From: Pelistega sp.
Lineage (GTDB): Bacteria; Pseudomonadota; Gammaproteobacteria; Burkholderiales; Burkholderiaceae_B
DNA length: 64,000 bases
Assembly (NCBI GenBank): GCA_030538255.1
Contig: JAUNUI010000006.1
Span: forward strand, 62,001-126,000
Direction of reading: 5' to 3'
Under the pieces are notes generated by a model that was not told the DNA's origin, searched no databases, and saw only the letters and a list, made by a program, of their open reading frames with translations. Below are positions 1 to 64,000 of the stretch, in pieces. Position 1 is the stretch's first letter. Each line of letters starts with the position of its first letter. The translations under genes were made by a program, and so were the position numbers.

Positions 1-54
1 TGGGAGAGGGATGAAAGATCCTCTCTTTGTCTTAAATTTACAAAAAGGCAATAT

Positions 55-927
55 ATGTTCTTAAATAAAATTACCACACTTGCTATTTCTCTCCCTTTGC
101 TACTTGCCGCCACAGGATGTGCTACCACGGATCTTTCTCACACATACGATCCTAAAAAAAGCAAAGCCTTAAATATTGCTGATATGGGTGGCTTAGTCAC
201 TGGAATCGGTGACGCAGACATACCTAAAGACTCCACAGGTGCATTAACAGACTCTACTGCCTATGCCGCACTATCTGGCTATGTAGGAACGCTCACAGCC
301 CCTACTATCGGCGTAAACCCCCTCACAGGGGGTTTAATGGGCTTCTTCTCTATGTTAGCCACGCCAAAATCACATGGTGCTAGAAACTCTTTCTTTGCCT
401 TTATGCCAGCATCGGAAGCTGGTAGTCCTGATCAGGCAAGAGTAAAACTAAAAGAACATTTGACACTTTCCTTTCAAAAGACTTTGGTTGATTTTAATTT
501 GATGGATAAAGTAATTGGCTCTAATCCAAATGCACCTGACGATTATGCTATATATTTTGAAAAGGCTGAATGGGGATGTCCTAAATATGCAGAAACTAAA
601 TCACAATTAGATCTTTGTAGGATATTAATTCGAGTTAACAAGCCTGCTTTGTTAAATAATACGCCTCAAACAGACTGGCTTATAAAAGATAATCAATTTT
701 ATTATTTCTCAGGTTCTGGCGATCATTTTTATAATGACGTACATTTCAGTCTACAAAAAACAGCAAAACCACCTACGAAAAAAATGTTTACTCAAATGAG
801 TAAACACTTACCTGCTTGGGTCTACATTTATGTAGCCCCCAAGAAAAGTCTTGATGACGAAGGAAAACCTATTTCATTTCCCTATCTTTTAAATCAAGGG
901 AAGATGGAGTATTTTATTAAGCCCTAG
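55..927 (+). CDS. putative outer-membrane lipoprotein, unknown function
   Basis: The 290-residue product starts with a type II signal peptide: a short basic N-terminus, a hydrophobic core, and a lipobox LAATGC with Cys22 as the expected lipidation site. It is therefore probably anchored in the inner or outer membrane, facing the periplasm. After the lipobox there is a glycine-rich, weakly hydrophobic stretch (about residues 75-100) and a mixed alpha/beta region. I do not recognise the family. A possible ribosome site (AAGG) lies about 7 bases before the ATG. The gene stands alone upstream of the cmr operon, with 330 bases between them, so a link to CRISPR function is not shown. Base use is AT-rich like the cas genes that follow. 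Confidence 0.75.
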   Translation: MFLNKITTLAISLPLLLAATGCATTDLSHTYDPKKSKALNIADMGGLVTGIGDADIPKDSTGALTDSTAYAALSGYVGTLTAPTIGVNPLTGGLMGFFSMLATPKSHGARNSFFAFMPASEAGSPDQARVKLKEHLTLSFQKTLVDFNLMDKVIGSNPNAPDDYAIYFEKAEWGCPKYAETKSQLDLCRILIRVNKPALLNNTPQTDWLIKDNQFYYFSGSGDHFYNDVHFSLQKTAKPPTKKMFTQMSKHLPAWVYIYVAPKKSLDDEGKPISFPYLLNQGKMEYFIKP

Positions 928-1187
928 GTGATTTAATCACATAGTTAGTCCAATTTATACTGATGTAAGAATTGTCCCTCCTAGATGGCCTGTGCTTACT
1001 CTATGGGTATAAGATTAATTGCAAGTCAATATCCAAAGTGTTAGGGGGGATTATTGGTTTTATTATTACTGTTTGTGCTAAGTAAAATATCTTTATGTTT
1101 TTATTAATTTGTAACTTAATGCGTGGTACTATTCAGAAGTTATATTTAATAAATAAGAATATATTAAGTTCTAAATGATATTTTCAA

Positions 1188-1231
1188 ATTGCTTTAGCTT
1201 GCTTTTTTCGGTCAATGCAAGCTAGAGCAAT
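1188..1231 (+). promoter_or_regulatory. 15-bp hairpin in the leader of the cmr operon
   Basis: Arms at 1188-1202 and 1217-1231 pair over 15 positions with one G-U wobble, around a 14-base loop. The hairpin ends 27 bases before the cmr1 ATG, just ahead of its AAGGAG ribosome site. The only T-run is inside the loop, so it is not a normal intrinsic terminator on either strand. It could be a repressor operator or an RNA element in the leader; the function is inferred only from position. Confidence 0.5.
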
Positions 1232-1258
1232 ATATTTAAAAGAAGGCAAGGAGTCAAA

Positions 1259-2590
1259 ATGACATTTAGTTTTGCATTAAAGAAGCCTAATAAACTTGTT
1301 GCAACCTACGAAATAGTTACCCCTATGTTTATCGGTGATGTGGAACAAGAAGCGACTGCCATTAGTGCTTTAGCTTTCAAAGGAGGCTTGCGGTTTTGGT
1401 GGCGTGCTTTAGTTTGGTCAGAAATTCGTAATAGTATATTGAATAATAATAATGCCTTAAAGGAATTGCATCGACGAGAAGCCGAGTTATTTGGCAGCAG
1501 TGCAAATAATGACAAGAAGAAAATTTATGGCAAAGGGCGCCTACAGATAAGTGTCTTGCATAATCCACTGAAAACAACAAATAAAGGTGTAGTTCACCAG
1601 GAATTTGCTAACTGTAAAGCTGCTCGATATTTGGGTTATGGGGTTATGGAAGCATTTAATCGTCAAGGAGGCACAATTAGAGCAGGACAGCTAACAAGAT
1701 CATGTATTAACGAAAATCAAACGTTTCAAGTTGAGTTGAATAGTGCCGAAGAATTTGATAAAACCTTGATTTCTGCTTTGAAATTAATGGGTTTACTGGG
1801 TGGATTAGGTAGTAAAGCACGTAAAGGTTTGGGCAGTATTTCTTTAGTTTCGTTAAGTTTGCTTAATGGTAATGAAAGTCAATTATGGCAATCGCCTAAG
1901 ACATCAGCTGAATATATGAGCACGGTACAAGAACTACTCAAACGAATATCTATTAATGAGCAAGCACCGTTCTCTGCTTTTACCAATAACACAAAGATAT
2001 GGCAATTAGTTGACTCACAAAGAAATTTATATGTGGTTTTGGATAACTATGCTGTGCAATTAGTAAAGTATAGAAGCTGGGGAAATAACGGTAAGGTATT
2101 TGGTAAGGATGCAGAGAGGAATTTTAAAGATGATCATGATTGGTTCAAAGGCAATGAAAATCTAATAAGTACAACGTTTCACCCCCCAAGAGCTATGTTT
2201 GGCCTACCGCATAATTACTTCACAAAGGAAGGAGAAGCTAAAAGAGAGGCTTTAGTCGAATGGGGAACTAATACAAACGAAAAGAAAAACGAGAATGGTA
2301 GGAGAGCATCACCACTCTTTTTCCATGTACACAAGCTAAGTGGGGAAAATAAGCAATATATTGGCATTGCATTTTTACTAAAGGCTGACTTTTTAGATGG
2401 AGCAAAGCAAAAGGTTTTGTTAAATCAATTTACTGAAAGAGATAAAAGAAAACGCTTTATTGTGGAAAATAAAACCGTTCCCCTAAAAGAGGACTGGTCA
2501 GTTATTGAAAACTTCATCAATGGCCAAGAGACGAATACGGGTAATGTCCGTTTCCCACAGAAGAAACAGATTTTTCCATTTAATCAATAA
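1259..2590 (+). CDS. cmr1: type III-B CRISPR RAMP protein Cmr1
   Basis: Cmr1 is the RAMP (RRM-fold) subunit that caps the 3' end of the crRNA-Cmr complex and contacts target RNA. The 443-residue product opens with the family's typical N-terminus: a beta-strand, then TPMFIGDVEQE, then FKGGLRFWWRAL, the conserved Cmr1 signature. A glycine-rich RAMP loop (LGGLGSKARKGLGSI, about residues 180-195) follows. An AAGGAG site 5 bases before the ATG supports this start. It is first in a tightly spaced operon with cmr2 to cmr6, 11 bases before cmr2. Function is inferred from family motifs and the complete neighbouring set. Confidence 0.93.
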   Translation: MTFSFALKKPNKLVATYEIVTPMFIGDVEQEATAISALAFKGGLRFWWRALVWSEIRNSILNNNNALKELHRREAELFGSSANNDKKKIYGKGRLQISVLHNPLKTTNKGVVHQEFANCKAARYLGYGVMEAFNRQGGTIRAGQLTRSCINENQTFQVELNSAEEFDKTLISALKLMGLLGGLGSKARKGLGSISLVSLSLLNGNESQLWQSPKTSAEYMSTVQELLKRISINEQAPFSAFTNNTKIWQLVDSQRNLYVVLDNYAVQLVKYRSWGNNGKVFGKDAERNFKDDHDWFKGNENLISTTFHPPRAMFGLPHNYFTKEGEAKREALVEWGTNTNEKKNENGRRASPLFFHVHKLSGENKQYIGIAFLLKADFLDGAKQKVLLNQFTERDKRKRFIVENKTVPLKEDWSVIENFINGQETNTGNVRFPQKKQIFPFNQ

Positions 2591-2601
2591 GGTAAAGTTT
2601 T

Positions 2602-4512
2602 ATGTCTAATACTACTGATCAATATTTTCACTTTACCCTAGGTCCAGTACAAGGTTTTGTCGCACAAGCTCGCCGCACACGTGATTTTTGGGCAGGTTCG
2701 TTTTTGCTTTCTTGGTTAGCAGGAATAGCAATTAAAGCGGTAGAAAAACAAAATGGTACGATTCTATTTCCTGAAGCAGACGAGAGTTTTTTAAAATTTA
2801 TTTCTGGTAAAGGGCAAGGGTCTAAACCATTACAAGGCAGTATTCCGAATCGATTTAAAGCAAAAGTTCCTGCTGGTTTTAATGCCAGTTTAGTCGTTGA
2901 CTCAGTCCAACTTGCTTGGAAAGCACTTGCTGAAAAAATTTATCAAGCTGATCGAATATCGGAGTATGAGTTACCTGGAACGCGTGCTATTTGGGATCGT
3001 CAAGTAAATAATTTCTGGGATATGAGTTGGGCCTTGGTAGATGAGGAGGCAATATCTAATGTGCTGGATCGTCGTAAAAATTGGCGCAATCTCTATACGC
3101 CTAATGAGGCTGGTGTGAAATGTACTTTGATGCGTGACTGGCAAGAGTTATCAGGTGTAGAGGGAGTACGTAAAACGGATGCTAAGGAACGTAATGAATT
3201 TTGGGCGAATCTTGCTAGAGGTAAAGAAACTGACTTTAAAAGCAATGAATACTTATGCTCGATGGCGTTTATTAAGCGTCGATTTGTACATCATTTTGCA
3301 AGTTTTAAAGCTGATTTACCGACAGGGATATCGGTACATGGTTGGGAGGTGCCTAAATCTGTACCGTCAGTGTCTTACCTAGCAGCGGTACCTTGGTTTG
3401 CTAAGGTCTTAAATAAAGTAAATAAGGGGATATGTAATCCAGATGTGCTAAATAAGTTTGTGGATGCTGCTAGTGATTTGGTTTCATTGAATGAGTATTC
3501 GAGCAAAATCAGATCTTTGCAGGAGCAAATTAATGAGCCTCATGTCAGTAAAAGGGTGATAAGTGTCGATGGTAATGTATTTCATGAGTCAACACTTGAG
3601 AATATCAATATCTTTCCAGACGTGTCCTCGTCTTCTAAAGTTAAATCCGCCTTGAAAAATTTAGCTAAAGAAGCGAAAGTAGGTCCAGTGTCGCCATTCT
3701 ATGCTGTGCTTATGATGGATGGTGACAGCCTAGGTAAACATATGGGTCATCAGCAAAAACAAGTGGTGATTACTAAGGCATTGGATGCATTTACGAAACA
3801 AGTCCCAGATTTAGTTAGTCAAAACAATGGGTACCTGATCTATGCAGGTGGAGATGATGTGCTCGCCTTAGTGACTTTAGATGATGCCTTGAAGTGTGCT
3901 TTGGCGATTCGTGAAGCCTATATATCTGCCTTTAAAGAACAGACAGATAAAGTGAATATTGAAGATAATGAGTTTAAACCTACAATTTCTGCAGCCATTA
4001 GTTATGTCCATATTCGTACGCCTTTAAGTAATGTTCTGCATGATAGTCATGAGTTGTTAGATGATGTGGCCAAGTCGTATGCTGGGCGTGATGCGATTGC
4101 TGTTCGAGTATTGAAACCAGGTGGTGTTGCTTTGACTTGGGCTAAAAAATGGGAATTAGCAATCAACAAAAGACGTGATGATATGCACATCAATGATCTT
4201 GTTAATGACTTTATCAGTGAAGACAAAGATGATGAACAGTTTTCAAATAAGTTTTTCTATCGAATCCGTGAACGATTTTCTATGTTAGATGAGACGGAGT
4301 CAACGCTGAATAAAGACTTGAAAATTGATTTATTAACAGTTGATTATTGTCGATCAAAAGATAATAAGGTTGATTTCGAGGCGGCACGTCAAAAAGTGAG
4401 TAAGTTACTTGAGCAATGTATATCACCTAAAAAAGATCATCAAATTGATATCGATGGTGCACTATTTGTACGATTCTTAGCGCAAAAAGGCATTGAAGGA
4501 GGCCGAGTATGA
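2602..4512 (+). CDS. cmr2: Cas10-family large subunit Cmr2, HD domain absent
   Basis: Cmr2/Cas10 is the large subunit of type III-B complexes; its Palm domain makes cyclic oligoadenylates when target RNA is bound. The 636-residue protein starts directly with the Cmr2 N-terminal motif (FTLGPVQGFVAQARRTRDFW). The Palm cyclase has MMDGDSLGKH at 371-380 and the catalytic GGDD at 416-419. Many Cmr2 proteins are about 800-900 residues with an N-terminal HD nuclease. Here there is no room for one, and no HD motif is visible before the Palm. The protein should therefore signal but probably not cut DNA. Its stop codon overlaps the cmr3 start by 4 bases, suggesting translational coupling. Confidence 0.94.
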   Translation: MSNTTDQYFHFTLGPVQGFVAQARRTRDFWAGSFLLSWLAGIAIKAVEKQNGTILFPEADESFLKFISGKGQGSKPLQGSIPNRFKAKVPAGFNASLVVDSVQLAWKALAEKIYQADRISEYELPGTRAIWDRQVNNFWDMSWALVDEEAISNVLDRRKNWRNLYTPNEAGVKCTLMRDWQELSGVEGVRKTDAKERNEFWANLARGKETDFKSNEYLCSMAFIKRRFVHHFASFKADLPTGISVHGWEVPKSVPSVSYLAAVPWFAKVLNKVNKGICNPDVLNKFVDAASDLVSLNEYSSKIRSLQEQINEPHVSKRVISVDGNVFHESTLENINIFPDVSSSSKVKSALKNLAKEAKVGPVSPFYAVLMMDGDSLGKHMGHQQKQVVITKALDAFTKQVPDLVSQNNGYLIYAGGDDVLALVTLDDALKCALAIREAYISAFKEQTDKVNIEDNEFKPTISAAISYVHIRTPLSNVLHDSHELLDDVAKSYAGRDAIAVRVLKPGGVALTWAKKWELAINKRRDDMHINDLVNDFISEDKDDEQFSNKFFYRIRERFSMLDETESTLNKDLKIDLLTVDYCRSKDNKVDFEAARQKVSKLLEQCISPKKDHQIDIDGALFVRFLAQKGIEGGRV

Positions 4513-5690
4513 GTCAGCAATGGACGGTGAAATTCTCTCCAGTCGATACATGGTTTTTCAAAGAATCACGGAATATGGATGATAGTGGTGCGATTCTGAT
4601 GGAAAGCTTATTTCCTGCATCAATTAAAACCTTACTAGGAGCAATTCGTACCTATATTGGCAACGAGCGGCAAATTGATTGGTCAAACTTTAGCGCCGAT
4701 TCTGAATTTGCCAAAACGATTGGTTATGGTGAGCATGATTTGGGAGCCCTGGTATGTAATGGTTTTAGTCTAGAGAAGAATGGCGAGTCCCATTATGCAG
4801 CCCCACTTAACCTTGTTAGTAAAGATGGAATGTATGAATTCTTTGAAATTGGTCAAGCGGTACAAACAGATTTAGGTTTTTGTCGCTTACCAGAGATGAA
4901 AACTGTGGGGGGTAAGCCGCTAGAGAATCATTATTTGAGCAAAACTGATTGGGAATCTATATTGAAGGGTAAGCTACCTAGCTCAAGCATCGCTAAAACT
5001 CATACACAATTGCCTGGGGATCGCAAGAAATCAGATGTTATTTTAGTGAATGAACCACGCCTTGGTATTGCACGCAATAATCAGACGGGTAGTGTGATTC
5101 AAGGTATGTTATATCAGACAGAGCATTTGCGTTTGCAAGAAGGTTGGAGTATGTCTTTGCAGCTTCAAAGCAGCTTACCATTATTCGAAAACCAACAATC
5201 TAGCGATCTCATTCGCTTGGGTGGGGAAGGGCGTTTAGCGCACGTGGAGTTTAAACAAGCAGCGGCTGAACTTCCAGCAAAAGTGAGTGTTACACAGAAT
5301 ATGCTAGGGGTAATTATTTATTTGCTAACACCCTTGCCTGACCAAAGGGTTGATAATCAATTACCAGTCTTGCCTTTTTCTGATGTAAAGGTCAGTCAAT
5401 CTTCACAAACTCAGGCGCTTCAATGGGAAGGTTCTGTGGGTGACTTGAAGATTAAGGTTATAAGTGCCGTAGTGGGTAAGTCAATTCGTTTAGGTGGTTG
5501 GGATATGAAATTACATAAATCTACACCTGTACGCAGCTTTGTGCCTCCTGGTAGCTGTTGGTATGTTCAGACAGAGAGTCAAGAGCAAGCGCAACAGATC
5601 ATTGATGGTTTGCATGGTCAGTTTTTGACGTCTGGGATAGAACGGCAATATGGATATGGACAAGTGTTTGTCGGATTATGGCTTAAATAA
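4509..5690 (+). CDS. cmr3: type III-B CRISPR RAMP protein Cmr3
   Basis: Cmr3 binds the 5' handle of the crRNA and pairs with Cmr2 at the base of the Cmr complex. The 393-residue protein has the Cmr3 N-terminus: a strand followed by FSPVDTWFFKESRNMD, with the typical D-x-W/F-F-x-E/D-x-R pattern. SLFPASIKTLLGAIRTY (about 34-50) and a glycine-rich C-terminal segment (SGIERQYGYGQVFVG) follow. The ATG overlaps the end of cmr2 (ATGA) and is preceded by GGAGG. Identification rests on motifs and its place between cmr2 and cmr4. Confidence 0.92.
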   Translation: MSQQWTVKFSPVDTWFFKESRNMDDSGAILMESLFPASIKTLLGAIRTYIGNERQIDWSNFSADSEFAKTIGYGEHDLGALVCNGFSLEKNGESHYAAPLNLVSKDGMYEFFEIGQAVQTDLGFCRLPEMKTVGGKPLENHYLSKTDWESILKGKLPSSSIAKTHTQLPGDRKKSDVILVNEPRLGIARNNQTGSVIQGMLYQTEHLRLQEGWSMSLQLQSSLPLFENQQSSDLIRLGGEGRLAHVEFKQAAAELPAKVSVTQNMLGVIIYLLTPLPDQRVDNQLPVLPFSDVKVSQSSQTQALQWEGSVGDLKIKVISAVVGKSIRLGGWDMKLHKSTPVRSFVPPGSCWYVQTESQEQAQQIIDGLHGQFLTSGIERQYGYGQVFVGLWLK

Positions 5691-5723
5691 GGTTTAAATT
5701 TTCAAAGAATATTGGAGAAAGTA

Positions 5724-6617
5724 ATGACGAGTAAATTATTAGGTTTGTATGCGCAAACGTCTATTCATGCAGGTGCTGGACAGAACCAGGGAGTTGTCGA
5801 TTTACCTATTATGCGGGAAGAGCATAATGGTTGGCCGTGCATATTCGGTTCAGCAATGAAGGGAGCGATCCGAGCCGCATATGAAAAGAATAATAGCAAT
5901 GGTTCAAATAGAAGTGTAGAGGATATTTTTGGTAAGGCGGCAACGGATGAAAGCTATGCGGGAGCTTTGATGGTAAGTGATGCTCGTTTATTGCTATTAC
6001 CAATCCGCTCATTAACAACTCAATTTCGCTGGGTGACATGTCCAGATGCCTTACGTCGTTTAAAGCAAGATGCAGAGCGATTTGGCATAAAGTTAGATTT
6101 TGATATGCCAGAAATTACTAGTCCTGACAATGTACTTATCCATAGTGCTGAAACATCTGATAATAATCAGAGTTTGTACCTTGAAGAGTATCGACTAAAA
6201 ATTGAGAATACTGATTTCTCAAAATTAATCCATATACTATCATCGTTATCTGGTCGAGCCGAAAGTGATCTTGGAGCGCAGCTAGCTGTGGTGAGTAATG
6301 ATAATTTCACTTTTTTCGCTGAGCATTGTACCCCTGTTAATGCTCATATTGCATTAGACTCCGCTACGAAAACAACCCTTAACGGTGCTTTATGGTATGA
6401 GGAAACGCTACCACCTGAAACCTTAATGTATTTAGGCTTGTATGCCCAGGATGCGCGCAAAAAACAAGATACAACTTTGCTTGCATCAACCGTGTTGGAG
6501 AGTGTTTTAGATGGCTTAAAGTCGGCCTCATCAGACAAGCTTTATCTACAAGCTGGTGGCAATGAGACAGTAGGTATGGGTTGGTTTGCAGTACAAGAAT
6601 TAAAACAGGAGGTTTAA
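5724..6617 (+). CDS. cmr4: type III-B backbone RNase Cmr4
   Basis: Cmr4 forms the repeated backbone of the Cmr filament and cuts target RNA at 6-nt steps through a conserved aspartate. I start at ATG 5724 (297 residues) because GGAGAAA lies just before it; an in-frame TTG at 5712 lies inside that ribosome site. With this start the sequence QGVVDLPIMRE places the catalytic-type aspartate at residue 26, as in characterised Cmr4 proteins. GSAMKGAIRAAYE follows, and a glycine-rich ETVGMGWF segment lies near the C-terminus. RNA cleavage activity is thus likely intact. Cmr5 follows 3 bases downstream. Confidence 0.93.
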   Translation: MTSKLLGLYAQTSIHAGAGQNQGVVDLPIMREEHNGWPCIFGSAMKGAIRAAYEKNNSNGSNRSVEDIFGKAATDESYAGALMVSDARLLLLPIRSLTTQFRWVTCPDALRRLKQDAERFGIKLDFDMPEITSPDNVLIHSAETSDNNQSLYLEEYRLKIENTDFSKLIHILSSLSGRAESDLGAQLAVVSNDNFTFFAEHCTPVNAHIALDSATKTTLNGALWYEETLPPETLMYLGLYAQDARKKQDTTLLASTVLESVLDGLKSASSDKLYLQAGGNETVGMGWFAVQELKQEV

Positions 6618-6620
6618 ATT

Positions 6621-6983
6621 ATGTCGATTCAGACAGTAAGCCAATTAAGGGCTGAAGATGCTTTAAAACAACTAGGTGATGGAGCATTAAGCGAGATATT
6701 TGTTTCATACATTCAGCAATTACCTGTCATGATTCATCAGAATGGTTTAGGTCAGGCTGTGGCCTTTTATAAATCTAAAGGTGATGAGCATCTGAAAATT
6801 TATAATATTCTAAAAAATTGGTTATGCAAAGAGTCTAAAATTTTTGGTGCTGACAGGGCTAACAGTGATTTATTAAAGAATATTGTTGAAACAGATATGG
6901 CTAATTACCGTATGGCACAAAGTGAAGCGCAGGCATATCTGTATTGGTTGCGACATATTGCCAAGTCTAAGCCTAAAAAGTAA
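6621..6983 (+). CDS. cmr5: type III-B small subunit Cmr5
   Basis: Cmr5 is the small helical subunit that lines the target-RNA side of the Cmr filament. The 120-residue, predicted all-helical product has the usual length and features: an N-terminal RAEDALKQL helix, a VMIHQNGLGQAVAFYKSKG segment, and a C-terminal AYLYWLRHIAKSKPKK helix ending in basic residues. An AGGAGG site precedes the ATG. It sits between cmr4 and cmr6, its normal position. Confidence 0.93.
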   Translation: MSIQTVSQLRAEDALKQLGDGALSEIFVSYIQQLPVMIHQNGLGQAVAFYKSKGDEHLKIYNILKNWLCKESKIFGADRANSDLLKNIVETDMANYRMAQSEAQAYLYWLRHIAKSKPKK

Positions 6984-6993
6984 GGAGGTCGCA

Positions 6994-8238
6994 ATGAAAC
7001 TACCCCTCTATAAGAATTCTTCACATGATATCAATGATCTTATTCCAACAGATGATAAAAATTATGGCTTGCTTTTTGAGCGATTTTTTAATCATTATTA
7101 TGATGAGCAAAAGCCTAATGGATCAGACTGGGCGATCATTACAAACGACAGTGTAGATTCTAAAGGCGATTTTTTAAAAACTTTTAAGGGAAAAGCCTGT
7201 GGGAGCTCTCATGATATACAACGATACGCTGAGAATCAGTACAACCTGGTGGAGTCTCTAGGAGGTCTGTCGCTTGAGTTTGAATTGTCTAGTCATTTCG
7301 TCACTGGAACAGGTAATGCACATCCTGTTGAGAATGGCATGCTTTGGCACCCAACATTAGGAGTTCCTTACCTTACAGGATCACAAGTTAAAGGTATGCT
7401 TCGTACTGTAGTAGAACAATATTTTGACGGCTCATCAGAGGATAGGGACGCTCTTCTTATCGATTGGTTTGGAAGTAAATTAAAAGACTCAAAGAATCCA
7501 AAGAGTATGTTTTATAGCCAAGAGAAACAGGCCGAACTAAGTTCTCAAGCAGGGCGCTTTATTTTCTTTGATGCGATACCTGTGGATAGTGTCCAGTTAG
7601 GTGTTGATATTATGACGCCACATATGGGGGGCTGGTACGCCGCTGACTTTTTCCAACAAGATAGTCCTATATCTCATGAAACATTACCTGCTGATTGGCA
7701 TTCGCCCATACCGATTAAATTTTTAGTCGTTAAAAAGGCACGCTTTCTTGTAAGTATTGCTCCTCGTACTGCGGGTCAAAATCTAAGTACAGCTATTCAA
7801 GAGGCCAGCTTACAGCAGTTGATTGAAACATTACAGTATGCCTTATCGCTTGCAGGCGCCGGAGCTAAGACGCAAAACGGTTATGGTCAAATGAGTGAAG
7901 TCAAGAGTGGTTTTATTGATAAAATTTTAGAAAAAAATCAAGAATTGAGGAGAAGCCAAGCCATGGCGTTGATGTCGCCTGTGCAACAGCAGCTTACGAT
8001 AATAAGTGAGTTGTTGAGTACTATCACAAGCCGCCAGGCGGTTGGTAGTGAAAAATATCAAAAAATGATTGATCTCATAAAAACACTCTCTGAAATACCA
8101 TCAGATACATATAAACCTGACGATAAAATAATGGCACAAAAACTTCTTGCTCTCAAGAATCTAGAGAGTTATTTTAATTTAAATAAAAATCAATATAGAG
8201 ATAAAATAAAGCCGCATATAGAAAGTCTACTTGCCTAA
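6994..8238 (+). CDS. cmr6: type III-B CRISPR RAMP protein Cmr6
   Basis: Cmr6 is a RAMP subunit near the 3' end of the crRNA in the Cmr complex. The open frame extends back to 6883, but TAAGGAGGTC lies just before ATG 6994, so I choose that start (414 residues). The family motif TGTGNAHPVENGMLWHPTLG and the G-S-x-V-K-G-M-L-R-T helix are clear. A glycine-rich AGAGAKTQNGYGQM loop lies around residues 285-300. The last roughly 120 residues are a lysine-rich helical extension beyond the RAMP core. Confidence 0.92.
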   Translation: MKLPLYKNSSHDINDLIPTDDKNYGLLFERFFNHYYDEQKPNGSDWAIITNDSVDSKGDFLKTFKGKACGSSHDIQRYAENQYNLVESLGGLSLEFELSSHFVTGTGNAHPVENGMLWHPTLGVPYLTGSQVKGMLRTVVEQYFDGSSEDRDALLIDWFGSKLKDSKNPKSMFYSQEKQAELSSQAGRFIFFDAIPVDSVQLGVDIMTPHMGGWYAADFFQQDSPISHETLPADWHSPIPIKFLVVKKARFLVSIAPRTAGQNLSTAIQEASLQQLIETLQYALSLAGAGAKTQNGYGQMSEVKSGFIDKILEKNQELRRSQAMALMSPVQQQLTIISELLSTITSRQAVGSEKYQKMIDLIKTLSEIPSDTYKPDDKIMAQKLLALKNLESYFNLNKNQYRDKIKPHIESLLA

Positions 8239-8267
8239 TTTTTTAAGTTTTTATTGGATAGGATGCA

Positions 8268-9467
8268 ATGGCTATTGATTCATTAATTAGTTTTTTAGGG
8301 AAATCTGTGACAGGGTATCGCAATGCGACCTATCATTTTGATGACGGTTATCAAGTTTCGGTACCATATTTTGGTTTAGGCTTAGTGCAAAAAATAAAAC
8401 CGAAACGACTTATCTTAGTAGGCACGCCAAGTAGTATGTGGGATGTTTTCTTTGCCGATCAAAATAATCAAGATGATGCACTTCTAAGTGAGTTGTTTGA
8501 AGCCAGTCATTCAGGAACAGTAGATGAGAATTTATTGTCTAAGTGTTCTGATGTACTTGAAGAGCAACTCGGTTGCGAGGTTGTCAGTATTCTCATTGAG
8601 TTTTCGAAAGATGAGCGTGAACAAGTGGCTTTGTTGGCTAAATTATCTGAGGTAATTGCAGACAATGAGACACTAGCAATTGATGTAACGCATTCCTTCC
8701 GTCATCTACCAATGTTGGCCATGGTTGCCTCTCGTTTTTTAGAGAAAACACGCAACATCAGTACTGAGTCAATCTATTATGGTGCGCTTGAAATGACTGA
8801 TCCCATAACGAAATTAACGCCTGTTATTGAGTTAAATGGTTTGTTAAAAATGTTAGATTGGGTCGATGCATTAGCGAGTTTTGAGAAGAGTGGTGATTTT
8901 TCAGATTTTACTTCGTTATATGAACGAGAGGGATTAAATCAATTAGCCGGGCTTCTTGAACAAGCCTCTTTTTATGAGAGAACCAATCAGATTGCTCAAG
9001 CGAGAAAACCTTTGCAAGCGTTTTTAGCTCAAGAGGCCAATGCTAGTCAATCACCGATTATTGATCTTTTCAGTCCAGGCATAAGAAAGCGTGTCGAATG
9101 GGCTCAAGAGGCAAAGATTAGTGAAAGGCAAAGCAGTGTTGCGATGTACTACTTAGATAAAGGTGATTATTTAAGAGCGGCTACTTTAGGCTATGAAGCT
9201 GTCCTGACTAAAATTATTCAACAACAACCTGGAAATTCAGACGTTCAAAATTATTCTGTCCGGGAAAAAATTAAAAATCAAATTAGAGATAAGTCTATTG
9301 TTTTGTCACCCGAGGAATTGGCCTCTTTAAAGAATTTAAGTAATACGCGTAATGCGCTTGCCCATGGATCCCGCTCCACTGATGGGACTATTCAAAAGGC
9401 AATGAGTACAGAGAAAGAGCTACGCGATTTTCTTGCTGAAGCATTAGCGCAACTAAATAAAATATAA
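8268..9467 (+). CDS. Csx1/Csx2-type (TM1812 family) CARF-HEPN ancillary ribonuclease
   Basis: Proteins of this family sense cyclic oligoadenylate made by Cas10 with an N-terminal CARF domain and then degrade RNA with a C-terminal HEPN domain. In this 399-residue protein, VTGYRNATYHF and KRLILVGTPSSMWD are typical of the CARF N-terminus. DVTHSFRHLP at 139-148 is the DxTH-type signature of the TM1812/Csx2 group. The C-terminal half is helical and carries RNALAHG at 361-367, an R-x4-H HEPN catalytic motif. It lies 29 bases after cmr6 with its own weak ribosome site. Activator ring size is not readable from sequence. The effector role is inference from family and context. Confidence 0.88.
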   Translation: MAIDSLISFLGKSVTGYRNATYHFDDGYQVSVPYFGLGLVQKIKPKRLILVGTPSSMWDVFFADQNNQDDALLSELFEASHSGTVDENLLSKCSDVLEEQLGCEVVSILIEFSKDEREQVALLAKLSEVIADNETLAIDVTHSFRHLPMLAMVASRFLEKTRNISTESIYYGALEMTDPITKLTPVIELNGLLKMLDWVDALASFEKSGDFSDFTSLYEREGLNQLAGLLEQASFYERTNQIAQARKPLQAFLAQEANASQSPIIDLFSPGIRKRVEWAQEAKISERQSSVAMYYLDKGDYLRAATLGYEAVLTKIIQQQPGNSDVQNYSVREKIKNQIRDKSIVLSPEELASLKNLSNTRNALAHGSRSTDGTIQKAMSTEKELRDFLAEALAQLNKI

Positions 9468-9557
9468 CTATTTATAATCATCAGATTTAAATTAATCTTT
9501 AAAAAACATATTGCCACTGTTCGGCGCTCTACGAATAGGATGAGGATAATTAATAAT

Positions 9558-9851
9558 ATGACAATCTACTTTATCACCCGCCATGCGGGCGCTGTGGAAT
9601 GGGCTAGGCAACAAGGCTTGGCTGTTGACCAGATGCTCTCTCATCTGGATATTCAAAACTTACAAGAAGGGGATACTGTCATTGGTACATTACCCGTGCA
9701 TATGGTGGCTGAGTTAACCAAGTTAAGTGTGAAATACTTACACTTAACCATGGACTTGCCAGAGCACTTGCGTGGTAAGGAGTTGAGTGCTGCTGATATG
9801 CAAGAAGCAGGGGTATTCTTGCAAGCTTACCAAGCCTGCAAAGTTGATTAA
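9558..9851 (+). CDS. csx16: CRISPR-associated protein Csx16 (putative ring nuclease)
   Basis: The 97-residue product matches the Csx16 family from its start (MTIYFITRHAGAVEWARQQG) through HLDIQNLQEGDTVIGTLPVHMVAEL and the YLHLTMDLPEHLRG segment. Csx16 accompanies type III systems and has been proposed to cleave cyclic oligoadenylate, switching off the effector RNase. Two in-frame ATGs exist, at 9540 and 9558. I use 9558 because family members start at this strand and GAGG lies 12 bases before it. It follows the CARF-HEPN gene by 90 bases. The ring-nuclease role is family-level inference; the assignment itself is firm. Confidence 0.87.
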   Translation: MTIYFITRHAGAVEWARQQGLAVDQMLSHLDIQNLQEGDTVIGTLPVHMVAELTKLSVKYLHLTMDLPEHLRGKELSAADMQEAGVFLQAYQACKVD

Positions 9852-10199
9852 GTGCTTGTAGAATAGTAGTGACTTTAAGCTATTCGCGCATGGCATAAAG
9901 CAGACTGCAGTTCGACGGTATGGCGTTAAGTGACAAAACTACTTCTTTATATCATATGAGATTTTAAATGCGATCTCCTCATGTTTGATGAATAATGAAA
10001 GTGTTATTTTGAATTTGAAATTATATCGCTGAAAGTTCATATTTGCTTAATGCCGTATGATTTGTTAGCAAATTTAGAGATGGGCGTATTTTGAAACGGG
10101 CATAATGCCAGAAAATTTATGTGATTTATGGCGCACAGTTAACAAACCTTGATATTGAAATTAAGCTGTGGGCGAAGAGGATTTAGGCTAGTAGACGTT
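9852..10199 (+). other. intergenic stretch inside the CRISPR island, no gene or array seen
   Basis: These 348 AT-rich bases lie between csx16 and the membrane-protein gene. I looked for regularly spaced direct repeats, as in a CRISPR array, and found none. No terminator with a T-run was seen, so read-through from the cmr operon to cas6 remains possible. An in-frame TTG at 10149 could extend the next gene, but it has no ribosome site. Confidence 0.5.
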
Positions 10200-10703
10200 A
10201 TGAAATTCATTAAGATTATTGATCAACATCCATGGAAAACTTTTATTGCTGTGAGCATCATTTTTGCGTTGCTCTGTTGGTTTTTATGGGAGTATGTTAC
10301 GCGTTTTAGTACTGTAATTGACGTAGTGACCATCTGGTTTGCGGGTGCAATTATGCTTATTTCTACGATTAACTACTTAAGAAATAGATCGAAGAAATTG
10401 TTAGATATGGAGGAGGTGAAAATTATTCTTCAAAATGGTGAGGATGTAAATTCAAAAAAAGAACTTGCTCAAACTATCATACGTTCAAATTTGACACGTG
10501 CTGAGTTAAAGGGATGTCTCAGAGACTGCCATAAGGTTAGTGGTGATTTTAATATTCCTTATCTTGGACAGAGAGCTTTTTCTCAAAATTTGTTGGACGC
10601 ACAACAAGGAAAAACCAACTCGGTACTTATTATATTAGAGGTGCCCAAGGCCTTAGGCAATAAAAAGCCTACCGATAACTTTATCACCTGTGAACTTAAA
10701 TAA
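10200..10703 (+). CDS. small two-helix membrane protein in a type III-B locus, unknown family
   Basis: The product (167 residues from ATG 10200; an in-frame TTG at 10149 would add 17) has two hydrophobic segments separated by a short loop: about residues 12-31 (FIAVSIIFALLCWFLWEYV) and 39-57 (VVTIWFAGAIMLISTI). A basic stretch (YLRNRSKK) follows, then about 110 hydrophilic residues predicted as mixed helix and strand, with the segments ELAQTIIRSNLTRAELKGCL and FNIPYLGQRAFSQNLLDAQ. By the positive-inside rule, the C-terminal domain should face the cytoplasm. I do not recognise the family and see no CARF, HEPN or nuclease motif. Its place between csx16 and cas6 makes it a candidate membrane effector or sensor of the Cmr system; this is inference from context. 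Confidence 0.7.
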   Translation: MKFIKIIDQHPWKTFIAVSIIFALLCWFLWEYVTRFSTVIDVVTIWFAGAIMLISTINYLRNRSKKLLDMEEVKIILQNGEDVNSKKELAQTIIRSNLTRAELKGCLRDCHKVSGDFNIPYLGQRAFSQNLLDAQQGKTNSVLIILEVPKALGNKKPTDNFITCELK

Positions 10704-10737
10704 TGTATGTCCTTTTTCTTGCATATATGAGTCAAAC

Positions 10738-11682
10738 ATGAACCACAACCTCCCAACCCAACTCCCACTCGCTCGCTACCGCTTCGACTTTACCATTACT
10801 CGTCGTCTTGAGCTTGCCGAGTATGCAGGCTCAGCCTTGCGTGGAGCTTTCGGTCATGCACTAAAGCGCTTAGCCTGTATAAATACAGAACAAGAGTTAT
10901 GCAACACATGCCTAATGAAGCAAAGTTGTCATTATGCGCATATTTTCGAGCCGCCTATTTTGCAAGAAACTGGCTTGCATAACTTGAATAAGATTCCAGC
11001 GCCTTATGTGATTGAGCCTCCACCTTGGGGCGAGTATACGTATGAAGTAGGACAGGTATTTAGTTTTCATATGGTATTGATGGGGGAGCAAGCGATCGGG
11101 CTTTTACCTTTAATTTCTTTAGCGTGGTCTCATGCATTCAATATGGGAGTTTCGGGTGGTCAGGGTATATTGAACGATATTCTCTATTGTCCTGCCGATG
11201 CGCAAGCGTATAGTATTCTTAAAAATCAAAAATTAGTTGAGCATCTCGCTACTGTCAATGTGCCTGCGGATTTGCCCAGTGAGATTGTGTTGAGCTTTGT
11301 GACTCCCTTACGTCTTCAAAGTAATGGAAAGGTACTTAATCAGCATACGATTAGTGGCTCTGCCTTATTGATGCAATTACTGCGTCGAGTATCCTTGGTT
11401 GCTGGGCAATATTGGCAGGCTCCGATGCAGGGTGATTTTGCTCAGCTCAAGGCGCAGGCTGTTCGTATTCCCAATCAGCATCTGCTTCAGTGGCAAGATT
11501 GGCAACGTTATTCAACCAGGCAAGAACAATATATGCACTTGGGGGGTGTTGTCGGTCATTGGCAATTTAAGGAGTTAGACTCATTATGGTCGTCTTTATT
11601 CTTTATAGCGCAGTGGTTGCACTTGGGGAAGAATGCTTCGTTCGGCTTGGGTAATTACACTTTGCATTCATCGCCTAATTAA
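10738..11682 (+). CDS. cas6: CRISPR repeat endoribonuclease Cas6
   Basis: Cas6 cleaves the CRISPR precursor transcript within each repeat to give crRNAs for the Cmr complex. From ATG 10738 the protein is 314 residues. An upstream in-frame GTG at 10690 would overlap the previous gene and adds residues unlike the family. The N-terminus (ARYRFDFTITRRLELAEYAGSALRGAFGHAL) is the classic Cas6 entry into the first RRM fold. A cysteine cluster (C-x2-C-x5-C, about residues 55-64) may bind metal, as in a known Cas6 subgroup. The C-terminal half contains the glycine-rich loop LGKNASFGLGNY. The gene ends the cas cluster, 22 bases before a strong terminator. The presence of Cas6 implies a functional array somewhere outside this window. 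Confidence 0.88.
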   Translation: MNHNLPTQLPLARYRFDFTITRRLELAEYAGSALRGAFGHALKRLACINTEQELCNTCLMKQSCHYAHIFEPPILQETGLHNLNKIPAPYVIEPPPWGEYTYEVGQVFSFHMVLMGEQAIGLLPLISLAWSHAFNMGVSGGQGILNDILYCPADAQAYSILKNQKLVEHLATVNVPADLPSEIVLSFVTPLRLQSNGKVLNQHTISGSALLMQLLRRVSLVAGQYWQAPMQGDFAQLKAQAVRIPNQHLLQWQDWQRYSTRQEQYMHLGGVVGHWQFKELDSLWSSLFFIAQWLHLGKNASFGLGNYTLHSSPN

Positions 11683-11703
11683 ACTTCAAGCTAAATTTTG
11701 AGC

Positions 11704-11732
11704 GCACAAGCATTAAGTGTTTGTGCGTTTTC
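11704..11732 (+). terminator. intrinsic terminator after cas6
   Basis: A 10-bp stem (CGCACAAGCA paired with TGTTTGTGCG, one G-U) encloses a TTAAG loop and is followed by TTTT. It lies 22 bases after the cas6 stop and closes the CRISPR island. Confidence 0.75.
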
Positions 11733-11882
11733 CATGTCTTAATATAAATCCCCATTGACAATAAATATCAAGCTCCATCTTTAATAATAAATAAGCACTA
11801 TTTATTGTAATAAAAGTCATATAAAGCGTCTAAATAAGACAACTTACATAGAAATGTCATGATGAAATGGTACAATAACGAC

Positions 11883-11981
11883 AGTTCCAGGTGCTGGGTT
11901 TAGAATCAAGTGAATTGCTTGCTTCTAGGGTTAATACGCAACGCCAAGGTTAATATTTTGTGCCAGTAGGGCACTTTTTTA
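11883..11981 (+). promoter_or_regulatory. structured leader with attenuator-like terminator before the CoA-transferase gene
   Basis: Downstream of a TACAAT -10-like box (11871-11876), the leader holds a small CCAG/CTGG hairpin (11887-11897), a 10-position hairpin with one mismatch (11901-11910 with 11918-11927), and a GTGCC/GGCAC hairpin (11960-11974) followed by six Ts. The last element is a typical intrinsic terminator, but it lies only 19 bases before the start codon of the next gene. This layout fits a riboswitch or attenuator. I do not match it to a known class. Confidence 0.5.
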
Positions 11982-11999
11982 TTTTGCGAAGATGGACAT

Positions 12000-13520
12000 A
12001 TGACAAAACACTCTAGAATTAAATGTGCAGCATTGTTAGACCGTATTATGAGCGCCGAACAAGCGGCTGAGTTGATCGCATCGGATGTGAATGTTGGTAT
12101 GAGTGGTTTTACGGGTTCAGGTTATCCGAAAGAGGTGCCTGTGGCGTTAGCGAAACGCATTCGCGCTGAGCACGATAAGGGTAATCCATTTAAAATTAAT
12201 GTGTGGACAGGTGCATCAACAGCTCCTGAGCTTGATGGTGCCTTGGCTGAGGTTGATGCCATCGGCATGCGCTTACCTTACCAATCTGACCCAGTTGCAC
12301 GTCGTAAGATTAATACGGGTGAGATGGAATATATGGATATTCACTTATCGCACGTGGCTCAACATGCCTGGTTTGGCTTTTACGGTAAGTTAGATATTGC
12401 GATTATTGAAGTGGTGGGTATTCATGAAGATGGCACCTTAATTCCTGCTGCCTCAGTGGGTAATAATAAGACCTGGATTGATCGTGCAGATAAAGTAATT
12501 CTTGAAGTGAACTATGCGCTGAATGAAAAACTTGAGGGTATGCATGATATCTATTATGGTACAGAGTTGCCTCCTCATCGTAAACCAGTGCCGATTGAAC
12601 ATGCGGAAGAGCGTATCGGTTTGCCATACTATCTATGCCCACAAGAGAAAATTATCGCAATTGTGGAAACCAATGGCCAAGACCGCGTGAACAAATTCAC
12701 TGAGCCTGACGAGGGTTCGAAGAAAATCGCTTCTCACATCATTAACTTCTTAAAGCAAGAAGTGACTAAGGGTGTGTTACCACCGAACTTACTACCAATT
12801 CAGTCGGGTGTAGGCAATATTGCGAATGCAGTATTGGCGGGCTTGAACGAGGGTGATTTTGAAAATCTAGTCTCATTCACCGAAGTGATTCAAGACGGTA
12901 TGCTAGAGATGATTAAGTCGGGCAAGATGGTGCATGTGTCGGCAACCTCACTTTCTTTGAGTCCTGAAGGCATTAAAGAGTTAAATGACAATATCGACTT
13001 CTATCGCGATAAGATTATTCTACGTACACAAGAGATGAGTAACCACCCTGAAGTGGTGCGTCGTCTAGGAATTCTCGCGATTAACGGCATGGTTGAAGCG
13101 GACATCTACGGTAATGTGAACTCTACTCACGTGATGGGTAGCGATATTATTAACGGTATTGGCGGTTCTGGTGACTTCGCCCGTAACGGCTATATCTGTT
13201 TCTTCGTACGCCCATCGATTGCCAAGGGCGGTGATATATCTGGTATCGTACCAATGGTCTCACACGTTGACCATACTGAGCATGACACACAGATTCTTGT
13301 CACTGAGCAAGGTCTTGCCGACTTACGTGGTTTATCACCGCGTCAACGTGCGAAAGTCATTATCGAAAACTGTGCGCATCCTGACTATAAAGATGAACTA
13401 CGTAGTTACTTTGAGCGTGCTTGTGAAGAAGCCAAAGGTCATACGCCACATATCTTGTCTGAGGCATTAAGCTGGCATGATCGCTTCCGTAAGACGGGCT
13501 CTATGAAGAAAAAGGACTAA
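12000..13520 (+). CDS. acetyl-CoA hydrolase / succinyl-CoA:acetate CoA-transferase family protein
   Basis: Class I CoA-transferases of this family move CoA between acetate and succinate or hydrolyse acetyl-CoA, linking acetate use to the TCA cycle. The 506-residue length matches. Motifs visible are GMSGFTGSGYPKEVP near the N-terminus, the substrate-loop GVGNIANAVLAGL, and SFTEVIQDGML with Glu295 at the position of the catalytic glutamate of AarC-type enzymes. NGIGGSGDFARNGYI lies in the C-terminal domain. The gene is monocistronic: a structured leader lies before it and a terminator lies after it. I do not give a symbol because the family splits between hydrolase and transferase activities that cannot be separated here. 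Confidence 0.88.
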   Translation: MTKHSRIKCAALLDRIMSAEQAAELIASDVNVGMSGFTGSGYPKEVPVALAKRIRAEHDKGNPFKINVWTGASTAPELDGALAEVDAIGMRLPYQSDPVARRKINTGEMEYMDIHLSHVAQHAWFGFYGKLDIAIIEVVGIHEDGTLIPAASVGNNKTWIDRADKVILEVNYALNEKLEGMHDIYYGTELPPHRKPVPIEHAEERIGLPYYLCPQEKIIAIVETNGQDRVNKFTEPDEGSKKIASHIINFLKQEVTKGVLPPNLLPIQSGVGNIANAVLAGLNEGDFENLVSFTEVIQDGMLEMIKSGKMVHVSATSLSLSPEGIKELNDNIDFYRDKIILRTQEMSNHPEVVRRLGILAINGMVEADIYGNVNSTHVMGSDIINGIGGSGDFARNGYICFFVRPSIAKGGDISGIVPMVSHVDHTEHDTQILVTEQGLADLRGLSPRQRAKVIIENCAHPDYKDELRSYFERACEEAKGHTPHILSEALSWHDRFRKTGSMKKKD

Positions 13521-13588
13521 GTGAATTGGCTCTATCTCCTCGTCAGAGCAGTAAGAGAGGATGATTACATATTCAGGTCTTAATATTA

Positions 13589-13624
13589 AAGACAGATTCA
13601 TATAAGGTGAGTCTGTCTTTTTTG
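13589..13624 (+). terminator. intrinsic terminator after the CoA-transferase gene
   Basis: AAGACAGATTCA pairs with TGAGTCTGTCTT (one mismatch) around a seven-base loop, followed by a T-run. The rest of the 528-base gap up to 14048 is AT-rich, with short TAACATAACATAACG-like runs near 13870 and no gene that I can support. Confidence 0.75.
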
Positions 13625-14048
13625 TTATTATTAATTTTATAAAAACATTCACTTGATTCATGCTGCTACATAAAAATATCTTAAGAAGCATCATGGCTAA
13701 TAAACAGTTATATTGAGAGAAAGGTTTAGCGCACTCAAACTATTCCCCTTGGATTGACTAGGACATATGTTCTTTTATCATCCTGTGGAATCCCTATTTT
13801 TGATATCTAATAATTGTCATAAAAATATAATATTAACCTGCTTATATAGCCAAATATAACGTTATAACATAACATAACGAAAAAAATATAATACAAAGTC
13901 TTTAAAATTTTGATTTTGAAGAGTAGAATAAATCGCTATGGCAGTGCAGAGTTGAGATGTGGATTCTTTCAATCTGACAGTGAAGCTCATGCGCTGATGT
14001 ACTTGAATTCCAAGTTCCTAATGCCTGTTTTTCTCCAAGGAGTGTGCA

Positions 14049-15314
14049 ATGAATCCATTAAGTGAAGCTTTAGCAGCTCGTTTAGATGAGCTTTTACCGA
14101 ATCTAGTAGAAATCTATAAAGACTTCCACCGTAATCCTGAGTTGTCGATGCAGGAGTTTCGTACGGCGAAGATCGTGGCCGATTATTTGTCTCAACTTGA
14201 AGGGGTTGAGGTGACAACTGAGATTGGTGTCACGGGCGTCGTTGGTGTAATACGCAATGGTGAGGGGCCTGTGATCATGTTGCGTGCGGATATGGATGCT
14301 TTACCAGTGACTGAAGCCAGCGGCGTTGACTATGCCAGTACTGTGCGTGCGCGTGATGAAGAGGGCAATGATATTGGTGTCGCCCATGCTTGCGGTCATG
14401 ATTTTCATACGACTTGGTTAATGGGGGCAGCGAAGATTTTAGTCGAGCATAAGGATCTCTGGAAGGGTACGGTGCTTCTTGTTTTCCAACCTGGTGAGGA
14501 AGTCGCCCGTGGTGCGCAAAGCATGGTCGATGATGGTATGTGCGATCGCTTCCCGAAACCTGATGTGATTTTAGGTCAACACGTGATGGTGGGTAAGGCG
14601 GGTAATGTGATGTATAAGGCGGGTACCATTCTGTCAGCAGGTGATAGTCTTAAGGTGCGCTTATTCGGTCGTGGTTCGCACGGTTCTCAGCCGCAGACCT
14701 CGATTGACCCAGTGATTATGGCGGCGTCTACAGCTTTGCGTCTGCAAACTATTGTGTCGCGTGAGATTGCACCAACTGATTCTGCGGTATTAACTATTGG
14801 TGCTTTGCAGGCAGGCACGAAGGAAAATATTATTCCTGATGAGGCTACCCTAAAGCTCAATATCCGTACCTATGATGAGAATGTGCGTGACCATATGTTG
14901 AGTGCGGTGCGTCGTATTTGTTGTGCAGAATGTCAGGCATCGAATGCACCATCAGAGCCAGAATTTACCGTATTAAACAGCTATCCATTAACCCGTAATG
15001 ATGTGGAATCTACCCATAAAGTGGCGAAAGCCTTTAAAGCACAATTCCAAGATAATGCCTTTGAAACTGGGCCAGCAGCAGCGAGTGAGGACTTCAGTAT
15101 CTTTGGTCGTACCTGGGGCAGCCCATATGTGTTCTGGTTTGTTGGTGGTACGGATGCAGCGACCTATGATGATGCCGCGAGCCGTAATGCGATTAACATG
15201 ATCCCAAGTAATCACTCACCGAAGTACGCACCGGTCTTACATCCGACCTTAGAGACTGGTTTATTCTCTATGTTGACGGCAGCTTCGGCTTGGTTGTGCC
15301 CTGAGAATGCTTAA
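14049..15314 (+). CDS. M20-family amidohydrolase (hippurate hydrolase / N-acyl amino acid amidohydrolase type)
   Basis: Members of this family hydrolyse N-acyl amino acids such as hippurate or acetylated amino acids, using two metal ions. The 421-residue protein shows the metal and catalytic motifs in order: MLRADMDALPV (about residues 77-87), ACGHDFHTTWLMGAA (about 115-129) and LVFQPGEEVARGAQ (about 145-158). The dimerisation or lid domain contains GSHGSQPQTSIDP, and the C-terminus has the conserved ASEDFSIF. An AAGGAG site lies just before the ATG. The substrate is not readable. Hippurate would release benzoate, which the ben cluster at 55-62 kb could use, but that link is speculative. Confidence 0.9.
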   Translation: MNPLSEALAARLDELLPNLVEIYKDFHRNPELSMQEFRTAKIVADYLSQLEGVEVTTEIGVTGVVGVIRNGEGPVIMLRADMDALPVTEASGVDYASTVRARDEEGNDIGVAHACGHDFHTTWLMGAAKILVEHKDLWKGTVLLVFQPGEEVARGAQSMVDDGMCDRFPKPDVILGQHVMVGKAGNVMYKAGTILSAGDSLKVRLFGRGSHGSQPQTSIDPVIMAASTALRLQTIVSREIAPTDSAVLTIGALQAGTKENIIPDEATLKLNIRTYDENVRDHMLSAVRRICCAECQASNAPSEPEFTVLNSYPLTRNDVESTHKVAKAFKAQFQDNAFETGPAAASEDFSIFGRTWGSPYVFWFVGGTDAATYDDAASRNAINMIPSNHSPKYAPVLHPTLETGLFSMLTAASAWLCPENA

Positions 15315-15635
15315 TGAGTCGATGATAGTAAAAGCTATATCAGTATGGCGCATCGCCAATGGTGCGCCATTCTTGTTTGCTGAGGCAGGTGATTGTGCAT
15401 AACAATGGTGGCCTTTTACTTCAGTCAGTCGGAGGCCCAAAAGCTTAACTATTGAGCGAAGCGCCTTGCCTTTTAACCGTGTTGCTCGTCTTTATGGTAT
15501 TGAGCATTAGCGGAAAACGAGATGCGCTTATTAAAAAGAGGCAGTCTTGCCTTTTAACCTTCATGCCCCGTATTCATCGCAGCTAACATCGTTGGACAAT
15601 CGCGTCTAAGCAAGCTCATAGCATAATGCTAGGCA
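15315..15635 (+). other. convergent intergenic region with a hairpin and a 14-base direct repeat
   Basis: An 8-bp perfect stem, ATGGCGCA (15345-15352) with TGCGCCAT (15363-15370), followed by TTCTTGTTT, may terminate the amidohydrolase transcript. CTTGCCTTTTAACC occurs at 15465-15478 and again at 15546-15559. No coding sequence is supported. Confidence 0.45.
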
Positions 15636-16928
15636 TTAAACTATCTGTCGGGCATAACTCATCAGTATCATCGCAATATTAACAACAATAATTACGCCGA
15701 AGCCCAATATGAGCTTAGTACGGGTCGGTGGAGCGGACAAAGAAATTCCCAGTATGGCTTTGAGAACGTTATTGCTGAACGTAGCCTGAAGCGTGGCTAA
15801 GATGAGCAGGTTTATAGTGATATTGTGATTGCTTTGGAACAAATTGATAAGGAAGGGGTCAATGTCAGTAAAGCCCACTAATAACGATAAGATTTTTAGG
15901 CCGGCATCGCCATAATGCTGATTAATGAAATAGGTTAGGCTCGTGAAAACAATATAAAGCACTGAGAAAACTAAGGCAATTTTAAACTCAAGAGGGTTAG
16001 TGTTTTCGTGATTGATGCTCTCATGACTGGCTGTCACAACTGGATTACCCTGAGATTGATATAAATAGAAAGCAACGCCTAGGCTAATCAGGAATACAGC
16101 TAAGAAATAGGGAAGGATAGCAAACGCGGAATTATGATTGAATACCAGGGCTAAGACCCATAAGCGCAGATACATCATTGAGGTCGCCACAATGATAGAG
16201 CCCGCATATTGTCCAGGGCTATGCAATTGATCATGGCTTTGTCGTGCCACAATCGCTGTGCTTGCTGTACTGCTATAGAGCCCACCTAAAACCCCAGTTA
16301 GCCATAAGCCAGCATGCGGAAATATATATTTCTTCAGAATATAGCTAGCATACGAAATACCTGAAATGACGACAACCGCAAGCCATATCCTATAAGCAGA
16401 AACTGGAATAAACGGGCTAATTTCTTCTTTGGGCAAAATAGGGAGAATAATACCCGCCATGACAATGAACTTACTTAACGTAAAAAATTCATTACTATCA
16501 ATCTTCTGCGAGAGCTTTTCGAAATACCCCTTCATCTCTGCAAGCACTAGGAGTAAGACATAGACTAGGATACTTAACCAATGTGCTTGCTGAATAACGA
16601 TAAGGGGCATAATGTAAATCAGCAAGGCAAGAATTTCAGTGGTTAAACCATAGCCTTGCTTTTCGACCATTTTACGCTGATAAAAAAGCGCGAAGAAACC
16701 GCCTAATATCACTAAACCCACGAGGAAAAAGGCAATATAATCTTGCAACGCGAGCAGATAGCCCATCAAGCCAATAAAGGTGAAGGTCCTGTCCGTGCCA
16801 AAAGTCGTCTTGTTCTTTAATTGATAATGGCGTTTCTGCTCCATACCAATTAAGAGAGAGAAGCCCAACACGATAAGCAAATCAGTAAATTCTTTGGGGA
16901 TTGCTTGTAAGATACTTAAGGTGTTCAT
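15636..16928 (-). CDS. MgtC/SapB and DUF4010 family inner-membrane protein
   Basis: The 430-residue protein is almost wholly hydrophobic, with about 11-13 predicted membrane helices. The N-terminal part matches the MgtC/SapB-type helix pair (LLIVLGFSLLIGMEQKR, then a short loop and TFTFIGLMGYLLALQ). The longer C-terminal part is the DUF4010 type (GLWLTGVLGGLYSSTASTAIVARQS is a typical core). The function of this fused family is unknown; a transporter or ion-related role is sometimes inferred. It is alone on its strand and convergent with the amidohydrolase gene. Confidence 0.8.
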   Translation of the reverse strand: MNTLSILQAIPKEFTDLLIVLGFSLLIGMEQKRHYQLKNKTTFGTDRTFTFIGLMGYLLALQDYIAFFLVGLVILGGFFALFYQRKMVEKQGYGLTTEILALLIYIMPLIVIQQAHWLSILVYVLLLVLAEMKGYFEKLSQKIDSNEFFTLSKFIVMAGIILPILPKEEISPFIPVSAYRIWLAVVVISGISYASYILKKYIFPHAGLWLTGVLGGLYSSTASTAIVARQSHDQLHSPGQYAGSIIVATSMMYLRLWVLALVFNHNSAFAILPYFLAVFLISLGVAFYLYQSQGNPVVTASHESINHENTNPLEFKIALVFSVLYIVFTSLTYFINQHYGDAGLKILSLLVGFTDIDPFLINLFQSNHNITINLLILATLQATFSNNVLKAILGISLSAPPTRTKLILGFGVIIVVNIAMILMSYARQIV

Positions 16929-17138
16929 GTATCCCTCAAAATAAATCGATAGAAGTCAGAGGTTGAGAGCGAGGAGTAGGGTGGTATTGTGCCTATTGCG
17001 AAAAGTAACTACGTAGACGCTAACTGTTAAATAGCCACTCTTATTGGCCACTAGTTTACTCCTAATTATTAGGAAGTAAAATTTTAGTCTCAGTAAATTT
17101 TCTGTTTATTGTATGAAGGCTCGGTGAGAGCTCTACTA

Positions 17139-17185
17139 TTTACATTGGCAAAGTAAGATTGTATACTGTGTAGCATCAGTACACA
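17139..17185 (+). promoter_or_regulatory. promoter and overlapping operator of higBA
   Basis: TTTACA (17139-17144) and TATACT (17162-17167) are separated by exactly 17 bases, a good sigma-70 promoter. The inverted repeat TGTATACTG (17160-17168) / CAGTACACA (17177-17185), with one mismatch, overlaps the -10 box. It is 12 bases before the toxin ATG. It is the expected binding site for HigA or the HigBA complex, giving autoregulation. Confidence 0.75.
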
Positions 17186-17196
17186 ATCCAAATAAT

Positions 17197-17475
17197 ATGA
17201 TTAAATCCTTTAAACACAAAGGCTTACAAAAGTTTTTTGAAACGGGAAGCACTTCAGGCATACAAGCTAAGCATGCGGCAAGATTGGGTGCTCAGTTGCT
17301 TTTGCTTAATACTGCAAAAAGTCCTAAAGAGCTTAATATTCCGAATTGGCGTTTACATCCATTAGGAGGTCGCTTAAAAGGTCACTGCTCCTTAGTTGTT
17401 AATGCCAATTGGCGACTAACATTTATGTTTGATGGTGAAGATGTATTTATTGTGGACTATCAAGATTATCATTAA
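17197..17475 (+). CDS. higB: HigB-type toxin of a type II toxin-antitoxin system
   Basis: HigB toxins are RelE-fold ribonucleases that cut mRNA on the ribosome. The 92-residue protein has the family's pattern: IKSFKHKGLQKFFETG at the start, HAARLGAQLLLLNTA, then NWRLHPLGGRLKGHCSL and NWRLTFMFDGEDVFIVDYQDYH at the end. Toxin-first order, an antitoxin gene 10 bases downstream, and an operator overlapping the promoter are all standard for higBA. Confidence 0.92.
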   Translation: MIKSFKHKGLQKFFETGSTSGIQAKHAARLGAQLLLLNTAKSPKELNIPNWRLHPLGGRLKGHCSLVVNANWRLTFMFDGEDVFIVDYQDYH

Positions 17476-17485
17476 GAGGTAAAAA

Positions 17486-17770
17486 ATGAAGATGTATAAC
17501 CCACCACATCCAGGTGTTATTGTGAGAGACTATCTGGAAGGAATTACCGTAACTGAGGCCGCCAAGCACTTAGGTATTACGCGTACAGCTTTGTCTCGTA
17601 TTTTGAATGGGAAAACTGGCATTTCGCCAGAAATGGCCTTGCGGTTAGAAGAGGCGTTTGGGGCGACAAGTGCGCAAACATGGTTGGCCATGCAAGCTGA
17701 GTATGATCTTTGGCAAGCTCAGCAACATCGTCAATATGTGGTTGAGCCATTTGGGTTTGCTGCGGCTTAG
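17486..17770 (+). CDS. higA: HigA-type antitoxin, HTH XRE family
   Basis: HigA neutralises HigB and represses the operon. The 94-residue protein opens with NPPHPGVIVRDYLEG, the HigA/VapI-type start. A helix-turn-helix follows (VTEAAKHLGITRTALSRILNGKTGIS, about residues 23-48), then EMALRLEEAFGATSAQTWLAMQAEYDLWQA. AGAGG lies 8 bases before the ATG. It is co-transcribed with higB. Confidence 0.93.
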   Translation: MKMYNPPHPGVIVRDYLEGITVTEAAKHLGITRTALSRILNGKTGISPEMALRLEEAFGATSAQTWLAMQAEYDLWQAQQHRQYVVEPFGFAAA

Positions 17771-17863
17771 TGCAGATTTAATCTTGATGGCTGCGTAGTT
17801 TTCGCTATGAAATTAATCTCTTGAAGGGATGTCACACTTTCTTCACACCAGATTGAATAATAT

Positions 17864-17886
17864 AAAAAAACCACTCGATTGAGCGG
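17864..17886 (-). terminator. second minus-strand terminator downstream of the tRNA gene
   Basis: Read on the minus strand, CCGCTC and GAGTGG pair (one G-U) around a four-base loop and are followed by seven Ts. It lies beyond the first tRNA terminator, so the two act in tandem. Confidence 0.55.
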
Positions 17887-17901
17887 CTTATACAGTACTG
17901 T

Positions 17902-17935
17902 ATTTTAGACGCTGTCTAATAATACTGTCTAAAAT
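17902..17935. repeat. 9-bp inverted repeat between two terminators
   Basis: ATTTTAGAC (17902-17910) and GTCTAAAAT (17927-17935) are perfect inverted copies, 16 bases apart. They sit between higA and the tRNA gene. Function unknown; it could be a protein binding site or a remnant of an insertion next to the tRNA. Confidence 0.5.
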
Positions 17936-17948
17936 GCGTGACTAAAAA

Positions 17949-17982
17949 TAAAAAAACCGCTTAAGCATTACACTAAGCGGTT
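17949..17982 (-). terminator. terminator of the tRNA transcript
   Basis: On the minus strand, AACCGCTTA pairs with TAAGCGGTT over 9 bp and is followed by a run of Ts. It begins about 18 bases after the tRNA 3' end. Confidence 0.75.
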
Positions 17983-18000
17983 GATTTATAAAACTATTAT

Positions 18001-18077
18001 TGGTCCCCCCAGCCGGACTTGAACCGGCGACCAAAGGATTATGAGTCCTCTGCTCTAACCAACTGAGCTACAGGGGG
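18001..18077 (-). tRNA. tRNA with CAU anticodon, probably tRNA-Ile2 (lysidine-modified)
   Basis: The 77-base minus-strand gene folds as a cloverleaf: a 7-bp acceptor stem with encoded CCA, TAGCTCAGTTGGTTAGAGCA for the D arm, anticodon stem GAGGA/TCCTT with loop CTCATAA, and T arm GCCGG-TTCAAGT-CCGGC. The anticodon is CAT at 18041-18043. Elongator Met and Ile2 both have it. The C4-G69 and C5-G68 pairs known to be used by the lysidine synthetase TilS, together with likeness to Ile2 genes (GACTCATAATC, GGTCG), favour Ile2. An elongator Met gene remains possible. Confidence 0.9.
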
Positions 18078-18236
18078 ACAGCAAAGTCAATTATTATAAC
18101 GTACTTTTATTGGGCTGTGACAATTGTTATGAAAATATCATGGCAATTGTCACAATTGACGATGAGTTTTCTACTGCATGGACATGCTTCATGCAGGCCT
18201 TATAGTCTTGAGGATATTAAGCCCCGTTAAACTGGA

Positions 18237-19172
18237 TTAAACCCCCAGCCAACGCATTAAAATCCCCGACGACATATAACGTGCCACATGATTTAAGAAA
18301 CTATCAAAATCCACCGAGGCATCATCATTGGCTTTATCAGAAATGACACGCATCACGGCAAAAGGCACATCATATTCATAACAAATCTGAGCAATGGCCG
18401 CGCCTTCCATCTCGGTGCATAGCGCGTGAGGATGCTCGACATGCAGTCGATTGGCTTCATTATGAGTGTTAATGAACTGATCGCCGCTTAAAATCATACC
18501 TTGATGAATATGGATGGTGTGTACCTCGTCTTTCTTATCTCTAGCAACCTCGCTAGCCTTAGTAGCATTATTGGAATTAAGCTCAGTAGAAAGCTCACTC
18601 TCGGTGGTTTTCTCAGTTCTTGCTAATTTTCCCTGCCCAGCATCAACATCACGTCCAACATCAGCCTCAACTTCATGTGCAACATCACGTTCTGTATTCA
18701 AGCCGAACTGCGCGATAACCTCTGTACTCACATCCTTGGCGAAGCCATCCACTTGCTGCAGATAATCTCGTGCGGCGCTCATCAATTGCTGGCATAAGGC
18801 TTCATCAGCGACAAAGTGAGCACGTCCCAAGAGAGGAATTTCATAGCGAGGGAAGATAGGACTGGCATTAAAATCATGTTGCATCAACTCACTAGCCACG
18901 ACAACATCACCAATTTTCACTTCAGGACCTAAGCCACCCGCCAAGCCGGTAAAGACTATTTGTTCAACCTTAAACTCTCGAATCAAAGTAACGCAGGTCG
19001 CACTGGCGGCAACTTTACCAATGCGAGCAAGCACGACAACGCAATCATGCTCACCGATTCGGCCTTCGTAATAGTCACGTTGACCAATACGGGTGACGTG
19101 CATCTGTGGTCCCATCAAGGCTAATAGGTCTGCAATCTCCTGTTGCAGCGCCGCCATAATACCTATTCGCAT
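18237..19172 (-). CDS. mtnN: 5'-methylthioadenosine/S-adenosylhomocysteine nucleosidase with a large insertion
   Basis: MtnN (Pfs) removes adenine from MTA and SAH in the methyl cycle and autoinducer-2 pathway. The start (MRIGIMAALQQEI) places the catalytic-type glutamate at residue 12. VFTGLAGGLGPEVKIGDVVVA, LSGDQFI, CTEMEGAAIAQI and VMRVISDKAND are the usual active-site segments. The family is about 230 residues, but this protein has 311. The excess is a hydrophilic, Asp/Glu/Ser/Thr/Asn-rich insertion at about 148-218, between the mid-domain and the segment HQGMILSGDQF. The insertion keeps the frame and leaves the active-site motifs whole, so the enzyme is probably functional. Confidence 0.93.
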   Translation of the reverse strand: MRIGIMAALQQEIADLLALMGPQMHVTRIGQRDYYEGRIGEHDCVVVLARIGKVAASATCVTLIREFKVEQIVFTGLAGGLGPEVKIGDVVVASELMQHDFNASPIFPRYEIPLLGRAHFVADEALCQQLMSAARDYLQQVDGFAKDVSTEVIAQFGLNTERDVAHEVEADVGRDVDAGQGKLARTEKTTESELSTELNSNNATKASEVARDKKDEVHTIHIHQGMILSGDQFINTHNEANRLHVEHPHALCTEMEGAAIAQICYEYDVPFAVMRVISDKANDDASVDFDSFLNHVARYMSSGILMRWLGV

Positions 19173-19509
19173 GTTGATTTCTCCTTCATCAATTCCATTA
19201 TTTATAAATTTCAGTCCTGGCTGCTCAATGACGAATCTAGTCTATCAATTCATTGAATAATCAATCATCACCCACCAAATTGCGCATCACCTATCTGAAC
19301 AAGAATGAGGCAATCAAGTGTCATAATCGTCCACTCTACAAACAATGAAGCTCGGATTCGCACCCGAGCTTATTTCACTTCTTTTGGCTTAAGAGCGAGT
19401 GCAAAGAGCTCCATATACTCGCGCTATTCTAAATAAGTTGCTCGTGTTAAGTAAAAAGACAAGGCTCTTTTCAAATAAAGCACCGCAACTTACTTGCCCA
19501 ACAGATGAA
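19173..19509 (-). other. mtnN-rho intergenic region with likely rho terminator
   Basis: On the minus strand, AAGCTCGG and CCGAGCTT (plus positions 19364-19371 and 19348-19355) form an 8-bp stem, followed by CATTGTTTGT. It is a weak intrinsic terminator downstream of rho. Nothing else is recognised in these 337 bases. Confidence 0.45.
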
Positions 19510-20766
19510 TTACTTCTTCATCAAATCAAAGAACTCATCATTGGTCTTGGTCGAACGAACTTTATCTAAGATAAACTCCATCGCCTCAACCTCATCCATC
19601 TCGTGGATGAACTTGCGTAGGACCCAGACCTTCTGCAGGGTTTCTGGTTTCATTAAGAGTTCTTCGCGACGTGTGCCTGTCTTATTCAAGTTGATCGCTG
19701 GGTAAATACGTTTCTCAGCTAGACGGCGTTCTAGGTGAACTTCAGAGTTACCTGTACCCTTGAATTCTTCGTAGATCACTTCGTCCATACGGCTACCGGT
19801 TTCAATCAGGGCCGTACCGATAATCGTTAATGAACCGCCTTCTTCAAGATTACGGGCGGCACCGAAGAAGCGCTTAGGACGCTGTAATGCGTTCGCATCA
19901 ACACCACCGGTTAATACCTTGCCTGAAGAGGGCACCACAGTATTATAGGCACGGGCTAAGCGTGTAATTGAGTCAAGTAGAATGACGACATCTTTCTTCA
20001 ATTCGACTAAGCGCTTGGCTTTCTCAATCACCATCTCGGCCACTTGCACGTGACGGGTTGCTGGCTCATCGAAGGTTGAGGCAATCACTTCACCACGTAC
20101 GGTGCGTTGCATCTCGGTTACTTCTTCAGGACGTTCGTCCACTAATAAAACAATCAAGGTTGCATCAGGATAGTTGGTGCTAATTGAGTTGGCAATCTGT
20201 TGCATCATCACAGTCTTACCCGATTTAGGGCTGGCGACGATGAGGGCACGTTGGCCTAGGCCCATCGGTGCAAAAATATCTAAAATTCGACCGGTACGAT
20301 TCTCTTCGCTACGAATATCGCGCTCAAAGAGTAAGGGCTTGTTCGGGTGAAGAGGGGTTAAGTTTTCAAACATGATGCGGTGTTTCATCATCTCTGGCGC
20401 AACCCCGTTCACTTTTTCCACTTTTACTAAGGCAAAATAACGTTCGCCATCTTTAGGTACACGTACTTCGCCTTCAATGGAGTCGCCAGTATGTAAATTA
20501 AAGCGACGAATTTGTGAAGGGGAGATGTAGATATCTTCCGTGCTGGCTAAGTAAGAAGAGTCAGGTGAGCGCAAGAAACCAAAGCCGTCAGGCAGGACTT
20601 CAAGTACACCATCACCAAAAATCTGTTCGCCCATCTTGGCTCGGCGCTTCATAATGGCAAACATTAATTCTTGTTTACGGAAGCGGTTAGCATTATCAAT
20701 TTCTAGGCCAGCGGCGATTTCGAGCAGTTGCGACACATGCAGTGTCTTTAGTTCGTTTAAGTGCAT
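19510..20766 (-). CDS. rho: transcription termination factor Rho
   Basis: Rho is the hexameric RNA helicase that ends transcription at factor-dependent sites. The 418-residue length and all domains are standard: N-terminal [23 protein letters not shown], a cold-shock-type RNA-binding domain ([19 protein letters not shown], about 55-73), the Walker A region [17 protein letters not shown], Walker [17 protein letters not shown], and the Q-loop/R-loop region with [20 protein letters not shown]. It lies downstream of trxA on the same strand, a common proteobacterial order, with a 369-base gap that carries tandem repeats. Confidence 0.98.
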
Positions 20767-20940
20767 TATTTTTTAATATGTAAAAGTCAGTGGCGAGTTG
20801 GGGACAACCCACGCGATGGAAAAAAGTTCTTTATCTAAATCAGTTAATATAGGTAAATAGGCGTTACATGAATATAAGCAAGGTTTGCTAGCTAATTGCT
20901 TCAGTTTGCTAGGACTCATCCCGTGAGGCTCAAAAATAAA

Positions 20941-21010
20941 ACTCAAGTAATGAAACTCAAATAATGGTACTCAATCAATGAAACTCAATTTTAGCTACTC
21001 AATCGTAACG
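20941..21010. repeat. five copies of a degenerate 14-bp tandem repeat upstream of rho
   Basis: The units start at 20941, 20955, 20969, 20983 and 20997. All begin with ACTCAA, and the first three continue with an AATG-containing second half (ACTCAAGTAATGAA type). They lie in the trxA-rho gap, 175 bases upstream of the rho start, within the 369-base intergenic region. Function is unknown; slippage-generated minisatellite or repeated protein site. Confidence 0.65.
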
Positions 21011-21135
21011 CTTAATCTATGTGTACATTCACAGCGTACAGTTCAGCAAATCCTTAGAGACCATAGGTAAGAACTGGCCGAGACCTGAGGCTCTCTTAAG
21101 ATGTTTGATCAATAAGGATTTACTGCTGTTATGTC

Positions 21136-21459
21136 TTAGACGGCGCCGTCGATGAACTTGCTGAGTTCCGGTTTGTTAACAGCACCTACTTTAGTGGCTA
21201 CAGACTGGCCATCTTTAAAGATCATTAAAGTAGGGATGCCGCGGATGCCAAACTTGGCTGCAATATCAGGATGTTGTTCAACGTCAACTTTAACCACTTG
21301 TAGGTCAGGGCGCTCTGCAGCAACTTGCTCCAAAATTGGCGCAATGATCTTACAAGGACCACACCATGGTGCCCAGTAGTCAACTAATACAGGTTTGTCA
21401 GATTGTAAAACGTCAGCATCAAAGCTTGCGGCTGTCGCATTTTTAATAATATCGCTCAT
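21136..21459 (-). CDS. trxA: thioredoxin 1
   Basis: Thioredoxin reduces protein disulfides in the cytoplasm. The 107-residue protein contains the active site WAPWCGPCK with cysteines at 33 and 36, the buried Asp of VLVDYWA, and the conserved cis-proline segment GIRGIPTLMIFKDG. It is directly upstream of rho on the minus strand. Confidence 0.97.
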   Translation of the reverse strand: MSDIIKNATAASFDADVLQSDKPVLVDYWAPWCGPCKIIAPILEQVAAERPDLQVVKVDVEQHPDIAAKFGIRGIPTLMIFKDGQSVATKVGAVNKPELSKFIDGAV

Positions 21460-21925
21460 AGGGATGTCATTCTAAAAGGATTGGAAATTCTATTGGAAAG
21501 TGACTACTAAGACTGAAACCTACACGCCATGGATGAGGGAAATTCAATATGCGAATTTTATTCTCATCAGGCAAGGCAGATAACTTGAGCCCATCACTTA
21601 TGCTTACTGTACGTATGCACAACTATGATTATATAGGCTTAATGCTTATCAGGGTGTAATTATTGCTTGTCTCAAGAATGGTAGTCCGAGTGGCTGTTCA
21701 ATTCTACTGGCCAGAGCTTATGGCTCATGGGATTAGGAGCAGAATTGCTTGCCTTAGTTGACGCGATTGTCCTTGACCTGACGTGCTTGTCAGTGTTGTG
21801 ACTGGATTATCGTATCTTTATGCGATTATCGTTCTCGTTCGTCAGCGATAAGAATACCACTACTTTCTAATGAATGTATCAAAGATAAGCGATTTCACTG
21901 ACAAAAGTCGATTTCAACCATTAAA
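21460..21925. other. trxA-parE divergent intergenic region
   Basis: These 466 bases separate two divergent genes and must hold both promoters. I see no gene, no clear ribosome site before the parE ATG (the preceding bases are ACCATTAAA), and no strong repeat. Confidence 0.4.
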
Positions 21926-23929
21926 ATGTCTGTTTTTCAGCACAATCGAGAATTTCAGGTGGCAAGTTTAGAAAATTACGACGAAAGTTCGATCCGGGTT
22001 CTTAAGGGCCTGGAGCCTGTACGTGAGCGGCCAGGGATGTATACCCGAACCGATAACCCTTTGCATATTATTCAAGAGGTTATTGATAATGCGGCGGATG
22101 AGGCCTTGGCTGGATTTGCCAAAAAAATTCAAGTCACCTTGAACAGCGACCAAAGTATCACGGTTGAAGATGACGGCCGCGGGATCCCGATTGGTTTGCA
22201 TCCCACTGAGAAAGCGCCAGTCGTTGAAATCGTCTTTACGCGCTTACATGCAGGCGGTAAATTTGATAAAAAAGCTGGCGGTGCCTATGCCTTCTCCGGT
22301 GGCTTACATGGCGTCGGTGTCTCAGTCACCAATGCTTTGTCCACTAAACTTGAAGTGGCGGTTACGCGCGATGCAGGTGTACATGAGATTGTTTTTGCTC
22401 ATGGTGGACAAGTTGAGACGCCATTGCATAAAGTCGCTGATGCCCCCAAGCGCCGCACTGGAACGTATGTCCGTGCTTGGCCTGATCCGAAGTACTTTGA
22501 CTCGGCGCAGATCCCCGTGAATGAGTTAATTCACTTATTACGCAGTAAGGCCGTCTTAATGCCTGGCGTGGAAGTGACTTTAGTGATTGAGAAGACGGGT
22601 GAGCGCCGTCAATGGTTATATACTGACGGTTTACGTGGTTATCTGAAAGAAGAGTTAGCCGATACGGAACTTTTAATTCCCGCCTTTAGTGGTAAAGAAT
22701 ATGCTGATAAGCACCATGAGAGTTTCTCCGAAGGTGAGGGCGCTGAATGGGTGGTGGCCTGGACGGTGGAAGGCGCTGTGGTGCGTGAGTCTTATGTGAA
22801 CTTAATTCCTACCAAGGCTGGTGGTACGCACGAGTCGGGCTTGCGTGAAGGCTTGTTTAATGCGCTTAAGGGCTTTGCTGAGATGCATAGTCTCTTGCCT
22901 AAGGGCATTAAATTACTGCCTGAAGATGTATTTGCAAGGGCGAGTTTTGTGCTCTCAACCAAGGTGCTCGACCCACAATTCCAAGGTCAGGTGAAGGAGC
23001 GCTTGAATAGTCGCGATGCGGTACGTCTGGTGAGTGGTTTTGTTAAAAGCGCTCTCGAGCTGTGGTTAAACTCGAACGTAGACCAAGGTAAGAAACTGGC
23101 CGAGTTTGCGATTCGCCAAGCACAGGCACGTACACGTTCTGCTCAGAAAGTTGAGAAGCGTAAGAGCTCAGGTGTGGCGGTCTTACCAGGTAAGCTAACC
23201 GATTGTGAGTCGCATGACACCACGCGCACCGAAGTCTTCTTAGTTGAGGGTGACTCAGCGGGTGGCTCGGCGAAGATGGGGCGCGATAAGGAATTCCAAG
23301 CGATTCTGCCCTTGCGCGGTAAGGTCTTAAATTCTTGGGAAGTTGATCGCGATCGTCTTTTTGCGAATAATGAAATTCATGATATTTCGGTCGCTATTGG
23401 GGTCGACCCACATGGCCCGAAAGACAATCCAGATCTCTCAGGTTTGCGCTATCGTCGGATTTGCATCTTGTCGGATGCGGACGTGGATGGTTCACATATT
23501 CAGGTTTTATTGCTGACCTTGTTTTATAAACACTTCCCGCGTTTGGTGGAAAATGGCTTTGTGTATATTGCTAAGCCACCGCTATTCCGAGTCGATGTCC
23601 CAGCGCAAGGCAAGCGTCCCGCACGTAAATTCTATTGCTTAGATCAAGAGGAATTAGAGAGCGTGAAAGAGCGTTTGGTTAGTAAAGAGAATGTCCGTGA
23701 GCAAGCGCTTAGTATTAGCCGCTTTAAGGGCTTGGGTGAAATGAGCTCTGAGCAACTTTGGGAAACCACCATGAACCCTGATACACGGCGCTTATTACGT
23801 GTCGGGTATGGGCAATTAGATAGCCAAGAAACGAATCAGATTTTCGATATGCTGATGGGTAAGGGCGAGTCTGCGCAGCGTCGCACTTGGATTGAGGATA
23901 AAGGTAATCTTGCTGAGCTGGATGTGTAA
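21926..23929 (+). CDS. parE: DNA topoisomerase IV subunit B
   Basis: ParE is the ATPase subunit of topoisomerase IV, which decatenates daughter chromosomes. The 667-residue protein has the GHKL ATPase motifs ([36 protein letters not shown]). The toprim region shows [15 protein letters not shown] and the metal triad DADVDGSHI, and the C-terminal [20 protein letters not shown] is present. Length and immediate pairing with parC (11 bases) identify ParE rather than GyrB, which is normally about 800 residues. Confidence 0.95.
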
Positions 23930-23940
23930 ACTGGAAAATT

Positions 23941-26244
23941 ATGGACGATCAAGTAGATTTGTTTAATGTTGAAGAAGAGGGTGATGATAGCATCACGCTT
24001 GGTTACTACGCGGAGAAAGCCTATCTAGACTATGCGGTCTCGGTAGTCAAGGGGCGTGCCTTACCTGATGTAGGTGATGGGCAAAAACCGGTACAGCGTC
24101 GTATTCTCTTTGCTATGAATGAGATGGGCCTACGTGCGGGTGCTAAGCCAGTGAAGTCAGCGCGTGTGGTGGGTGATGTATTAGGTAAGTTCCATCCACA
24201 TGGTGACCAAGCCGCTTATGAAGCTATGGTGCGTATGGCACAAAGCTTCTCTTTACGTTATCCCTTGATTGATGGTCAGGGTAACTTTGGTTCGCGTGAC
24301 GGTGATGGTGCCGCTGCGATGCGTTATACCGAAGCGCGTCTGACACCGATTGCTGAGCTCTTGTTAGATGAGCTCGGAGAGGGCACGGTCGACTTTATTC
24401 CGAATTATGACGGCAGTCAACAAGAGCCGGTCATTTTACCTGCACGCTTGCCCATGATGTTGCTTAATGGTGCATCCGGTATTGCGGTGGGGATGGCGAC
24501 TGAAATTCCATCACATAATTTGACTGAAGTGGCCAATGCCTGCGTCGCCTTGCTGAAGAATCCTAAGTTAGAGATGAGCGAGTTGATGCAGATTGTGCCA
24601 GGTCCTGATTTTCATGGCGGCGCGCAATTAATCTCGACCCCTGAAGTCATTGAGCAGATTTACAGTACGGGACGTGGTTCGGTGAAGGCGCGTGCACGTT
24701 GGGAATTTGAGGAAATGGCGCGTGGTCAGTGGCAGTTAGTGGTGACTGAATTACCACCGAATACCTCATGCCAGAAAGTCCTCGAAGAAATCGAAGAAAT
24801 TACGAACCCTAAAATTAAAACTGGGAAAAAGACCTTAAGTGCTGAGCAGCAGCAAGGTAAGGCAGCGATGTTAGCCTTACTCGATGCGGTGCGTGATGAG
24901 TCGGGTAAAGATGCTTCAGTACGCTTAGTGTTTGAGCCTAAGACCTCGCGTATTGATCGCGATGAGTTTGTGAATGCTTTGCTGGCCAATACCAGTATGG
25001 AAGGCAATGTCTCAATTAACTTGGTATGTATCGGTATTGATGGTCGTCCAAAACAGCGTAACTTGCTTGAGATTCTACAAGAATGGTTGGTTTATCGCAC
25101 TGAGACAGTCACACGTCGCACCCAATATCGCCTAGAGAAGGTGACTGATAGAATTCATGTGCTTGAAGGGCGCATGGTGGTCTATCTGAATGTGGACGAG
25201 GTGATTCAGACCATTCGTGAGTCGGATGAACCTAAGCAAGCCTTAATGCAGCGCTTTAATTTAAGTGAGCGTCAGGCGGAAGATATTTTAGAGATGCGCT
25301 TGCGTCAATTGGCTAAGCTTGAGGGCATTAAAATTGAACAAGAGTTGAAAGATAAGCAAGAAGAACAAGCGAAGTTGCAAGGCCTTTTAGAAAGTCCTGC
25401 TGCCTTAAAGCGCTTAATCATTAAAGAAATTGAAACGGATGCGAAGAAATTCGGTGATGAACGTCGTACCCTGATCGAAGTGGCTGACCGTGCCGTGGTT
25501 GAGAATAAAGTGCTTGATGAGCCGGTCACTGTAATTGTCTCTGAGAAAGGCTGGTTACGTGCACGTCAAGGTCATGAGCATGATGTCAATCAGTTTAACT
25601 TTAAATCAGGTGATGGCTTCTATGCTGCTTACGAATGCCGTAGTGTCGATACCCTGATAGGTATCGGTGATAATGGTCGCGTGTATTCGGTGCCCGTTTC
25701 AAGCCTGCCATCAGCGCGTGGTGATGGACAGCCAATTACCGCCATGGTGGATGTGGAAAGTGGTACGCAGATTAAACATATTATTGCTGGCCCTGAGAGT
25801 AGCCGTTGGTTGCTGGTGCAAAGCAGTGGTTTAGGTTTTAGTGCCAAAATCAGCGATATGATGTCGCGTCAACGCGCGGGTAAGCACTTTATTAATCTGG
25901 AAGAGAAGACCCAGATTCTGCGTCCCATTGCCTTACCTGAGAATACCCAATACGTGGCCATGTTAAGTAAGGGCAATCGCTTCTTGGTGATTGATATCCA
26001 AGAGGTGAAGGCGCTGAGCGGTGGTGGTCGCGGCACGATCTTGATGACCTTCGATGCGAAAGATACCTTTGCCCAAGTCTTGGCGGTGAGTGAACAAGGC
26101 ATTATGGCAACCGGTGTATACCGCAATAAGACCGTGGAAGATTTAATTGCGCTTGGTGATTTGCAAGAATATATGGGCAAGCGCGCGCGTAAGGGCAAAG
26201 CACTGAGTCTGCGTATGAAGCAAGCGACCTTGTTGCCTTTATAA
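23941..26244 (+). CDS. parC: DNA topoisomerase IV subunit A
   Basis: ParC is the DNA-breaking subunit of topoisomerase IV. In the 767-residue protein, the quinolone-pocket and active-site region reads [29 protein letters not shown] and continues to the catalytic tyrosine in [11 protein letters not shown] coiled-coil arm at about 430-520 and a shortened beta-pinwheel C-terminal domain (GRGTILMTF) complete it. It forms an operon with parE. The quinolone-pocket serine position reads H-P-H-G-D-Q-A-A, as in sensitive-type enzymes; no resistance claim is made. Confidence 0.95.
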
Positions 26245-26521
26245 AATCAGACGTGAGAGGTATTGGTTGCTTATGATTAAAGTGCGCATGATGTGCTATA
26301 AGTCATGCGCTCGGTCTATGACTATGCAGCGTGCTAAGCATCGGCATAAGCAGCTTTGTAATTATTGACCTTGTTAGTTTTGCCGAATGCGTATTAGTCC
26401 TTGATTCTTATGGCATAATATCGCATTCTTAATTTTCTTATCATCGTCCTGAGTTTCATGCGGCGTCTTTTAACTAAGCGCGGCTATGCGAATTTATACG
26501 GTGCCTTTTTTTCGTAGAGCT

Positions 26522-27568
26522 ATGACCTATACCATTACTGTAGTACCGAGCAATCATACATTCACTGTCAAAGAAGGGCAGGACTTGATTTCAGCAGCCT
26601 TAGAGAATGACATTGTCTTGCCCTATAGCTGTCGCAATGGTTCTTGCACCAGCTGCAAGGGTAGAGTGGTGTCGGGTGAGTATGAGACGGGTAATGGCAC
26701 GCAACAGCTCCTTCAGGTGCAAGAGCGTGACCAGGGTTATACCTTGTTCTGCGAAACCAAGCCGAAATCGGATTTGGTGGTGGAGGCGCGTGAGGTGCGA
26801 CTAGCCAGCGATATCGTGATTCGTAAGATGCCTGTACGTGTGGTGGGCATGGAGCAAGCGGCACCTGATGTGATGATTTTGAAATTACAGATGCCAGCGA
26901 CCGAGCCATTTCGCTTTATGCCGGGTCAATATTTAGAGTTTATTTTGAAGGACGGGCGTCGTCGTGCCTACTCAATGGCTTCGCGCCCGAATGGTACGGA
27001 ACCCGTGGAGCTGCATGTTCGTCATACACCAGGAGGTGTGTTTACAGATCATGTCTTTGGTGCGGGTGCGACGCAGATGAAAGAGCGCGAAATTCTTCGT
27101 GTCGAAGCGCCGATGGGATCGTTCTTCTTACGTGATGATTCTGAGAAACCAATGATATTCTTAGCCAGTGGCACGGGTTTTGCACCAATTAAGGCGATTA
27201 TGGAGCAGGTGGTCGAGCAGGGGATTTCACGCCCGATTACTTTATACTGGGGCGGTCGTCGTCCACGTGACTTATATATGAGTGAATTAGCGAATAAGTG
27301 GCAAGGTATGTTGCCGAACTTTAAATTTGTACCTGTGATTTCGGATGCTTTGCCGGAAGATAACTGGACCGGTCGTACGGGCTTTGTCCATGCTGCGGTG
27401 TTAGAAGATTTCGACGATTTAAGTGGCTATCAAGTGTATGCCTGTGGCGCGCCTGTGGTTGTCGATAGTGCACGCCAAGCGTACACAGCAAAAGCAGGCT
27501 TGCCTGAGAATGAGTTCTATGCGGACTCATTCACAACTGAGGCGGATGTTGCGCGCTTGAATAAATAA
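26522..27568 (+). CDS. ferredoxin-NAD(P)H reductase fusion, CDP-6-deoxy-delta-3,4-glucoseen reductase family
   Basis: The protein joins an N-terminal plant-type 2Fe-2S ferredoxin to an FAD/NAD(P)-binding reductase. The cluster ligands are in SCRNGSCTSCKG and the later TLFCETK cysteine. The FAD motif is RRAYSMAS and the NAD motif is FLASGTGFAPIKAIME. From ATG 26522 it is 348 residues; an in-frame ATG at 26486 adds 12 residues not seen in the family. Betaproteobacterial genomes annotate this group as CDP-6-deoxy-glucoseen reductase, but sugar-pathway partners are absent here. The true electron acceptor is unknown. A perfect 8-bp hairpin at 26284-26310 lies between parC and this gene. Confidence 0.82.
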   Translation: MTYTITVVPSNHTFTVKEGQDLISAALENDIVLPYSCRNGSCTSCKGRVVSGEYETGNGTQQLLQVQERDQGYTLFCETKPKSDLVVEAREVRLASDIVIRKMPVRVVGMEQAAPDVMILKLQMPATEPFRFMPGQYLEFILKDGRRRAYSMASRPNGTEPVELHVRHTPGGVFTDHVFGAGATQMKEREILRVEAPMGSFFLRDDSEKPMIFLASGTGFAPIKAIMEQVVEQGISRPITLYWGGRRPRDLYMSELANKWQGMLPNFKFVPVISDALPEDNWTGRTGFVHAAVLEDFDDLSGYQVYACGAPVVVDSARQAYTAKAGLPENEFYADSFTTEADVARLNK

Positions 27569-27654
27569 TTTTGCATTTAGGATTTTGCGCAAAATCAGAG
27601 GCGACTTGTAATAGTAGGCCGCCTTCGTTTATCAACAGACATAGTTGCGCAATA

Positions 27655-27936
27655 TCAGAGTAATTCACGCAATATTTCGGGGTGCTGCTTAGCGACTTTA
27701 AATAGAGTTTTAGCCGCACCTGAAGGATTCCGGCGACCTTGCTCCCACTCTTGCAATGTGCGTATAGATACGCCCATTAGCTTGGCGAATGCGGCTTGTG
27801 AGAGTCCAGAGTCATTTCTTATCTTGGCTGCTTCGGAGGCATAAATTTTATGCGAAGCAGCAAAATTCTTCGCTTTCATTTCACGAACAGATTGCAAAAG
27901 CTCATCTTCGAATTGTTTTAATTCTTTATCCATCAC
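27655..27936 (-). CDS. HTH XRE antitoxin of a HigB/RelE-type pair
   Basis: The 93-residue protein has an N-terminal helical part (DELLQSVREMKAKNFAASHKI) and a C-terminal helix-turn-helix (SGLSQAAFAKLMGVSIRTLQEWEQGRRNPSG, about residues 49-79), the architecture of NadS/HigA-2-type antitoxins. Its start overlaps the toxin stop by 4 bases (ATGA) on the minus strand, so the two are translationally coupled. It likely represses the pair's own promoter. Confidence 0.88.
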   Translation of the reverse strand: MMDKELKQFEDELLQSVREMKAKNFAASHKIYASEAAKIRNDSGLSQAAFAKLMGVSIRTLQEWEQGRRNPSGAAKTLFKVAKQHPEILRELL

Positions 27937-28247
27937 TTTAATACCTCATACCTTAACTTCAAAAGAAAATCATTGGACAAGTTGTCAAATTTCGACTTTG
28001 TATAGGCAATGAGTAAGTTAATTTCCCCATCTTCGAGTTGATTGAGGTAAATAATACGTACACCACTTCGCTTGCCCATTCCTTGCATAGACCAGCGCAC
28101 TTTGCGTAAGCCACCAGAGCCTGGAATCACATTGCCTGCTTCAGGATTACAAGCAATCCACTCAACAAATGTTACCCGTTCTTGTTCTGTCCATATTGAT
28201 GAAGTAGTTCTCAAAAAAATGGATGTTTCGTAGACGGTATAGAACAT
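27933..28247 (-). CDS. RelE/HigB-type toxin
   Basis: The 104-residue protein has the RelE/HigB-2 pattern: EQERVTFVEWIACNPEAGNVIPGSGGLRKVRWS, then KRSGVRIIYLNQLEDGEINLLIAYTKSKFDNLS. These toxins cut mRNA on ribosomes. I start at ATG 28247; an ATG at 28274 would lie inside an inverted repeat that looks like the operator. Toxin-first order with a downstream XRE antitoxin matches the HigBA/NadTS layout. Confidence 0.85.
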   Translation of the reverse strand: MFYTVYETSIFLRTTSSIWTEQERVTFVEWIACNPEAGNVIPGSGGLRKVRWSMQGMGKRSGVRIIYLNQLEDGEINLLIAYTKSKFDNLSNDFLLKLRYEVLK

Positions 28248-28271
28248 AATACTATTAATATTACTTATTAT

Positions 28272-28290
28272 CATACGTCATTGAAGTATG
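28272..28290 (-). promoter_or_regulatory. candidate operator of the second toxin-antitoxin pair
   Basis: CATAC (28272-28276) and GTATG (28286-28290) form a perfect inverted repeat with a nine-base spacer, just upstream of the toxin start. This is the usual place for antitoxin binding. Confidence 0.45.
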
Positions 28291-28306
28291 AAAAGCAATC
28301 AAGTCA

Positions 28307-28750
28307 CTATCGCGGGCTATGCCAAATCACTGCCTCATAATGTCCTAAGCGTAGGCGTAAGCGTTGCGGATTTCCCTTCAAGACAATATACGGGCTGTTG
28401 CGATGAAAGCGCAGTGGCTTTTCGCTATTCAGCTGGGCAGTATAGCCGTCTTCAGCTTGCACTAAATCCCAGCGCTCATCGACCTCAAAGATAGCTGGAA
28501 TCGTTGCGTGCTCAGGAAAGTGCAACCAAACTTCATCTTGTGTGCTAAAGACTTGAATCGGCAGAATCGCTTGGTCGCCCGTCATCTCCCAATGGAAGGA
28601 GTATTGGTTGACTTTGCGTGAGCTCAGCTCCCAGTCTGGGTAGTTGCGCTTACGCTGTAACCATTCGGGTTGGGTGGAGCAGGCGCTAAGAAGGGTGATA
28701 AGGCAGAGTAGGCTAAGTCGAGTAATGATGCGCTTAGCGCGCGAAGTCAT
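28307..28750 (-). CDS. putative lipoprotein, with possible repeat-encoded N-terminal extension
   Basis: From ATG 28750 the 147-residue product has a type II signal peptide: TSRAKR, a hydrophobic core, and the lipobox LLSAC. A beta-rich domain of about 120 residues follows, with QAILPIQVFSTQDEVWLHFP and NSPYIVLKGNPQRLRLRLGHYEAVIWH. This loosely resembles VirB9/TrbG-like beta domains, but I do not assign it. The open frame continues upstream to GTG 28951 through a 16-residue repeat rich in His, Thr, Ser and Met. No ribosome site decides the start; the signal peptide favours 28750. It is adjacent to the toxin-antitoxin pair and divergent from alaS. Confidence 0.65.
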   Translation of the reverse strand: MTSRAKRIITRLSLLCLITLLSACSTQPEWLQRKRNYPDWELSSRKVNQYSFHWEMTGDQAILPIQVFSTQDEVWLHFPEHATIPAIFEVDERWDLVQAEDGYTAQLNSEKPLRFHRNSPYIVLKGNPQRLRLRLGHYEAVIWHSPR

Positions 28751-28913
28751 ATTGTGCATAGTGTAAGACGTGCTCATATGCGTAGCGTGAGAAGTCATAT
28801 TGTGTGCTGTGTGAGACATAGTCATGTGCGCAGCGTGAGAAATTATATTGTGCGTAGTGTAAGACGTGCTCATGTGCGCAGTGTGTGGAGTCGTGTTGTG
28901 CATAGCGTGAGAA
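28743..28913. repeat. 48-bp tandem repeat, about 3.5 copies
   Basis: Units start at 28743, 28791, 28839 and 28887 (last partial); each full unit is 48 bases with scattered substitutions. The length is a multiple of 3, and the minus-strand frame is open through all units. It would encode a 16-residue repeat of the type N-x-T-S-H-x-x-H-M. Every unit holds in-frame ATG codons. Copy number could vary without shifting the lipoprotein frame. Confidence 0.85.
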
Positions 28914-29203
28914 ATTGAAGTAAAGAATAAAGCCTCATCATGCCTAGCCACGCTCGACTTAACAAGACGTAAAACTACGTATGGCTTGATTTGTCTAGGT
29001 TTAAATGCTGATTTTTCTCGATATATTTAAGGGTCGCAGCTGACATCTATCGTCAAGCCACATGATTGCTTTTTTACTTAATCGCTTATATGTTGATGAG
29101 ACTTAGTTGATCTCGCATAAATCCCTCATAAGCCTTGTTAATGCCATTAGCTTTATGGTGTATAATTTGATGTTACTAAAAATTTCTTTGCATACTCATC
29201 ACA

Positions 29204-31819
29204 ATGAAAACAGCTGAAATCCGCGATAAATTCCTAGAGTTTTTTAAATCTAAAGACCACACTATTGTGGCTTCGTCTTCTTTAATCCCGGGTAATGACC
29301 CGACCCTCTTGTTTACCAATGCGGGTATGGTGCAATTTAAAGATGTATTTACAGGCAAAGATGTACGCCCTTATGTGCGTGCAACGACTTCACAGCGTTG
29401 CTTACGTGCGGGTGGTAAGCACAATGACTTGGAGAACGTCGGCTATACCGCGCGACACCATACTTTCTTTGAGATGCTCGGGAATTTTAGCTTTGGTGAT
29501 TACTTCAAAGAGAATGCGATTAAATATGCTTGGGAATTATTGACCGAGGTTTATAAGTTACCGAAGGATAAGCTCTTAGTCACGGTGTACCAAGAGGACG
29601 ATGAGGCGTATGATATTTGGCAAAATACTATAGGGGTACCGGCTGAACGTATTATTCGTATTGGCGACAATAAGGGTGCACGCTACGCTTCAGATAACTT
29701 CTGGCAGATGGCGGATACGGGTCCTTGTGGTCCTTGTACTGAAATTTTCTATGATCACGGTGATCATATCTGGGGTGGCCCTCCTGGATCGCCTGAGGAA
29801 GATGGCGACCGCTTTATTGAAATCTGGAACTTGGTGTTTATGCAGTTCGACCGCTCTAAAGACGGTGTTATGCATCCGCTACCTAAGCCTTGTGTCGATA
29901 CGGGCATGGGTTTAGAGCGCATTGCTGCCGTATTGCAGCATGTAAACTCAAACTATCAGATTGATTTGTTTCAAGCTTTAATTAATTCGGCAGCACGTGA
30001 AACCAATACCAGCGATTTAGAGAATAACTCGCTGAAGGTAATCGCGGACCATATTCGTGCGTGTAGCTTTATGATCTTAGACGGTGTGATTCCTGGTAAT
30101 GAAGGTCGTGGTTACGTATTGCGTCGTATTATTCGTCGTGCCCTACGTCACGGCTATCAACTAGGTCAAAGCAAGCCTTTTTTCCATAAATTAGTCGCTG
30201 ATTTGGTGGTACAGATGGGTGAGGCATACCCGGCGCTAGGTGAGCAGGCTGAGCGTATTGCTGCGGTCTTGAAACTGGAAGAAGAACGCTTCCAAGAAAC
30301 ACTTGAAAAAGGTATGAAAATTCTGGATGAAAACTTGGCTTCAGTAGCTAAGGGTGGTGTCTTGAATGGTCAGACTGTCTTTACCTTATACGATACCTTC
30401 GGTTTCCCCTACGACTTAACCGCCGATATCTGTCGTGAGCGTGGTTTTGAAGTGGATGAAGCGGGCTTTAATCAAGCCATGGAGCAGCAACGTGCAATGG
30501 CACGAGCGAGCGGTAAGTTTAAGTCACATCAGAGTCTTACTTACTCGGGCCAGTCAACTGATTTCCAAGGTTATGTGACTTTAGAAAGCCAGGCTAAAGT
30601 ATTGGCCGTGTATGTTGATGGTGTCAGTGTCGAGCAAGCTGATGAGGGTCAAGATGCGGTGGTCGTACTTGATATCACGCCATTCTATGCTGAGTCGGGT
30701 GGTCAGATTGGTGACTCTGGCTTATTAACTGGTTTTGGTAAAGCTTTCGAGGTACATGATACACAGAAGATTACCTCTAGCGTGTTTGGCCATTATGGCA
30801 CGGTGACCTTGGCGTCAATTAAGGTTGGCGACGAGTTACAAGCGCATGTGGATGTGCAACGCCGTCACGATATTATGCGTAATCACTCTGCGACTCACTT
30901 AATGCATAAGGCTTTACGCGAAGTGCTTGGTACACATGTACAACAGAAGGGCTCTTTAGTGGATCAGGATAAGACTCGCTTTGACTTCTCACATGATGCG
31001 CCAATGACTGACGAACAAATTGCCCAAGTCGAGGCGATTGTGAATCGTGAAGTGCTTGAGAATACCGCGGTACAGACTCAGATGATGGGCTTTGATGAAG
31101 CGGTGGCTGGTGGTGCGATGGCGCTATTCGGTGAGAAATACGAATCTGAAGTGCGCGTGCTCGACATTGGTTTCTCACGCGAGTTATGCGGTGGTTCGCA
31201 CGTCGCGCGTACGGGTGATATTGGCCTGTTTAAAATCCTCAGCGAGGGTGGTGTTGCTTCGGGTATTCGTCGTGTTGAGGCGATTACCGGTCGTCATGCG
31301 CTTGCCTGGGTGAGCAATTTAAATAAGACTGTTAATCTAACGGCTTCAGCCTTGAAAGCGCGTCCTGCCGAGTTGCTTGAGCGTGCTAAGAGCGTGCAAG
31401 AGCATACGCGTCAGCTAGAGAAGGAGTTGGATCAGTTAAAGCAGAAATTGGCCTCAGCTGCCAGCGGCGACCTCAGTACACAAGCCCAAGAGATTAATGG
31501 GGTAAAAGTCCTTGCGAGCTTTATTAAGGGGGCGGATCCTAAGTCGTTGCGTGGCATGATTGACCAATTGAAAGATAAGCTAAAAACGGCCGCGATTGTC
31601 TTGGCCACCGAAGCCGACGGTAAAGTGACCGTTGCGGCGGGTGTGACCAATGATAAGACCAATGTTATTAAAGCAGGTGAGTTAGTGGCTTTTGTCTCTG
31701 AAAAGATTGGTGGCAAGGGCGGTGGCCGTCCAGATATGGCCATGGGCGGTGGTACTGATGCTGCTGCCTTACCTGCCGCACTTGAGCAAGTGAATGCTTG
31801 GGTGCAAGCTAAGCTGTAA
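29204..31819 (+). CDS. alaS: alanyl-tRNA synthetase
   Basis: AlaRS charges tRNA-Ala. The 871-residue length is normal. The N-terminal class II core has [62 protein letters not shown] and [12 protein letters not shown]. The editing domain has [13 protein letters not shown] and [15 protein letters not shown], with metal-binding His and Cys. The C-terminal coiled coil and DHHA1 domain end with [15 protein letters not shown]. No clear ribosome site is seen, but the start fits the family. It is followed 9 bases later by tusA. Confidence 0.98.
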
Positions 31820-31828
31820 GAGGGCGTC

Positions 31829-32206
31829 ATGAGTTCTGATATGGACCCTATTAGGCCGTCAGGCCAGGAAAGTAGCGATAAAAATCTGCCTGAGCAACAA
31901 GAGTCAAGGACTGCTCAGGCGGTAAAATCTGTTTCAGTGCCGGGTGAGGTAACTGATTCTACTTCTTCCCCTGTGCCTGAATTTGTCCAGAGTGTAGATA
32001 CCACAGGTTTGCTTTGTCCCTTACCGATTCTACGCGCGAAGAAAGCCTTACAAGGACTTGAAAGTGGTCAGGTTCTTCGCGTGTTCACCACTGATAAGAA
32101 AGCAGTTAAGGACTTTCAGGCTTTTTGCCAGCAAACAAATCATGCTTTGTTGCAACAAGACGTCGAGGAAGACCAGAGTGCTTGGCATTATATCCGTAAG
32201 CGTTAA
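31829..32206 (+). CDS. tusA: TusA/SirA-family sulfur carrier with an N-terminal extension
   Basis: TusA-family proteins carry sulfur on a conserved cysteine, for tRNA thiolation and other pathways. The C-terminal 75 residues form the domain, with the signature TTGLLCPLPILRAKKAL (CPxP cysteine). Family proteins are about 75-85 residues; this one has 125 because about 50 extra residues, rich in Ser, Glu, Gln and Pro, precede the domain. The AAGAGGG site just before ATG 31829 supports translation of the extension, although a later in-frame ATG exists at residue 5. It lies 9 bases after alaS. Confidence 0.85.
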   Translation: MSSDMDPIRPSGQESSDKNLPEQQESRTAQAVKSVSVPGEVTDSTSSPVPEFVQSVDTTGLLCPLPILRAKKALQGLESGQVLRVFTTDKKAVKDFQAFCQQTNHALLQQDVEEDQSAWHYIRKR

Positions 32207-32262
32207 TTAGGCTCTGTGGTGCTTCAATGTCTTCTTGGGTGTTGTCATTTTGCACGAAGTTA

Positions 32263-32292
32263 TTGATTTATTAGCATATTATGTGCTAGAAT
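32263..32292 (+). promoter_or_regulatory. promoter of rpsP-rimM-trmD
   Basis: TTGATT (32263-32268) and TAGAAT (32287-32292) are 18 bases apart, a good sigma-70 pair 45 bases before the rpsP ATG. Confidence 0.55.
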
Positions 32293-32336
32293 CCCCTGTT
32301 TACTAAACTTTAATCAATTTATAAGGAATAACCCCC

Positions 32337-32585
32337 ATGGTGGTAATTCGTTTAGCCCGTGGTGGCTCTAAAAAACGTCCATTTTATAGTATCGTAGCTG
32401 CTGACTCACGTGATCGTCGTGATGGTCGTTTCATTGAGCGCGTTGGCTTTTACACACCTGTTGGCGCTGAGTCTTCAGAAAATTTGCGTATTGCTTTAGA
32501 TCGTTTGAACCACTGGGTTTCAGTTGGCGCACAATTATCTCCAGCAGTTGCTCGCTTAGTTAAAATCTACAAACCAGCAGCTTAA
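32337..32585 (+). CDS. rpsP: 30S ribosomal protein bS16
   Basis: The 82-residue protein matches bS16 throughout: [42 protein letters not shown] and [21 protein letters not shown]. It assists 30S assembly. The AAGGA site is followed by a C-rich spacer before the ATG. First gene of the rpsP-rimM-trmD cluster. Confidence 0.98.
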
Positions 32586-32705
32586 TTGTCGTCGTATCAT
32601 TAACGATATTGACTGATAAAGCGCTAGGTTTGCTTTGGCCTATTTGCCAGCCTCAGTATGAGGTAGTGCGAGCGAGATTCACGGCCGTCGGCAATGCTGG
32701 CGGTC

Positions 32706-32756
32706 GTTTGTTATTTTAGCTTGTCTGCTATTTTAGCTTGTTTGTTATTTTAGACT
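32706..32756. repeat. three 17-bp tandem repeats just upstream of rimM
   Basis: Units at 32706-32722, 32723-32739 and 32740-32756 share the core T-x-T-G-x-TATTTTAG, with 2-3 differences each. The array ends 11 bases before the rimM ATG and so occupies its ribosome-binding region. No strong Shine-Dalgarno sequence is left there. Confidence 0.75.
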
Positions 32757-32767
32757 CCCTACGGATC

Positions 32768-33373
32768 ATGACTCAACACAGCCACAATCCTCCTGATGAC
32801 TTAGTTCCCGTTGCGCGCATTGGCGATGCATATGGTGTTCAAGGCATGATTAAGGTGATTCCATTTGCCGCGCAAGAGAGTGTCTTGCTTGATGTAAAGC
32901 AATGGTGGTTGATGCGTAGCGATATGCAATCACGTGCGCTTGAACCAATGCGTGATGCTAAGCTTGTGCGCAGTCGCACGCAAGGTGCGAATATTGTAGC
33001 GCGTCTTAGTGATGTCGCTGATCGTGATCAAGCGCAAGCTCTTAAGGGAACCACAATCTATATTTCTCGTGCTGATTTTCCTGTGGCGGATGAAGACGAG
33101 TTTTACTGGATTGATTTGGTCTCGTGTCTTGTGTATAGTCGCTTAGAAGAGCCTATCGCATTAATTGGTGAGGTTACTGAGGTCTCTGATAATGGTGCTC
33201 ATGGTGTCTTGCATATTAAGCGCCAGGTCGTGGATGCGAATGGTGAGCGCCAAGATCTCTTGAATGCTAAGGGCAAGGCCTTAGAAACATTAATCCCATT
33301 TGTGAAGCAGACAGTGCCCGTAGTGGATATTGCGGCGCGTCGTATTGAAGCTGACTGGCCGGTAGATTTTTAA
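32768..33373 (+). CDS. rimM: 16S rRNA processing protein RimM
   Basis: RimM binds uS19 and helps mature the 30S head. From ATG 32768 the protein is 201 residues. The N-terminal domain has [23 protein letters not shown], and the C-terminal PRC-barrel domain has [17 protein letters not shown] and ending segments [21 protein letters not shown]. An upstream in-frame TTG at 32738 lies inside a tandem repeat and is unlikely. Its stop overlaps the trmD ATG by one base. Confidence 0.95.
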
Positions 33374-34155
33374 TGCGTATTGATGTGATTACCTTGTTTC
33401 CTGAGATGTTCAGCGTGATTGCTGAGCTAGGGGTGACGGGTAGGGCATGTAAGCAGAATATTTGGCAGCTTAAGACTTGGAATCCTAGAGACTATACCCA
33501 TGATGTGCACCATACGGTGGACGACCGTCCCTATGGCGGTGGGCCTGGTATGGTGATGTTGGCCGAGCCTCTGGTGCAGGCAGTACGAGCGATGCGTGCG
33601 GATCAAGAAGCGGCAGGCATTCATGCGAGCCCATTATGTCTTTTGAGTCCTGTAGGAAGAACTTGGGCGCAGGAGCAAGCACAAGCTTATGTCTCGGCTC
33701 AGCAGTCTTTTAGTTTATTATGTGGTCGTTACGAAGGTATTGATCAGCGTTTTATTGATGCCTATGTCGATGCAGAAATCTCGCTAGGGGATTTTGTACT
33801 TTCAGGTGGCGAGTTGGCTGCTATGGCAGTGATTGATAGTGTGGTGCGCTTGTTGCCTGGTGTGCTGAATACCCATGAGTCGGCTTTACAGGATTCGTTT
33901 CATCCAGCGCAATCGGGTTTATTAGATAGCCCTCACTACACACGTCCCGAGGTTTTTGAAGGGCAAGCCGTGCCTGATGTTTTGTTATCAGGGCATCATA
34001 AGAATATAGCGCTGTGGCGCCGTCAGCAGTCCTTGCGTTTGAGTGCGTTACGTCGCCCCGATTTAATTGAGCGTGCTCGTCAAGCAGGGCAGCTAAGTCA
34101 GGCTGATGAGAAGTTTTTAAGATCTTTGCCAACATCTGTATTACCCCGGTCATAG
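33373..34155 (+). CDS. trmD: tRNA (guanine-N1)-methyltransferase TrmD
   Basis: TrmD methylates G37 of tRNAs reading CNN/G codons, using SAM bound in a trefoil knot. The 260-residue protein shows [13 protein letters not shown] at the start, [13 protein letters not shown], the knot region [36 protein letters not shown], and the C-terminal [29 protein letters not shown]. In most proteobacteria rplS follows; here no rplS is present and 446 bases without a gene come next. Confidence 0.98.
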
Positions 34156-34601
34156 TTTTTTAATTCATCGTTGGTATGATGGTGGCGGTGAGCTTGGTAT
34201 GAGTTGAGTCACATCTACTGGATGAGTCATAAGGTCGCTTTTAATAGACGGCAAAATTGTATGATATTAGGCGAAATAATTACACTCAAACCTTGTGGAT
34301 AAGTAGATTGCCCATATATGATTGAGTGAGTTATTTGCTTTAATACTGCTTTAGCGTAGTGAGACTTTTTAGCTAAGGTCAATTAGACGCATAAGAAGAC
34401 TTAATTTAGGTCTGGAGTCGTCACAGATTAAGTAGTAAGTTTTAATAAAGGTGCAGTATGTCTTTGTTTTGTACAAAGCCAGGCTGTTTCTAGCTGTAAA
34501 GGCTAAGTCATTATTTTATTTACGTTTCTTTTTGTTTGTAGACGAGAGGGTGCATAAATAAAACTTGAATTTTTCGTTGAATTCGTTCAAACTACACGTC
34601 T
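34156..34601 (+). other. trmD-phosphatase intergenic region where rplS would be expected
   Basis: These 446 AT-rich bases hold no frame resembling bL19, no clear terminator, and no strong repeat. Only very short frames occur, such as an 11-codon ATG frame near 34458, which I do not call. Confidence 0.45.
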
Positions 34602-35093
34602 ATGGATACTAAAGTACTTTTCGTTTGTATGGGCAACTTATGCCGCTCCCCAAGTGCAGTGGGGGTCTTACGCCACCTCGTTAAGGAGGCTGGGCTACAG
34701 GAGAGTATTCACATCGATTCTGCGGGCACCCATGATTACCATGTAGGCGAATCTCCCGATGGTCGCGCACAATTTGTTTCCCGCAAGAAGGGTTACGACA
34801 TCAGCGACTTACGTGCCCGACAAGTGACGATTGAGGACATTAAGGAATATGATCTTATCCTAGCGATGGATTGGGATAATCTTTCCTATCTACAGCAGAT
34901 GTGCCCTAAATCACAACATCATAAATTAATGTTATTGATGCGCTATGCGAATGACTATGAAGAAGCCACCGTGCCTGACCCTTATTATGGTGGCGTAGAT
35001 AGTTTCTTTAAGATGCTGGATTATCTTGAGGATGCTTGTCAAGGTGTATTCGAAGTGATTAGTAAGCGCGTCACGCAATACCAAGTTGCTTAA
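34602..35093 (+). CDS. low-molecular-weight protein tyrosine phosphatase
   Basis: The 163-residue protein carries the P-loop VLFVCMGNLCRSPSA (C-x5-R-S) at the N-terminus and the general-acid loop VPDPYYGG near residue 127. These are both catalytic signatures of LMW-PTPs. It is cytoplasmic. Next to iscR in this order in related genomes; no functional link is implied. The substrate is unknown. Confidence 0.93.
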   Translation: MDTKVLFVCMGNLCRSPSAVGVLRHLVKEAGLQESIHIDSAGTHDYHVGESPDGRAQFVSRKKGYDISDLRARQVTIEDIKEYDLILAMDWDNLSYLQQMCPKSQHHKLMLLMRYANDYEEATVPDPYYGGVDSFFKMLDYLEDACQGVFEVISKRVTQYQVA

Positions 35094-35138
35094 TCTTAAT
35101 CTAACTGCTGACTCCCAAGTTTGCTTAATCTATTAAGG

Positions 35139-35163
35139 AAGGTCGCATCAGTGGCCTTTTTTT
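35139..35163 (+). terminator. intrinsic terminator after the phosphatase gene
   Basis: AAGGTC pairs with GGCCTT (one G-U) around GCATCAGT, followed by seven Ts. Confidence 0.65.
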
Positions 35164-35250
35164 GTGCGCTATCGTCTGGATGCTGCAGTTGTATCTAGTT
35201 ATCAGCCTTAGTACATAAATTAATTCCATAAGGCGATAGTGTTGATGCGC

Positions 35251-35400
35251 CTTAATACAACTCATGCTTTGTCAGGACTAATACAACACATGTATCTGTA
35301 AGCGCTGATTAAGCTGGTGCATCAATCAACGCTAATAAAGCTTATGTATCTCTGGACATTGATTAAGTCCATGAATTCATTAGCTGCTAATGAAACTTCA
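35251..35400. repeat. degenerate 27-bp tandem repeat, about 5.5 copies, upstream of iscR
   Basis: Units start at 35251, 35278, 35305, 35332, 35359 (28 bases) and 35387 (partial). Most begin CTAAT or CTGATTAAG, with a conserved ATG-like centre (CATG, TATG, TGTATC). They differ at many positions, so the array is old. It lies between the phosphatase terminator and the iscR promoter. Confidence 0.6.
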
Positions 35401-35552
35401 GATTTCATAAAAAATAACTATCGTTATTTTTTTACAACAAGGGATTCATCCGTATTGCTTTCGAAAATAGGCTATAATCTCTAAATACTCTACTAAAAAT
35501 CTCAACTTTATTTCAAAAGTATTTCATCCCTTAAAAATAATTAGAAAGACCT

Positions 35553-35600
35553 AGTAAATTACTCGGATATTGTGTATACTTGAGTAAATTACTTGGTTAT
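35553..35600 (+). promoter_or_regulatory. paired direct repeats in the isc promoter, likely IscR sites
   Basis: Two 18-base direct copies, 35553-35570 and 35583-35600, share AGTAAATTACT-(C/T)-GG-(A/T)-TAT with two differences. Their starts are exactly 30 bases apart, three helical turns. TATACT (35575-35580) between them is a probable -10 box. The position directly before iscR fits autorepression by [2Fe-2S]-IscR. The link to IscR is inferred. Confidence 0.65.
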
Positions 35601-35615
35601 ACAAGGGGTGAACAT

Positions 35616-36119
35616 ATGAGATTAACTACCAAAGGCCGTTTTGCAGTTACTGCAATGATTGATTTAGGCTTGCGCCACCACGCAGGGCCTGTAACTTTAG
35701 CTGCTATTAGCCAACGGCAGAACATCTCCCTATCTTATCTTGAGCAGCTTTTCGGTAAGTTGCGTCGTCATGAGTTGGTTGAGAGTATTCGTGGTCCAGG
35801 CGGTGGTTATATCTTGGCAAAGTATGCCCGTGATATCACTATTGCGGATATTATTTTTGCCGTGGACGAACCTCTTGATGCAACCGGCTGTGGTAATAAG
35901 ACACCTTGTAGCACGGGTAAGGATGGGCAGGAGCATGGTCACTGTATGACCCATGATCTATGGAGCAATCTAAATCGCAAGATGGTTGATTATCTCGACT
36001 CCGTGTCCCTTCAAGAACTTGTAGACCAGCAACGTATGCGCCAAGTAAAACGTACACAACAAGCTACGCCAATTCATGTGCATCCTAAGAATGATGCATT
36101 GAGTTCGATTTTGGCTTAA
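35616..36119 (+). CDS. iscR: Fe-S cluster-responsive regulator IscR
   Basis: IscR is an Rrf2-family regulator that senses Fe-S status through a [2Fe-2S] cluster and represses the isc operon. From ATG 35616 the protein is 167 residues and starts MRLTTKGRFAVTAMIDL, as in the family. The winged helix includes ISLSYLEQLFGKLRRHELVESIRGPGGGY. The cluster cysteines are in DATGCGNKTPCSTG and GHCMTHDLW. An upstream in-frame TTG at 35580 lies inside the promoter region. iscS follows after 21 bases. Confidence 0.96.
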   Translation: MRLTTKGRFAVTAMIDLGLRHHAGPVTLAAISQRQNISLSYLEQLFGKLRRHELVESIRGPGGGYILAKYARDITIADIIFAVDEPLDATGCGNKTPCSTGKDGQEHGHCMTHDLWSNLNRKMVDYLDSVSLQELVDQQRMRQVKRTQQATPIHVHPKNDALSSILA

Positions 36120-36140
36120 ACATTCGGAGTTTTACGTATC

Positions 36141-37352
36141 ATGTCTCAACGTCCTATTTATTTAGATTATTCAGCAACCACACCGATTGACCCTAAAGTC
36201 GCGGACAAGATGATCCCTTGGCTTTACGAGCAATATGGTAACCCTGCATCACGTAGCCATGCGTATGGCTGGGAAGCGGAAGAAGCGGTAGAGCGCGCGC
36301 GCGCACAAGTGGCTTCTTTGGTGAAAGCTGATCCACGTGAAATCGTGTGGACTTCAGGCGCGACTGAATCGAATAACTTAGCCCTTAAGGGTGCGGCCAA
36401 TTTCTATCACGAGAAAGGTAAGCACTTAATTACCGTGAAGACTGAACATAAAGCCGTATTGGACACGATGCGTGAGCTAGAGCGCCAAGGTTTTGAAGTG
36501 ACTTATCTTGATGTACAAGAGAACGGTTTGCTCGACCTAGAAGTACTGAAAGCGGCGATTCGTCCAGACACAACGATTGTGTCAGTGATGATGGTGAATA
36601 ATGAAATCGGCGTGATTCAAGATATTGCAGCGATTGGTGAAATTACGCGTGAGCGTGGCATTATTTTCCACGTTGATGCCGCTCAAGCAACGGGTAAGGT
36701 TGAGATTGATTTAAGCAAGTTGAAAGTCGATTTAATGTCTTTCTCTGCCCACAAAACATATGGCCCTAAGGGTATCGGCGCTTTATATATTCGCCGTAAA
36801 CCACGTGTGCGTATCGAAGCGCAGATGCACGGTGGCGGTCATGAGCGCGGTTTCCGCTCAGGTACCTTGGCTCCTCATCAAATCGTTGGTATGGGTGAGG
36901 CGTTTGAATTGGCTGAGAAGAATATGCAGACAGAGAACGAGCGTATTCGTATGCTACGTGATCGTTTATTAGCTGGTCTCGAGGGCATTGAAGAAGTTTA
37001 CGTGAATGGTGATATGGAGCATCGTGTTCCACATAACCTAAATATCAGTTTTAACTTCGTTGAAGGCGAGTCACTGTTAATGGCTGTTAAAGAACTGGCA
37101 GTATCAAGTGGTTCAGCCTGTACTTCAGCGAGCCTTGAACCCTCGTACGTATTACGTGCATTGGGTCGTAATGATGAATTGGCACATAGTTCAATTCGCT
37201 TCACCATGGGTCGTTTTACCACTGAAGCTGATGTTGATTACGCAATTCAATTGATTAAAGAGCGTGTAGGTAAGTTACGTGAGATGTCACCACTCTGGGA
37301 AATGGCTCAAGAGGGTATCGATCTGAATACCGTACAATGGGCTGCTCACTAA
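36141..37352 (+). CDS. iscS: cysteine desulfurase IscS
   Basis: IscS takes sulfur from cysteine for Fe-S assembly and tRNA thiolation, using PLP. In the 403-residue protein, the PLP lysine lies in [18 protein letters not shown], and the mobile-loop cysteine that carries persulfide is in [22 protein letters not shown]. The C-terminal IscU-binding tail ([16 protein letters not shown]) is present. Second gene of the isc operon. Confidence 0.98.
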
Positions 37353-37422
37353 TTTAGACTAGCACTCAGCTGTATTGGACTGCAGTGCTTTTAATCTAGG
37401 CATTATTTAAGGAAGTATTATC

Positions 37423-37809
37423 ATGGCATATAGCGATAAAGTATTAGACCACTATGAGAATCCACGTAACGTTGGCTCATTTGAGAAGGGCGATGAATCA
37501 GTGGGCACGGGTATGGTGGGTGCACCAGCCTGTGGCGACGTAATGAAGTTGCAAATTAAAGTTGGTAAAGATGGCGTGATTGAAGATGCACGCTTTAAAA
37601 CCTACGGTTGCGGCTCAGCGATCGCTTCAAGTTCATTAGTGACTGAGTGGGTTAAGGGCAAGACTCTTGACCAAGCAATGGATATTCGCAACTCACAAAT
37701 TGCGGAAGAACTTGCTTTACCTCCAGTTAAAATTCACTGTTCAATCTTAGCTGAAGATGCCATTAAAGCAGCAGTTAAAGATTACAAAGATAAACACGCG
37801 AATTCATAA
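37423..37809 (+). CDS. iscU: Fe-S cluster assembly scaffold IscU
   Basis: IscU builds [2Fe-2S] clusters from IscS sulfur and passes them on with HscA/HscB. The 128-residue protein has the three ligand cysteines in [23 protein letters not shown] and [12 protein letters not shown], and the LPPVK motif recognised by HscA. AAGGAAG precedes the ATG. It ends 2 bases before iscA. Confidence 0.98.
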
Positions 37810-37811
37810 TT

Positions 37812-38135
37812 ATGTCTATTACCCTTACTGAAAAAGCCGCAAATCATATTCAGAGCTACCTCACCAAGCGAGGCAAGGGGGTTGGTTTGCGCCTAGGCGT
37901 TAGAACTACAGGTTGTTCTGGCATGGCTTATAAACTTGAATACGTTGACGAGCCAGATGAGTTGGATCAAGTGTTCGAGAGCTTTAATGTTAAAGTTTTT
38001 GTTGATCCTAAGAGCTTAGCTTATATTGATGGTACACAATTGGATTATGTACGCGAAGGTCTTAACGAAGGCTTTAAGTTTACTAACCCCAATGAGAAAG
38101 CCAGCTGCGGTTGTGGCGAATCATTTACCGTTTAA
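37812..38135 (+). CDS. iscA: A-type Fe-S carrier IscA
   Basis: The 107-residue A-type carrier has its three conserved cysteines in [13 protein letters not shown] and the C-terminal [11 protein letters not shown]. It is thought to deliver clusters, mainly 4Fe-4S, to apoproteins. It lies tightly between iscU and hscB. Confidence 0.97.
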
Positions 38136-38153
38136 TTAGGCTAAGTAGAGATA

Positions 38154-38645
38154 ATGGCTGATACACATTTTAGCTTACTCAATCTTGAACCTGTCTTTAA
38201 TCTTAATCTGGATGCCCTAGAGCAGAATTGGCGTGCTGCCTCTGCTCAAGTGCATCCAGATCGTTTTGCCACAGCCAGTGCAGCTGAGAAGCGCATTGCC
38301 ATGCAATGGGCCGCGAACATTAATCAAGCTTATCAAGTTCTCAAGAAACCGGTTAGTCGTGCCGCCTATCTTTGCCAGCTAGCAGGGCAGGATTTGGAAG
38401 CGGAAAATAATACTCGTATGGATCCTGAGTTCTTAATGAAGCAGATGCAATGGCGCGAAGAGCTAGACGAGGCTCGAGGTAATGCGACTGCTTTAGCGAG
38501 TCTGCGCGATGAAGTGCAGGCTGCGCAGAACACGCTGCAAAGCGAGATTGGGCAGTTATTGGATAGCACGAAAGATTACGCTCAAGCTGCCGATAAAGTC
38601 AGACAGTTGATGTTCCTTGTTAAAATACAGGACGAAATGAAATAA
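38154..38645 (+). CDS. hscB: Fe-S co-chaperone HscB
   Basis: HscB is a J-domain protein that brings IscU to HscA. The 163-residue protein starts HFSLLNLEPVFNLNLDAL and has the J-domain HPD motif in QVHPDRFATAS. Its C-terminal three-helix IscU-binding domain includes MDPEFLMKQMQWREELDEA. Confidence 0.97.
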   Translation: MADTHFSLLNLEPVFNLNLDALEQNWRAASAQVHPDRFATASAAEKRIAMQWAANINQAYQVLKKPVSRAAYLCQLAGQDLEAENNTRMDPEFLMKQMQWREELDEARGNATALASLRDEVQAAQNTLQSEIGQLLDSTKDYAQAADKVRQLMFLVKIQDEMK

Positions 38646-38712
38646 TCCCTCACAAACTCTTCGCTACACAGCGTTGGTATCTATATGAGTTTGTGTCAAT
38701 AAGAATGTAATT

Positions 38713-40575
38713 ATGGCCCTTCTGCAAATTTCTGAGCCAGGTGAATCACCTGCACCCCATCAACGTAAGCTCGCTGTCGGTATTGACTTAGGCACCACTC
38801 ACTCATTAGTGGCTTCGGTACGTAGTAGTGTTCCTGAAACCTTGCCTGATGAGCAAGGTAAAGTTTTATTACCTTCAGTGGTGCGCTATCTTAAAGATGG
38901 CGAAGTGGCGATTGGTGCAGCGGCCGCTCGCGTCTTAAATCGCGACCCTTACAATACCTTAAGCTCGATTAAGCGCTTAATGGGGCGTTCATATGAAGAG
39001 TCCCAGGCCTTAAACTTGCCTTATCGTTTAAGTAAAGATGAAGGCAGTGTACGTATTAAAACTGTACAAGGTGATATTAGTCCTGTTGAAGTGTCTGCGC
39101 AGATTCTCGCCAAATTGCGTCAACGAGCGGAAGATACGCTCGGTGATGATATCTTAGGTGCCGTAATTACGGTGCCTGCTTACTTTGATGACGCTCAGCG
39201 TCAAGCGACCCGTGATGCGGCTCGTTTAGCGGGCCTGAATGTACTGCGCTTATTGAATGAACCGACGGCAGCAGCGATTGCTTATGGCTTAGATAATGAA
39301 GCTGAAGGTATTTATGCGGTCTATGATCTTGGTGGTGGCACCTTCGATATTTCAATCCTGAAGTTAAGTAAGGGTGTTTTCGAGGTGGTCTCTACCGGCG
39401 GTGATACGCAATTGGGCGGCGATGACTTTGACCAATTAATTGTGGATGATGTGATGAAGCATCATGATACAAGTAATTTAACGGCCCAAGATACTCGTCT
39501 ACTTTTGTCGATTGCGAAGACAGTACGTGAGCGCTTAAGTAATCAAACGCGTGCTTATTTCCAAGCGAGTTTATCGGATGGCCTGCATATTGATTTAAAC
39601 TATCCGCGTAATCACTTTGAAAATCTTGCGCGCGACTTAGTCAACCGCACACTTGAGCGGGCTAAGCAAGCTTTAGTCGATGCCGAACTCAGTGTTGAAG
39701 AAGTGAAGGGCGTGGTTATGGTCGGTGGCGCTACTCGCATGCCGATTGTACAAAATATGGTAGGTGAGTTCTTTAATACCACACCCTTAACCAATTTAGA
39801 CCCTGATCAAGTGGTGTCTTTAGGTGCGGCCTTACAAGCGAATAAATTAGTGGGTAATCGTTCCCCTGGTGAAGATTGGTTGCTGCTGGATGTGACGCCT
39901 TTATCCTTAGGGATTGAAACCATGGGTGGTTTGGTTGAGCGAATTATTGATCGCAACAGTACGATCCCTGTAGCACGCGCACAAGAATTTACCACCTTCA
40001 AAGAAGGGCAGACTGCGATGAGCATTCATGTCTTGCAAGGTGAGCGTGAATTAGTCGATGCCAACCGTTCTTTAGCGCGCTTTGAATTGCGTGGCATTCC
40101 ACCGATGGCCGCAGGTGCTGCGCGTATTCGTGTCACCTTCCAAGTGGATGCGGATGGCCTGCTCAATGTGACCGCGCGTGAATTAAGTAGTGGTGTTGAG
40201 TCAAGTGTATCGGTAAAACCAAGTTATGGTTTAAGCGATGATGCGATTACCCAGATGTTGCAAGAGGGTATGAGTCAGTCAGAACATGATGCAGCACAAC
40301 GCATGTTGCGTGAAGCACAAGTGAATGCCAAGCAATTAGTAGAATCTGTGCAAGCGGCGCTTTCACACGATGCCGATTTATTGAGTGAGCAAGAATTAGT
40401 GGCCATCCAAGAGGCGATTGTGGAAACACAGCGCTTAGCCGAAGGTGATGATACCGAACAAATTCGAGTGCAAACCCATGCTTTTATGCAGCTCACCGAT
40501 GAGTTTGCTGCGCGCCGCATGGACCGTAGCATTCGCCGTGCCTTAGCGGGCAAGACTGTTGATGAATTGAAATAG
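38713..40575 (+). CDS. hscA: Fe-S protein assembly chaperone HscA
   Basis: HscA is the specialised Hsp70 that releases clusters from IscU. The 620-residue protein has the ATPase motifs [27 protein letters not shown] and [13 protein letters not shown], and the substrate domain with [17 protein letters not shown]. An N-terminal extension ([19 protein letters not shown]) is typical of HscA rather than DnaK. It is downstream of hscB. Confidence 0.97.
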
Positions 40576-40586
40576 GAAGATTACGT

Positions 40587-40925
40587 ATGCCTAAAATTAC
40601 TGTTCTCCCTCATGAGGGTATCGCTCCTGAAGGTAAGATTATTGAGAATGCCCCTGTGGGAGAGTCTATCTGCCGTGTTCTTCTTGCTAATGGCATTGAG
40701 ATGGAGCATGCATGTGAGATGGTGTGCGCCTGTACCACCTGTCACGTCGTGGTGAAAGAGGGCTTTGATTCACTTGAAGATGCAACTGATGATGAAGAAG
40801 ATCTACTTGATAAAGCTTGGGGTCTAAAGCCAAACTCACGCCTATCGTGTCAAGCGATTGTATCTGATGAAGACTTAGTGATTGAGATTCCTAAGTACAC
40901 GATTAATCATGCGAAAGAAGGTTAA
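40587..40925 (+). CDS. fdx: ISC-system [2Fe-2S] ferredoxin
   Basis: The 112-residue adrenodoxin-type ferredoxin gives electrons for cluster assembly. Ligands are visible in HACEMVCACTTCHVVV and the later LSCQAIV. It closes the isc operon, with AGGAAGA before its ATG. iscX, often next in other genomes, is absent. Confidence 0.96.
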   Translation: MPKITVLPHEGIAPEGKIIENAPVGESICRVLLANGIEMEHACEMVCACTTCHVVVKEGFDSLEDATDDEEDLLDKAWGLKPNSRLSCQAIVSDEDLVIEIPKYTINHAKEG

Positions 40926-41402
40926 TAGATTAAGTTAATTAATAAGACTAACAGCTTGTTTTTAGTGTGAGTTTAAAATAAATACTTTAGATAACGGTTT
41001 TAAATAATGATGTAAGGTAGAGATTTAAGACAAGGATTTAAGGAACAAGTAAATTAATGTAAACTGCTCATTAAGTTAGATTCTATTCAAATTTACGCAT
41101 TAAGCGCTCATATATCCATAGGATTTATGAGCGCTTTTTATGTTTTTCCAGAGCTCGCCGTAAGACTTCGTTCTTCAGGACGTGATAGACGTCAATCACC
41201 TAGTACTTCTCCTAAAGACATTAAGGTTATTCCAAGCGCATAGGCAAGTTGCGATAGAATTATTGGTATTCAATAAGCCATGCCCTAAGATAAGACACTA
41301 CACGGCATAAGGACTGAATAAGGACCGCATAAGACGGACTAAATTAGAGCTTAAGAATCCACAAGAATCACAGGCTTTAGATACCCAATGGAGGAGTACA
41401 AA
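40926..41402 (+). other. fdx-putA intergenic region
   Basis: These 477 bases hold a terminator (41103-41139). Near 41290-41340 there is a short run of loosely repeated TAAGGAC/TAAGACGGAC words. No gene is supported. GGAGGAG at the end is the putA ribosome site. Confidence 0.5.
41103..41139 (+). terminator. intrinsic terminator of the isc operon
   Basis: AGCGCTCATA and TATGAGCGCT form a perfect 10-bp stem around a 13-base loop, followed by TTTTT. Confidence 0.8.
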
Positions 41403-44400
41403 ATGGGACAAGAAAGCGTAGACACAAATCTGCCTGCTTTAAAGCAAGGCCTTATCACGGCCTTCAAAGAGACAAACCAGTATGAAGAAATCACTAATTC
41501 TGCCTGGCGCTTAGATGAGCAAAAAGCCGTTACTGCCTTAATTAGTGATGCGCGACAAGCACCAGAGAGCGAGCGAGAAGTACAGAAATTAGCTACTCAA
41601 TTAGCGATTAATTTGCGCGAGCGTAAGTCAAGTCGCGGTAAGGAAGGCCTAGTGCAGGGCCTTTTACAAGAGTTCTCTTTATCATCGAATGAAGGTATTG
41701 CGCTAATGTGCCTAGCTGAGGCCTTATTACGCATTCCTGATAGACAAACTCGTGATCTACTGATTCAAGACAAAATTAATCAAGGGAATTGGCAGGAGCA
41801 TGTGGGGCATAGTCCCAAGATGTTCGTCAATGCAGCCACTTGGGGCTTGATTATTACCGATAAGCTGATTGCCGCACCTGCGGATGATAGTTTATTGAGT
41901 AGTGTCACGAATTTGATAGGCAAGTTTGGCAAGCCGGTTATTCGTAAATCGGTTGATGTAGCGATGCGCATTATGGGCGAGCAGTTTGTCACGGGTGAAA
42001 CCATACAAGAAGCGCTGAAGAACTCTCAACGTTTACAAACGCAAGGCTTTGCCTATTCCTACGATATGTTAGGTGAAGCGGCGCTAACGGCACATGATGC
42101 TGAGCGTTATTATCAAGACTATTTGAATGCGATTCATGTGATTGGTAAGTCAGCTGCTGGTGCAGGTGTCTACCGTAGTTCGGGAATTTCCATTAAGCTT
42201 TCGGCCCTGCATCCTCGTTATCAGCGCGCACAGATTGAGCGTGTGCATGCTGAACTTTACCCCAAACTCCTAAGCTTAGTTGAGTTGGCTAAGCAATACA
42301 ATATTGGTATTAATATTGATGCGGAAGAATCAGAGCGCTTGGCCTTATCCTTGGCCTTATTAGAAAGACTCTGTTATGCGCCGAGTTTAGCGCAATACAA
42401 TGGTATTGGCTTTGTGATTCAAGGCTATCAGAAGCGTTGCTATTATCTTATCGACTATCTAATTGACTTGGCACGCCGTAGCCAACATCGCTTGATGATT
42501 CGCTTAGTGAAGGGTGCTTATTGGGATAGTGAGATTAAGAAAGCACAGGTCGATGGTATGCCCGGTTTCCCCGTATTTACGCGTAAGGTGTATACCGATC
42601 TTTCTTACTTGGCGTGCGCGAAGAAATTACTTGCCGCTGAAAAAGAAATCTTCCCGCAGTTTGCTACCCATAATGCGCAGACCTTAGCGGCGATTTATCA
42701 TATGGCCAAGCCGGAAACCTATACCCCTGAACAGTACGAGTTCCAGTGCCTGCATGGTATGGGAGAGCCTTTGTACGAGCAGGTCGTAGGCCGTAAAGAG
42801 GAGGGTAAATTAGGTATTCCATGCCGTATTTATGCGCCTGTCGGCAACCATGAAACCTTACTGGCTTATCTGGTGCGCCGCCTTTTGGAGAATGGTGCAA
42901 ACTCTTCATTTGTAAACCGTATTGCGGATAAGAGTATCGCCATTGAAGACATTGTCCGCAGTCCTTTTGATGAAGTGGAAGAGATGGCAAAAGCCGAAGG
43001 GAGCATTGGTCAAGCGCATCCACTTATTCGCACGCCGCATAAGCTCTATGGTGATGCACGAGAAAACTCTCAGGGGTATGATTTACAGGACGATGCCATA
43101 CTTAAAAATCTTCAGGTAACGCTGGCGGAATATAAAACTAAGCAGTGGCAAGCCTATCCATCGATTTTAGGTTTGCATTATAAGCTCGATGAATCGGAGT
43201 CTGTGACAAGACTACCGATTAAGAATCCCGCGAATCATCAGGATGTAGTCGGTCTGGTGCAAGAGGCTAGTCTAGCGGATGTGGAGACCGCTTTGCAAAA
43301 GGCACAAGCGGCGCAAGCCAGCTGGATGCAGACACCGATCACGCAACGCGCCACCATGCTCTGTCAAGCGGCCGATTTATTAGAAGCGCAGATGGATGTG
43401 TTTATGGTCTTATTGGCGCGTGAAAGCGGGAAGACGTATGCCAATGCGGTGGCTGAAGTGCGTGAGGCGGTGGATTTCTTACGCTATTATTCGGCCCAGG
43501 CTATGAGTCTTGATTCAGGTTTATCAAGCGTTCAAGATCAGAATTCAGTGAGTGATTTAACTCGTGTAGCTGATAGTAACTCAACTGATGCATTGGGCAA
43601 TGCCAGCGTTATAAATTCAGTGAACCCACTGACTCCTCTGGGGACGGTCCTGTGTATCAGCCCGTGGAACTTCCCTTTGGCCATTTTTTTAGGGCAGATT
43701 TCAGCCGCTTTAGTCATGGGTAATACGGTGATTGCGAAGCCTGCTGAGCAGACTCCCTTGGTGGCTTTTGCTGCGATTAAATTATTGTGGCAGGCAGGTA
43801 TTGCACAGGATGTTATCCAAGTCTTGCCAGGCCGCGGTGAAACGGTTGGGGCGACGCTTAGTCAAGATGCACGTATTGATGGGATTATGTTTACCGGCTC
43901 AACCGAAGTCGCCAAAATCTTACAGAAGACTTTAGCTCAGCGTGTGTCCACTTCAGGACAAGCAATTCCCCTGGTCGCCGAGACGGGTGGTCAGAATGCC
44001 ATGATTGTTGATTCATCGGCTTTGATTGAGCAAGTGGTGCAAGATGTGATTGTCTCGGCATTCGACAGTGCTGGGCAGCGTTGTTCAGCCTTGCGTGTGC
44101 TCTGTGTACAAGAGGATTGTTATGATACGCTGGTGCATATGTTAAAAGGCGCAGCGCAAGAATTATACGTTGGCAATACCTTAAAGATCGCCAGTGATAT
44201 TGGCCCTGTGATTGACCAAGAATCGAAGAATAATCTGCTTGCGCATATTGAGACCATGCGGGCTAAGCAATATCCTGTCAGCCAATATTGTTTAAATACA
44301 CAAGATAATGTGCAGACCGATCCAAATAGTACCTTCGTCTTACCAACGATTATTGAGTTGGATAATTTAGATGATTTGACGCGAGAGGTATTCGGTCCTG

Positions 44401-45437
44401 TTCTGCATATCATCAAGTTCCAGTATGGTGAGTTGGATAGTCTACTGGATGCGATTAATGCCAAGGGATTTGGTTTGACCATGGGATTGCATACGCGGAT
44501 TGATAGCACCATCTCTCATGTGATTACTAAGGCCCAGGTGGGTAATTTATACATTAACCGGAATATTGTCGGTGCCGTCGTTGGGGTGCAGCCCTTCGGT
44601 GGGCAAGGCTTATCAGGCACTGGACCTAAAGCCGGTGGGCCTTTATATCTGCATCGTTTAGTGAACAATTCTGTGCTTCATTCACAGCAACAATTGTATG
44701 GTGTGATAGGGGAGGTAGGTCCTGCACAAGCGAGACATGCAAGCAGGGATGAGGAACGTGGTCAAGAGAGGGGGCATATCAGTAGTGGGGCACGTGAGCA
44801 TGAGAGGAATTCACTCAGTGATGGGTCACCTGTTCAAGCGAGAAATACCACCCAGAATGAAGCCATCGCCGAGCATGCCATGCAAGTTGAATGTCATGTA
44901 CTTGGAAATGATTTGCTTGAGTTCTTGAAAAAACAAGAAATTATTTTAAATTTAGATACAATACAAACCATAAGTTGTATTCACAAAGGATACACATTAC
45001 CTGGACCAACAGGAGAGTCGAACACTTATTATCTATTGCCGCGCCATGATGTATTAGCGATTGCCAGTGATCCTCAGGACCATAAGCGACAAGTTTATAC
45101 CCTCTTAGCGATGGGAAGTCATGTGGGCTTGTTGCGAGGAAGTCCTTTTCTAGAGCATCTCTATGCTCAGCTGCCTGCCAAACTACAAGCAGCGATAAGG
45201 ATTTACGAGCGCTTTGAGGAAGTGCAATGCGAAGCAATTCTGCATCAGGGCAGTGAAGAGGCCTTGTTGGCGATACAACAAGAGAGCGCTTCTAAACTGG
45301 CGAATATCGTGCCTATCGTGCATATGAAACCAGGGGAAGCAGCAATCCCTATTTTCAAACTTGTGCATGAGCGGGCGGTCAGCGTAAACACGACAGCTGC
45401 CGGTGGTAATACCAGTTTAATGATGTTGGACTTATAG
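41403..45437 (+). CDS. putA: bifunctional proline dehydrogenase / delta-1-pyrroline-5-carboxylate dehydrogenase
   Basis: PutA oxidises proline to glutamate in two steps with FAD and NAD. ATG 41403 follows GGAGGA by 7 bases and gives 1344 residues; an in-frame ATG at 41388 precedes the ribosome site. The PRODH barrel includes SYDMLGEAALTAHDAERYY, IRLVKGAYWDSEIK and FATHNAQTLA. The aldehyde dehydrogenase has FTGSTEVAKIL, VAETGGQNAMIV and the catalytic cysteine 894 in DSAGQRCSALRVL. There is no N-terminal ribbon-helix-helix DNA-binding domain, so it should not self-repress as in E. coli. Two hydrophilic insertions (about residues 702-742 and 1104-1160) interrupt the usual layout. The C-terminal PutA tail is present. 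Confidence 0.95.
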   Translation: MGQESVDTNLPALKQGLITAFKETNQYEEITNSAWRLDEQKAVTALISDARQAPESEREVQKLATQLAINLRERKSSRGKEGLVQGLLQEFSLSSNEGIALMCLAEALLRIPDRQTRDLLIQDKINQGNWQEHVGHSPKMFVNAATWGLIITDKLIAAPADDSLLSSVTNLIGKFGKPVIRKSVDVAMRIMGEQFVTGETIQEALKNSQRLQTQGFAYSYDMLGEAALTAHDAERYYQDYLNAIHVIGKSAAGAGVYRSSGISIKLSALHPRYQRAQIERVHAELYPKLLSLVELAKQYNIGINIDAEESERLALSLALLERLCYAPSLAQYNGIGFVIQGYQKRCYYLIDYLIDLARRSQHRLMIRLVKGAYWDSEIKKAQVDGMPGFPVFTRKVYTDLSYLACAKKLLAAEKEIFPQFATHNAQTLAAIYHMAKPETYTPEQYEFQCLHGMGEPLYEQVVGRKEEGKLGIPCRIYAPVGNHETLLAYLVRRLLENGANSSFVNRIADKSIAIEDIVRSPFDEVEEMAKAEGSIGQAHPLIRTPHKLYGDARENSQGYDLQDDAILKNLQVTLAEYKTKQWQAYPSILGLHYKLDESESVTRLPIKNPANHQDVVGLVQEASLADVETALQKAQAAQASWMQTPITQRATMLCQAADLLEAQMDVFMVLLARESGKTYANAVAEVREAVDFLRYYSAQAMSLDSGLSSVQDQNSVSDLTRVADSNSTDALGNASVINSVNPLTPLGTVLCISPWNFPLAIFLGQISAALVMGNTVIAKPAEQTPLVAFAAIKLLWQAGIAQDVIQVLPGRGETVGATLSQDARIDGIMFTGSTEVAKILQKTLAQRVSTSGQAIPLVAETGGQNAMIVDSSALIEQVVQDVIVSAFDSAGQRCSALRVLCVQEDCYDTLVHMLKGAAQELYVGNTLKIASDIGPVIDQESKNNLLAHIETMRAKQYPVSQYCLNTQDNVQTDPNSTFVLPTIIELDNLDDLTREVFGPVLHIIKFQYGELDSLLDAINAKGFGLTMGLHTRIDSTISHVITKAQVGNLYINRNIVGAVVGVQPFGGQGLSGTGPKAGGPLYLHRLVNNSVLHSQQQLYGVIGEVGPAQARHASRDEERGQERGHISSGAREHERNSLSDGSPVQARNTTQNEAIAEHAMQVECHVLGNDLLEFLKKQEIILNLDTIQTISCIHKGYTLPGPTGESNTYYLLPRHDVLAIASDPQDHKRQVYTLLAMGSHVGLLRGSPFLEHLYAQLPAKLQAAIRIYERFEEVQCEAILHQGSEEALLAIQQESASKLANIVPIVHMKPGEAAIPIFKLVHERAVSVNTTAAGGNTSLMMLDL

Positions 45438-45448
45438 AAATGAAGTTT

Positions 45449-45474
45449 TAAAGCAGCCTAGCTAGGCTGCTTTA
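45449..45474. terminator. bidirectional-looking palindromic terminator after putA
   Basis: A nearly perfect palindrome, TAAAGCAGCCTAG joined to CTAGGCTGCTTTA, lies 11 bases after the putA stop, with A and T tracts at its edges. Confidence 0.7.
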
Positions 45475-45524
45475 AGTTTAATGAGTTTGTATTTTTTAAT
45501 AAGAATGTGATAGAGAAGAACACT

Positions 45525-46796
45525 ATGGAAAACTTATCCTATATCCAAGCGAACGACAAAGCATGGTTGACCGTTATCGAACAAATCGATCGCGTCGCCC
45601 CTTACTTAGAAGATTTAAAAGATCACCTTGATGTATTAAAGCGACCAAAGCGTGTGCTAGTCGTTGATGTGCCAGTGGTCATGGACGATGGTAGCATTAA
45701 GCACTTTGAAGGTTATCGCGTACAGCACAGTGTGATCCGTGGTCCTGGTAAGGGCGGTATTCGTTATCATCCTGACGTGAACCTCAGCGAAGTGATGGCC
45801 TTATCTGCATGGATGACGATTAAAAGCGCCGTGCTGAATCTACCGTTCGGCGGTGCGAAGGGTGGTGTTCGAGTCAATCCACAAGAGCTCTCCATCGACG
45901 AATTAGAGCGCTTAACGCGTCGTTATACCAGTGAAATTTCTGATAGTATTGGTCCTCAGAAAGATATCCCAGCCCCTGACGTGGGTACTAATCAACAAGT
46001 TATGGCGTGGATTATGGATACCTATTCGACAGGTCAAGGCCATACTGTAACGGGTGTCGTAACGGGTAAGCCTGTGCACCTAGGAGGCTCATTAGGCCGC
46101 GTGAAAGCCACTGGTCGTGGTGTATTTGTGACTGGTCGTGAAATCGCTGAGAAGATGGGGCTGCCACTGGAAGGTGCTAAGGTTGCTGTTCAAGGTCTTG
46201 GTAATGTGGGTGGCGAAGCCGCGCGTCTATTCGATAAAGCGGGCTCTATTGTGGTGAGTGTTCAAGATCATACGGGCACAATCTACAACCCTGAAGGCTT
46301 GAATATCGCTGACTTATTAGCGCATGTGGCCAAGCACCATGGTGTGGCGGGTTTTGAAGGCGCACAAGTGATCAACGATGAAGACTTCTGGAGCATCGAT
46401 ATGGATATCTTTATTCCTGCGGCACTTGAAGGTCAGATCACGGTTGAGCGTGCGAAAGTCTTGAAAGCAAAACTCGTGCTTGAAGGCGCTAACGGCCCTA
46501 CCTATCCTGAAGCAGACGATATTCTGAGCCTACGTAATATCGTGGTGGTACCTGATGTGGTGTGTAACGCGGGTGGTGTGACCGTGAGTTATTTTGAATG
46601 GGTACAAGATATCGCCAGTTACTTCTGGAGCGAAGAAGAGATTAATGAGAAACTCGACCGATTAATGATTCTAGCGGTGAATGATGTATGGAAAATGGCG
46701 GCTGAACATGAGTGCACTATGCGTACAGCAGCCTATATCCTTGCTTGCCGCCGTATCCTAGTGGCACGTAAAGAGCGTGGTGTGTTCCCAGGTTAA
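45525..46796 (+). CDS. gdhA: glutamate dehydrogenase
   Basis: The enzyme deaminates glutamate to 2-oxoglutarate or the reverse. ATG 45525 gives 423 residues; an in-frame GTG at 45507 precedes the GAGAAG ribosome site. [11 protein letters not shown], the catalytic-lysine region [14 protein letters not shown] and [15 protein letters not shown] define the substrate domain. [17 protein letters not shown] is the Rossmann motif. Length suggests the hexameric 420-residue type. Its place after putA suggests use of proline-derived glutamate; cofactor choice is not certain. Confidence 0.94.
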
Positions 46797-46825
46797 GGCT
46801 AAGCATTGTTAACTTAACGAATAAG

Positions 46826-46861
46826 AGTCCGAATTTACAGGAATGTAATTCGGACTTTTTT
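46826..46861 (+). terminator. intrinsic terminator of gdhA
   Basis: AGTCCGAATTTAC pairs with GTAATTCGGACT (one bulged base) and is followed by TTTTT. Confidence 0.8.
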
Positions 46862-47009
46862 ATCAGAACTCATCGTAAAGCCACACTCTTTAGGGTACGA
46901 AGGGCGTATTGAGAGGATGGTGGATACAGGCAGGTTTTTGCATCACGCTTTATTAAGGGTGCGAAGGGTGTCAAACTGACAGATGGTGGATAGGAGGGGA
47001 GAAGAACTC

Positions 47010-47102
47010 ATGTCGAAATTGATCTGGGCGCAAGTAGAAGCAATGGCGCTACACATTTTTCGAGGAACCGACGCAGGCAAATATTTTGAACGTGCGAAGT
47101 AG
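47010..47102 (+). CDS. possible 30-residue small protein
   Basis: The frame begins 10 bases after AGGAGGGG, a strong Shine-Dalgarno sequence, and encodes a short peptide starting MSKLIWAQVEAMALHIF. It could be a helix. No homology is recognised and the codon sample is too small to judge. It may be a real small protein or leader peptide, or chance. Confidence 0.25.
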   Translation: MSKLIWAQVEAMALHIFRGTDAGKYFERAK

Positions 47103-47406
47103 GCAACTTTATCGTTTCTATGAGTAGCAGAGTCGTCTTAGGTAATTATTCTGAGCACGGGTGGAAGAAATTTTCAGGAAATATCACTAAATCCTGACAT
47201 TTCATAAGATTTATATTGCAGAAAGGCTACAAATAATACTGCATAAATGCTAAATTTAATGGATAATTCACGCTAGATTTACGAAAGCCTTGCTTGAATG
47301 CGAATATAGTGATGCACAGAGTAGCGCTTTTATTTACATAACTGAATTAAATTTGGGCACCAAAGCCTTTTACCTTATTGCTTTACCTCACTTGGACATA
47401 GACCCT

Positions 47407-48162
47407 ATGCTGCAAATTTTCCCGAATCCTCAAGCCATTGCTGAATATGTGAGTGGTTTACTTATCGCACAAATCCAGAGTAAGAATAATGCTGTTCTGG
47501 GTCTAGCGACGGGCAGTACGATGGAGCCTGTATACCAAGAGTTGAGTGAGCGTGTGTCGCAAGGGAATATTGATGTCTCGGGTTTAACGACCTTCAATCT
47601 GGATGAGTATATTGGTTTAGGTGCTGAGCATCCGCAGAGCTATCGATATTATATGCAGGAGCACTTGTTTAATCGCTTAGCGTTTGTGCGCCATCGTACT
47701 TTCTTGCCTGATGGTTTATGTAATGACACGACAGCTCAATGTGCACAATACTCAGAGCAGATTCGTCAAGCAGGGCATATTGATTTGCAATTACTGGGTA
47801 TTGGGAATAATGGCCATATTGGTTTTAATGAGCCAGGTACGCCATTCAGCAGTCGCACCCATGTGGTCGAGTTATCTGAACAAACTCGCGAAGATAATAG
47901 TCGCTTTTTTGAGAATGTCGATGAGGTCCCTACCAAAGCGATTACCTTAGGCTTGCAAGATATTATGGAGTCGCGTCAGGTGATTCTGATTGCCACCAGT
48001 GCAAATAAAGCGCAAATTGTGGCTGAGCTCTATGCCAGTGATTTAGATGAACAATTACCCGCATCAGTGATTAAGTCACATCCGAATGCCATGATTTTAG
48101 TGGATGATGCCGCCGCTAGCTTATTACCTGAGGATGTGCGTAAGCAGGCTAAGGTGGGTTAG
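47407..48162 (+). CDS. nagB: glucosamine-6-phosphate deaminase
   Basis: NagB converts glucosamine-6-phosphate to fructose-6-phosphate and ammonia. From ATG 47407 it has 251 residues, and MLQIFPNPQAIAEYVSGLL matches the family start; the open frame to 47290 adds unrelated residues. LGLATGSTMEPVYQEL, TFNLDEYIGL and the signature LLGIGNNGHIGFNEPGTPF are present. No nagA or transporter gene is adjacent. Confidence 0.93.
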   Translation: MLQIFPNPQAIAEYVSGLLIAQIQSKNNAVLGLATGSTMEPVYQELSERVSQGNIDVSGLTTFNLDEYIGLGAEHPQSYRYYMQEHLFNRLAFVRHRTFLPDGLCNDTTAQCAQYSEQIRQAGHIDLQLLGIGNNGHIGFNEPGTPFSSRTHVVELSEQTREDNSRFFENVDEVPTKAITLGLQDIMESRQVILIATSANKAQIVAELYASDLDEQLPASVIKSHPNAMILVDDAAASLLPEDVRKQAKVG

Positions 48163-48336
48163 GGGGGCGTGTTGATCGTTTTCCAATGACTGTCCACGCA
48201 AGGTAGCCTCTTTTTTGAATTTTTGCAGATTCTCTTCGCTCGGGTGTAAGGTATCAGGATCTGCAAGTGCCGCCTTAGTAATGACGGCATCTTCACTCGC
48301 AGTAGGAAGGATAGTATTGGGTTTAAGCTTGGGCAT
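48124..48336 (-). CDS. small antitoxin-like protein without an adjacent toxin
   Basis: The 70-residue product starts MPKLKPNTILPTASEDAVITKAALADPDTLHPSEE. This resembles the N-terminus of short proteobacterial antitoxins of the BrnA-like type (MPKLKPGT-x-x-PT-x-x-ED-x-x-I). GGAAG lies 7 bases before the ATG. The C-terminus is unlike the family's ribbon-helix-helix, so it may be truncated. It overlaps the 3' end of nagB by 39 bases in antisense. No toxin gene is beside it. The assignment is tentative and from memory of the family. Confidence 0.5.
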   Translation of the reverse strand: MPKLKPNTILPTASEDAVITKAALADPDTLHPSEENLQKFKKEATLRGQSLENDQHAPLTHLSLLTHILR

Positions 48337-48448
48337 AATATACTTCCGTAAATTGTTTATCTAAGCTAGTTTTCAGATTTAATTTAAGATAAAACCAAAT
48401 TTTGTTCAAGTGACAATCTAAAAGACTAGCTTACGTAGTTAAAACACT

Positions 48449-49624
48449 TCATGAAGCATTCCAAAAATCACCATCATGGAAGCCTGGCATAATTGGCTCG
48501 GGCCTGTTATTCCATAAGAGTTGGTCTTTCCAACGTTGTATCCATAAGGCTTCGAGTGCATTAGCTAATTTAGCATCATCTGCAATATTAGGATGATGAG
48601 GGATACGGTGTTTTATCTCTGAAATTGAAACTGACCAGACAGTTATGGGGCCATGCCCAGCTTCAAGTTCTTTTATGTATAAATTTCTTGCACGCTCTTG
48701 GTGATGAATTTTTTGATGACGCAACCAGCGAGCATAGAGAGCTGTATTGCTATTCCATTTACCAATATATCGAATAAGACCTTGATGGTCAGTTACTGCA
48801 TAGACTAAAGGCCCCCTGACTTCTTTCCAACGACGTTGATTAACAACATGATAATCAATAATTCTTTTGTACTGTTGGCGATAGTAGAAAGTCTCTTGTC
48901 TAGCGCAGACTAATTCAATCGTCTTTTCCATGCCTAGGGCAGAAGGTTGAACAAGTTGTTGTGTGACTTGTGGAGTGCTTAAGGGAGCTGAGGAATTTGA
49001 CTTAATAACACGCTGTTGTTGAGTGCCAAGATTTGGATGAGGCCATCTTGCTTGGGGCGTTACGGATTCAGAAATGCTCGCTCGGTCTTGAACTCTCGCT
49101 TGATTATTCCTATTCTCGAATAAAGTGGTATAAACCTTAGCTAGTAAATTAGCATCTTCAACAGCTGAGTGTTTGTTACGTGTGAAACCCAGTCCTGCTC
49201 TATGAATTAAATTATCTAATGCAACTTGCTCACCAGGAAAATAGTGTTTTGCAAGTTTTAGAGTACAAGTGATTGTAGCTATATCTCTTAAGCGCAAGTC
49301 ATAACCCGCCCGTGATAGCTCCGCATCAATAAAACTGCAATCAAATGAGGCATTATGAATGAGGCATTCAGAACCATTGATAAATGCTAGAAACTGTTCA
49401 GCAATCTCATGAAATTTAGGCTTTCCACGCAGGCTGTTTAATGAAATTCCATGCACTTGTTGTGCTCGTGGATCAATACTTCGTTCTGGATCTAAGTAAG
49501 TATGAAAATACTTGCCGCTTAATTGGCCATTAATCGTTTCAACTGCAGCGATTTCAATAATTCGATGTGCTGAAGGACCTAAACCACTTGTTTCGGTATC
49601 AAGAAATATTTGTCTAATATACAT
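48449..49624 (-). CDS. DnaQ-type 3'-5' exonuclease fused to a GIY-YIG-like nuclease domain
   Basis: Residues 1-170 form a DEDDh exonuclease: FLDTETSG with D9 and E11, HNASFDCSFID with D95, and HSAVEDANLLA with H152 and D157. A linker rich in Ser, Gln and Pro spans about 172-235. The C-terminal part has GPLVYAVTDHQGLIRYIGKW (271-290), matching the GIY-YIG pattern with Tyr275 and Y286-I287-G288. LYARWLRH follows with a possible catalytic Arg299, then Glu358 in ALEALWIQ and N372-N373 before Pro375. DnaQ-UvrC/Cho-like fusions are known in bacteria. The gene is alone on its strand. Repair or proofreading role is inferred; the second domain is a motif-level call. Confidence 0.8.
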   Translation of the reverse strand: MYIRQIFLDTETSGLGPSAHRIIEIAAVETINGQLSGKYFHTYLDPERSIDPRAQQVHGISLNSLRGKPKFHEIAEQFLAFINGSECLIHNASFDCSFIDAELSRAGYDLRLRDIATITCTLKLAKHYFPGEQVALDNLIHRAGLGFTRNKHSAVEDANLLAKVYTTLFENRNNQARVQDRASISESVTPQARWPHPNLGTQQQRVIKSNSSAPLSTPQVTQQLVQPSALGMEKTIELVCARQETFYYRQQYKRIIDYHVVNQRRWKEVRGPLVYAVTDHQGLIRYIGKWNSNTALYARWLRHQKIHHQERARNLYIKELEAGHGPITVWSVSISEIKHRIPHHPNIADDAKLANALEALWIQRWKDQLLWNNRPEPIMPGFHDGDFWNAS

Positions 49625-49953
49625 GGGCTGACTTATGAATTAAATGAATTAATAGAAAGACCTTTATTTGGATTGTCGCTTTATTATGCAGCTAATCGGT
49701 ATGTTAGTAAATTGTTTGAGCAATAAAGTGATTGATTAAAACATGCCTTAAGACTTAATGCTCGTGATTTACTCGACAAATTATCGATGTTTGAAAAATA
49801 GAGGATTATCTTGAGTTGCACCTTATACGTAAACTTAAGCCAGGGAATATTCCTTGTACAATATCTTGAGATGGCATAACTTGTTCAGGCTTTACAGCTG
49901 ACAATAAGATTTATGTAGAATCACGTCAATTTGCCAATTTATTGAGGGATGTA
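49625..49953. other. divergent promoter region, exonuclease and peptidase genes
   Basis: These 329 bases separate divergent genes. They are AT-rich, with no gene, terminator or repeat that I can support. GAGGG at 49944-49948 is the ribosome site of the peptidase gene. Confidence 0.4.
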
Positions 49954-50805
49954 ATGGCTCGTTTACTGAAAACTCTTTTATTCTTAGCTGGTCTTGGCTT
50001 AGGTCAATTGGCGCTAGCGAATCAATATATTATCGACCGCTTGCATAAGCCTGTGCCTGGTGGTGTGGCGGTTGTGCCCGTGGACTTAAGTCAAAGCGGG
50101 GAGTTGCCTCAGGTGTCTTATCAAGGTCATCGTGTGTTAGTGGTCAAAAGTGACAACGCGGCTTTAGCGATTGTCGGTATTCCTCTGAAGACCGCACGTG
50201 GTACGCAGCAGCTTGAAGTACGCAGTGGTGGCAAAAAGCAGCAAGTGTCTTTTGAAGTGACGAGCAAAAAATATAAAGAACAACATATTAAGCTTAGTAG
50301 TAATAAGCACGTGAATCCTTCACCCGAAAACCAAGCCCGCTTTAAACGTGAGCTAGATGAGCAGATGAATGCCTACAAGCAGTACCGTGATGCGACGCCC
50401 AGTAATGTAGTCTTAGATCGCCCTGTGGATGGTGGTCGTTATTCGAGTCCTTTCGGTTTGCGTCGCTTCTTTAATGGTGAAGAGCGTAACCCTCACTCAG
50501 GTTTAGATATTGCCGTACCTACAGGTACACCGATTAAGTCATCGGCTGATGGGGTGGTGACTATTGTGGGGGATTATTTCTTTAACGGCAAGACAGTTTT
50601 TGTCGATCATGGTCAAGGCATGATTTCTATGTACTGCCATATGAATGAGATTGATGTGGTGAAGGGGCAGACCGTTAAGCGTGGTCAAGTGGTGGGTAAA
50701 GTAGGCTCGACAGGTCGATCGACAGGACCACACTTGCACTGGAATGTGAGCTTGAATAATGTGCGCGTGGATCCAGCGATTTTTATTGGGGCTTTTGAGC
50801 CTTAA
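49954..50805 (+). CDS. M23-family metallopeptidase, periplasmic
   Basis: LytM/M23 peptidases cut peptidoglycan cross-links or act as activators of amidases. From ATG 49954 (GAGGG 5 bases before) the protein has 283 residues. It has a signal peptide (RLLKTLLFLAGLGLGQLALA), an N-terminal beta-rich domain, and the C-terminal LytM domain with SPFGLRRFF, HSGLDIAVPTGTP, YCHMNEI and STGRSTGPHLHWNVSLN. The zinc ligands H-x3-D and H-x-H are intact, so it should be active. An in-frame TTG at 49942 precedes the ribosome site and is not used. Confidence 0.9.
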   Translation: MARLLKTLLFLAGLGLGQLALANQYIIDRLHKPVPGGVAVVPVDLSQSGELPQVSYQGHRVLVVKSDNAALAIVGIPLKTARGTQQLEVRSGGKKQQVSFEVTSKKYKEQHIKLSSNKHVNPSPENQARFKRELDEQMNAYKQYRDATPSNVVLDRPVDGGRYSSPFGLRRFFNGEERNPHSGLDIAVPTGTPIKSSADGVVTIVGDYFFNGKTVFVDHGQGMISMYCHMNEIDVVKGQTVKRGQVVGKVGSTGRSTGPHLHWNVSLNNVRVDPAIFIGAFEP

Positions 50806-50871
50806 TGGTTGAGCCTTCATGTTTGAACCTTACCTTAACTCCGCTCTTTACCTCAGCTACCACGTACGAAC

Positions 50872-52146
50872 ATGCAACAATCTCAACGTAATCCATCACC
50901 TCAGACCTTTACCATACCTGCCGATGCGGTAAGTGTTGTTGATTACACCCGATATGCGCAAGAACGCATGCATCCCTTAGCTTGGGCGTATATGGCAGGG
51001 GCGGCCGGGGAAGAACAGACGCAAGCACTTAATGAGGCGGCTTTTGCTCGCTATCCATTACGTAGTCGGGTGTTGCGGAATACGGCGGGTGGACATTGTC
51101 GCTTAACGGTGTTCGGTCATGAATATGTCAGTCCTATTTTTTTAGCACCTGCGGCAGCCCATAAGCTCTGTCATCCAGATGGGGAACTGGCCACCGTGCT
51201 TGGAGCCACAGCAATAGGGTGTGGTGCAGTGATTAGTACGCAAGCAAGTGTGGATATGCAATTGTTGGTAGAGCAAGCCAAGCAAGGGAATAATCCACTT
51301 TGGTTTCAGCTTTATATTCAAGAAGATCCAGTCTATACGGATGCGCTGATTAAAAAGGCTGAGAGTGCTAGCTACCAGGCCTTGGTGATTACGGTCGATG
51401 CGCCTGTTAATGGTCTGCGCTATCGTGAACAGCGAATGGGCTTTAGCGTGCCTGATTTTGCTAAGCCCGTGAATCTGCATGATTTGCCACGGTCTTGCGC
51501 TAATAGGAGGACTGTGCAGGGTTCAGATAGCAGGGATGTCAAGCATCAGACGAGTGAGGACTCAGAGACTGGCATTGATGCTGCAGTTGCTAGGGACGAA
51601 GCCCTTACTGAAGGCTCATCTCAGACAAGTGAGGCAACTCATCTGCGTGCAGGTCAGGGAACGGTATTCGACAGCCCTATGGTGAGTAGCGCTTTGGGTT
51701 GGGATGAGTTGGAGCGAGTGATTAGTGCCACCTCTTTACCGGTGATTCTGAAAGGTATCCTACATCCTGATGATGCTATCGAAGGGCTTAAGCGTGGGGC
51801 GGCAGGAATTATGGTCTCTAACCATGGTGGCCGCGTGTTGGATGGCATGGTGTCATCGCTTGATTGTCTAGCCGAGGTGGCTCAGGCAGTGAAAGCCTAT
51901 AAGCCTGATGTACCTGTATTCTTTGATGGTGGGATTCGTAGTGGCTCAGATATTCTGAAAGCGTTAGCACTAGGCGCTGATGCGATTATGATTGCTCGAC
52001 CTTATCTGTATGGTTTGGCGGTGGGTGGCGCTTCGGGCGTAGCGCATATTCTGCACTTGTTGAAGACTGAACTGGAGATGGCGATGGTGCTATGCGGTTG
52101 TCGTACACTGGCGGATGTCGATAAGTCTTTAATTCACAGCCTCTGA
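50872..52146 (+). CDS. FMN-dependent alpha-hydroxy acid oxidase/dehydrogenase with an insertion
   Basis: The family (lactate dehydrogenase LldD, lactate or glycolate oxidase, mandelate dehydrogenase) oxidises 2-hydroxy acids with FMN. The 424-residue protein has the N-terminal YTRYAQERMHPLAWAYMAGAAGEEQT, PIFLAPAAAHKL, the VILKGI lysine, and the catalytic histidine in MVSNHGGRVLDG. FMN-phosphate segments FFDGGIRSGSDILKALALGADAIMIARPYLYGL follow. Between about residues 208 and 267 lies a hydrophilic Ser/Thr/Asp/Glu-rich insertion in the variable loop region, longer than usual. Substrate unknown; lactate-type is most likely. Confidence 0.87.
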   Translation: MQQSQRNPSPQTFTIPADAVSVVDYTRYAQERMHPLAWAYMAGAAGEEQTQALNEAAFARYPLRSRVLRNTAGGHCRLTVFGHEYVSPIFLAPAAAHKLCHPDGELATVLGATAIGCGAVISTQASVDMQLLVEQAKQGNNPLWFQLYIQEDPVYTDALIKKAESASYQALVITVDAPVNGLRYREQRMGFSVPDFAKPVNLHDLPRSCANRRTVQGSDSRDVKHQTSEDSETGIDAAVARDEALTEGSSQTSEATHLRAGQGTVFDSPMVSSALGWDELERVISATSLPVILKGILHPDDAIEGLKRGAAGIMVSNHGGRVLDGMVSSLDCLAEVAQAVKAYKPDVPVFFDGGIRSGSDILKALALGADAIMIARPYLYGLAVGGASGVAHILHLLKTELEMAMVLCGCRTLADVDKSLIHSL

Positions 52147-52355
52147 TTGCTTGGGGCATATAGTGCTCACTGCTATCTTCTTATCATTTCTTTATGGTTA
52201 ATGATGAGTCAATAAAATAGGTATTTATTTCCTTGGTAGAATCTGTAGAATACTAGTTATACGGTGCTTTATGCCTTAATTGAGACCCTAAAGTGATGAA
52301 TTATCAAGGGCTTGCATACTTTAAGCACCATTAACTTTTTCAAGGAAATACGATT

Positions 52356-53048
52356 ATGATGCAAGTACGTAAAGCGAATGAGCGTGGTTATGCCGAGCAT
52401 GGTGGTTGGTTAAAAAGCTTCCATACTTTTTCATTTGCCAATTATTTTGATCGCCACCATATGAACTTCTCACATTTGCGTGTGATTAATGAAGACTATA
52501 TCGCGCCTAGCCAAGGTTTTGGCACACACCCACACCGGGATATGGAAATTTTGACCTATGTACAGAATGGCCGTGTTGCTCACCGTGATAGCATGGGTAA
52601 TATTACCGAAATCCCTGCGGGTGAATTCCAAATTATGAGTGCGGGTACTGGTATTGCGCACTCTGAGATGAATCCAAGTAGCACAGAAACACTTCACTTA
52701 TTCCAAATTTGGATTATGCCGAATGTCGGTGGTGTTACGCCGCGCTATGACCAAGGTCACTTTGCAGATAAAGAGGGTGCGACGCTGATCCTTTCGCCGA
52801 ATGCGGATGAGGGTTCATTCAAAATCTATCAAGATATGAAATTATGGCGCTGGCAGTTGCCTGATGCAAAAAACCAAACCATTGAGATTAATCCACAACG
52901 TGGCTATTGGTTGCAATTAATCAAGGGTAGCATTACGGTGAACGGTCAGAAGTTAAGCGGCAGTGATGCCGTGGGTATCCGCGAAGAAGACAAACTTGAG
53001 GTTCAAACCGAAGGTGAGGTTGAATTCTTACTATTTGATTTAGAGTAA
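52356..53048 (+). CDS. pirin family protein (YhaK/quercetinase-like)
   Basis: This bicupin protein of 230 residues has SFHTFSFANYFDRHHMNFSHLRVINEDYI and the metal-binding segment GFGTHPHRDMEILTYV, with the His cluster and Glu typical of pirins. SAGTGIAHSEMNPS follows. Bacterial pirins can show quercetinase activity or act as redox sensors; the role here is unknown. AAGGA precedes the start; a second ATG one codon later is equally possible. Confidence 0.93.
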   Translation: MMQVRKANERGYAEHGGWLKSFHTFSFANYFDRHHMNFSHLRVINEDYIAPSQGFGTHPHRDMEILTYVQNGRVAHRDSMGNITEIPAGEFQIMSAGTGIAHSEMNPSSTETLHLFQIWIMPNVGGVTPRYDQGHFADKEGATLILSPNADEGSFKIYQDMKLWRWQLPDAKNQTIEINPQRGYWLQLIKGSITVNGQKLSGSDAVGIREEDKLEVQTEGEVEFLLFDLE

Positions 53049-53062
53049 GTTGTTTGCTGGTA

Positions 53063-53092
53063 AAAAGGACTCCTAAGAAGGGGTCCTTTTTT
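53063..53092 (+). terminator. intrinsic terminator after the pirin gene
   Basis: AAAAGGACTCC pairs with GGGGTCCTTTT (one G-U) and continues into a T-run. It lies between convergent genes and may serve both. Confidence 0.8.
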
Positions 53093-53129
53093 ATTTTAAT
53101 CAGTCAGTGGGACTATCGTAGTGCTCTTT

Positions 53130-54080
53130 TTAATTCTTAGATATTTCGGTTAATAAATTTGGGATTAAATCCACTGACGTGGGCTCGAAAAGTAATTGGT
53201 TGTCCTGGTGGGTTTGTACAATACTATCTTTTAAGCCTTGGATATACCAGGAGCTATCATTCTTGCGGTAGCTTAAGATAATCGGGGAATTTAATTTATC
53301 GTCTTCAAATTGCCTGTAATGAATATCCTGACGAATACGCGCCATCGTAGGGATGATGCATAAGCCTTCGGTCGCAGCGACTAAACCTAATGCGGTCTGT
53401 AAGCATGACACTTCCATGATGCTTTTGAGTTCAATGCGTCGATCATGCAAGGTATTGATAACATGGTCAGCAAAACTAGGTCTCGGCTGAGATGGGTAGA
53501 CGAGTAATTTTTCATTATTCAGTGCGCTTAAGGGTAATGGGGTGTCCGTTGAAGCAAGCGGGTGATCATTGCTCATTGCTACGGCCAAGCGCTCGCGGCG
53601 TACAATTTGTCGTACGATACTGGCATCGTACAGTTTAATACGTCCGAATCCGACATCTATTCGGCCAGTCTTTAAGGCTTCAATTTGCTGCATTGAGGTC
53701 ATTTCCTGAAACTGTAACTCAGTCTCAGGATAGGTTTTTTTCATATTCCGAATTAGCATGGGTAAGGCACCATACAAAACCGAAGGCACAAAGCCAACGG
53801 TGAGGCGGCGCTTATATTGCCCGGTGATACTCACGGTATTTTTTCGGATATCTTCCATTCGATTTAACAGCGGTACCATTTGCTCATAAAAAAGGCGTCC
53901 AGCCTCAGTCAACTGCATGGGTCTACTCTCTCGCTCAATTAAGGTCACGCCCAATGATGCTTCTAAGGCCTGAATTTGACGACTTAAAGGAGGCTGTGTG
54001 ATGTGTAAACGCTTCGCCGCTTCGGTAAAACTCATTGTCTCCGCTAAGGCTATAAAGTAGCGAATTTGCTTTAAATCCAT
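53130..54080 (-). CDS. LysR-family regulator of the benzoate/catechol genes (BenM/CatM/CatR type)
   Basis: The 316-residue protein has the LysR helix-turn-helix (MDLKQIRYFIALAETMSFTEAAKRLHITQPPLSRQIQALE) and a co-inducer domain of the BenM/CatM length. It is divergent from catA-benABCD, and two LysR-like boxes lie in the 202-base gap. By analogy with BenM and CatM, the inducer may be benzoate or cis,cis-muconate. The effector cannot be told from sequence, so I give no symbol. Confidence 0.9.
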   Translation of the reverse strand: MDLKQIRYFIALAETMSFTEAAKRLHITQPPLSRQIQALEASLGVTLIERESRPMQLTEAGRLFYEQMVPLLNRMEDIRKNTVSITGQYKRRLTVGFVPSVLYGALPMLIRNMKKTYPETELQFQEMTSMQQIEALKTGRIDVGFGRIKLYDASIVRQIVRRERLAVAMSNDHPLASTDTPLPLSALNNEKLLVYPSQPRPSFADHVINTLHDRRIELKSIMEVSCLQTALGLVAATEGLCIIPTMARIRQDIHYRQFEDDKLNSPIILSYRKNDSSWYIQGLKDSIVQTHQDNQLLFEPTSVDLIPNLLTEISKN

Positions 54081-54098
54081 AGACTTATGCTCCTTATT

Positions 54099-54118
54099 AT
54101 GGTTTAGGTAAAAACCAT
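54099..54118. promoter_or_regulatory. inverted repeat near the LysR gene start
   Basis: ATGGTTT and AAACCAT form a perfect inverted repeat with a six-base spacer, 19-38 bases upstream of the LysR gene's ATG. The position suggests an autoregulatory operator. Confidence 0.5.
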
Positions 54119-54174
54119 AGGTTTTTTTAGTTGGCTCTTCTTAGGCATTGATTATATTAGGTTTTTTTTGCATT

Positions 54175-54189
54175 ATACCGTTTCCGCAT
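54175..54189 (+). promoter_or_regulatory. LysR-type box ATAC-N7-GCAT upstream of catA
   Basis: ATAC-N7-GCAT, one base from the BenM/CatM consensus ATAC-N7-GTAT, with the T-N11-A core intact. It lies about 95 bases before the catA ATG and is a likely activator site for catA-ben transcription. Confidence 0.55.
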
Positions 54190-54282
54190 AGGGTTTGGAA
54201 AATAAAGTATTGGATAAAACATAGTCAAAAGTCTTTAATAGCATTGTCACAAAGATATTTCAATCTATTTAAGGAGATGATA

Positions 54283-55221
54283 ATGAGCATCAATTTGTTT
54301 GAAACCAAAAAAATCCAAGATTTCTTAAACCTACTAAGCGGCTTCCCATACGAAGGTGGTAATCCACGAGCTAAAGAAATCATTCACCGCATCGTCAGCG
54401 ATTTATTTAAAACTATTGACGACCTAAACATCACACCTAACGAATTCTGGTCTGCTGTTGCTTACATTAACCGTTTAGGGGCAGCGGGTGAAGCGGGTCT
54501 ATTGTCACCAGGTTTAGGCTTTGACCACTATTTAGACTTACGCTTAGACGCTGAAGATGAACGCTTAGGTATCACAGGTGGTACACAACGTACGATTGAA
54601 GGTCCTCTATACGTTTCAGGCGCGCCTGTTGTTGAAGGCTTTGCGCGTATGGACGAAGGCTTAGACCAGAAGGGTCATACCTTATTGGTAACAGGTACAG
54701 TATTTGATTCAGAAGGCAAACCACTTCCCGGTGCTAAAGTTGAAGTATGGCACGCGGATACACGCGGTTTCTACTCACACTTTGACCCAACCGGTGAGTT
54801 ACAAGCATTCTGTTTACGTCGTAGCATCATGACGGATGCTAACGGTCAGTACAAATACCGCACAATCGTTCCTGCCGGTTACGGTTGCCCTCCAGACAGC
54901 CCAACTCAAGAACTCTTGAACTTGTTAGGTCGTCACGGTAATCGCCCAGCACACATTCACTACTTCGTGAGTGCTGATAACCACCGTAAATTAACCACAC
55001 AGATCAATATCGATAACGACCCATACTTGAACGACGACTTTGCTTATGCAACTCGTGAAGGTCTAGTTCCAGCGATCACAGAAGTGAACGACACGGCGCG
55101 TAGCCAAGAAGCTGGCATCGAGGGTCCATTCGCTGAAATGACATTCGATATTCACTTAACACCATTAGTTAATGGTGAAGACAATCAATTGGTTGATCAA
55201 CGCATTCGTGCAATCGGCTAA
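54283..55221 (+). CDS. catA: catechol 1,2-dioxygenase
   Basis: CatA opens the catechol ring between the hydroxyls (intradiol) to cis,cis-muconate, using Fe(III). ATG 54283 follows AAGGAGATGATA and gives 312 residues; the open frame upstream to 54148 is the promoter region. The helical dimer linker is at the N-terminus. The iron-binding tyrosines and histidines appear as GFYSHFD, IVPAGYGCP and RPAHIHYFVS. It heads the ben genes and takes their product. Confidence 0.96.
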   Translation: MSINLFETKKIQDFLNLLSGFPYEGGNPRAKEIIHRIVSDLFKTIDDLNITPNEFWSAVAYINRLGAAGEAGLLSPGLGFDHYLDLRLDAEDERLGITGGTQRTIEGPLYVSGAPVVEGFARMDEGLDQKGHTLLVTGTVFDSEGKPLPGAKVEVWHADTRGFYSHFDPTGELQAFCLRRSIMTDANGQYKYRTIVPAGYGCPPDSPTQELLNLLGRHGNRPAHIHYFVSADNHRKLTTQINIDNDPYLNDDFAYATREGLVPAITEVNDTARSQEAGIEGPFAEMTFDIHLTPLVNGEDNQLVDQRIRAIG

Positions 55222-55322
55222 GACATTCGTTTTTAGTCAATATTATCTTTTGGTAGATCTAGGCTCGGCTAGTCATACGCTATGCCGAGTATCACTAAAC
55301 ATTTCAAATTTAAAGTCACGCC

Positions 55323-56708
55323 ATGAGTAAAATAAATAAAGTTGAACAAATTCTGAACACTGCGATGCAGGTTGATGAGGAGGCTGGTATCTACCGCTGT
55401 CGTCGCGACATTTTTACCAATCCAGATTTGTTTGAATTGGAGATGAAGCATATTTTTGAATCTGGTTGGGTTTACTTAGCCCACGAGAGTCAAATCCCGA
55501 ATGTGAATGACTTCTTTACTACCTATATTGGTCGTCAGCCGATCATTATTACGCGTTCGAAAGATGGTGAATTGAATGCCGTATTGAATGCCTGTGCTCA
55601 CCGCGGTGCTACTTTATGTCGCCGTAAGCGCGGTAATCGTAGCAGCTTTACCTGCCCGTTCCACGGCTGGTCATTTAGCAATAACGGTAAACTTTTGAAA
55701 GTCAAAGATGCCAAAACCACAGAATATCCCGTGTCATTCAACACGAATGGATCGCATGATTTAAAACGTGTGGCACGCTTTGAAAATTACCGTGGTTTCC
55801 TGTTCGGCAGCTTAAGTGCGGATGTGCCGAGCCTAGAAGATTACCTGGGTGAAACCAAATTCTTTATTGATCAAATTGTGGACCAAGCACCTGAAGGTCT
55901 TGAGGTTCTCACGGGCAACTCTACGTATATCTATGATGGTAACTGGAAACTCCAAATGGAAAACGGTGCTGATGGATATCACGTCAGTAGTGTGCACTGG
56001 AACTATTTAGCCACGATGGCGCGCCGTCATGACGAAGGCACGAAAGCGGTAGATGCTTCAGGCTGGAGTAAGAGTGTGAACGGTGTGTATGGCTTTGAAA
56101 ATGGCCATATCCTCTTGTGGACGAATACCCTAAACCCTGAAGTGCGTCCAATTTTCGACCAACGTGATGAGTTAGTTGCACGTGTAGGCGAAGTGCGTGC
56201 AGACAATATTATTAAGCAAACACGTAACTTAGGCCTATACCCTAATGTGTACTTAATGGACCAGTTCTCGACTCAGATTCGGGTTTGCCGTCCAATCAGT
56301 GTGAACCAGACTGAAGTGACGATTTACTGCTTTGCACCTAAGGGTGAAAGTGCTGAGAACCGTACGCTTCGTCTACGTCAGTATGAAGACTTCTTTAATG
56401 TCTCGGGTATGGGTACAGCTGATGACTTGGAAGAGTTCCGTGCTTGCCAAGAGGGGTATGCGGCTTCTGAAGATACCTGGAATGATCTAAGCCGTGGCGC
56501 GCCTTTATGGATTAAAGGTGCTGATAAGAACGCTCAAGAACTTGGTATTAAACCAGTCTTAAGTGGTGAGCGTAGCGAAGACGAAGGTCTATTTGTCTGC
56601 CAACATGAATACTGGTTAGACATTATGAAGAATGCGGTAGAGAAAGAAAAATCAGGTGTTGCTGCTGGTGCACAGCCTGCCTGCCAACACGAAAATGCAG
56701 AGGTATAA
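55323..56708 (+). CDS. benA: benzoate 1,2-dioxygenase, alpha subunit
   Basis: BenA is the catalytic large subunit that dihydroxylates benzoate. The 461-residue protein has the Rieske motif CAHRGATLC and CPFHGWSF (Cys-x-His and Cys-x2-His) and the mononuclear iron site in [18 protein letters not shown]. It may act on related benzoates such as toluate (XylX type); benzoate is favoured by the linked catA, benK and benE. BenB follows 4 bases later. Confidence 0.95.
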
Positions 56709-56712
56709 GCTA

Positions 56713-57195
56713 ATGGATTATCAGAAAATTTGTGCGTTTTTATATCGCGAAGCTCGTTTTTTAGATGATCGTGATTGGGATGACTGGGTAGAGTGCTACA
56801 CCGAGGATGTTGAGTACTGGATGCCTTGTTGGACCGATGATGATGAGTTGAGTAAAGATCCGCAGACTGAAGTCTCATTAATCTACTATCCCAACCGTCA
56901 TGGCTTAGAGGATCGTGTTTTCCGTATTAAAACAGAGCGTTCAAGTGCTTCTCTACCTGAGACACGCACGAATCATGCGGTCACCAATATTGAGGTGCTG
57001 GCAGAGCGTGACGATGAAGTGGATGTGCGTTATAACTTCCATACGCTTTGCCACCGTTACCGCAAGACCGATACGTATTTTGGCGTGATCTATGTCACCT
57101 TAAAGAAAGTGGGTGATGATCTAAAAATCAGTAAGAAGAAAATCGTTCTTAAGAACGACTATATTCGCCAAGTGATCGATATTTATCACATCTAA
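56713..57195 (+). CDS. benB: benzoate 1,2-dioxygenase, beta subunit
   Basis: The small structural subunit of the ring-hydroxylating dioxygenase. From ATG 56713 the protein has 160 residues and starts DYQKICAFLYREARFLDDRDWDDWVECYTEDVEYWMPCW, the family pattern (SnoaL-like fold). An in-frame upstream start at 56656 lies inside benA and adds unrelated residues. Confidence 0.95.
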   Translation: MDYQKICAFLYREARFLDDRDWDDWVECYTEDVEYWMPCWTDDDELSKDPQTEVSLIYYPNRHGLEDRVFRIKTERSSASLPETRTNHAVTNIEVLAERDDEVDVRYNFHTLCHRYRKTDTYFGVIYVTLKKVGDDLKISKKKIVLKNDYIRQVIDIYHI

Positions 57196-57215
57196 ATAAG
57201 GCGAAGGAGAAAAAG

Positions 57216-58220
57216 ATGAGTAACTATAATATTGCGCTAAATTTTGAAGATGGTGTGACGCGATTCATTAACTGTGGTCCCACTGAGAAGGTATTAGATG
57301 CCGCTTATCGTCAACAAATTAACTTGCCCATGGACTGTTCGGACGGTGTGTGTGGGACATGTAAGTGTAAGGCGGAAAGTGGTAACTATGAGCTGAACGA
57401 TGACTATATCGAAGAAGCACTGACAGAAGATGAGGCAGATCAAGGCCTGGTTTTGACCTGCCAGATGATTCCCCAATCAGACTGCGTCATTTCAGTGCCG
57501 GCACCATCCACGATGTGTAAGACGGGTAGTCAGGGTTTTACCGCTAAGGTGAGCGCGGTGACGCCACATGAGGGTTCAGCGTTTGAGTTATCGGTGCAGG
57601 TTGATGCCCAAGTACCTACTTTCTTAGCGGGTCAGTATGTGAACATCACGGTACCAGGTAGCGAAGATCATCGTTCTTATTCTTTTTCTTCTGCGCCAGG
57701 TAATGGCGAGCTAAGTTTCTTAATTCGTCAATTACCGAACGGTTTAATGAGTACCTACTTAACTCAGGCCAAAGTAGGGGATGAGCTGAGGATTGATGGC
57801 CCAATGGGTGTCTTCTTCTTGCGCAATGTGACGCGCCCGCTCTTATTCTTGGCCGGTGGTACAGGTTTGGCTCCGTTTCTCTCCATGCTTGAGGTCTTAG
57901 CTCGTAATAAGGAAACACAGCCAGTGCACCTGATTTATGGTGTCACCTATGATAAAGATCTGGTGATGGTTGAGGCCTTAGAAGCCTTCAAAGATCGCTT
58001 GCCGAATTTTAGCTATACCACTACGGTGGCTGATGAGGCGTCAACGCATCCTAATAAAGGTTATGTGACCAATCACTTTCAGGCAGAGACCTTGAATGAT
58101 GGGGATGTCGACATTTACCTTTGTGGTCCTCCGCCTATGGTTGATGCGGTGAGTAAGTACATGAAAGAGCAAGGTATTACACCAGCAAATTTCTACTACG
58201 AACGCTTTAATCCAAGCTGA
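57216..58220 (+). CDS. benC: benzoate 1,2-dioxygenase reductase
   Basis: BenC passes electrons from NADH through FAD and a 2Fe-2S ferredoxin domain to BenAB. The 334-residue protein has the cluster site CSDGVCGTCKCKAESG with the distal cysteine in VLTCQM. The FAD motif HRSYSFSSAPG and NAD-binding LFLAGGTGLAPFLSMLE and YLCGPPPMVDAV follow. GGCGAAGGAG precedes the ATG. Confidence 0.95.
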   Translation: MSNYNIALNFEDGVTRFINCGPTEKVLDAAYRQQINLPMDCSDGVCGTCKCKAESGNYELNDDYIEEALTEDEADQGLVLTCQMIPQSDCVISVPAPSTMCKTGSQGFTAKVSAVTPHEGSAFELSVQVDAQVPTFLAGQYVNITVPGSEDHRSYSFSSAPGNGELSFLIRQLPNGLMSTYLTQAKVGDELRIDGPMGVFFLRNVTRPLLFLAGGTGLAPFLSMLEVLARNKETQPVHLIYGVTYDKDLVMVEALEAFKDRLPNFSYTTTVADEASTHPNKGYVTNHFQAETLNDGDVDIYLCGPPPMVDAVSKYMKEQGITPANFYYERFNPS

Positions 58221-58263
58221 TTACCCTAAGTCAATTATCAAAACACACAGCAAACTTCTATGT

Positions 58264-58291
58264 CCACTTCAGCCATCTTAAACTGAAGTGG
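58264..58291 (+). other. perfect 9-bp hairpin between benC and benD
   Basis: CCACTTCAG (58264-58272) and CTGAAGTGG (58283-58291) pair fully around a 10-base loop. No T-run follows, so it is not a terminator. It may mark an mRNA processing or stability element within the ben transcript. Confidence 0.5.
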
Positions 58292-58326
58292 CGTACTTAA
58301 CTTCGTCTCATTAAAAGGACTTCATT

Positions 58327-59091
58327 ATGGGGCTATCTCGTTTTCAAGATAGAGTTGCACTGGTCACCGGTGCTGCACAGGGTATTGGTCGTCGCGTAGC
58401 CGAGCGTTTACTCGAAGAGGGTGCTTATTTATTACTTGTTGACCGCTCAGAACTAGTTCATGAGCTAGCACAAGATCGTGTCAAAACGATTACCGCTGAC
58501 TTAGAAACATTCGCTGGTGCACAGGCAGCAGCCGATGCAGCGATTGAGACTTATGGCCGTATCGATATCTTGATCAATAATGTGGGCGGGACGATTTGGA
58601 CGCGCCCGTTTGAACATTACTCACCAGAGCAAATTGAAAAAGAAGTGATGCGCTCACTTTTCCCAACCTTATGGTGTTGCCGTGCCGTGCTACCCACGAT
58701 GCTAGCACAGCAAAAGGGCGCCATTGTCAACGTCTCTTCAATTGCAACACGCAGTATTCATCGTGTACCGTATGGCGCTGCAAAAGGCGGTGTAAATGCC
58801 TTAACCGCTTGCTTAGCCTTTGAAACAGCACAGCAAGGTGTGCGTGTTAATGCGGTCGCACCAGGCGGTACTGAAGCGCCTCCACGCGTGATTCCACGTA
58901 ATACTCAAGAGATTGATGCTCAAGAAAAAGAATGGTACCAAGCGATTGTAGACCAAACCGTGGACTCTACATTAATGAAGCGTTACGGCACCTTAGACGA
59001 ACAAGCAGGGGCAATTTTGTTCCTCGCATCAGATGATGCCTCTTACATCACAGGCACGGTCTTGCCTGTGGGTGGTGGTGACCAAGGCTAG
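58327..59091 (+). CDS. benD: 1,6-dihydroxycyclohexa-2,4-diene-1-carboxylate dehydrogenase
   Basis: BenD oxidises and decarboxylates the benzoate cis-diol to catechol with NAD. The 254-residue short-chain dehydrogenase has the Rossmann motif TGAAQGIGRR, NNVGG, the catalytic YGAAKGG (Tyr-x3-Lys) and a C-terminal TGTVLPVGGGDQG. AAAAGGA precedes the ATG. It connects BenABC to CatA. Confidence 0.95.
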   Translation: MGLSRFQDRVALVTGAAQGIGRRVAERLLEEGAYLLLVDRSELVHELAQDRVKTITADLETFAGAQAAADAAIETYGRIDILINNVGGTIWTRPFEHYSPEQIEKEVMRSLFPTLWCCRAVLPTMLAQQKGAIVNVSSIATRSIHRVPYGAAKGGVNALTACLAFETAQQGVRVNAVAPGGTEAPPRVIPRNTQEIDAQEKEWYQAIVDQTVDSTLMKRYGTLDEQAGAILFLASDDASYITGTVLPVGGGDQG

Positions 59092-59165
59092 TTTTAAGCT
59101 ATTTTTTAAACACAAAAGGAGAAAGGCATAAATTAATTAATATTTATGCCTGTGGAGGTAGACAA

Positions 59166-60542
59166 ATGAGTTCGACAACAACAACCGATGCGTCAATCAA
59201 GCTCGATATCAATGAGGTGATTGATAACGCTAAATTTAACCGCTTTCATTGGTCAGTCGTATGGCTATGCGCCTTATTATTGATTTTTGATGGGTATGAC
59301 TTATTTATTTACGGGGTGATTCTTCCTGTCTTAATGACAGAATGGAATTTAACGCCTGTACAAGCAGGAGCCCTGGGTAGTTATGCCTTATTTGGCATGA
59401 TGTTTGGCGCTTTAGTTTTTGGCCCTATGGCAGATCGAATTGGTCGCAAAAAAGGGGTGCTGATTTGTTTTGTCCTCTTTACGGTTGCTACCTTCCTTAA
59501 CGGTTTTGCCACGAGCGTGACCGAGTTTGGTATCTATCGCTTTATCGCTGGTTTAGGCTGCGGTGGTTTAATGCCGAATGCGGTGGCCTTAATGAATGAA
59601 TATGCACCACGTCGCTCACGCGGCACACTTGTGGCCTTGATGTTCAGTGGCTACTCTTTAGGTGGGCTGATCGCTGCATGGACCGGTATTCATATGTTGC
59701 CTGCATATGGCTGGCAATCTATGTTCTTTGTTGCTGCGATTCCACTCTTGCTAATCCCCATCCTAGTGTGGAAACTTCCTGAATCAGTCGGTTTCTTGGT
59801 GCGCGAAGGTAAGGATAAAGAAGCGCGTCACATGTTATCTTTGGCTAGTCCAGAGACAAAACTCACTGAGCAGCATGTCTTAACCCAGTCTATCCAGAAA
59901 GGTGCATCAGTACCCGTTGTTGACTTATTCCGTGGAGGTCGCCTAGTCAATACCCTTATGATTTGGTTAGCGTTCTTCTGCTGTTTACTCATGGTCTATG
60001 CCTTAGGCTCATGGTTACCTAAACTAATGAACCAAGCCGGTTATAGTCTAGGCTCTAGCTTGTCCTTCCTTATCGCCTTAAACCTTGGTGGAATGTTAGG
60101 TGCAATTTTCGGTGGGTGGTTAGGAGATCGCTTCGGTCTACCTAAAGTTATGAGTTGGTTCTTCTTGTTAGCCGCCGTATCGATTAGTTTATTAGGATTT
60201 AATAGCCCAATGTTTGCACTTTATGGCTTGATTCTTGTGGCTGGCGCAACCACGATTGGTACACAGATTCTTCTGTATGCGAATACGGCACAATACTATC
60301 CCTTGAGCATTCGTTCGACAGGTTTAGGATGGGCTTCAGGAATTGGTCGCTTCGGTGCTATCTCTGGACCGTTCTTGGGCGGAACATTATTAGCTAAGCA
60401 GTTGCCATTGCAAGCGAACTTCCTAATCTTTGCAATTCCTGGTGTGATTTCGACGCTGGCGATTATAGTGTTTATTCTAAACACTCGGCATCAGGCACAG
60501 AAAGTTGCTACTGCTCAGGCAGCACCTGTGATGGCTCAATAA
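59166..60542 (+). CDS. benK: MFS aromatic acid:H+ symporter, benzoate type
   Basis: The 458-residue, 12-helix transporter belongs to the AAHS family: FDGYDLFIYGVILPVLM in the first helix (the Asp important for aromatic acids), GPMADRIGRKKG in loop 2-3 and GGWLGDRFGLPK in loop 8-9. Placement after benD favours benzoate import. GGAGG lies just upstream. A family member such as PcaK (4-hydroxybenzoate) is the main alternative. Confidence 0.9.
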   Translation: MSSTTTTDASIKLDINEVIDNAKFNRFHWSVVWLCALLLIFDGYDLFIYGVILPVLMTEWNLTPVQAGALGSYALFGMMFGALVFGPMADRIGRKKGVLICFVLFTVATFLNGFATSVTEFGIYRFIAGLGCGGLMPNAVALMNEYAPRRSRGTLVALMFSGYSLGGLIAAWTGIHMLPAYGWQSMFFVAAIPLLLIPILVWKLPESVGFLVREGKDKEARHMLSLASPETKLTEQHVLTQSIQKGASVPVVDLFRGGRLVNTLMIWLAFFCCLLMVYALGSWLPKLMNQAGYSLGSSLSFLIALNLGGMLGAIFGGWLGDRFGLPKVMSWFFLLAAVSISLLGFNSPMFALYGLILVAGATTIGTQILLYANTAQYYPLSIRSTGLGWASGIGRFGAISGPFLGGTLLAKQLPLQANFLIFAIPGVISTLAIIVFILNTRHQAQKVATAQAAPVMAQ

Positions 60543-60579
60543 ATAGTGTTATAAGTTTATCTAGGTAGTAAGTTAAGAT

Positions 60580-60619
60580 GTCGTTGAGCGTTTCTTTGAT
60601 GAGAAGGAAGCTCAACGAC
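60580..60619 (+). other. long hairpin between benK and benE
   Basis: GTCGTTGAGC (60580-60589) and GCTCAACGAC (60610-60619) pair over 10 bp. The 20-base loop has a further weak TTTCT/AGAAG pairing. It is followed by TTCGTGTT, without a real T-run. It could attenuate or stabilise the transcript between the two transporter genes. Confidence 0.5.
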
Positions 60620-60658
60620 TTCGTGTTAATGCCACTGTAGAAATTATTGGAGGTCAAT

Positions 60659-61858
60659 GTGAAGCAAGGTCTAGCACAGCTTTGTACATTGCAAGATTGG
60701 TCAATTACGGCTTGGATGACGGGATTTTTAGCAGTGCTGATTTCCTATGCTGGACCATTGGTTATTTTCATTCAGGCCTCTCATGTTTGGCAGATGTCAC
60801 CTGAGACCTTAAGTTCTTGGATTTGGGGAATCTCTATTGGGGCAGGCATCAGTGGTATTGTGTTAAGTGTGCTGCTGAAGGCGCCTGTGATTACGGCTTG
60901 GTCGGCGCCTGGGACTGCTTTACTGTTAAATCTTTACCCCCATATTTCTTATCCTGAAGTCATCGGCTCCTATCTGGTGGCGGCCATTCTTACCACTATT
61001 ATTGCTGTCAGTGGCTACTTTGAGCGAATAGTGCAGTTTATTCCACGGAGTATCGCCGCAGCGATGTTAGCGGGGATTCTGTTTCAATTTGGCGCGCAGG
61101 CATTTAGTGTAGGGACGCAATTGCCGCCGATTCTATTCTTGATGTTAGCGGTGTATGTGACTAGTCGCCGATTTTTGCCAAAATTCACCGTGGTTTTGGT
61201 GACCTTAAGTGGCTTTACTTTAGCGTTTATCTTAGGACATACAGATTTTAGTGGTCTTAAACTTAGTTTAGCCAGCCCAGAATTTACCTTGCCGACTTTT
61301 TCCTTGCAGGCTTTCTTTAGTTTTACCATTCCCTTATTAATCGTCAGTTTAAGTGGTCAATATTTACCAGGCATGATTGTGATGCGACTTGATGGTTATC
61401 ATCAGCCGACGCGTCCGATTCTGGCAGGAACAGCTTTAATCTCTATTTTTACGGCCTTCTTTGGGGGTATCTCGGTAGTGTTAGCAGCAATTACCGCAGC
61501 GATTTGTACCGGCAAGGACTCTCACCCAGATCCGAGTAAGCGCTATGTGGCGGGGATTGCGAATGGGGTGTTTTACTTAATCGGTGGCACTTTCGCTGGG
61601 ACGATCGTGCTCTTATTTAGTGCCGTACCACCTGCATTAGTGGCTTGCTTAGCAGGGCTTGCCTTAATTGGTGCAATTCTAAGTAATATTAAGTTGCTCT
61701 CTGAATCGCCAAAACATATTGAAGCAGCCATTATTACTTTCTTGGCCACAGCATCAGGTATGAGTCTGGCTGGTATGGGCTCAGCTTTTTGGGGAATTGT
61801 TTTTGGTTTAATCGCTAATTGGATCTTGGGCTATGGGAAGCAAAGAGAGGATGCTTAG
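60659..61858 (+). CDS. benE: benzoate:H+ symporter
   Basis: BenE is an inner-membrane benzoate transporter with about 12 helices. GTG 60659 lies 5 bases after GGAGG and gives 399 residues; an in-frame TTG at 60647 is before that site. LLKAPVITAWSAPGTALLLNLYP is the conserved early segment and LSGQYLPGMIVMRLDGY lies in the middle. It gives a second, unrelated benzoate importer beside benK. Confidence 0.92.
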   Translation: MKQGLAQLCTLQDWSITAWMTGFLAVLISYAGPLVIFIQASHVWQMSPETLSSWIWGISIGAGISGIVLSVLLKAPVITAWSAPGTALLLNLYPHISYPEVIGSYLVAAILTTIIAVSGYFERIVQFIPRSIAAAMLAGILFQFGAQAFSVGTQLPPILFLMLAVYVTSRRFLPKFTVVLVTLSGFTLAFILGHTDFSGLKLSLASPEFTLPTFSLQAFFSFTIPLLIVSLSGQYLPGMIVMRLDGYHQPTRPILAGTALISIFTAFFGGISVVLAAITAAICTGKDSHPDPSKRYVAGIANGVFYLIGGTFAGTIVLLFSAVPPALVACLAGLALIGAILSNIKLLSESPKHIEAAIITFLATASGMSLAGMGSAFWGIVFGLIANWILGYGKQREDA

Positions 61859-62110
61859 CCTGCGCTTCAGTATGCAAAATAGTGTCTCCTACAAGCAGTT
61901 TGAATCATACTTAGCGAGTTACACAAGACAGTTCAACAGGGCATTATGCAAAAAATTTAAAAAAGGTCACTAAATAAGATAGTTAAACAAGGTCGCTAGC
62001 TCAGCTGAGGTTTCGTCAGGATGAAGATTTGCCTTAGCAGTTTATTGTACGAAGCTTACTACTTAAGCTCATAGTGACAATTGTGCATTCGTTTATCGTG
62101 GAGGAATTAC

Positions 62111-63379
62111 GTGAGTATTTTAGTAGAATCAGCCAATATTTCATTGCAACAAGCACAACAGGCCATCCTAAATATTCTGCCCAAGCAATATATTGCTGTA
62201 GCGCGCCTCGCTTCTTTGCAACAGAAAGAGCGTTTGCCTGTAGTAACGGTGGTGGGTAAATACAATCACGGCAAGAGTCGCCTATTAAATGAGCTCATTG
62301 GTGAGGCTGCTTTCTCTGTAGCTGATAAACGTGAAACTGTTGACCTTAACCGGCACAATCATGAAGGCGTAACATGGTTAGATGCCCCAGGTCTGGATGC
62401 CGATGTAGCTGAAGGTGATGACCGTCATGCAGAGCGGGCGATCTGGTTAGAAGCCGATATCCGCCTGATGGTCCATGCTGCTAAAGAAGGGGAATTAGAC
62501 GCGACTGAGGCGGCTTTGATGCGAGATTTGCAACATAATGAACAACTGATGCAAAGACGGACCTTATTTGTTCTGACGCAGATCGATCAAGTCGCCAGCG
62601 ATGAGAGTCTACAGAAGATTCTTGCTGAGTTAGAGGGTCAAATGGCGGAACAGATTATCTATCCAGTTTCTTCAGTACGTCATCGCAAAGGGATTGAACA
62701 AGATAAGCCCTTATTTGTAGAGAAAAGTGGCTTTCCACAATTGCGTCAGGCTTTAGCTGAGGCGCTTGCGCACGTGCCGCAAGCACGTCATCATGAAAAA
62801 GTGCAGCTGCATACTCAGTTGAGTCAAGAGCTAACACAGCATAATCAAGCGTGTCAGCGACAATTACAGCACTTACAAGAACGTGTTAAGTTGCGTGATC
62901 AGGGGTTTGCTGAAGAGTTAACAGCGATGTTGATTAAGGCTGATGAGGATTTACAAGAAATTTATACCGCGCCTGAAGTTGACCACGCCATGGATGTGGA
63001 TGATATAAGCCAGACGTTACAGTGGACACGCGGTAAGCAAGAGCGTTCGCGAGTGCATATTGCGTATTCGCGCGCCTGTATTCAAATTCGCACGGTCTTA
63101 GCTAAGTATGGCAATCTGAACCTACCTAAAGCGCAGCAGGTGGAATCTAAAGCACTCAGTACGGTGATGGTGGCTGTGATGGGCGTGTCATTAAAGAATC
63201 GCCATGATTTACAACGCTTATTCAGTGAAGAAGGTCGTGTGCAATTATTTGCCGACTTTTATCATTACTATGAGCTTTCTGATGATTATCAGGCCTTGCA
63301 GAAAGCCATAGCTGCAGCCCAAGCGGCAGTGCAAGCTTGCGAGCAAGCTATCGCTGCTTTAACTGTCTTTAAGGTTTAG
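62111..63379 (+). CDS. dynamin-like GTPase, first of a pair
   Basis: The 422-residue protein starts at GTG 62111, 5 bases after GGAGGA. It has a P-loop GKYNHGKS (49-56), a G3-like LDAPGLDADVAEGDD, and TQID as the G4 motif. The C-terminal half is helical and Gln/Glu-rich, with coiled-coil character, as in bacterial dynamin-like proteins (YfjP/LeoA-like). It has no clear membrane segment. A second such GTPase follows 36 bases downstream, and tandem pairs are known to work as hetero-oligomers. Role unknown. Confidence 0.75.
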   Translation: MSILVESANISLQQAQQAILNILPKQYIAVARLASLQQKERLPVVTVVGKYNHGKSRLLNELIGEAAFSVADKRETVDLNRHNHEGVTWLDAPGLDADVAEGDDRHAERAIWLEADIRLMVHAAKEGELDATEAALMRDLQHNEQLMQRRTLFVLTQIDQVASDESLQKILAELEGQMAEQIIYPVSSVRHRKGIEQDKPLFVEKSGFPQLRQALAEALAHVPQARHHEKVQLHTQLSQELTQHNQACQRQLQHLQERVKLRDQGFAEELTAMLIKADEDLQEIYTAPEVDHAMDVDDISQTLQWTRGKQERSRVHIAYSRACIQIRTVLAKYGNLNLPKAQQVESKALSTVMVAVMGVSLKNRHDLQRLFSEEGRVQLFADFYHYYELSDDYQALQKAIAAAQAAVQACEQAIAALTVFKV

Positions 63380-63414
63380 TGCTTTCGAGCGATAAAAGTT
63401 TAAGGTTATAATAA

Positions 63415-64000
63415 ATGACGGGAACACATGTAATGGAACAGTTAGGTGTTAATGCCGAGCAGTGCTTTATGGAGGCGGTATGCCAGGCTCAAGTAAGGGA
63501 ACTTGATTTAGCGCCGCAATTGCTTGCCTTAGAGCAATGGTTAGACAAGGTATTACAGGATTGGCATGCTCCCGAGATAAAGTCATTCTGCGCACAGAAC
63601 TCAGTTTTGGTTCAAGATCTAGCAGCGATTCAAGAACAGATGCAAGCAGCTCCTACGCAATGGACGGCTCAATGGGATGAATTAAAACCCGCATTGAATA
63701 TGGCAGATATCTTCGCCGATAAATTAATGTTCTTAGTTTTCGGTAAATTTAATGCGGGAAAGAGTTCGTTTTGTAACTTGCTAGTTGATCGTTGTGTCGC
63801 GCAAGGTTTGCCCGCTGAGTATTTTGTCTTAGAGGCGGGACAGATTCAATCCACGGCAGGGCCGTTTAAAGAAGGAACAACTGAAACCACTGCCCATATT
63901 CAAGGAGCTGTTTTAGCCAATCGTTTAGTGTTTATCGATACGCCGGGCTTACACTCGGTGACCCAGGAAAATGCGGATTTAACCCAGCGTTTCTTAGATA
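63415..64000 (+). CDS. dynamin-like GTPase, second of a pair (cut by the window end)
   Basis: The frame is open from ATG 63415 to the end, at least 195 residues. ATG 63433 is a possible later start. After a helical N-terminus of about 105 residues comes the P-loop FGKFNAGKSSF, the G2-type EGTTETTAH and the G3 motif IDTPGL. The rest lies outside the window. The arrangement with the first GTPase suggests one operon and a joint function in membrane remodelling or stress/defence; this is inference. Confidence 0.78.
   Translation, partial: MTGTHVMEQLGVNAEQCFMEAVCQAQVRELDLAPQLLALEQWLDKVLQDWHAPEIKSFCAQNSVLVQDLAAIQEQMQAAPTQWTAQWDELKPALNMADIFADKLMFLVFGKFNAGKSSFCNLLVDRCVAQGLPAEYFVLEAGQIQSTAGPFKEGTTETTAHIQGAVLANRLVFIDTPGLHSVTQENADLTQRFLD

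Follow-up and report, generated by a model that had tools for sequence, protein, structure and literature searches.

The window analysed here, 64,000 nucleotides of a Pelistega sp. contig (JAUNUI010000006.1, assembly GCA_030538255.1), carries a type III-B CRISPR system that looks complete. Its genes cmr1 to cmr6, cas10, csx1, csx16, csx23 and cas6 all lie on the plus strand. The genes of the effector complex, namely cmr1, cas10, cmr3, cmr4, cmr5 and cmr6, occupy positions 1259–8238 and were assigned by NCBIfam, PADLOC and Pfam; cmr3 falls under the NCBIfam cut-off and over that of PF09700. The cas10/cmr2 gene (2602–4512; TIGR02577, E 3.9e-41) retains an intact GGDD cyclase motif at residue 416. 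The csx1 gene (8268–9467; TIGR02221, E 1.9e-52; PADLOC CARF2-HEPN, E 1.1e-127) encodes a CARF-HEPN ribonuclease of the TM1812 family, a second predicted effector, with the HEPN-type motif RNALAH at residue 361. The csx16 gene (9558–9851; TIGR02620, E 9.4e-30, over cut-off) encodes a predicted ring nuclease for cyclic tetra-adenylate (cA4), that is, an off switch; it possibly starts at 9540, from where the TIGR02620 scan began. The cas6 gene covers 10741–11682 (PADLOC Cas6, E 1.4e-82; PF10040 over cut-off), with an alternative in-frame GTG at 10690.

The system extends just upstream of the window, where a CRISPR array is located; it counts 26 repeat units, of which the final one is degenerate. 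A CARF gene of the NE0113 or "ring nuclease Csm6" family (L005:3883-5034, contig G000:C33; TIGR02584, E 2.8e-73) stands at the start of the CRISPR locus, and cA4 may therefore be degraded by two proteins of the system. Two cas2-like genes (L005:5131-5415 and 6713-7021), the first under the NCBIfam cas2 cut-off, flank cas1 in the same cas2-cas1-cas2 layout as in an Aeromonas media plasmid locus. More Cas1-family matches were observed elsewhere in the genome, at G000:C21:49763-50410 (split in two, with a stop codon inside one piece) and 105854-106591. Additionally, the window contains a small toxin-antitoxin-like pair at 17197–17770, of the HigB/HigA type by the appearance of its open reading frames.

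The csx23 gene spans 10200–10703 on the plus strand, from ATG to TAA, and encodes 167 residues; this start is not certain, because translation from an in-frame TTG at 10149 would yield a protein of 184 residues. Upstream it is separated from csx16 by a 348-bp gap, in which the open reading frames lying wholly inside reach at most 33 codons, while cas6 starts 37 bp downstream. Family profiles confirm that the gene lies in a type III-B locus with csx16 and cas6 on either side, as an earlier note on this DNA had stated, and in agreement with the same note no terminator-like site was found on the forward strand between the two genes; over 900–12100, the two strands together carry 5 such sites, where 7.5 would be expected.

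The encoded protein has two predicted transmembrane segments (10230–10379, plus strand; residues about 11–35 and about 36–60), as indicated by hydropathy and by a helix at residues 11–68 in an AlphaFold2 model. The Kyte-Doolittle profile peaks at 2.13 over residues 15–33 and at 2.12 over residues 39–57 (19-residue means). Two hydrophobic windows (mean at least 1.8) turned up in 182 of 10,000 shuffles that kept the composition; on its own the hydropathy is thus suggestive, and the main weight lies on the family match. About 100 residues follow both segments, with no hydrophobic window above 1.4; the hydropathy thus bears out the two segments plus soluble C-terminal domain described before, at a length slightly below the roughly 110 residues first estimated. 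This domain (10401–10700, plus strand), which matches the Csx23 profiles by itself, is expected to bind cA4.

Assignment of the protein to the Csx23 family

The protein looks unrecognised, as the earlier note had it, because NCBIfam gives no match at E ≤0.1 and every Pfam match stays below cut-off; PHROGs likewise gives no match at E ≤0.1. In contrast, a search of PADLOC-DB at E ≤0.1 returned two models, both of them Csx23 (PDLC01550, E 7.1e-14; PDLC01072, E 8.1e-11), and both are already part of the 2023 version of that database. As a guard against a hydrophobic artefact, the protein was split in two for the profile search. The soluble part alone (10401–10700) matched PDLC01550 at 2.3e-12 and PDLC01072 at 1.7e-8, while the membrane part alone (10200–10400) had no match at E ≤1. 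Judged from these sequence matches, it is the soluble domain and not the hydrophobic part that drives the assignment, and the domain goes to Csx23 rather than to a known unrelated family.

Csx23 of Vibrio cholerae is a tetrameric membrane effector with two predicted N-terminal helices, and its C-terminal domain binds cA4 through a fold unrelated to CARF; pulse EPR showed that cA4 perturbs the transmembrane region, and no change in permeability was seen (PMC11014256). The V. cholerae HE-45 protein (PDB 8QJK) and the Pelistega protein have in common a type III-B locus and two N-terminal hydrophobic segments, the two-helix membrane domain of the latter being indicated by hydropathy and AlphaFold2 only; the soluble domain measures 91 residues in V. 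cholerae and about 100 in Pelistega. As far as the available parts of the sources tell, Cam1, Cap1 and Csx23 are all proteins of type III systems that join membrane helices to a cytosolic sensor of cA4. The sensors of Cam1 and Cap1 are described there as CARF or CARF-like, whereas no CARF model is found among the PADLOC matches of Pelistega Csx23 at E ≤0.1. The CARF-like fold that had been proposed for the domain is therefore not indicated, since the Csx23 domain is itself unrelated to CARF (PMC11014256).

Taken together, we assign the product of 10200–10703 to Csx23, within a type III-B CRISPR system that lacks none of the expected genes, at a probability of about 0.92. As read from its profile matches, the Pelistega protein is a genuine but divergent and rare member of a family already described, and no new component. 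The earlier proposal of a new membrane effector of the Cas10 signal consequently stands in one part and falls in the other: the effector role fits by homology, because the protein matches a described cA4-gated membrane effector, while the novelty is lost to the published family (PMC11014256). A new family of membrane effectors, whose sensor domain would be CARF-like or of another kind, could be read from the empty NCBIfam search and the lack of a Pfam family over cut-off; the Csx23 profile matches of the whole protein (7e-14) and of the soluble part alone (2e-12), together with the missing CARF profile, make it highly improbable.

Structure models add little to the Csx23 assignment. The AlphaFold2 model from the single sequence contains one helical region, residues 11–68, while the soluble domain is not modelled with confidence (mean pLDDT 51.9; 43.4 for a second model). 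For the soluble domain, the secondary structure is given with low confidence as strand-strand-helix-helix-strand, an order that agrees with the description of 8QJK as two strands, two helices, a third strand and a short helix (PMC11014256). Foldseek and VIA searches of the PDB with this weak model gave no significant match, and 8QJK was absent among the best 50 listed by each. In sequence searches of the PDB with Pelistega Csx23 alone, 8QJK was absent from one, which gave one chance match, and from the best 60 of 173 matches in another, most of them ankyrin-repeat or DARPin chains by name; an ankyrin or DARPin identity was rejected, because about 25 residues had been matched to one repeat after another. 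With a two-sequence profile of the Pelistega protein and its Arcobacter homologue, 8QJK came sixth (E 0.011), after a DARPin and four calmodulin chains; the calmodulin matches were treated as chance.

Rarity of Csx23 and a homologue in Arcobacter

Genome searches recovered the window's own copy and nothing else: it was the single match of the Pelistega query among 61 relatives, and the single match of PDLC01550 among 369 genomes of the class, 398 of the phylum and 399 of the order, these sets overlapping. The family thus appears rare, consistent with its presence in 4 of 1113 type III loci according to the available part of a published survey (PMC11229360).

Against 72,556 plasmid records, tblastn with Pelistega Csx23 gave one match, on plasmid pACLO of Arcobacter cloacae (E 6e-4), and the Arcobacter protein in turn found itself only in the plasmid collection. 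Neither Pelistega Csx23 nor the 8QJK fragment matched the phage collection by tblastn. The only plasmid match of the 8QJK fragment, in Rhizobium (tblastn E 0.9), was treated as chance; a three-sequence profile found nothing on the fetched stretch of that almost unannotated record. In viral contigs, no relative was confirmed by scans with Pelistega Csx23, the Arcobacter protein, the three-sequence alignment or the 8QJK fragment, and two DNA patterns had 0 matches. In genome contigs, 0 of 12 candidate stretches from the alignment scan were confirmed, and a DNA pattern had 0 matches; this pattern follows the Vibrio/Arcobacter loop length and would miss Pelistega csx23. These collection scans had no positive control and thus give no measure of Csx23 rarity.

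The Arcobacter csx23 gene (119 residues; L003:9878-10237) and the gene preceding it (133 residues; 9459-9860) lie within NZ_CP053834.1 73009-73787. The Arcobacter and Pelistega proteins are identical at 32 of 87 aligned positions (pairwise E 3e-12), the former matches the same two Csx23 profiles at 1e-24 and 2.7e-16, and its best solved-structure match by sequence is 8QJK (E 0.018). A weak PHROGs match (E 0.0033) that would suggest a holin covers only the hydrophobic segment, residues 6–37, and was rejected.

The gene order in Arcobacter is csx20, the 133-residue membrane protein, csx23 and cas6. This type III-A locus continues downstream with csm genes and a TM1812 CARF gene, and genes of type I-B precede it. 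With csx20 two genes upstream and cas6 directly downstream, this slot parallels the csx1-csx16-csx23-cas6 arrangement of Pelistega, the ring nuclease being Csx20 in the former and Csx16 in the latter. Homologues mainly away from type III loci, which the earlier note would have taken as refutation, were not found: the one homologue detected outside the window lies in the type III-A locus, and the published ones are described as type III-associated. Unlike the Pelistega protein with its two hydrophobic segments, Arcobacter Csx23 has one only, with no upstream in-frame extension, and it lacks two short Pelistega stretches (residues about 82–85 and 147–155). Its 133-residue neighbour shows four hydrophobic segments; PADLOC gave no match for it at E ≤0.1 and Pfam none over cut-off, and it may be a separate membrane partner of Csx23. 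Our literature search returned no report on a single-transmembrane Csx23 or on Arcobacter Csx23.

Ligand-binding positions and the expected response

In V. cholerae Csx23, R95 contacts the phosphates and R110 clamps the adenine, and both cA4 binding and immunity depend on the two residues; the R110A mutant lost cA4 binding, R95A had weak affinity for cA5, and F111A showed wild-type activity in plasmid challenge (PMC11014256). According to the available text of that paper, R110 is conserved among Csx23 homologues. Alignment of the solved fragment places R95-A-E on R100-A-E of the Pelistega protein, C105 on C110, F111 on F117 and N-L-L on N-L-L, so that the R95/E97, C105, F111 and N-L-L positions are kept. 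R100, whose codon lies at 10497–10499 on the plus strand, is the equivalent of the essential R95 (L-T-R-A-E against F-S-R-A-E). The second essential arginine is not kept: R110-F111 aligns with D116-F117 (codons at 10545–10550, plus strand), and the loop between Cys and Phe comprises six residues (H-K-V-S-G-D) rather than the five of Vibrio. Arcobacter Csx23 has a lysine at this place and yet matches a family profile at 1e-24, which means that the position does not define the Csx23 profile. The pairwise similarity between Pelistega Csx23 and the solved fragment is weak (E 5e-4; 7 of 5,000 fragment shuffles score as high), and for this reason the loop details carry some doubt. An hhalign comparison of the 8QJK fragment with the Pelistega-Arcobacter profile gave a probability of 78.6 and a single-comparison E of 1.7e-5, with an alignment that spans R95-A-E, C105, F111 and the N-L-L motif.

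The aspartate at the R110 place weakens the case for an identical hold on the ligand. A Csx23 with an altered ligand site, a sub-case of Csx23 membership and no alternative to it, might bind a cyclic oligoadenylate other than cA4, or hold cA4 with a different clamp such as K112. The substituted residue and the longer loop favour such a site, as do the effects of R110A and R95A in V. cholerae (PMC11014256) and the lysine of Arcobacter, by which the position is seen to vary. Nevertheless, the loop alignment is based on three sequences, and cA4 is the likely signal in Pelistega, because Csx16 is a cA4-specific ring nuclease in the available part of a published study (PMC12409355) and Csx1 belongs, by the portions of published work at hand, to a cA4 effector family. 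We consider an altered site unlikely. Less probable again is a non-functional or decaying copy that no longer binds the signal. One essential arginine position is lost, Csx1 alone could carry immunity, and the genome sets of 61, 369, 398 and 399 yielded no close relatives to show selection; against decay, the reading frame is intact with both hydrophobic segments present, the R-x4-R-x-E, C, F and N-L-L positions are kept, and the gene is located among intact cas genes.

For a functional Csx23, the mechanism, including ligand, tetramer, membrane effect and off switch, can be drawn by homology from the V. cholerae protein. Foreign RNA bound under crRNA guidance would turn on the Cas10 cyclase, leading to production of cA4. 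The cA4 molecule would then sit at the centre of the cytosolic Csx23 tetramer, with R100 on its phosphates and the mobile loop over its adenines, and the resulting change would be relayed to the tetramer's eight transmembrane helices, perturbing the membrane and slowing growth or phage production. In parallel, activated Csx1 would cut RNA, and Csx16 would end the response by degrading cA4.

Such an arrangement differs from that in Vibrio, where, in the part of the source available, NucC/Csx23 systems are named as exceptions to the presence of an off switch (PMC12409355), which implies that Vibrio Csx23 systems lack one; the Pelistega locus has both Csx1 and the ring nuclease Csx16. Set against the accessible text of the cited papers, our comparison adds D116 at the R110 place, and Csx23 beside a ring-nuclease off switch in Pelistega and near csx20 in Arcobacter. 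A tentative and rather doubtful generalization would be that Csx23 of this branch does without the Vibrio-essential arginine, using another clamp or ligand, in loci with a cA4 off switch, and that the membrane part is split in Arcobacter between a one-helix Csx23 and a four-helix partner. For a family found in 4 of 1113 loci in the portion of the survey at hand, a divergent non-Vibrio Csx23 that occurs together with a ring nuclease and Csx1 adds a useful example. The Pelistega protein would tell whether R110 is truly necessary for signal binding, and its locus whether such a membrane effector can be switched off with survival of the cell.

Position of csx23 among neighbouring genes

The csx23 gene and the gap upstream of it have a GC content of 35–36%, compared with 45–46% for csx16 and cas6. 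A low-GC inserted cassette is not claimed, as cmr1, cas10, cmr3, cmr4 and csx1 also lie at 37–42% and the sliding GC profile has no sharp island.

Among 200 genomes of the same bacterial family, csx16 occurs in five, Pelistega included. The other four gave no PDLC01550 match at E ≤1, a limit that produced matches in 5 of 14 control genomes, and a constant pairing of csx16 with csx23 was accordingly rejected. In three of these four loci csx16 directly follows cas6, with no csx23; the two genes are not adjacent in the fourth. On plasmids, 13 distinct records matched Cas10 or Csx16; in the stretches taken from 5 of them (Aeromonas, Vibrio aerogenes, Allochromatium tepidum, Photobacterium and Runella), the three-sequence profile found no Csx23. 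The Aeromonas plasmid, which has the best Cas10 match among plasmids, carries cas6 and csx16 with a CARF (DUF1887) gene in between. Given the csx16 loci that do without csx23 and the DUF1887 gene at this place in Aeromonas, csx23 seems to be an optional gene in an exchangeable effector slot.
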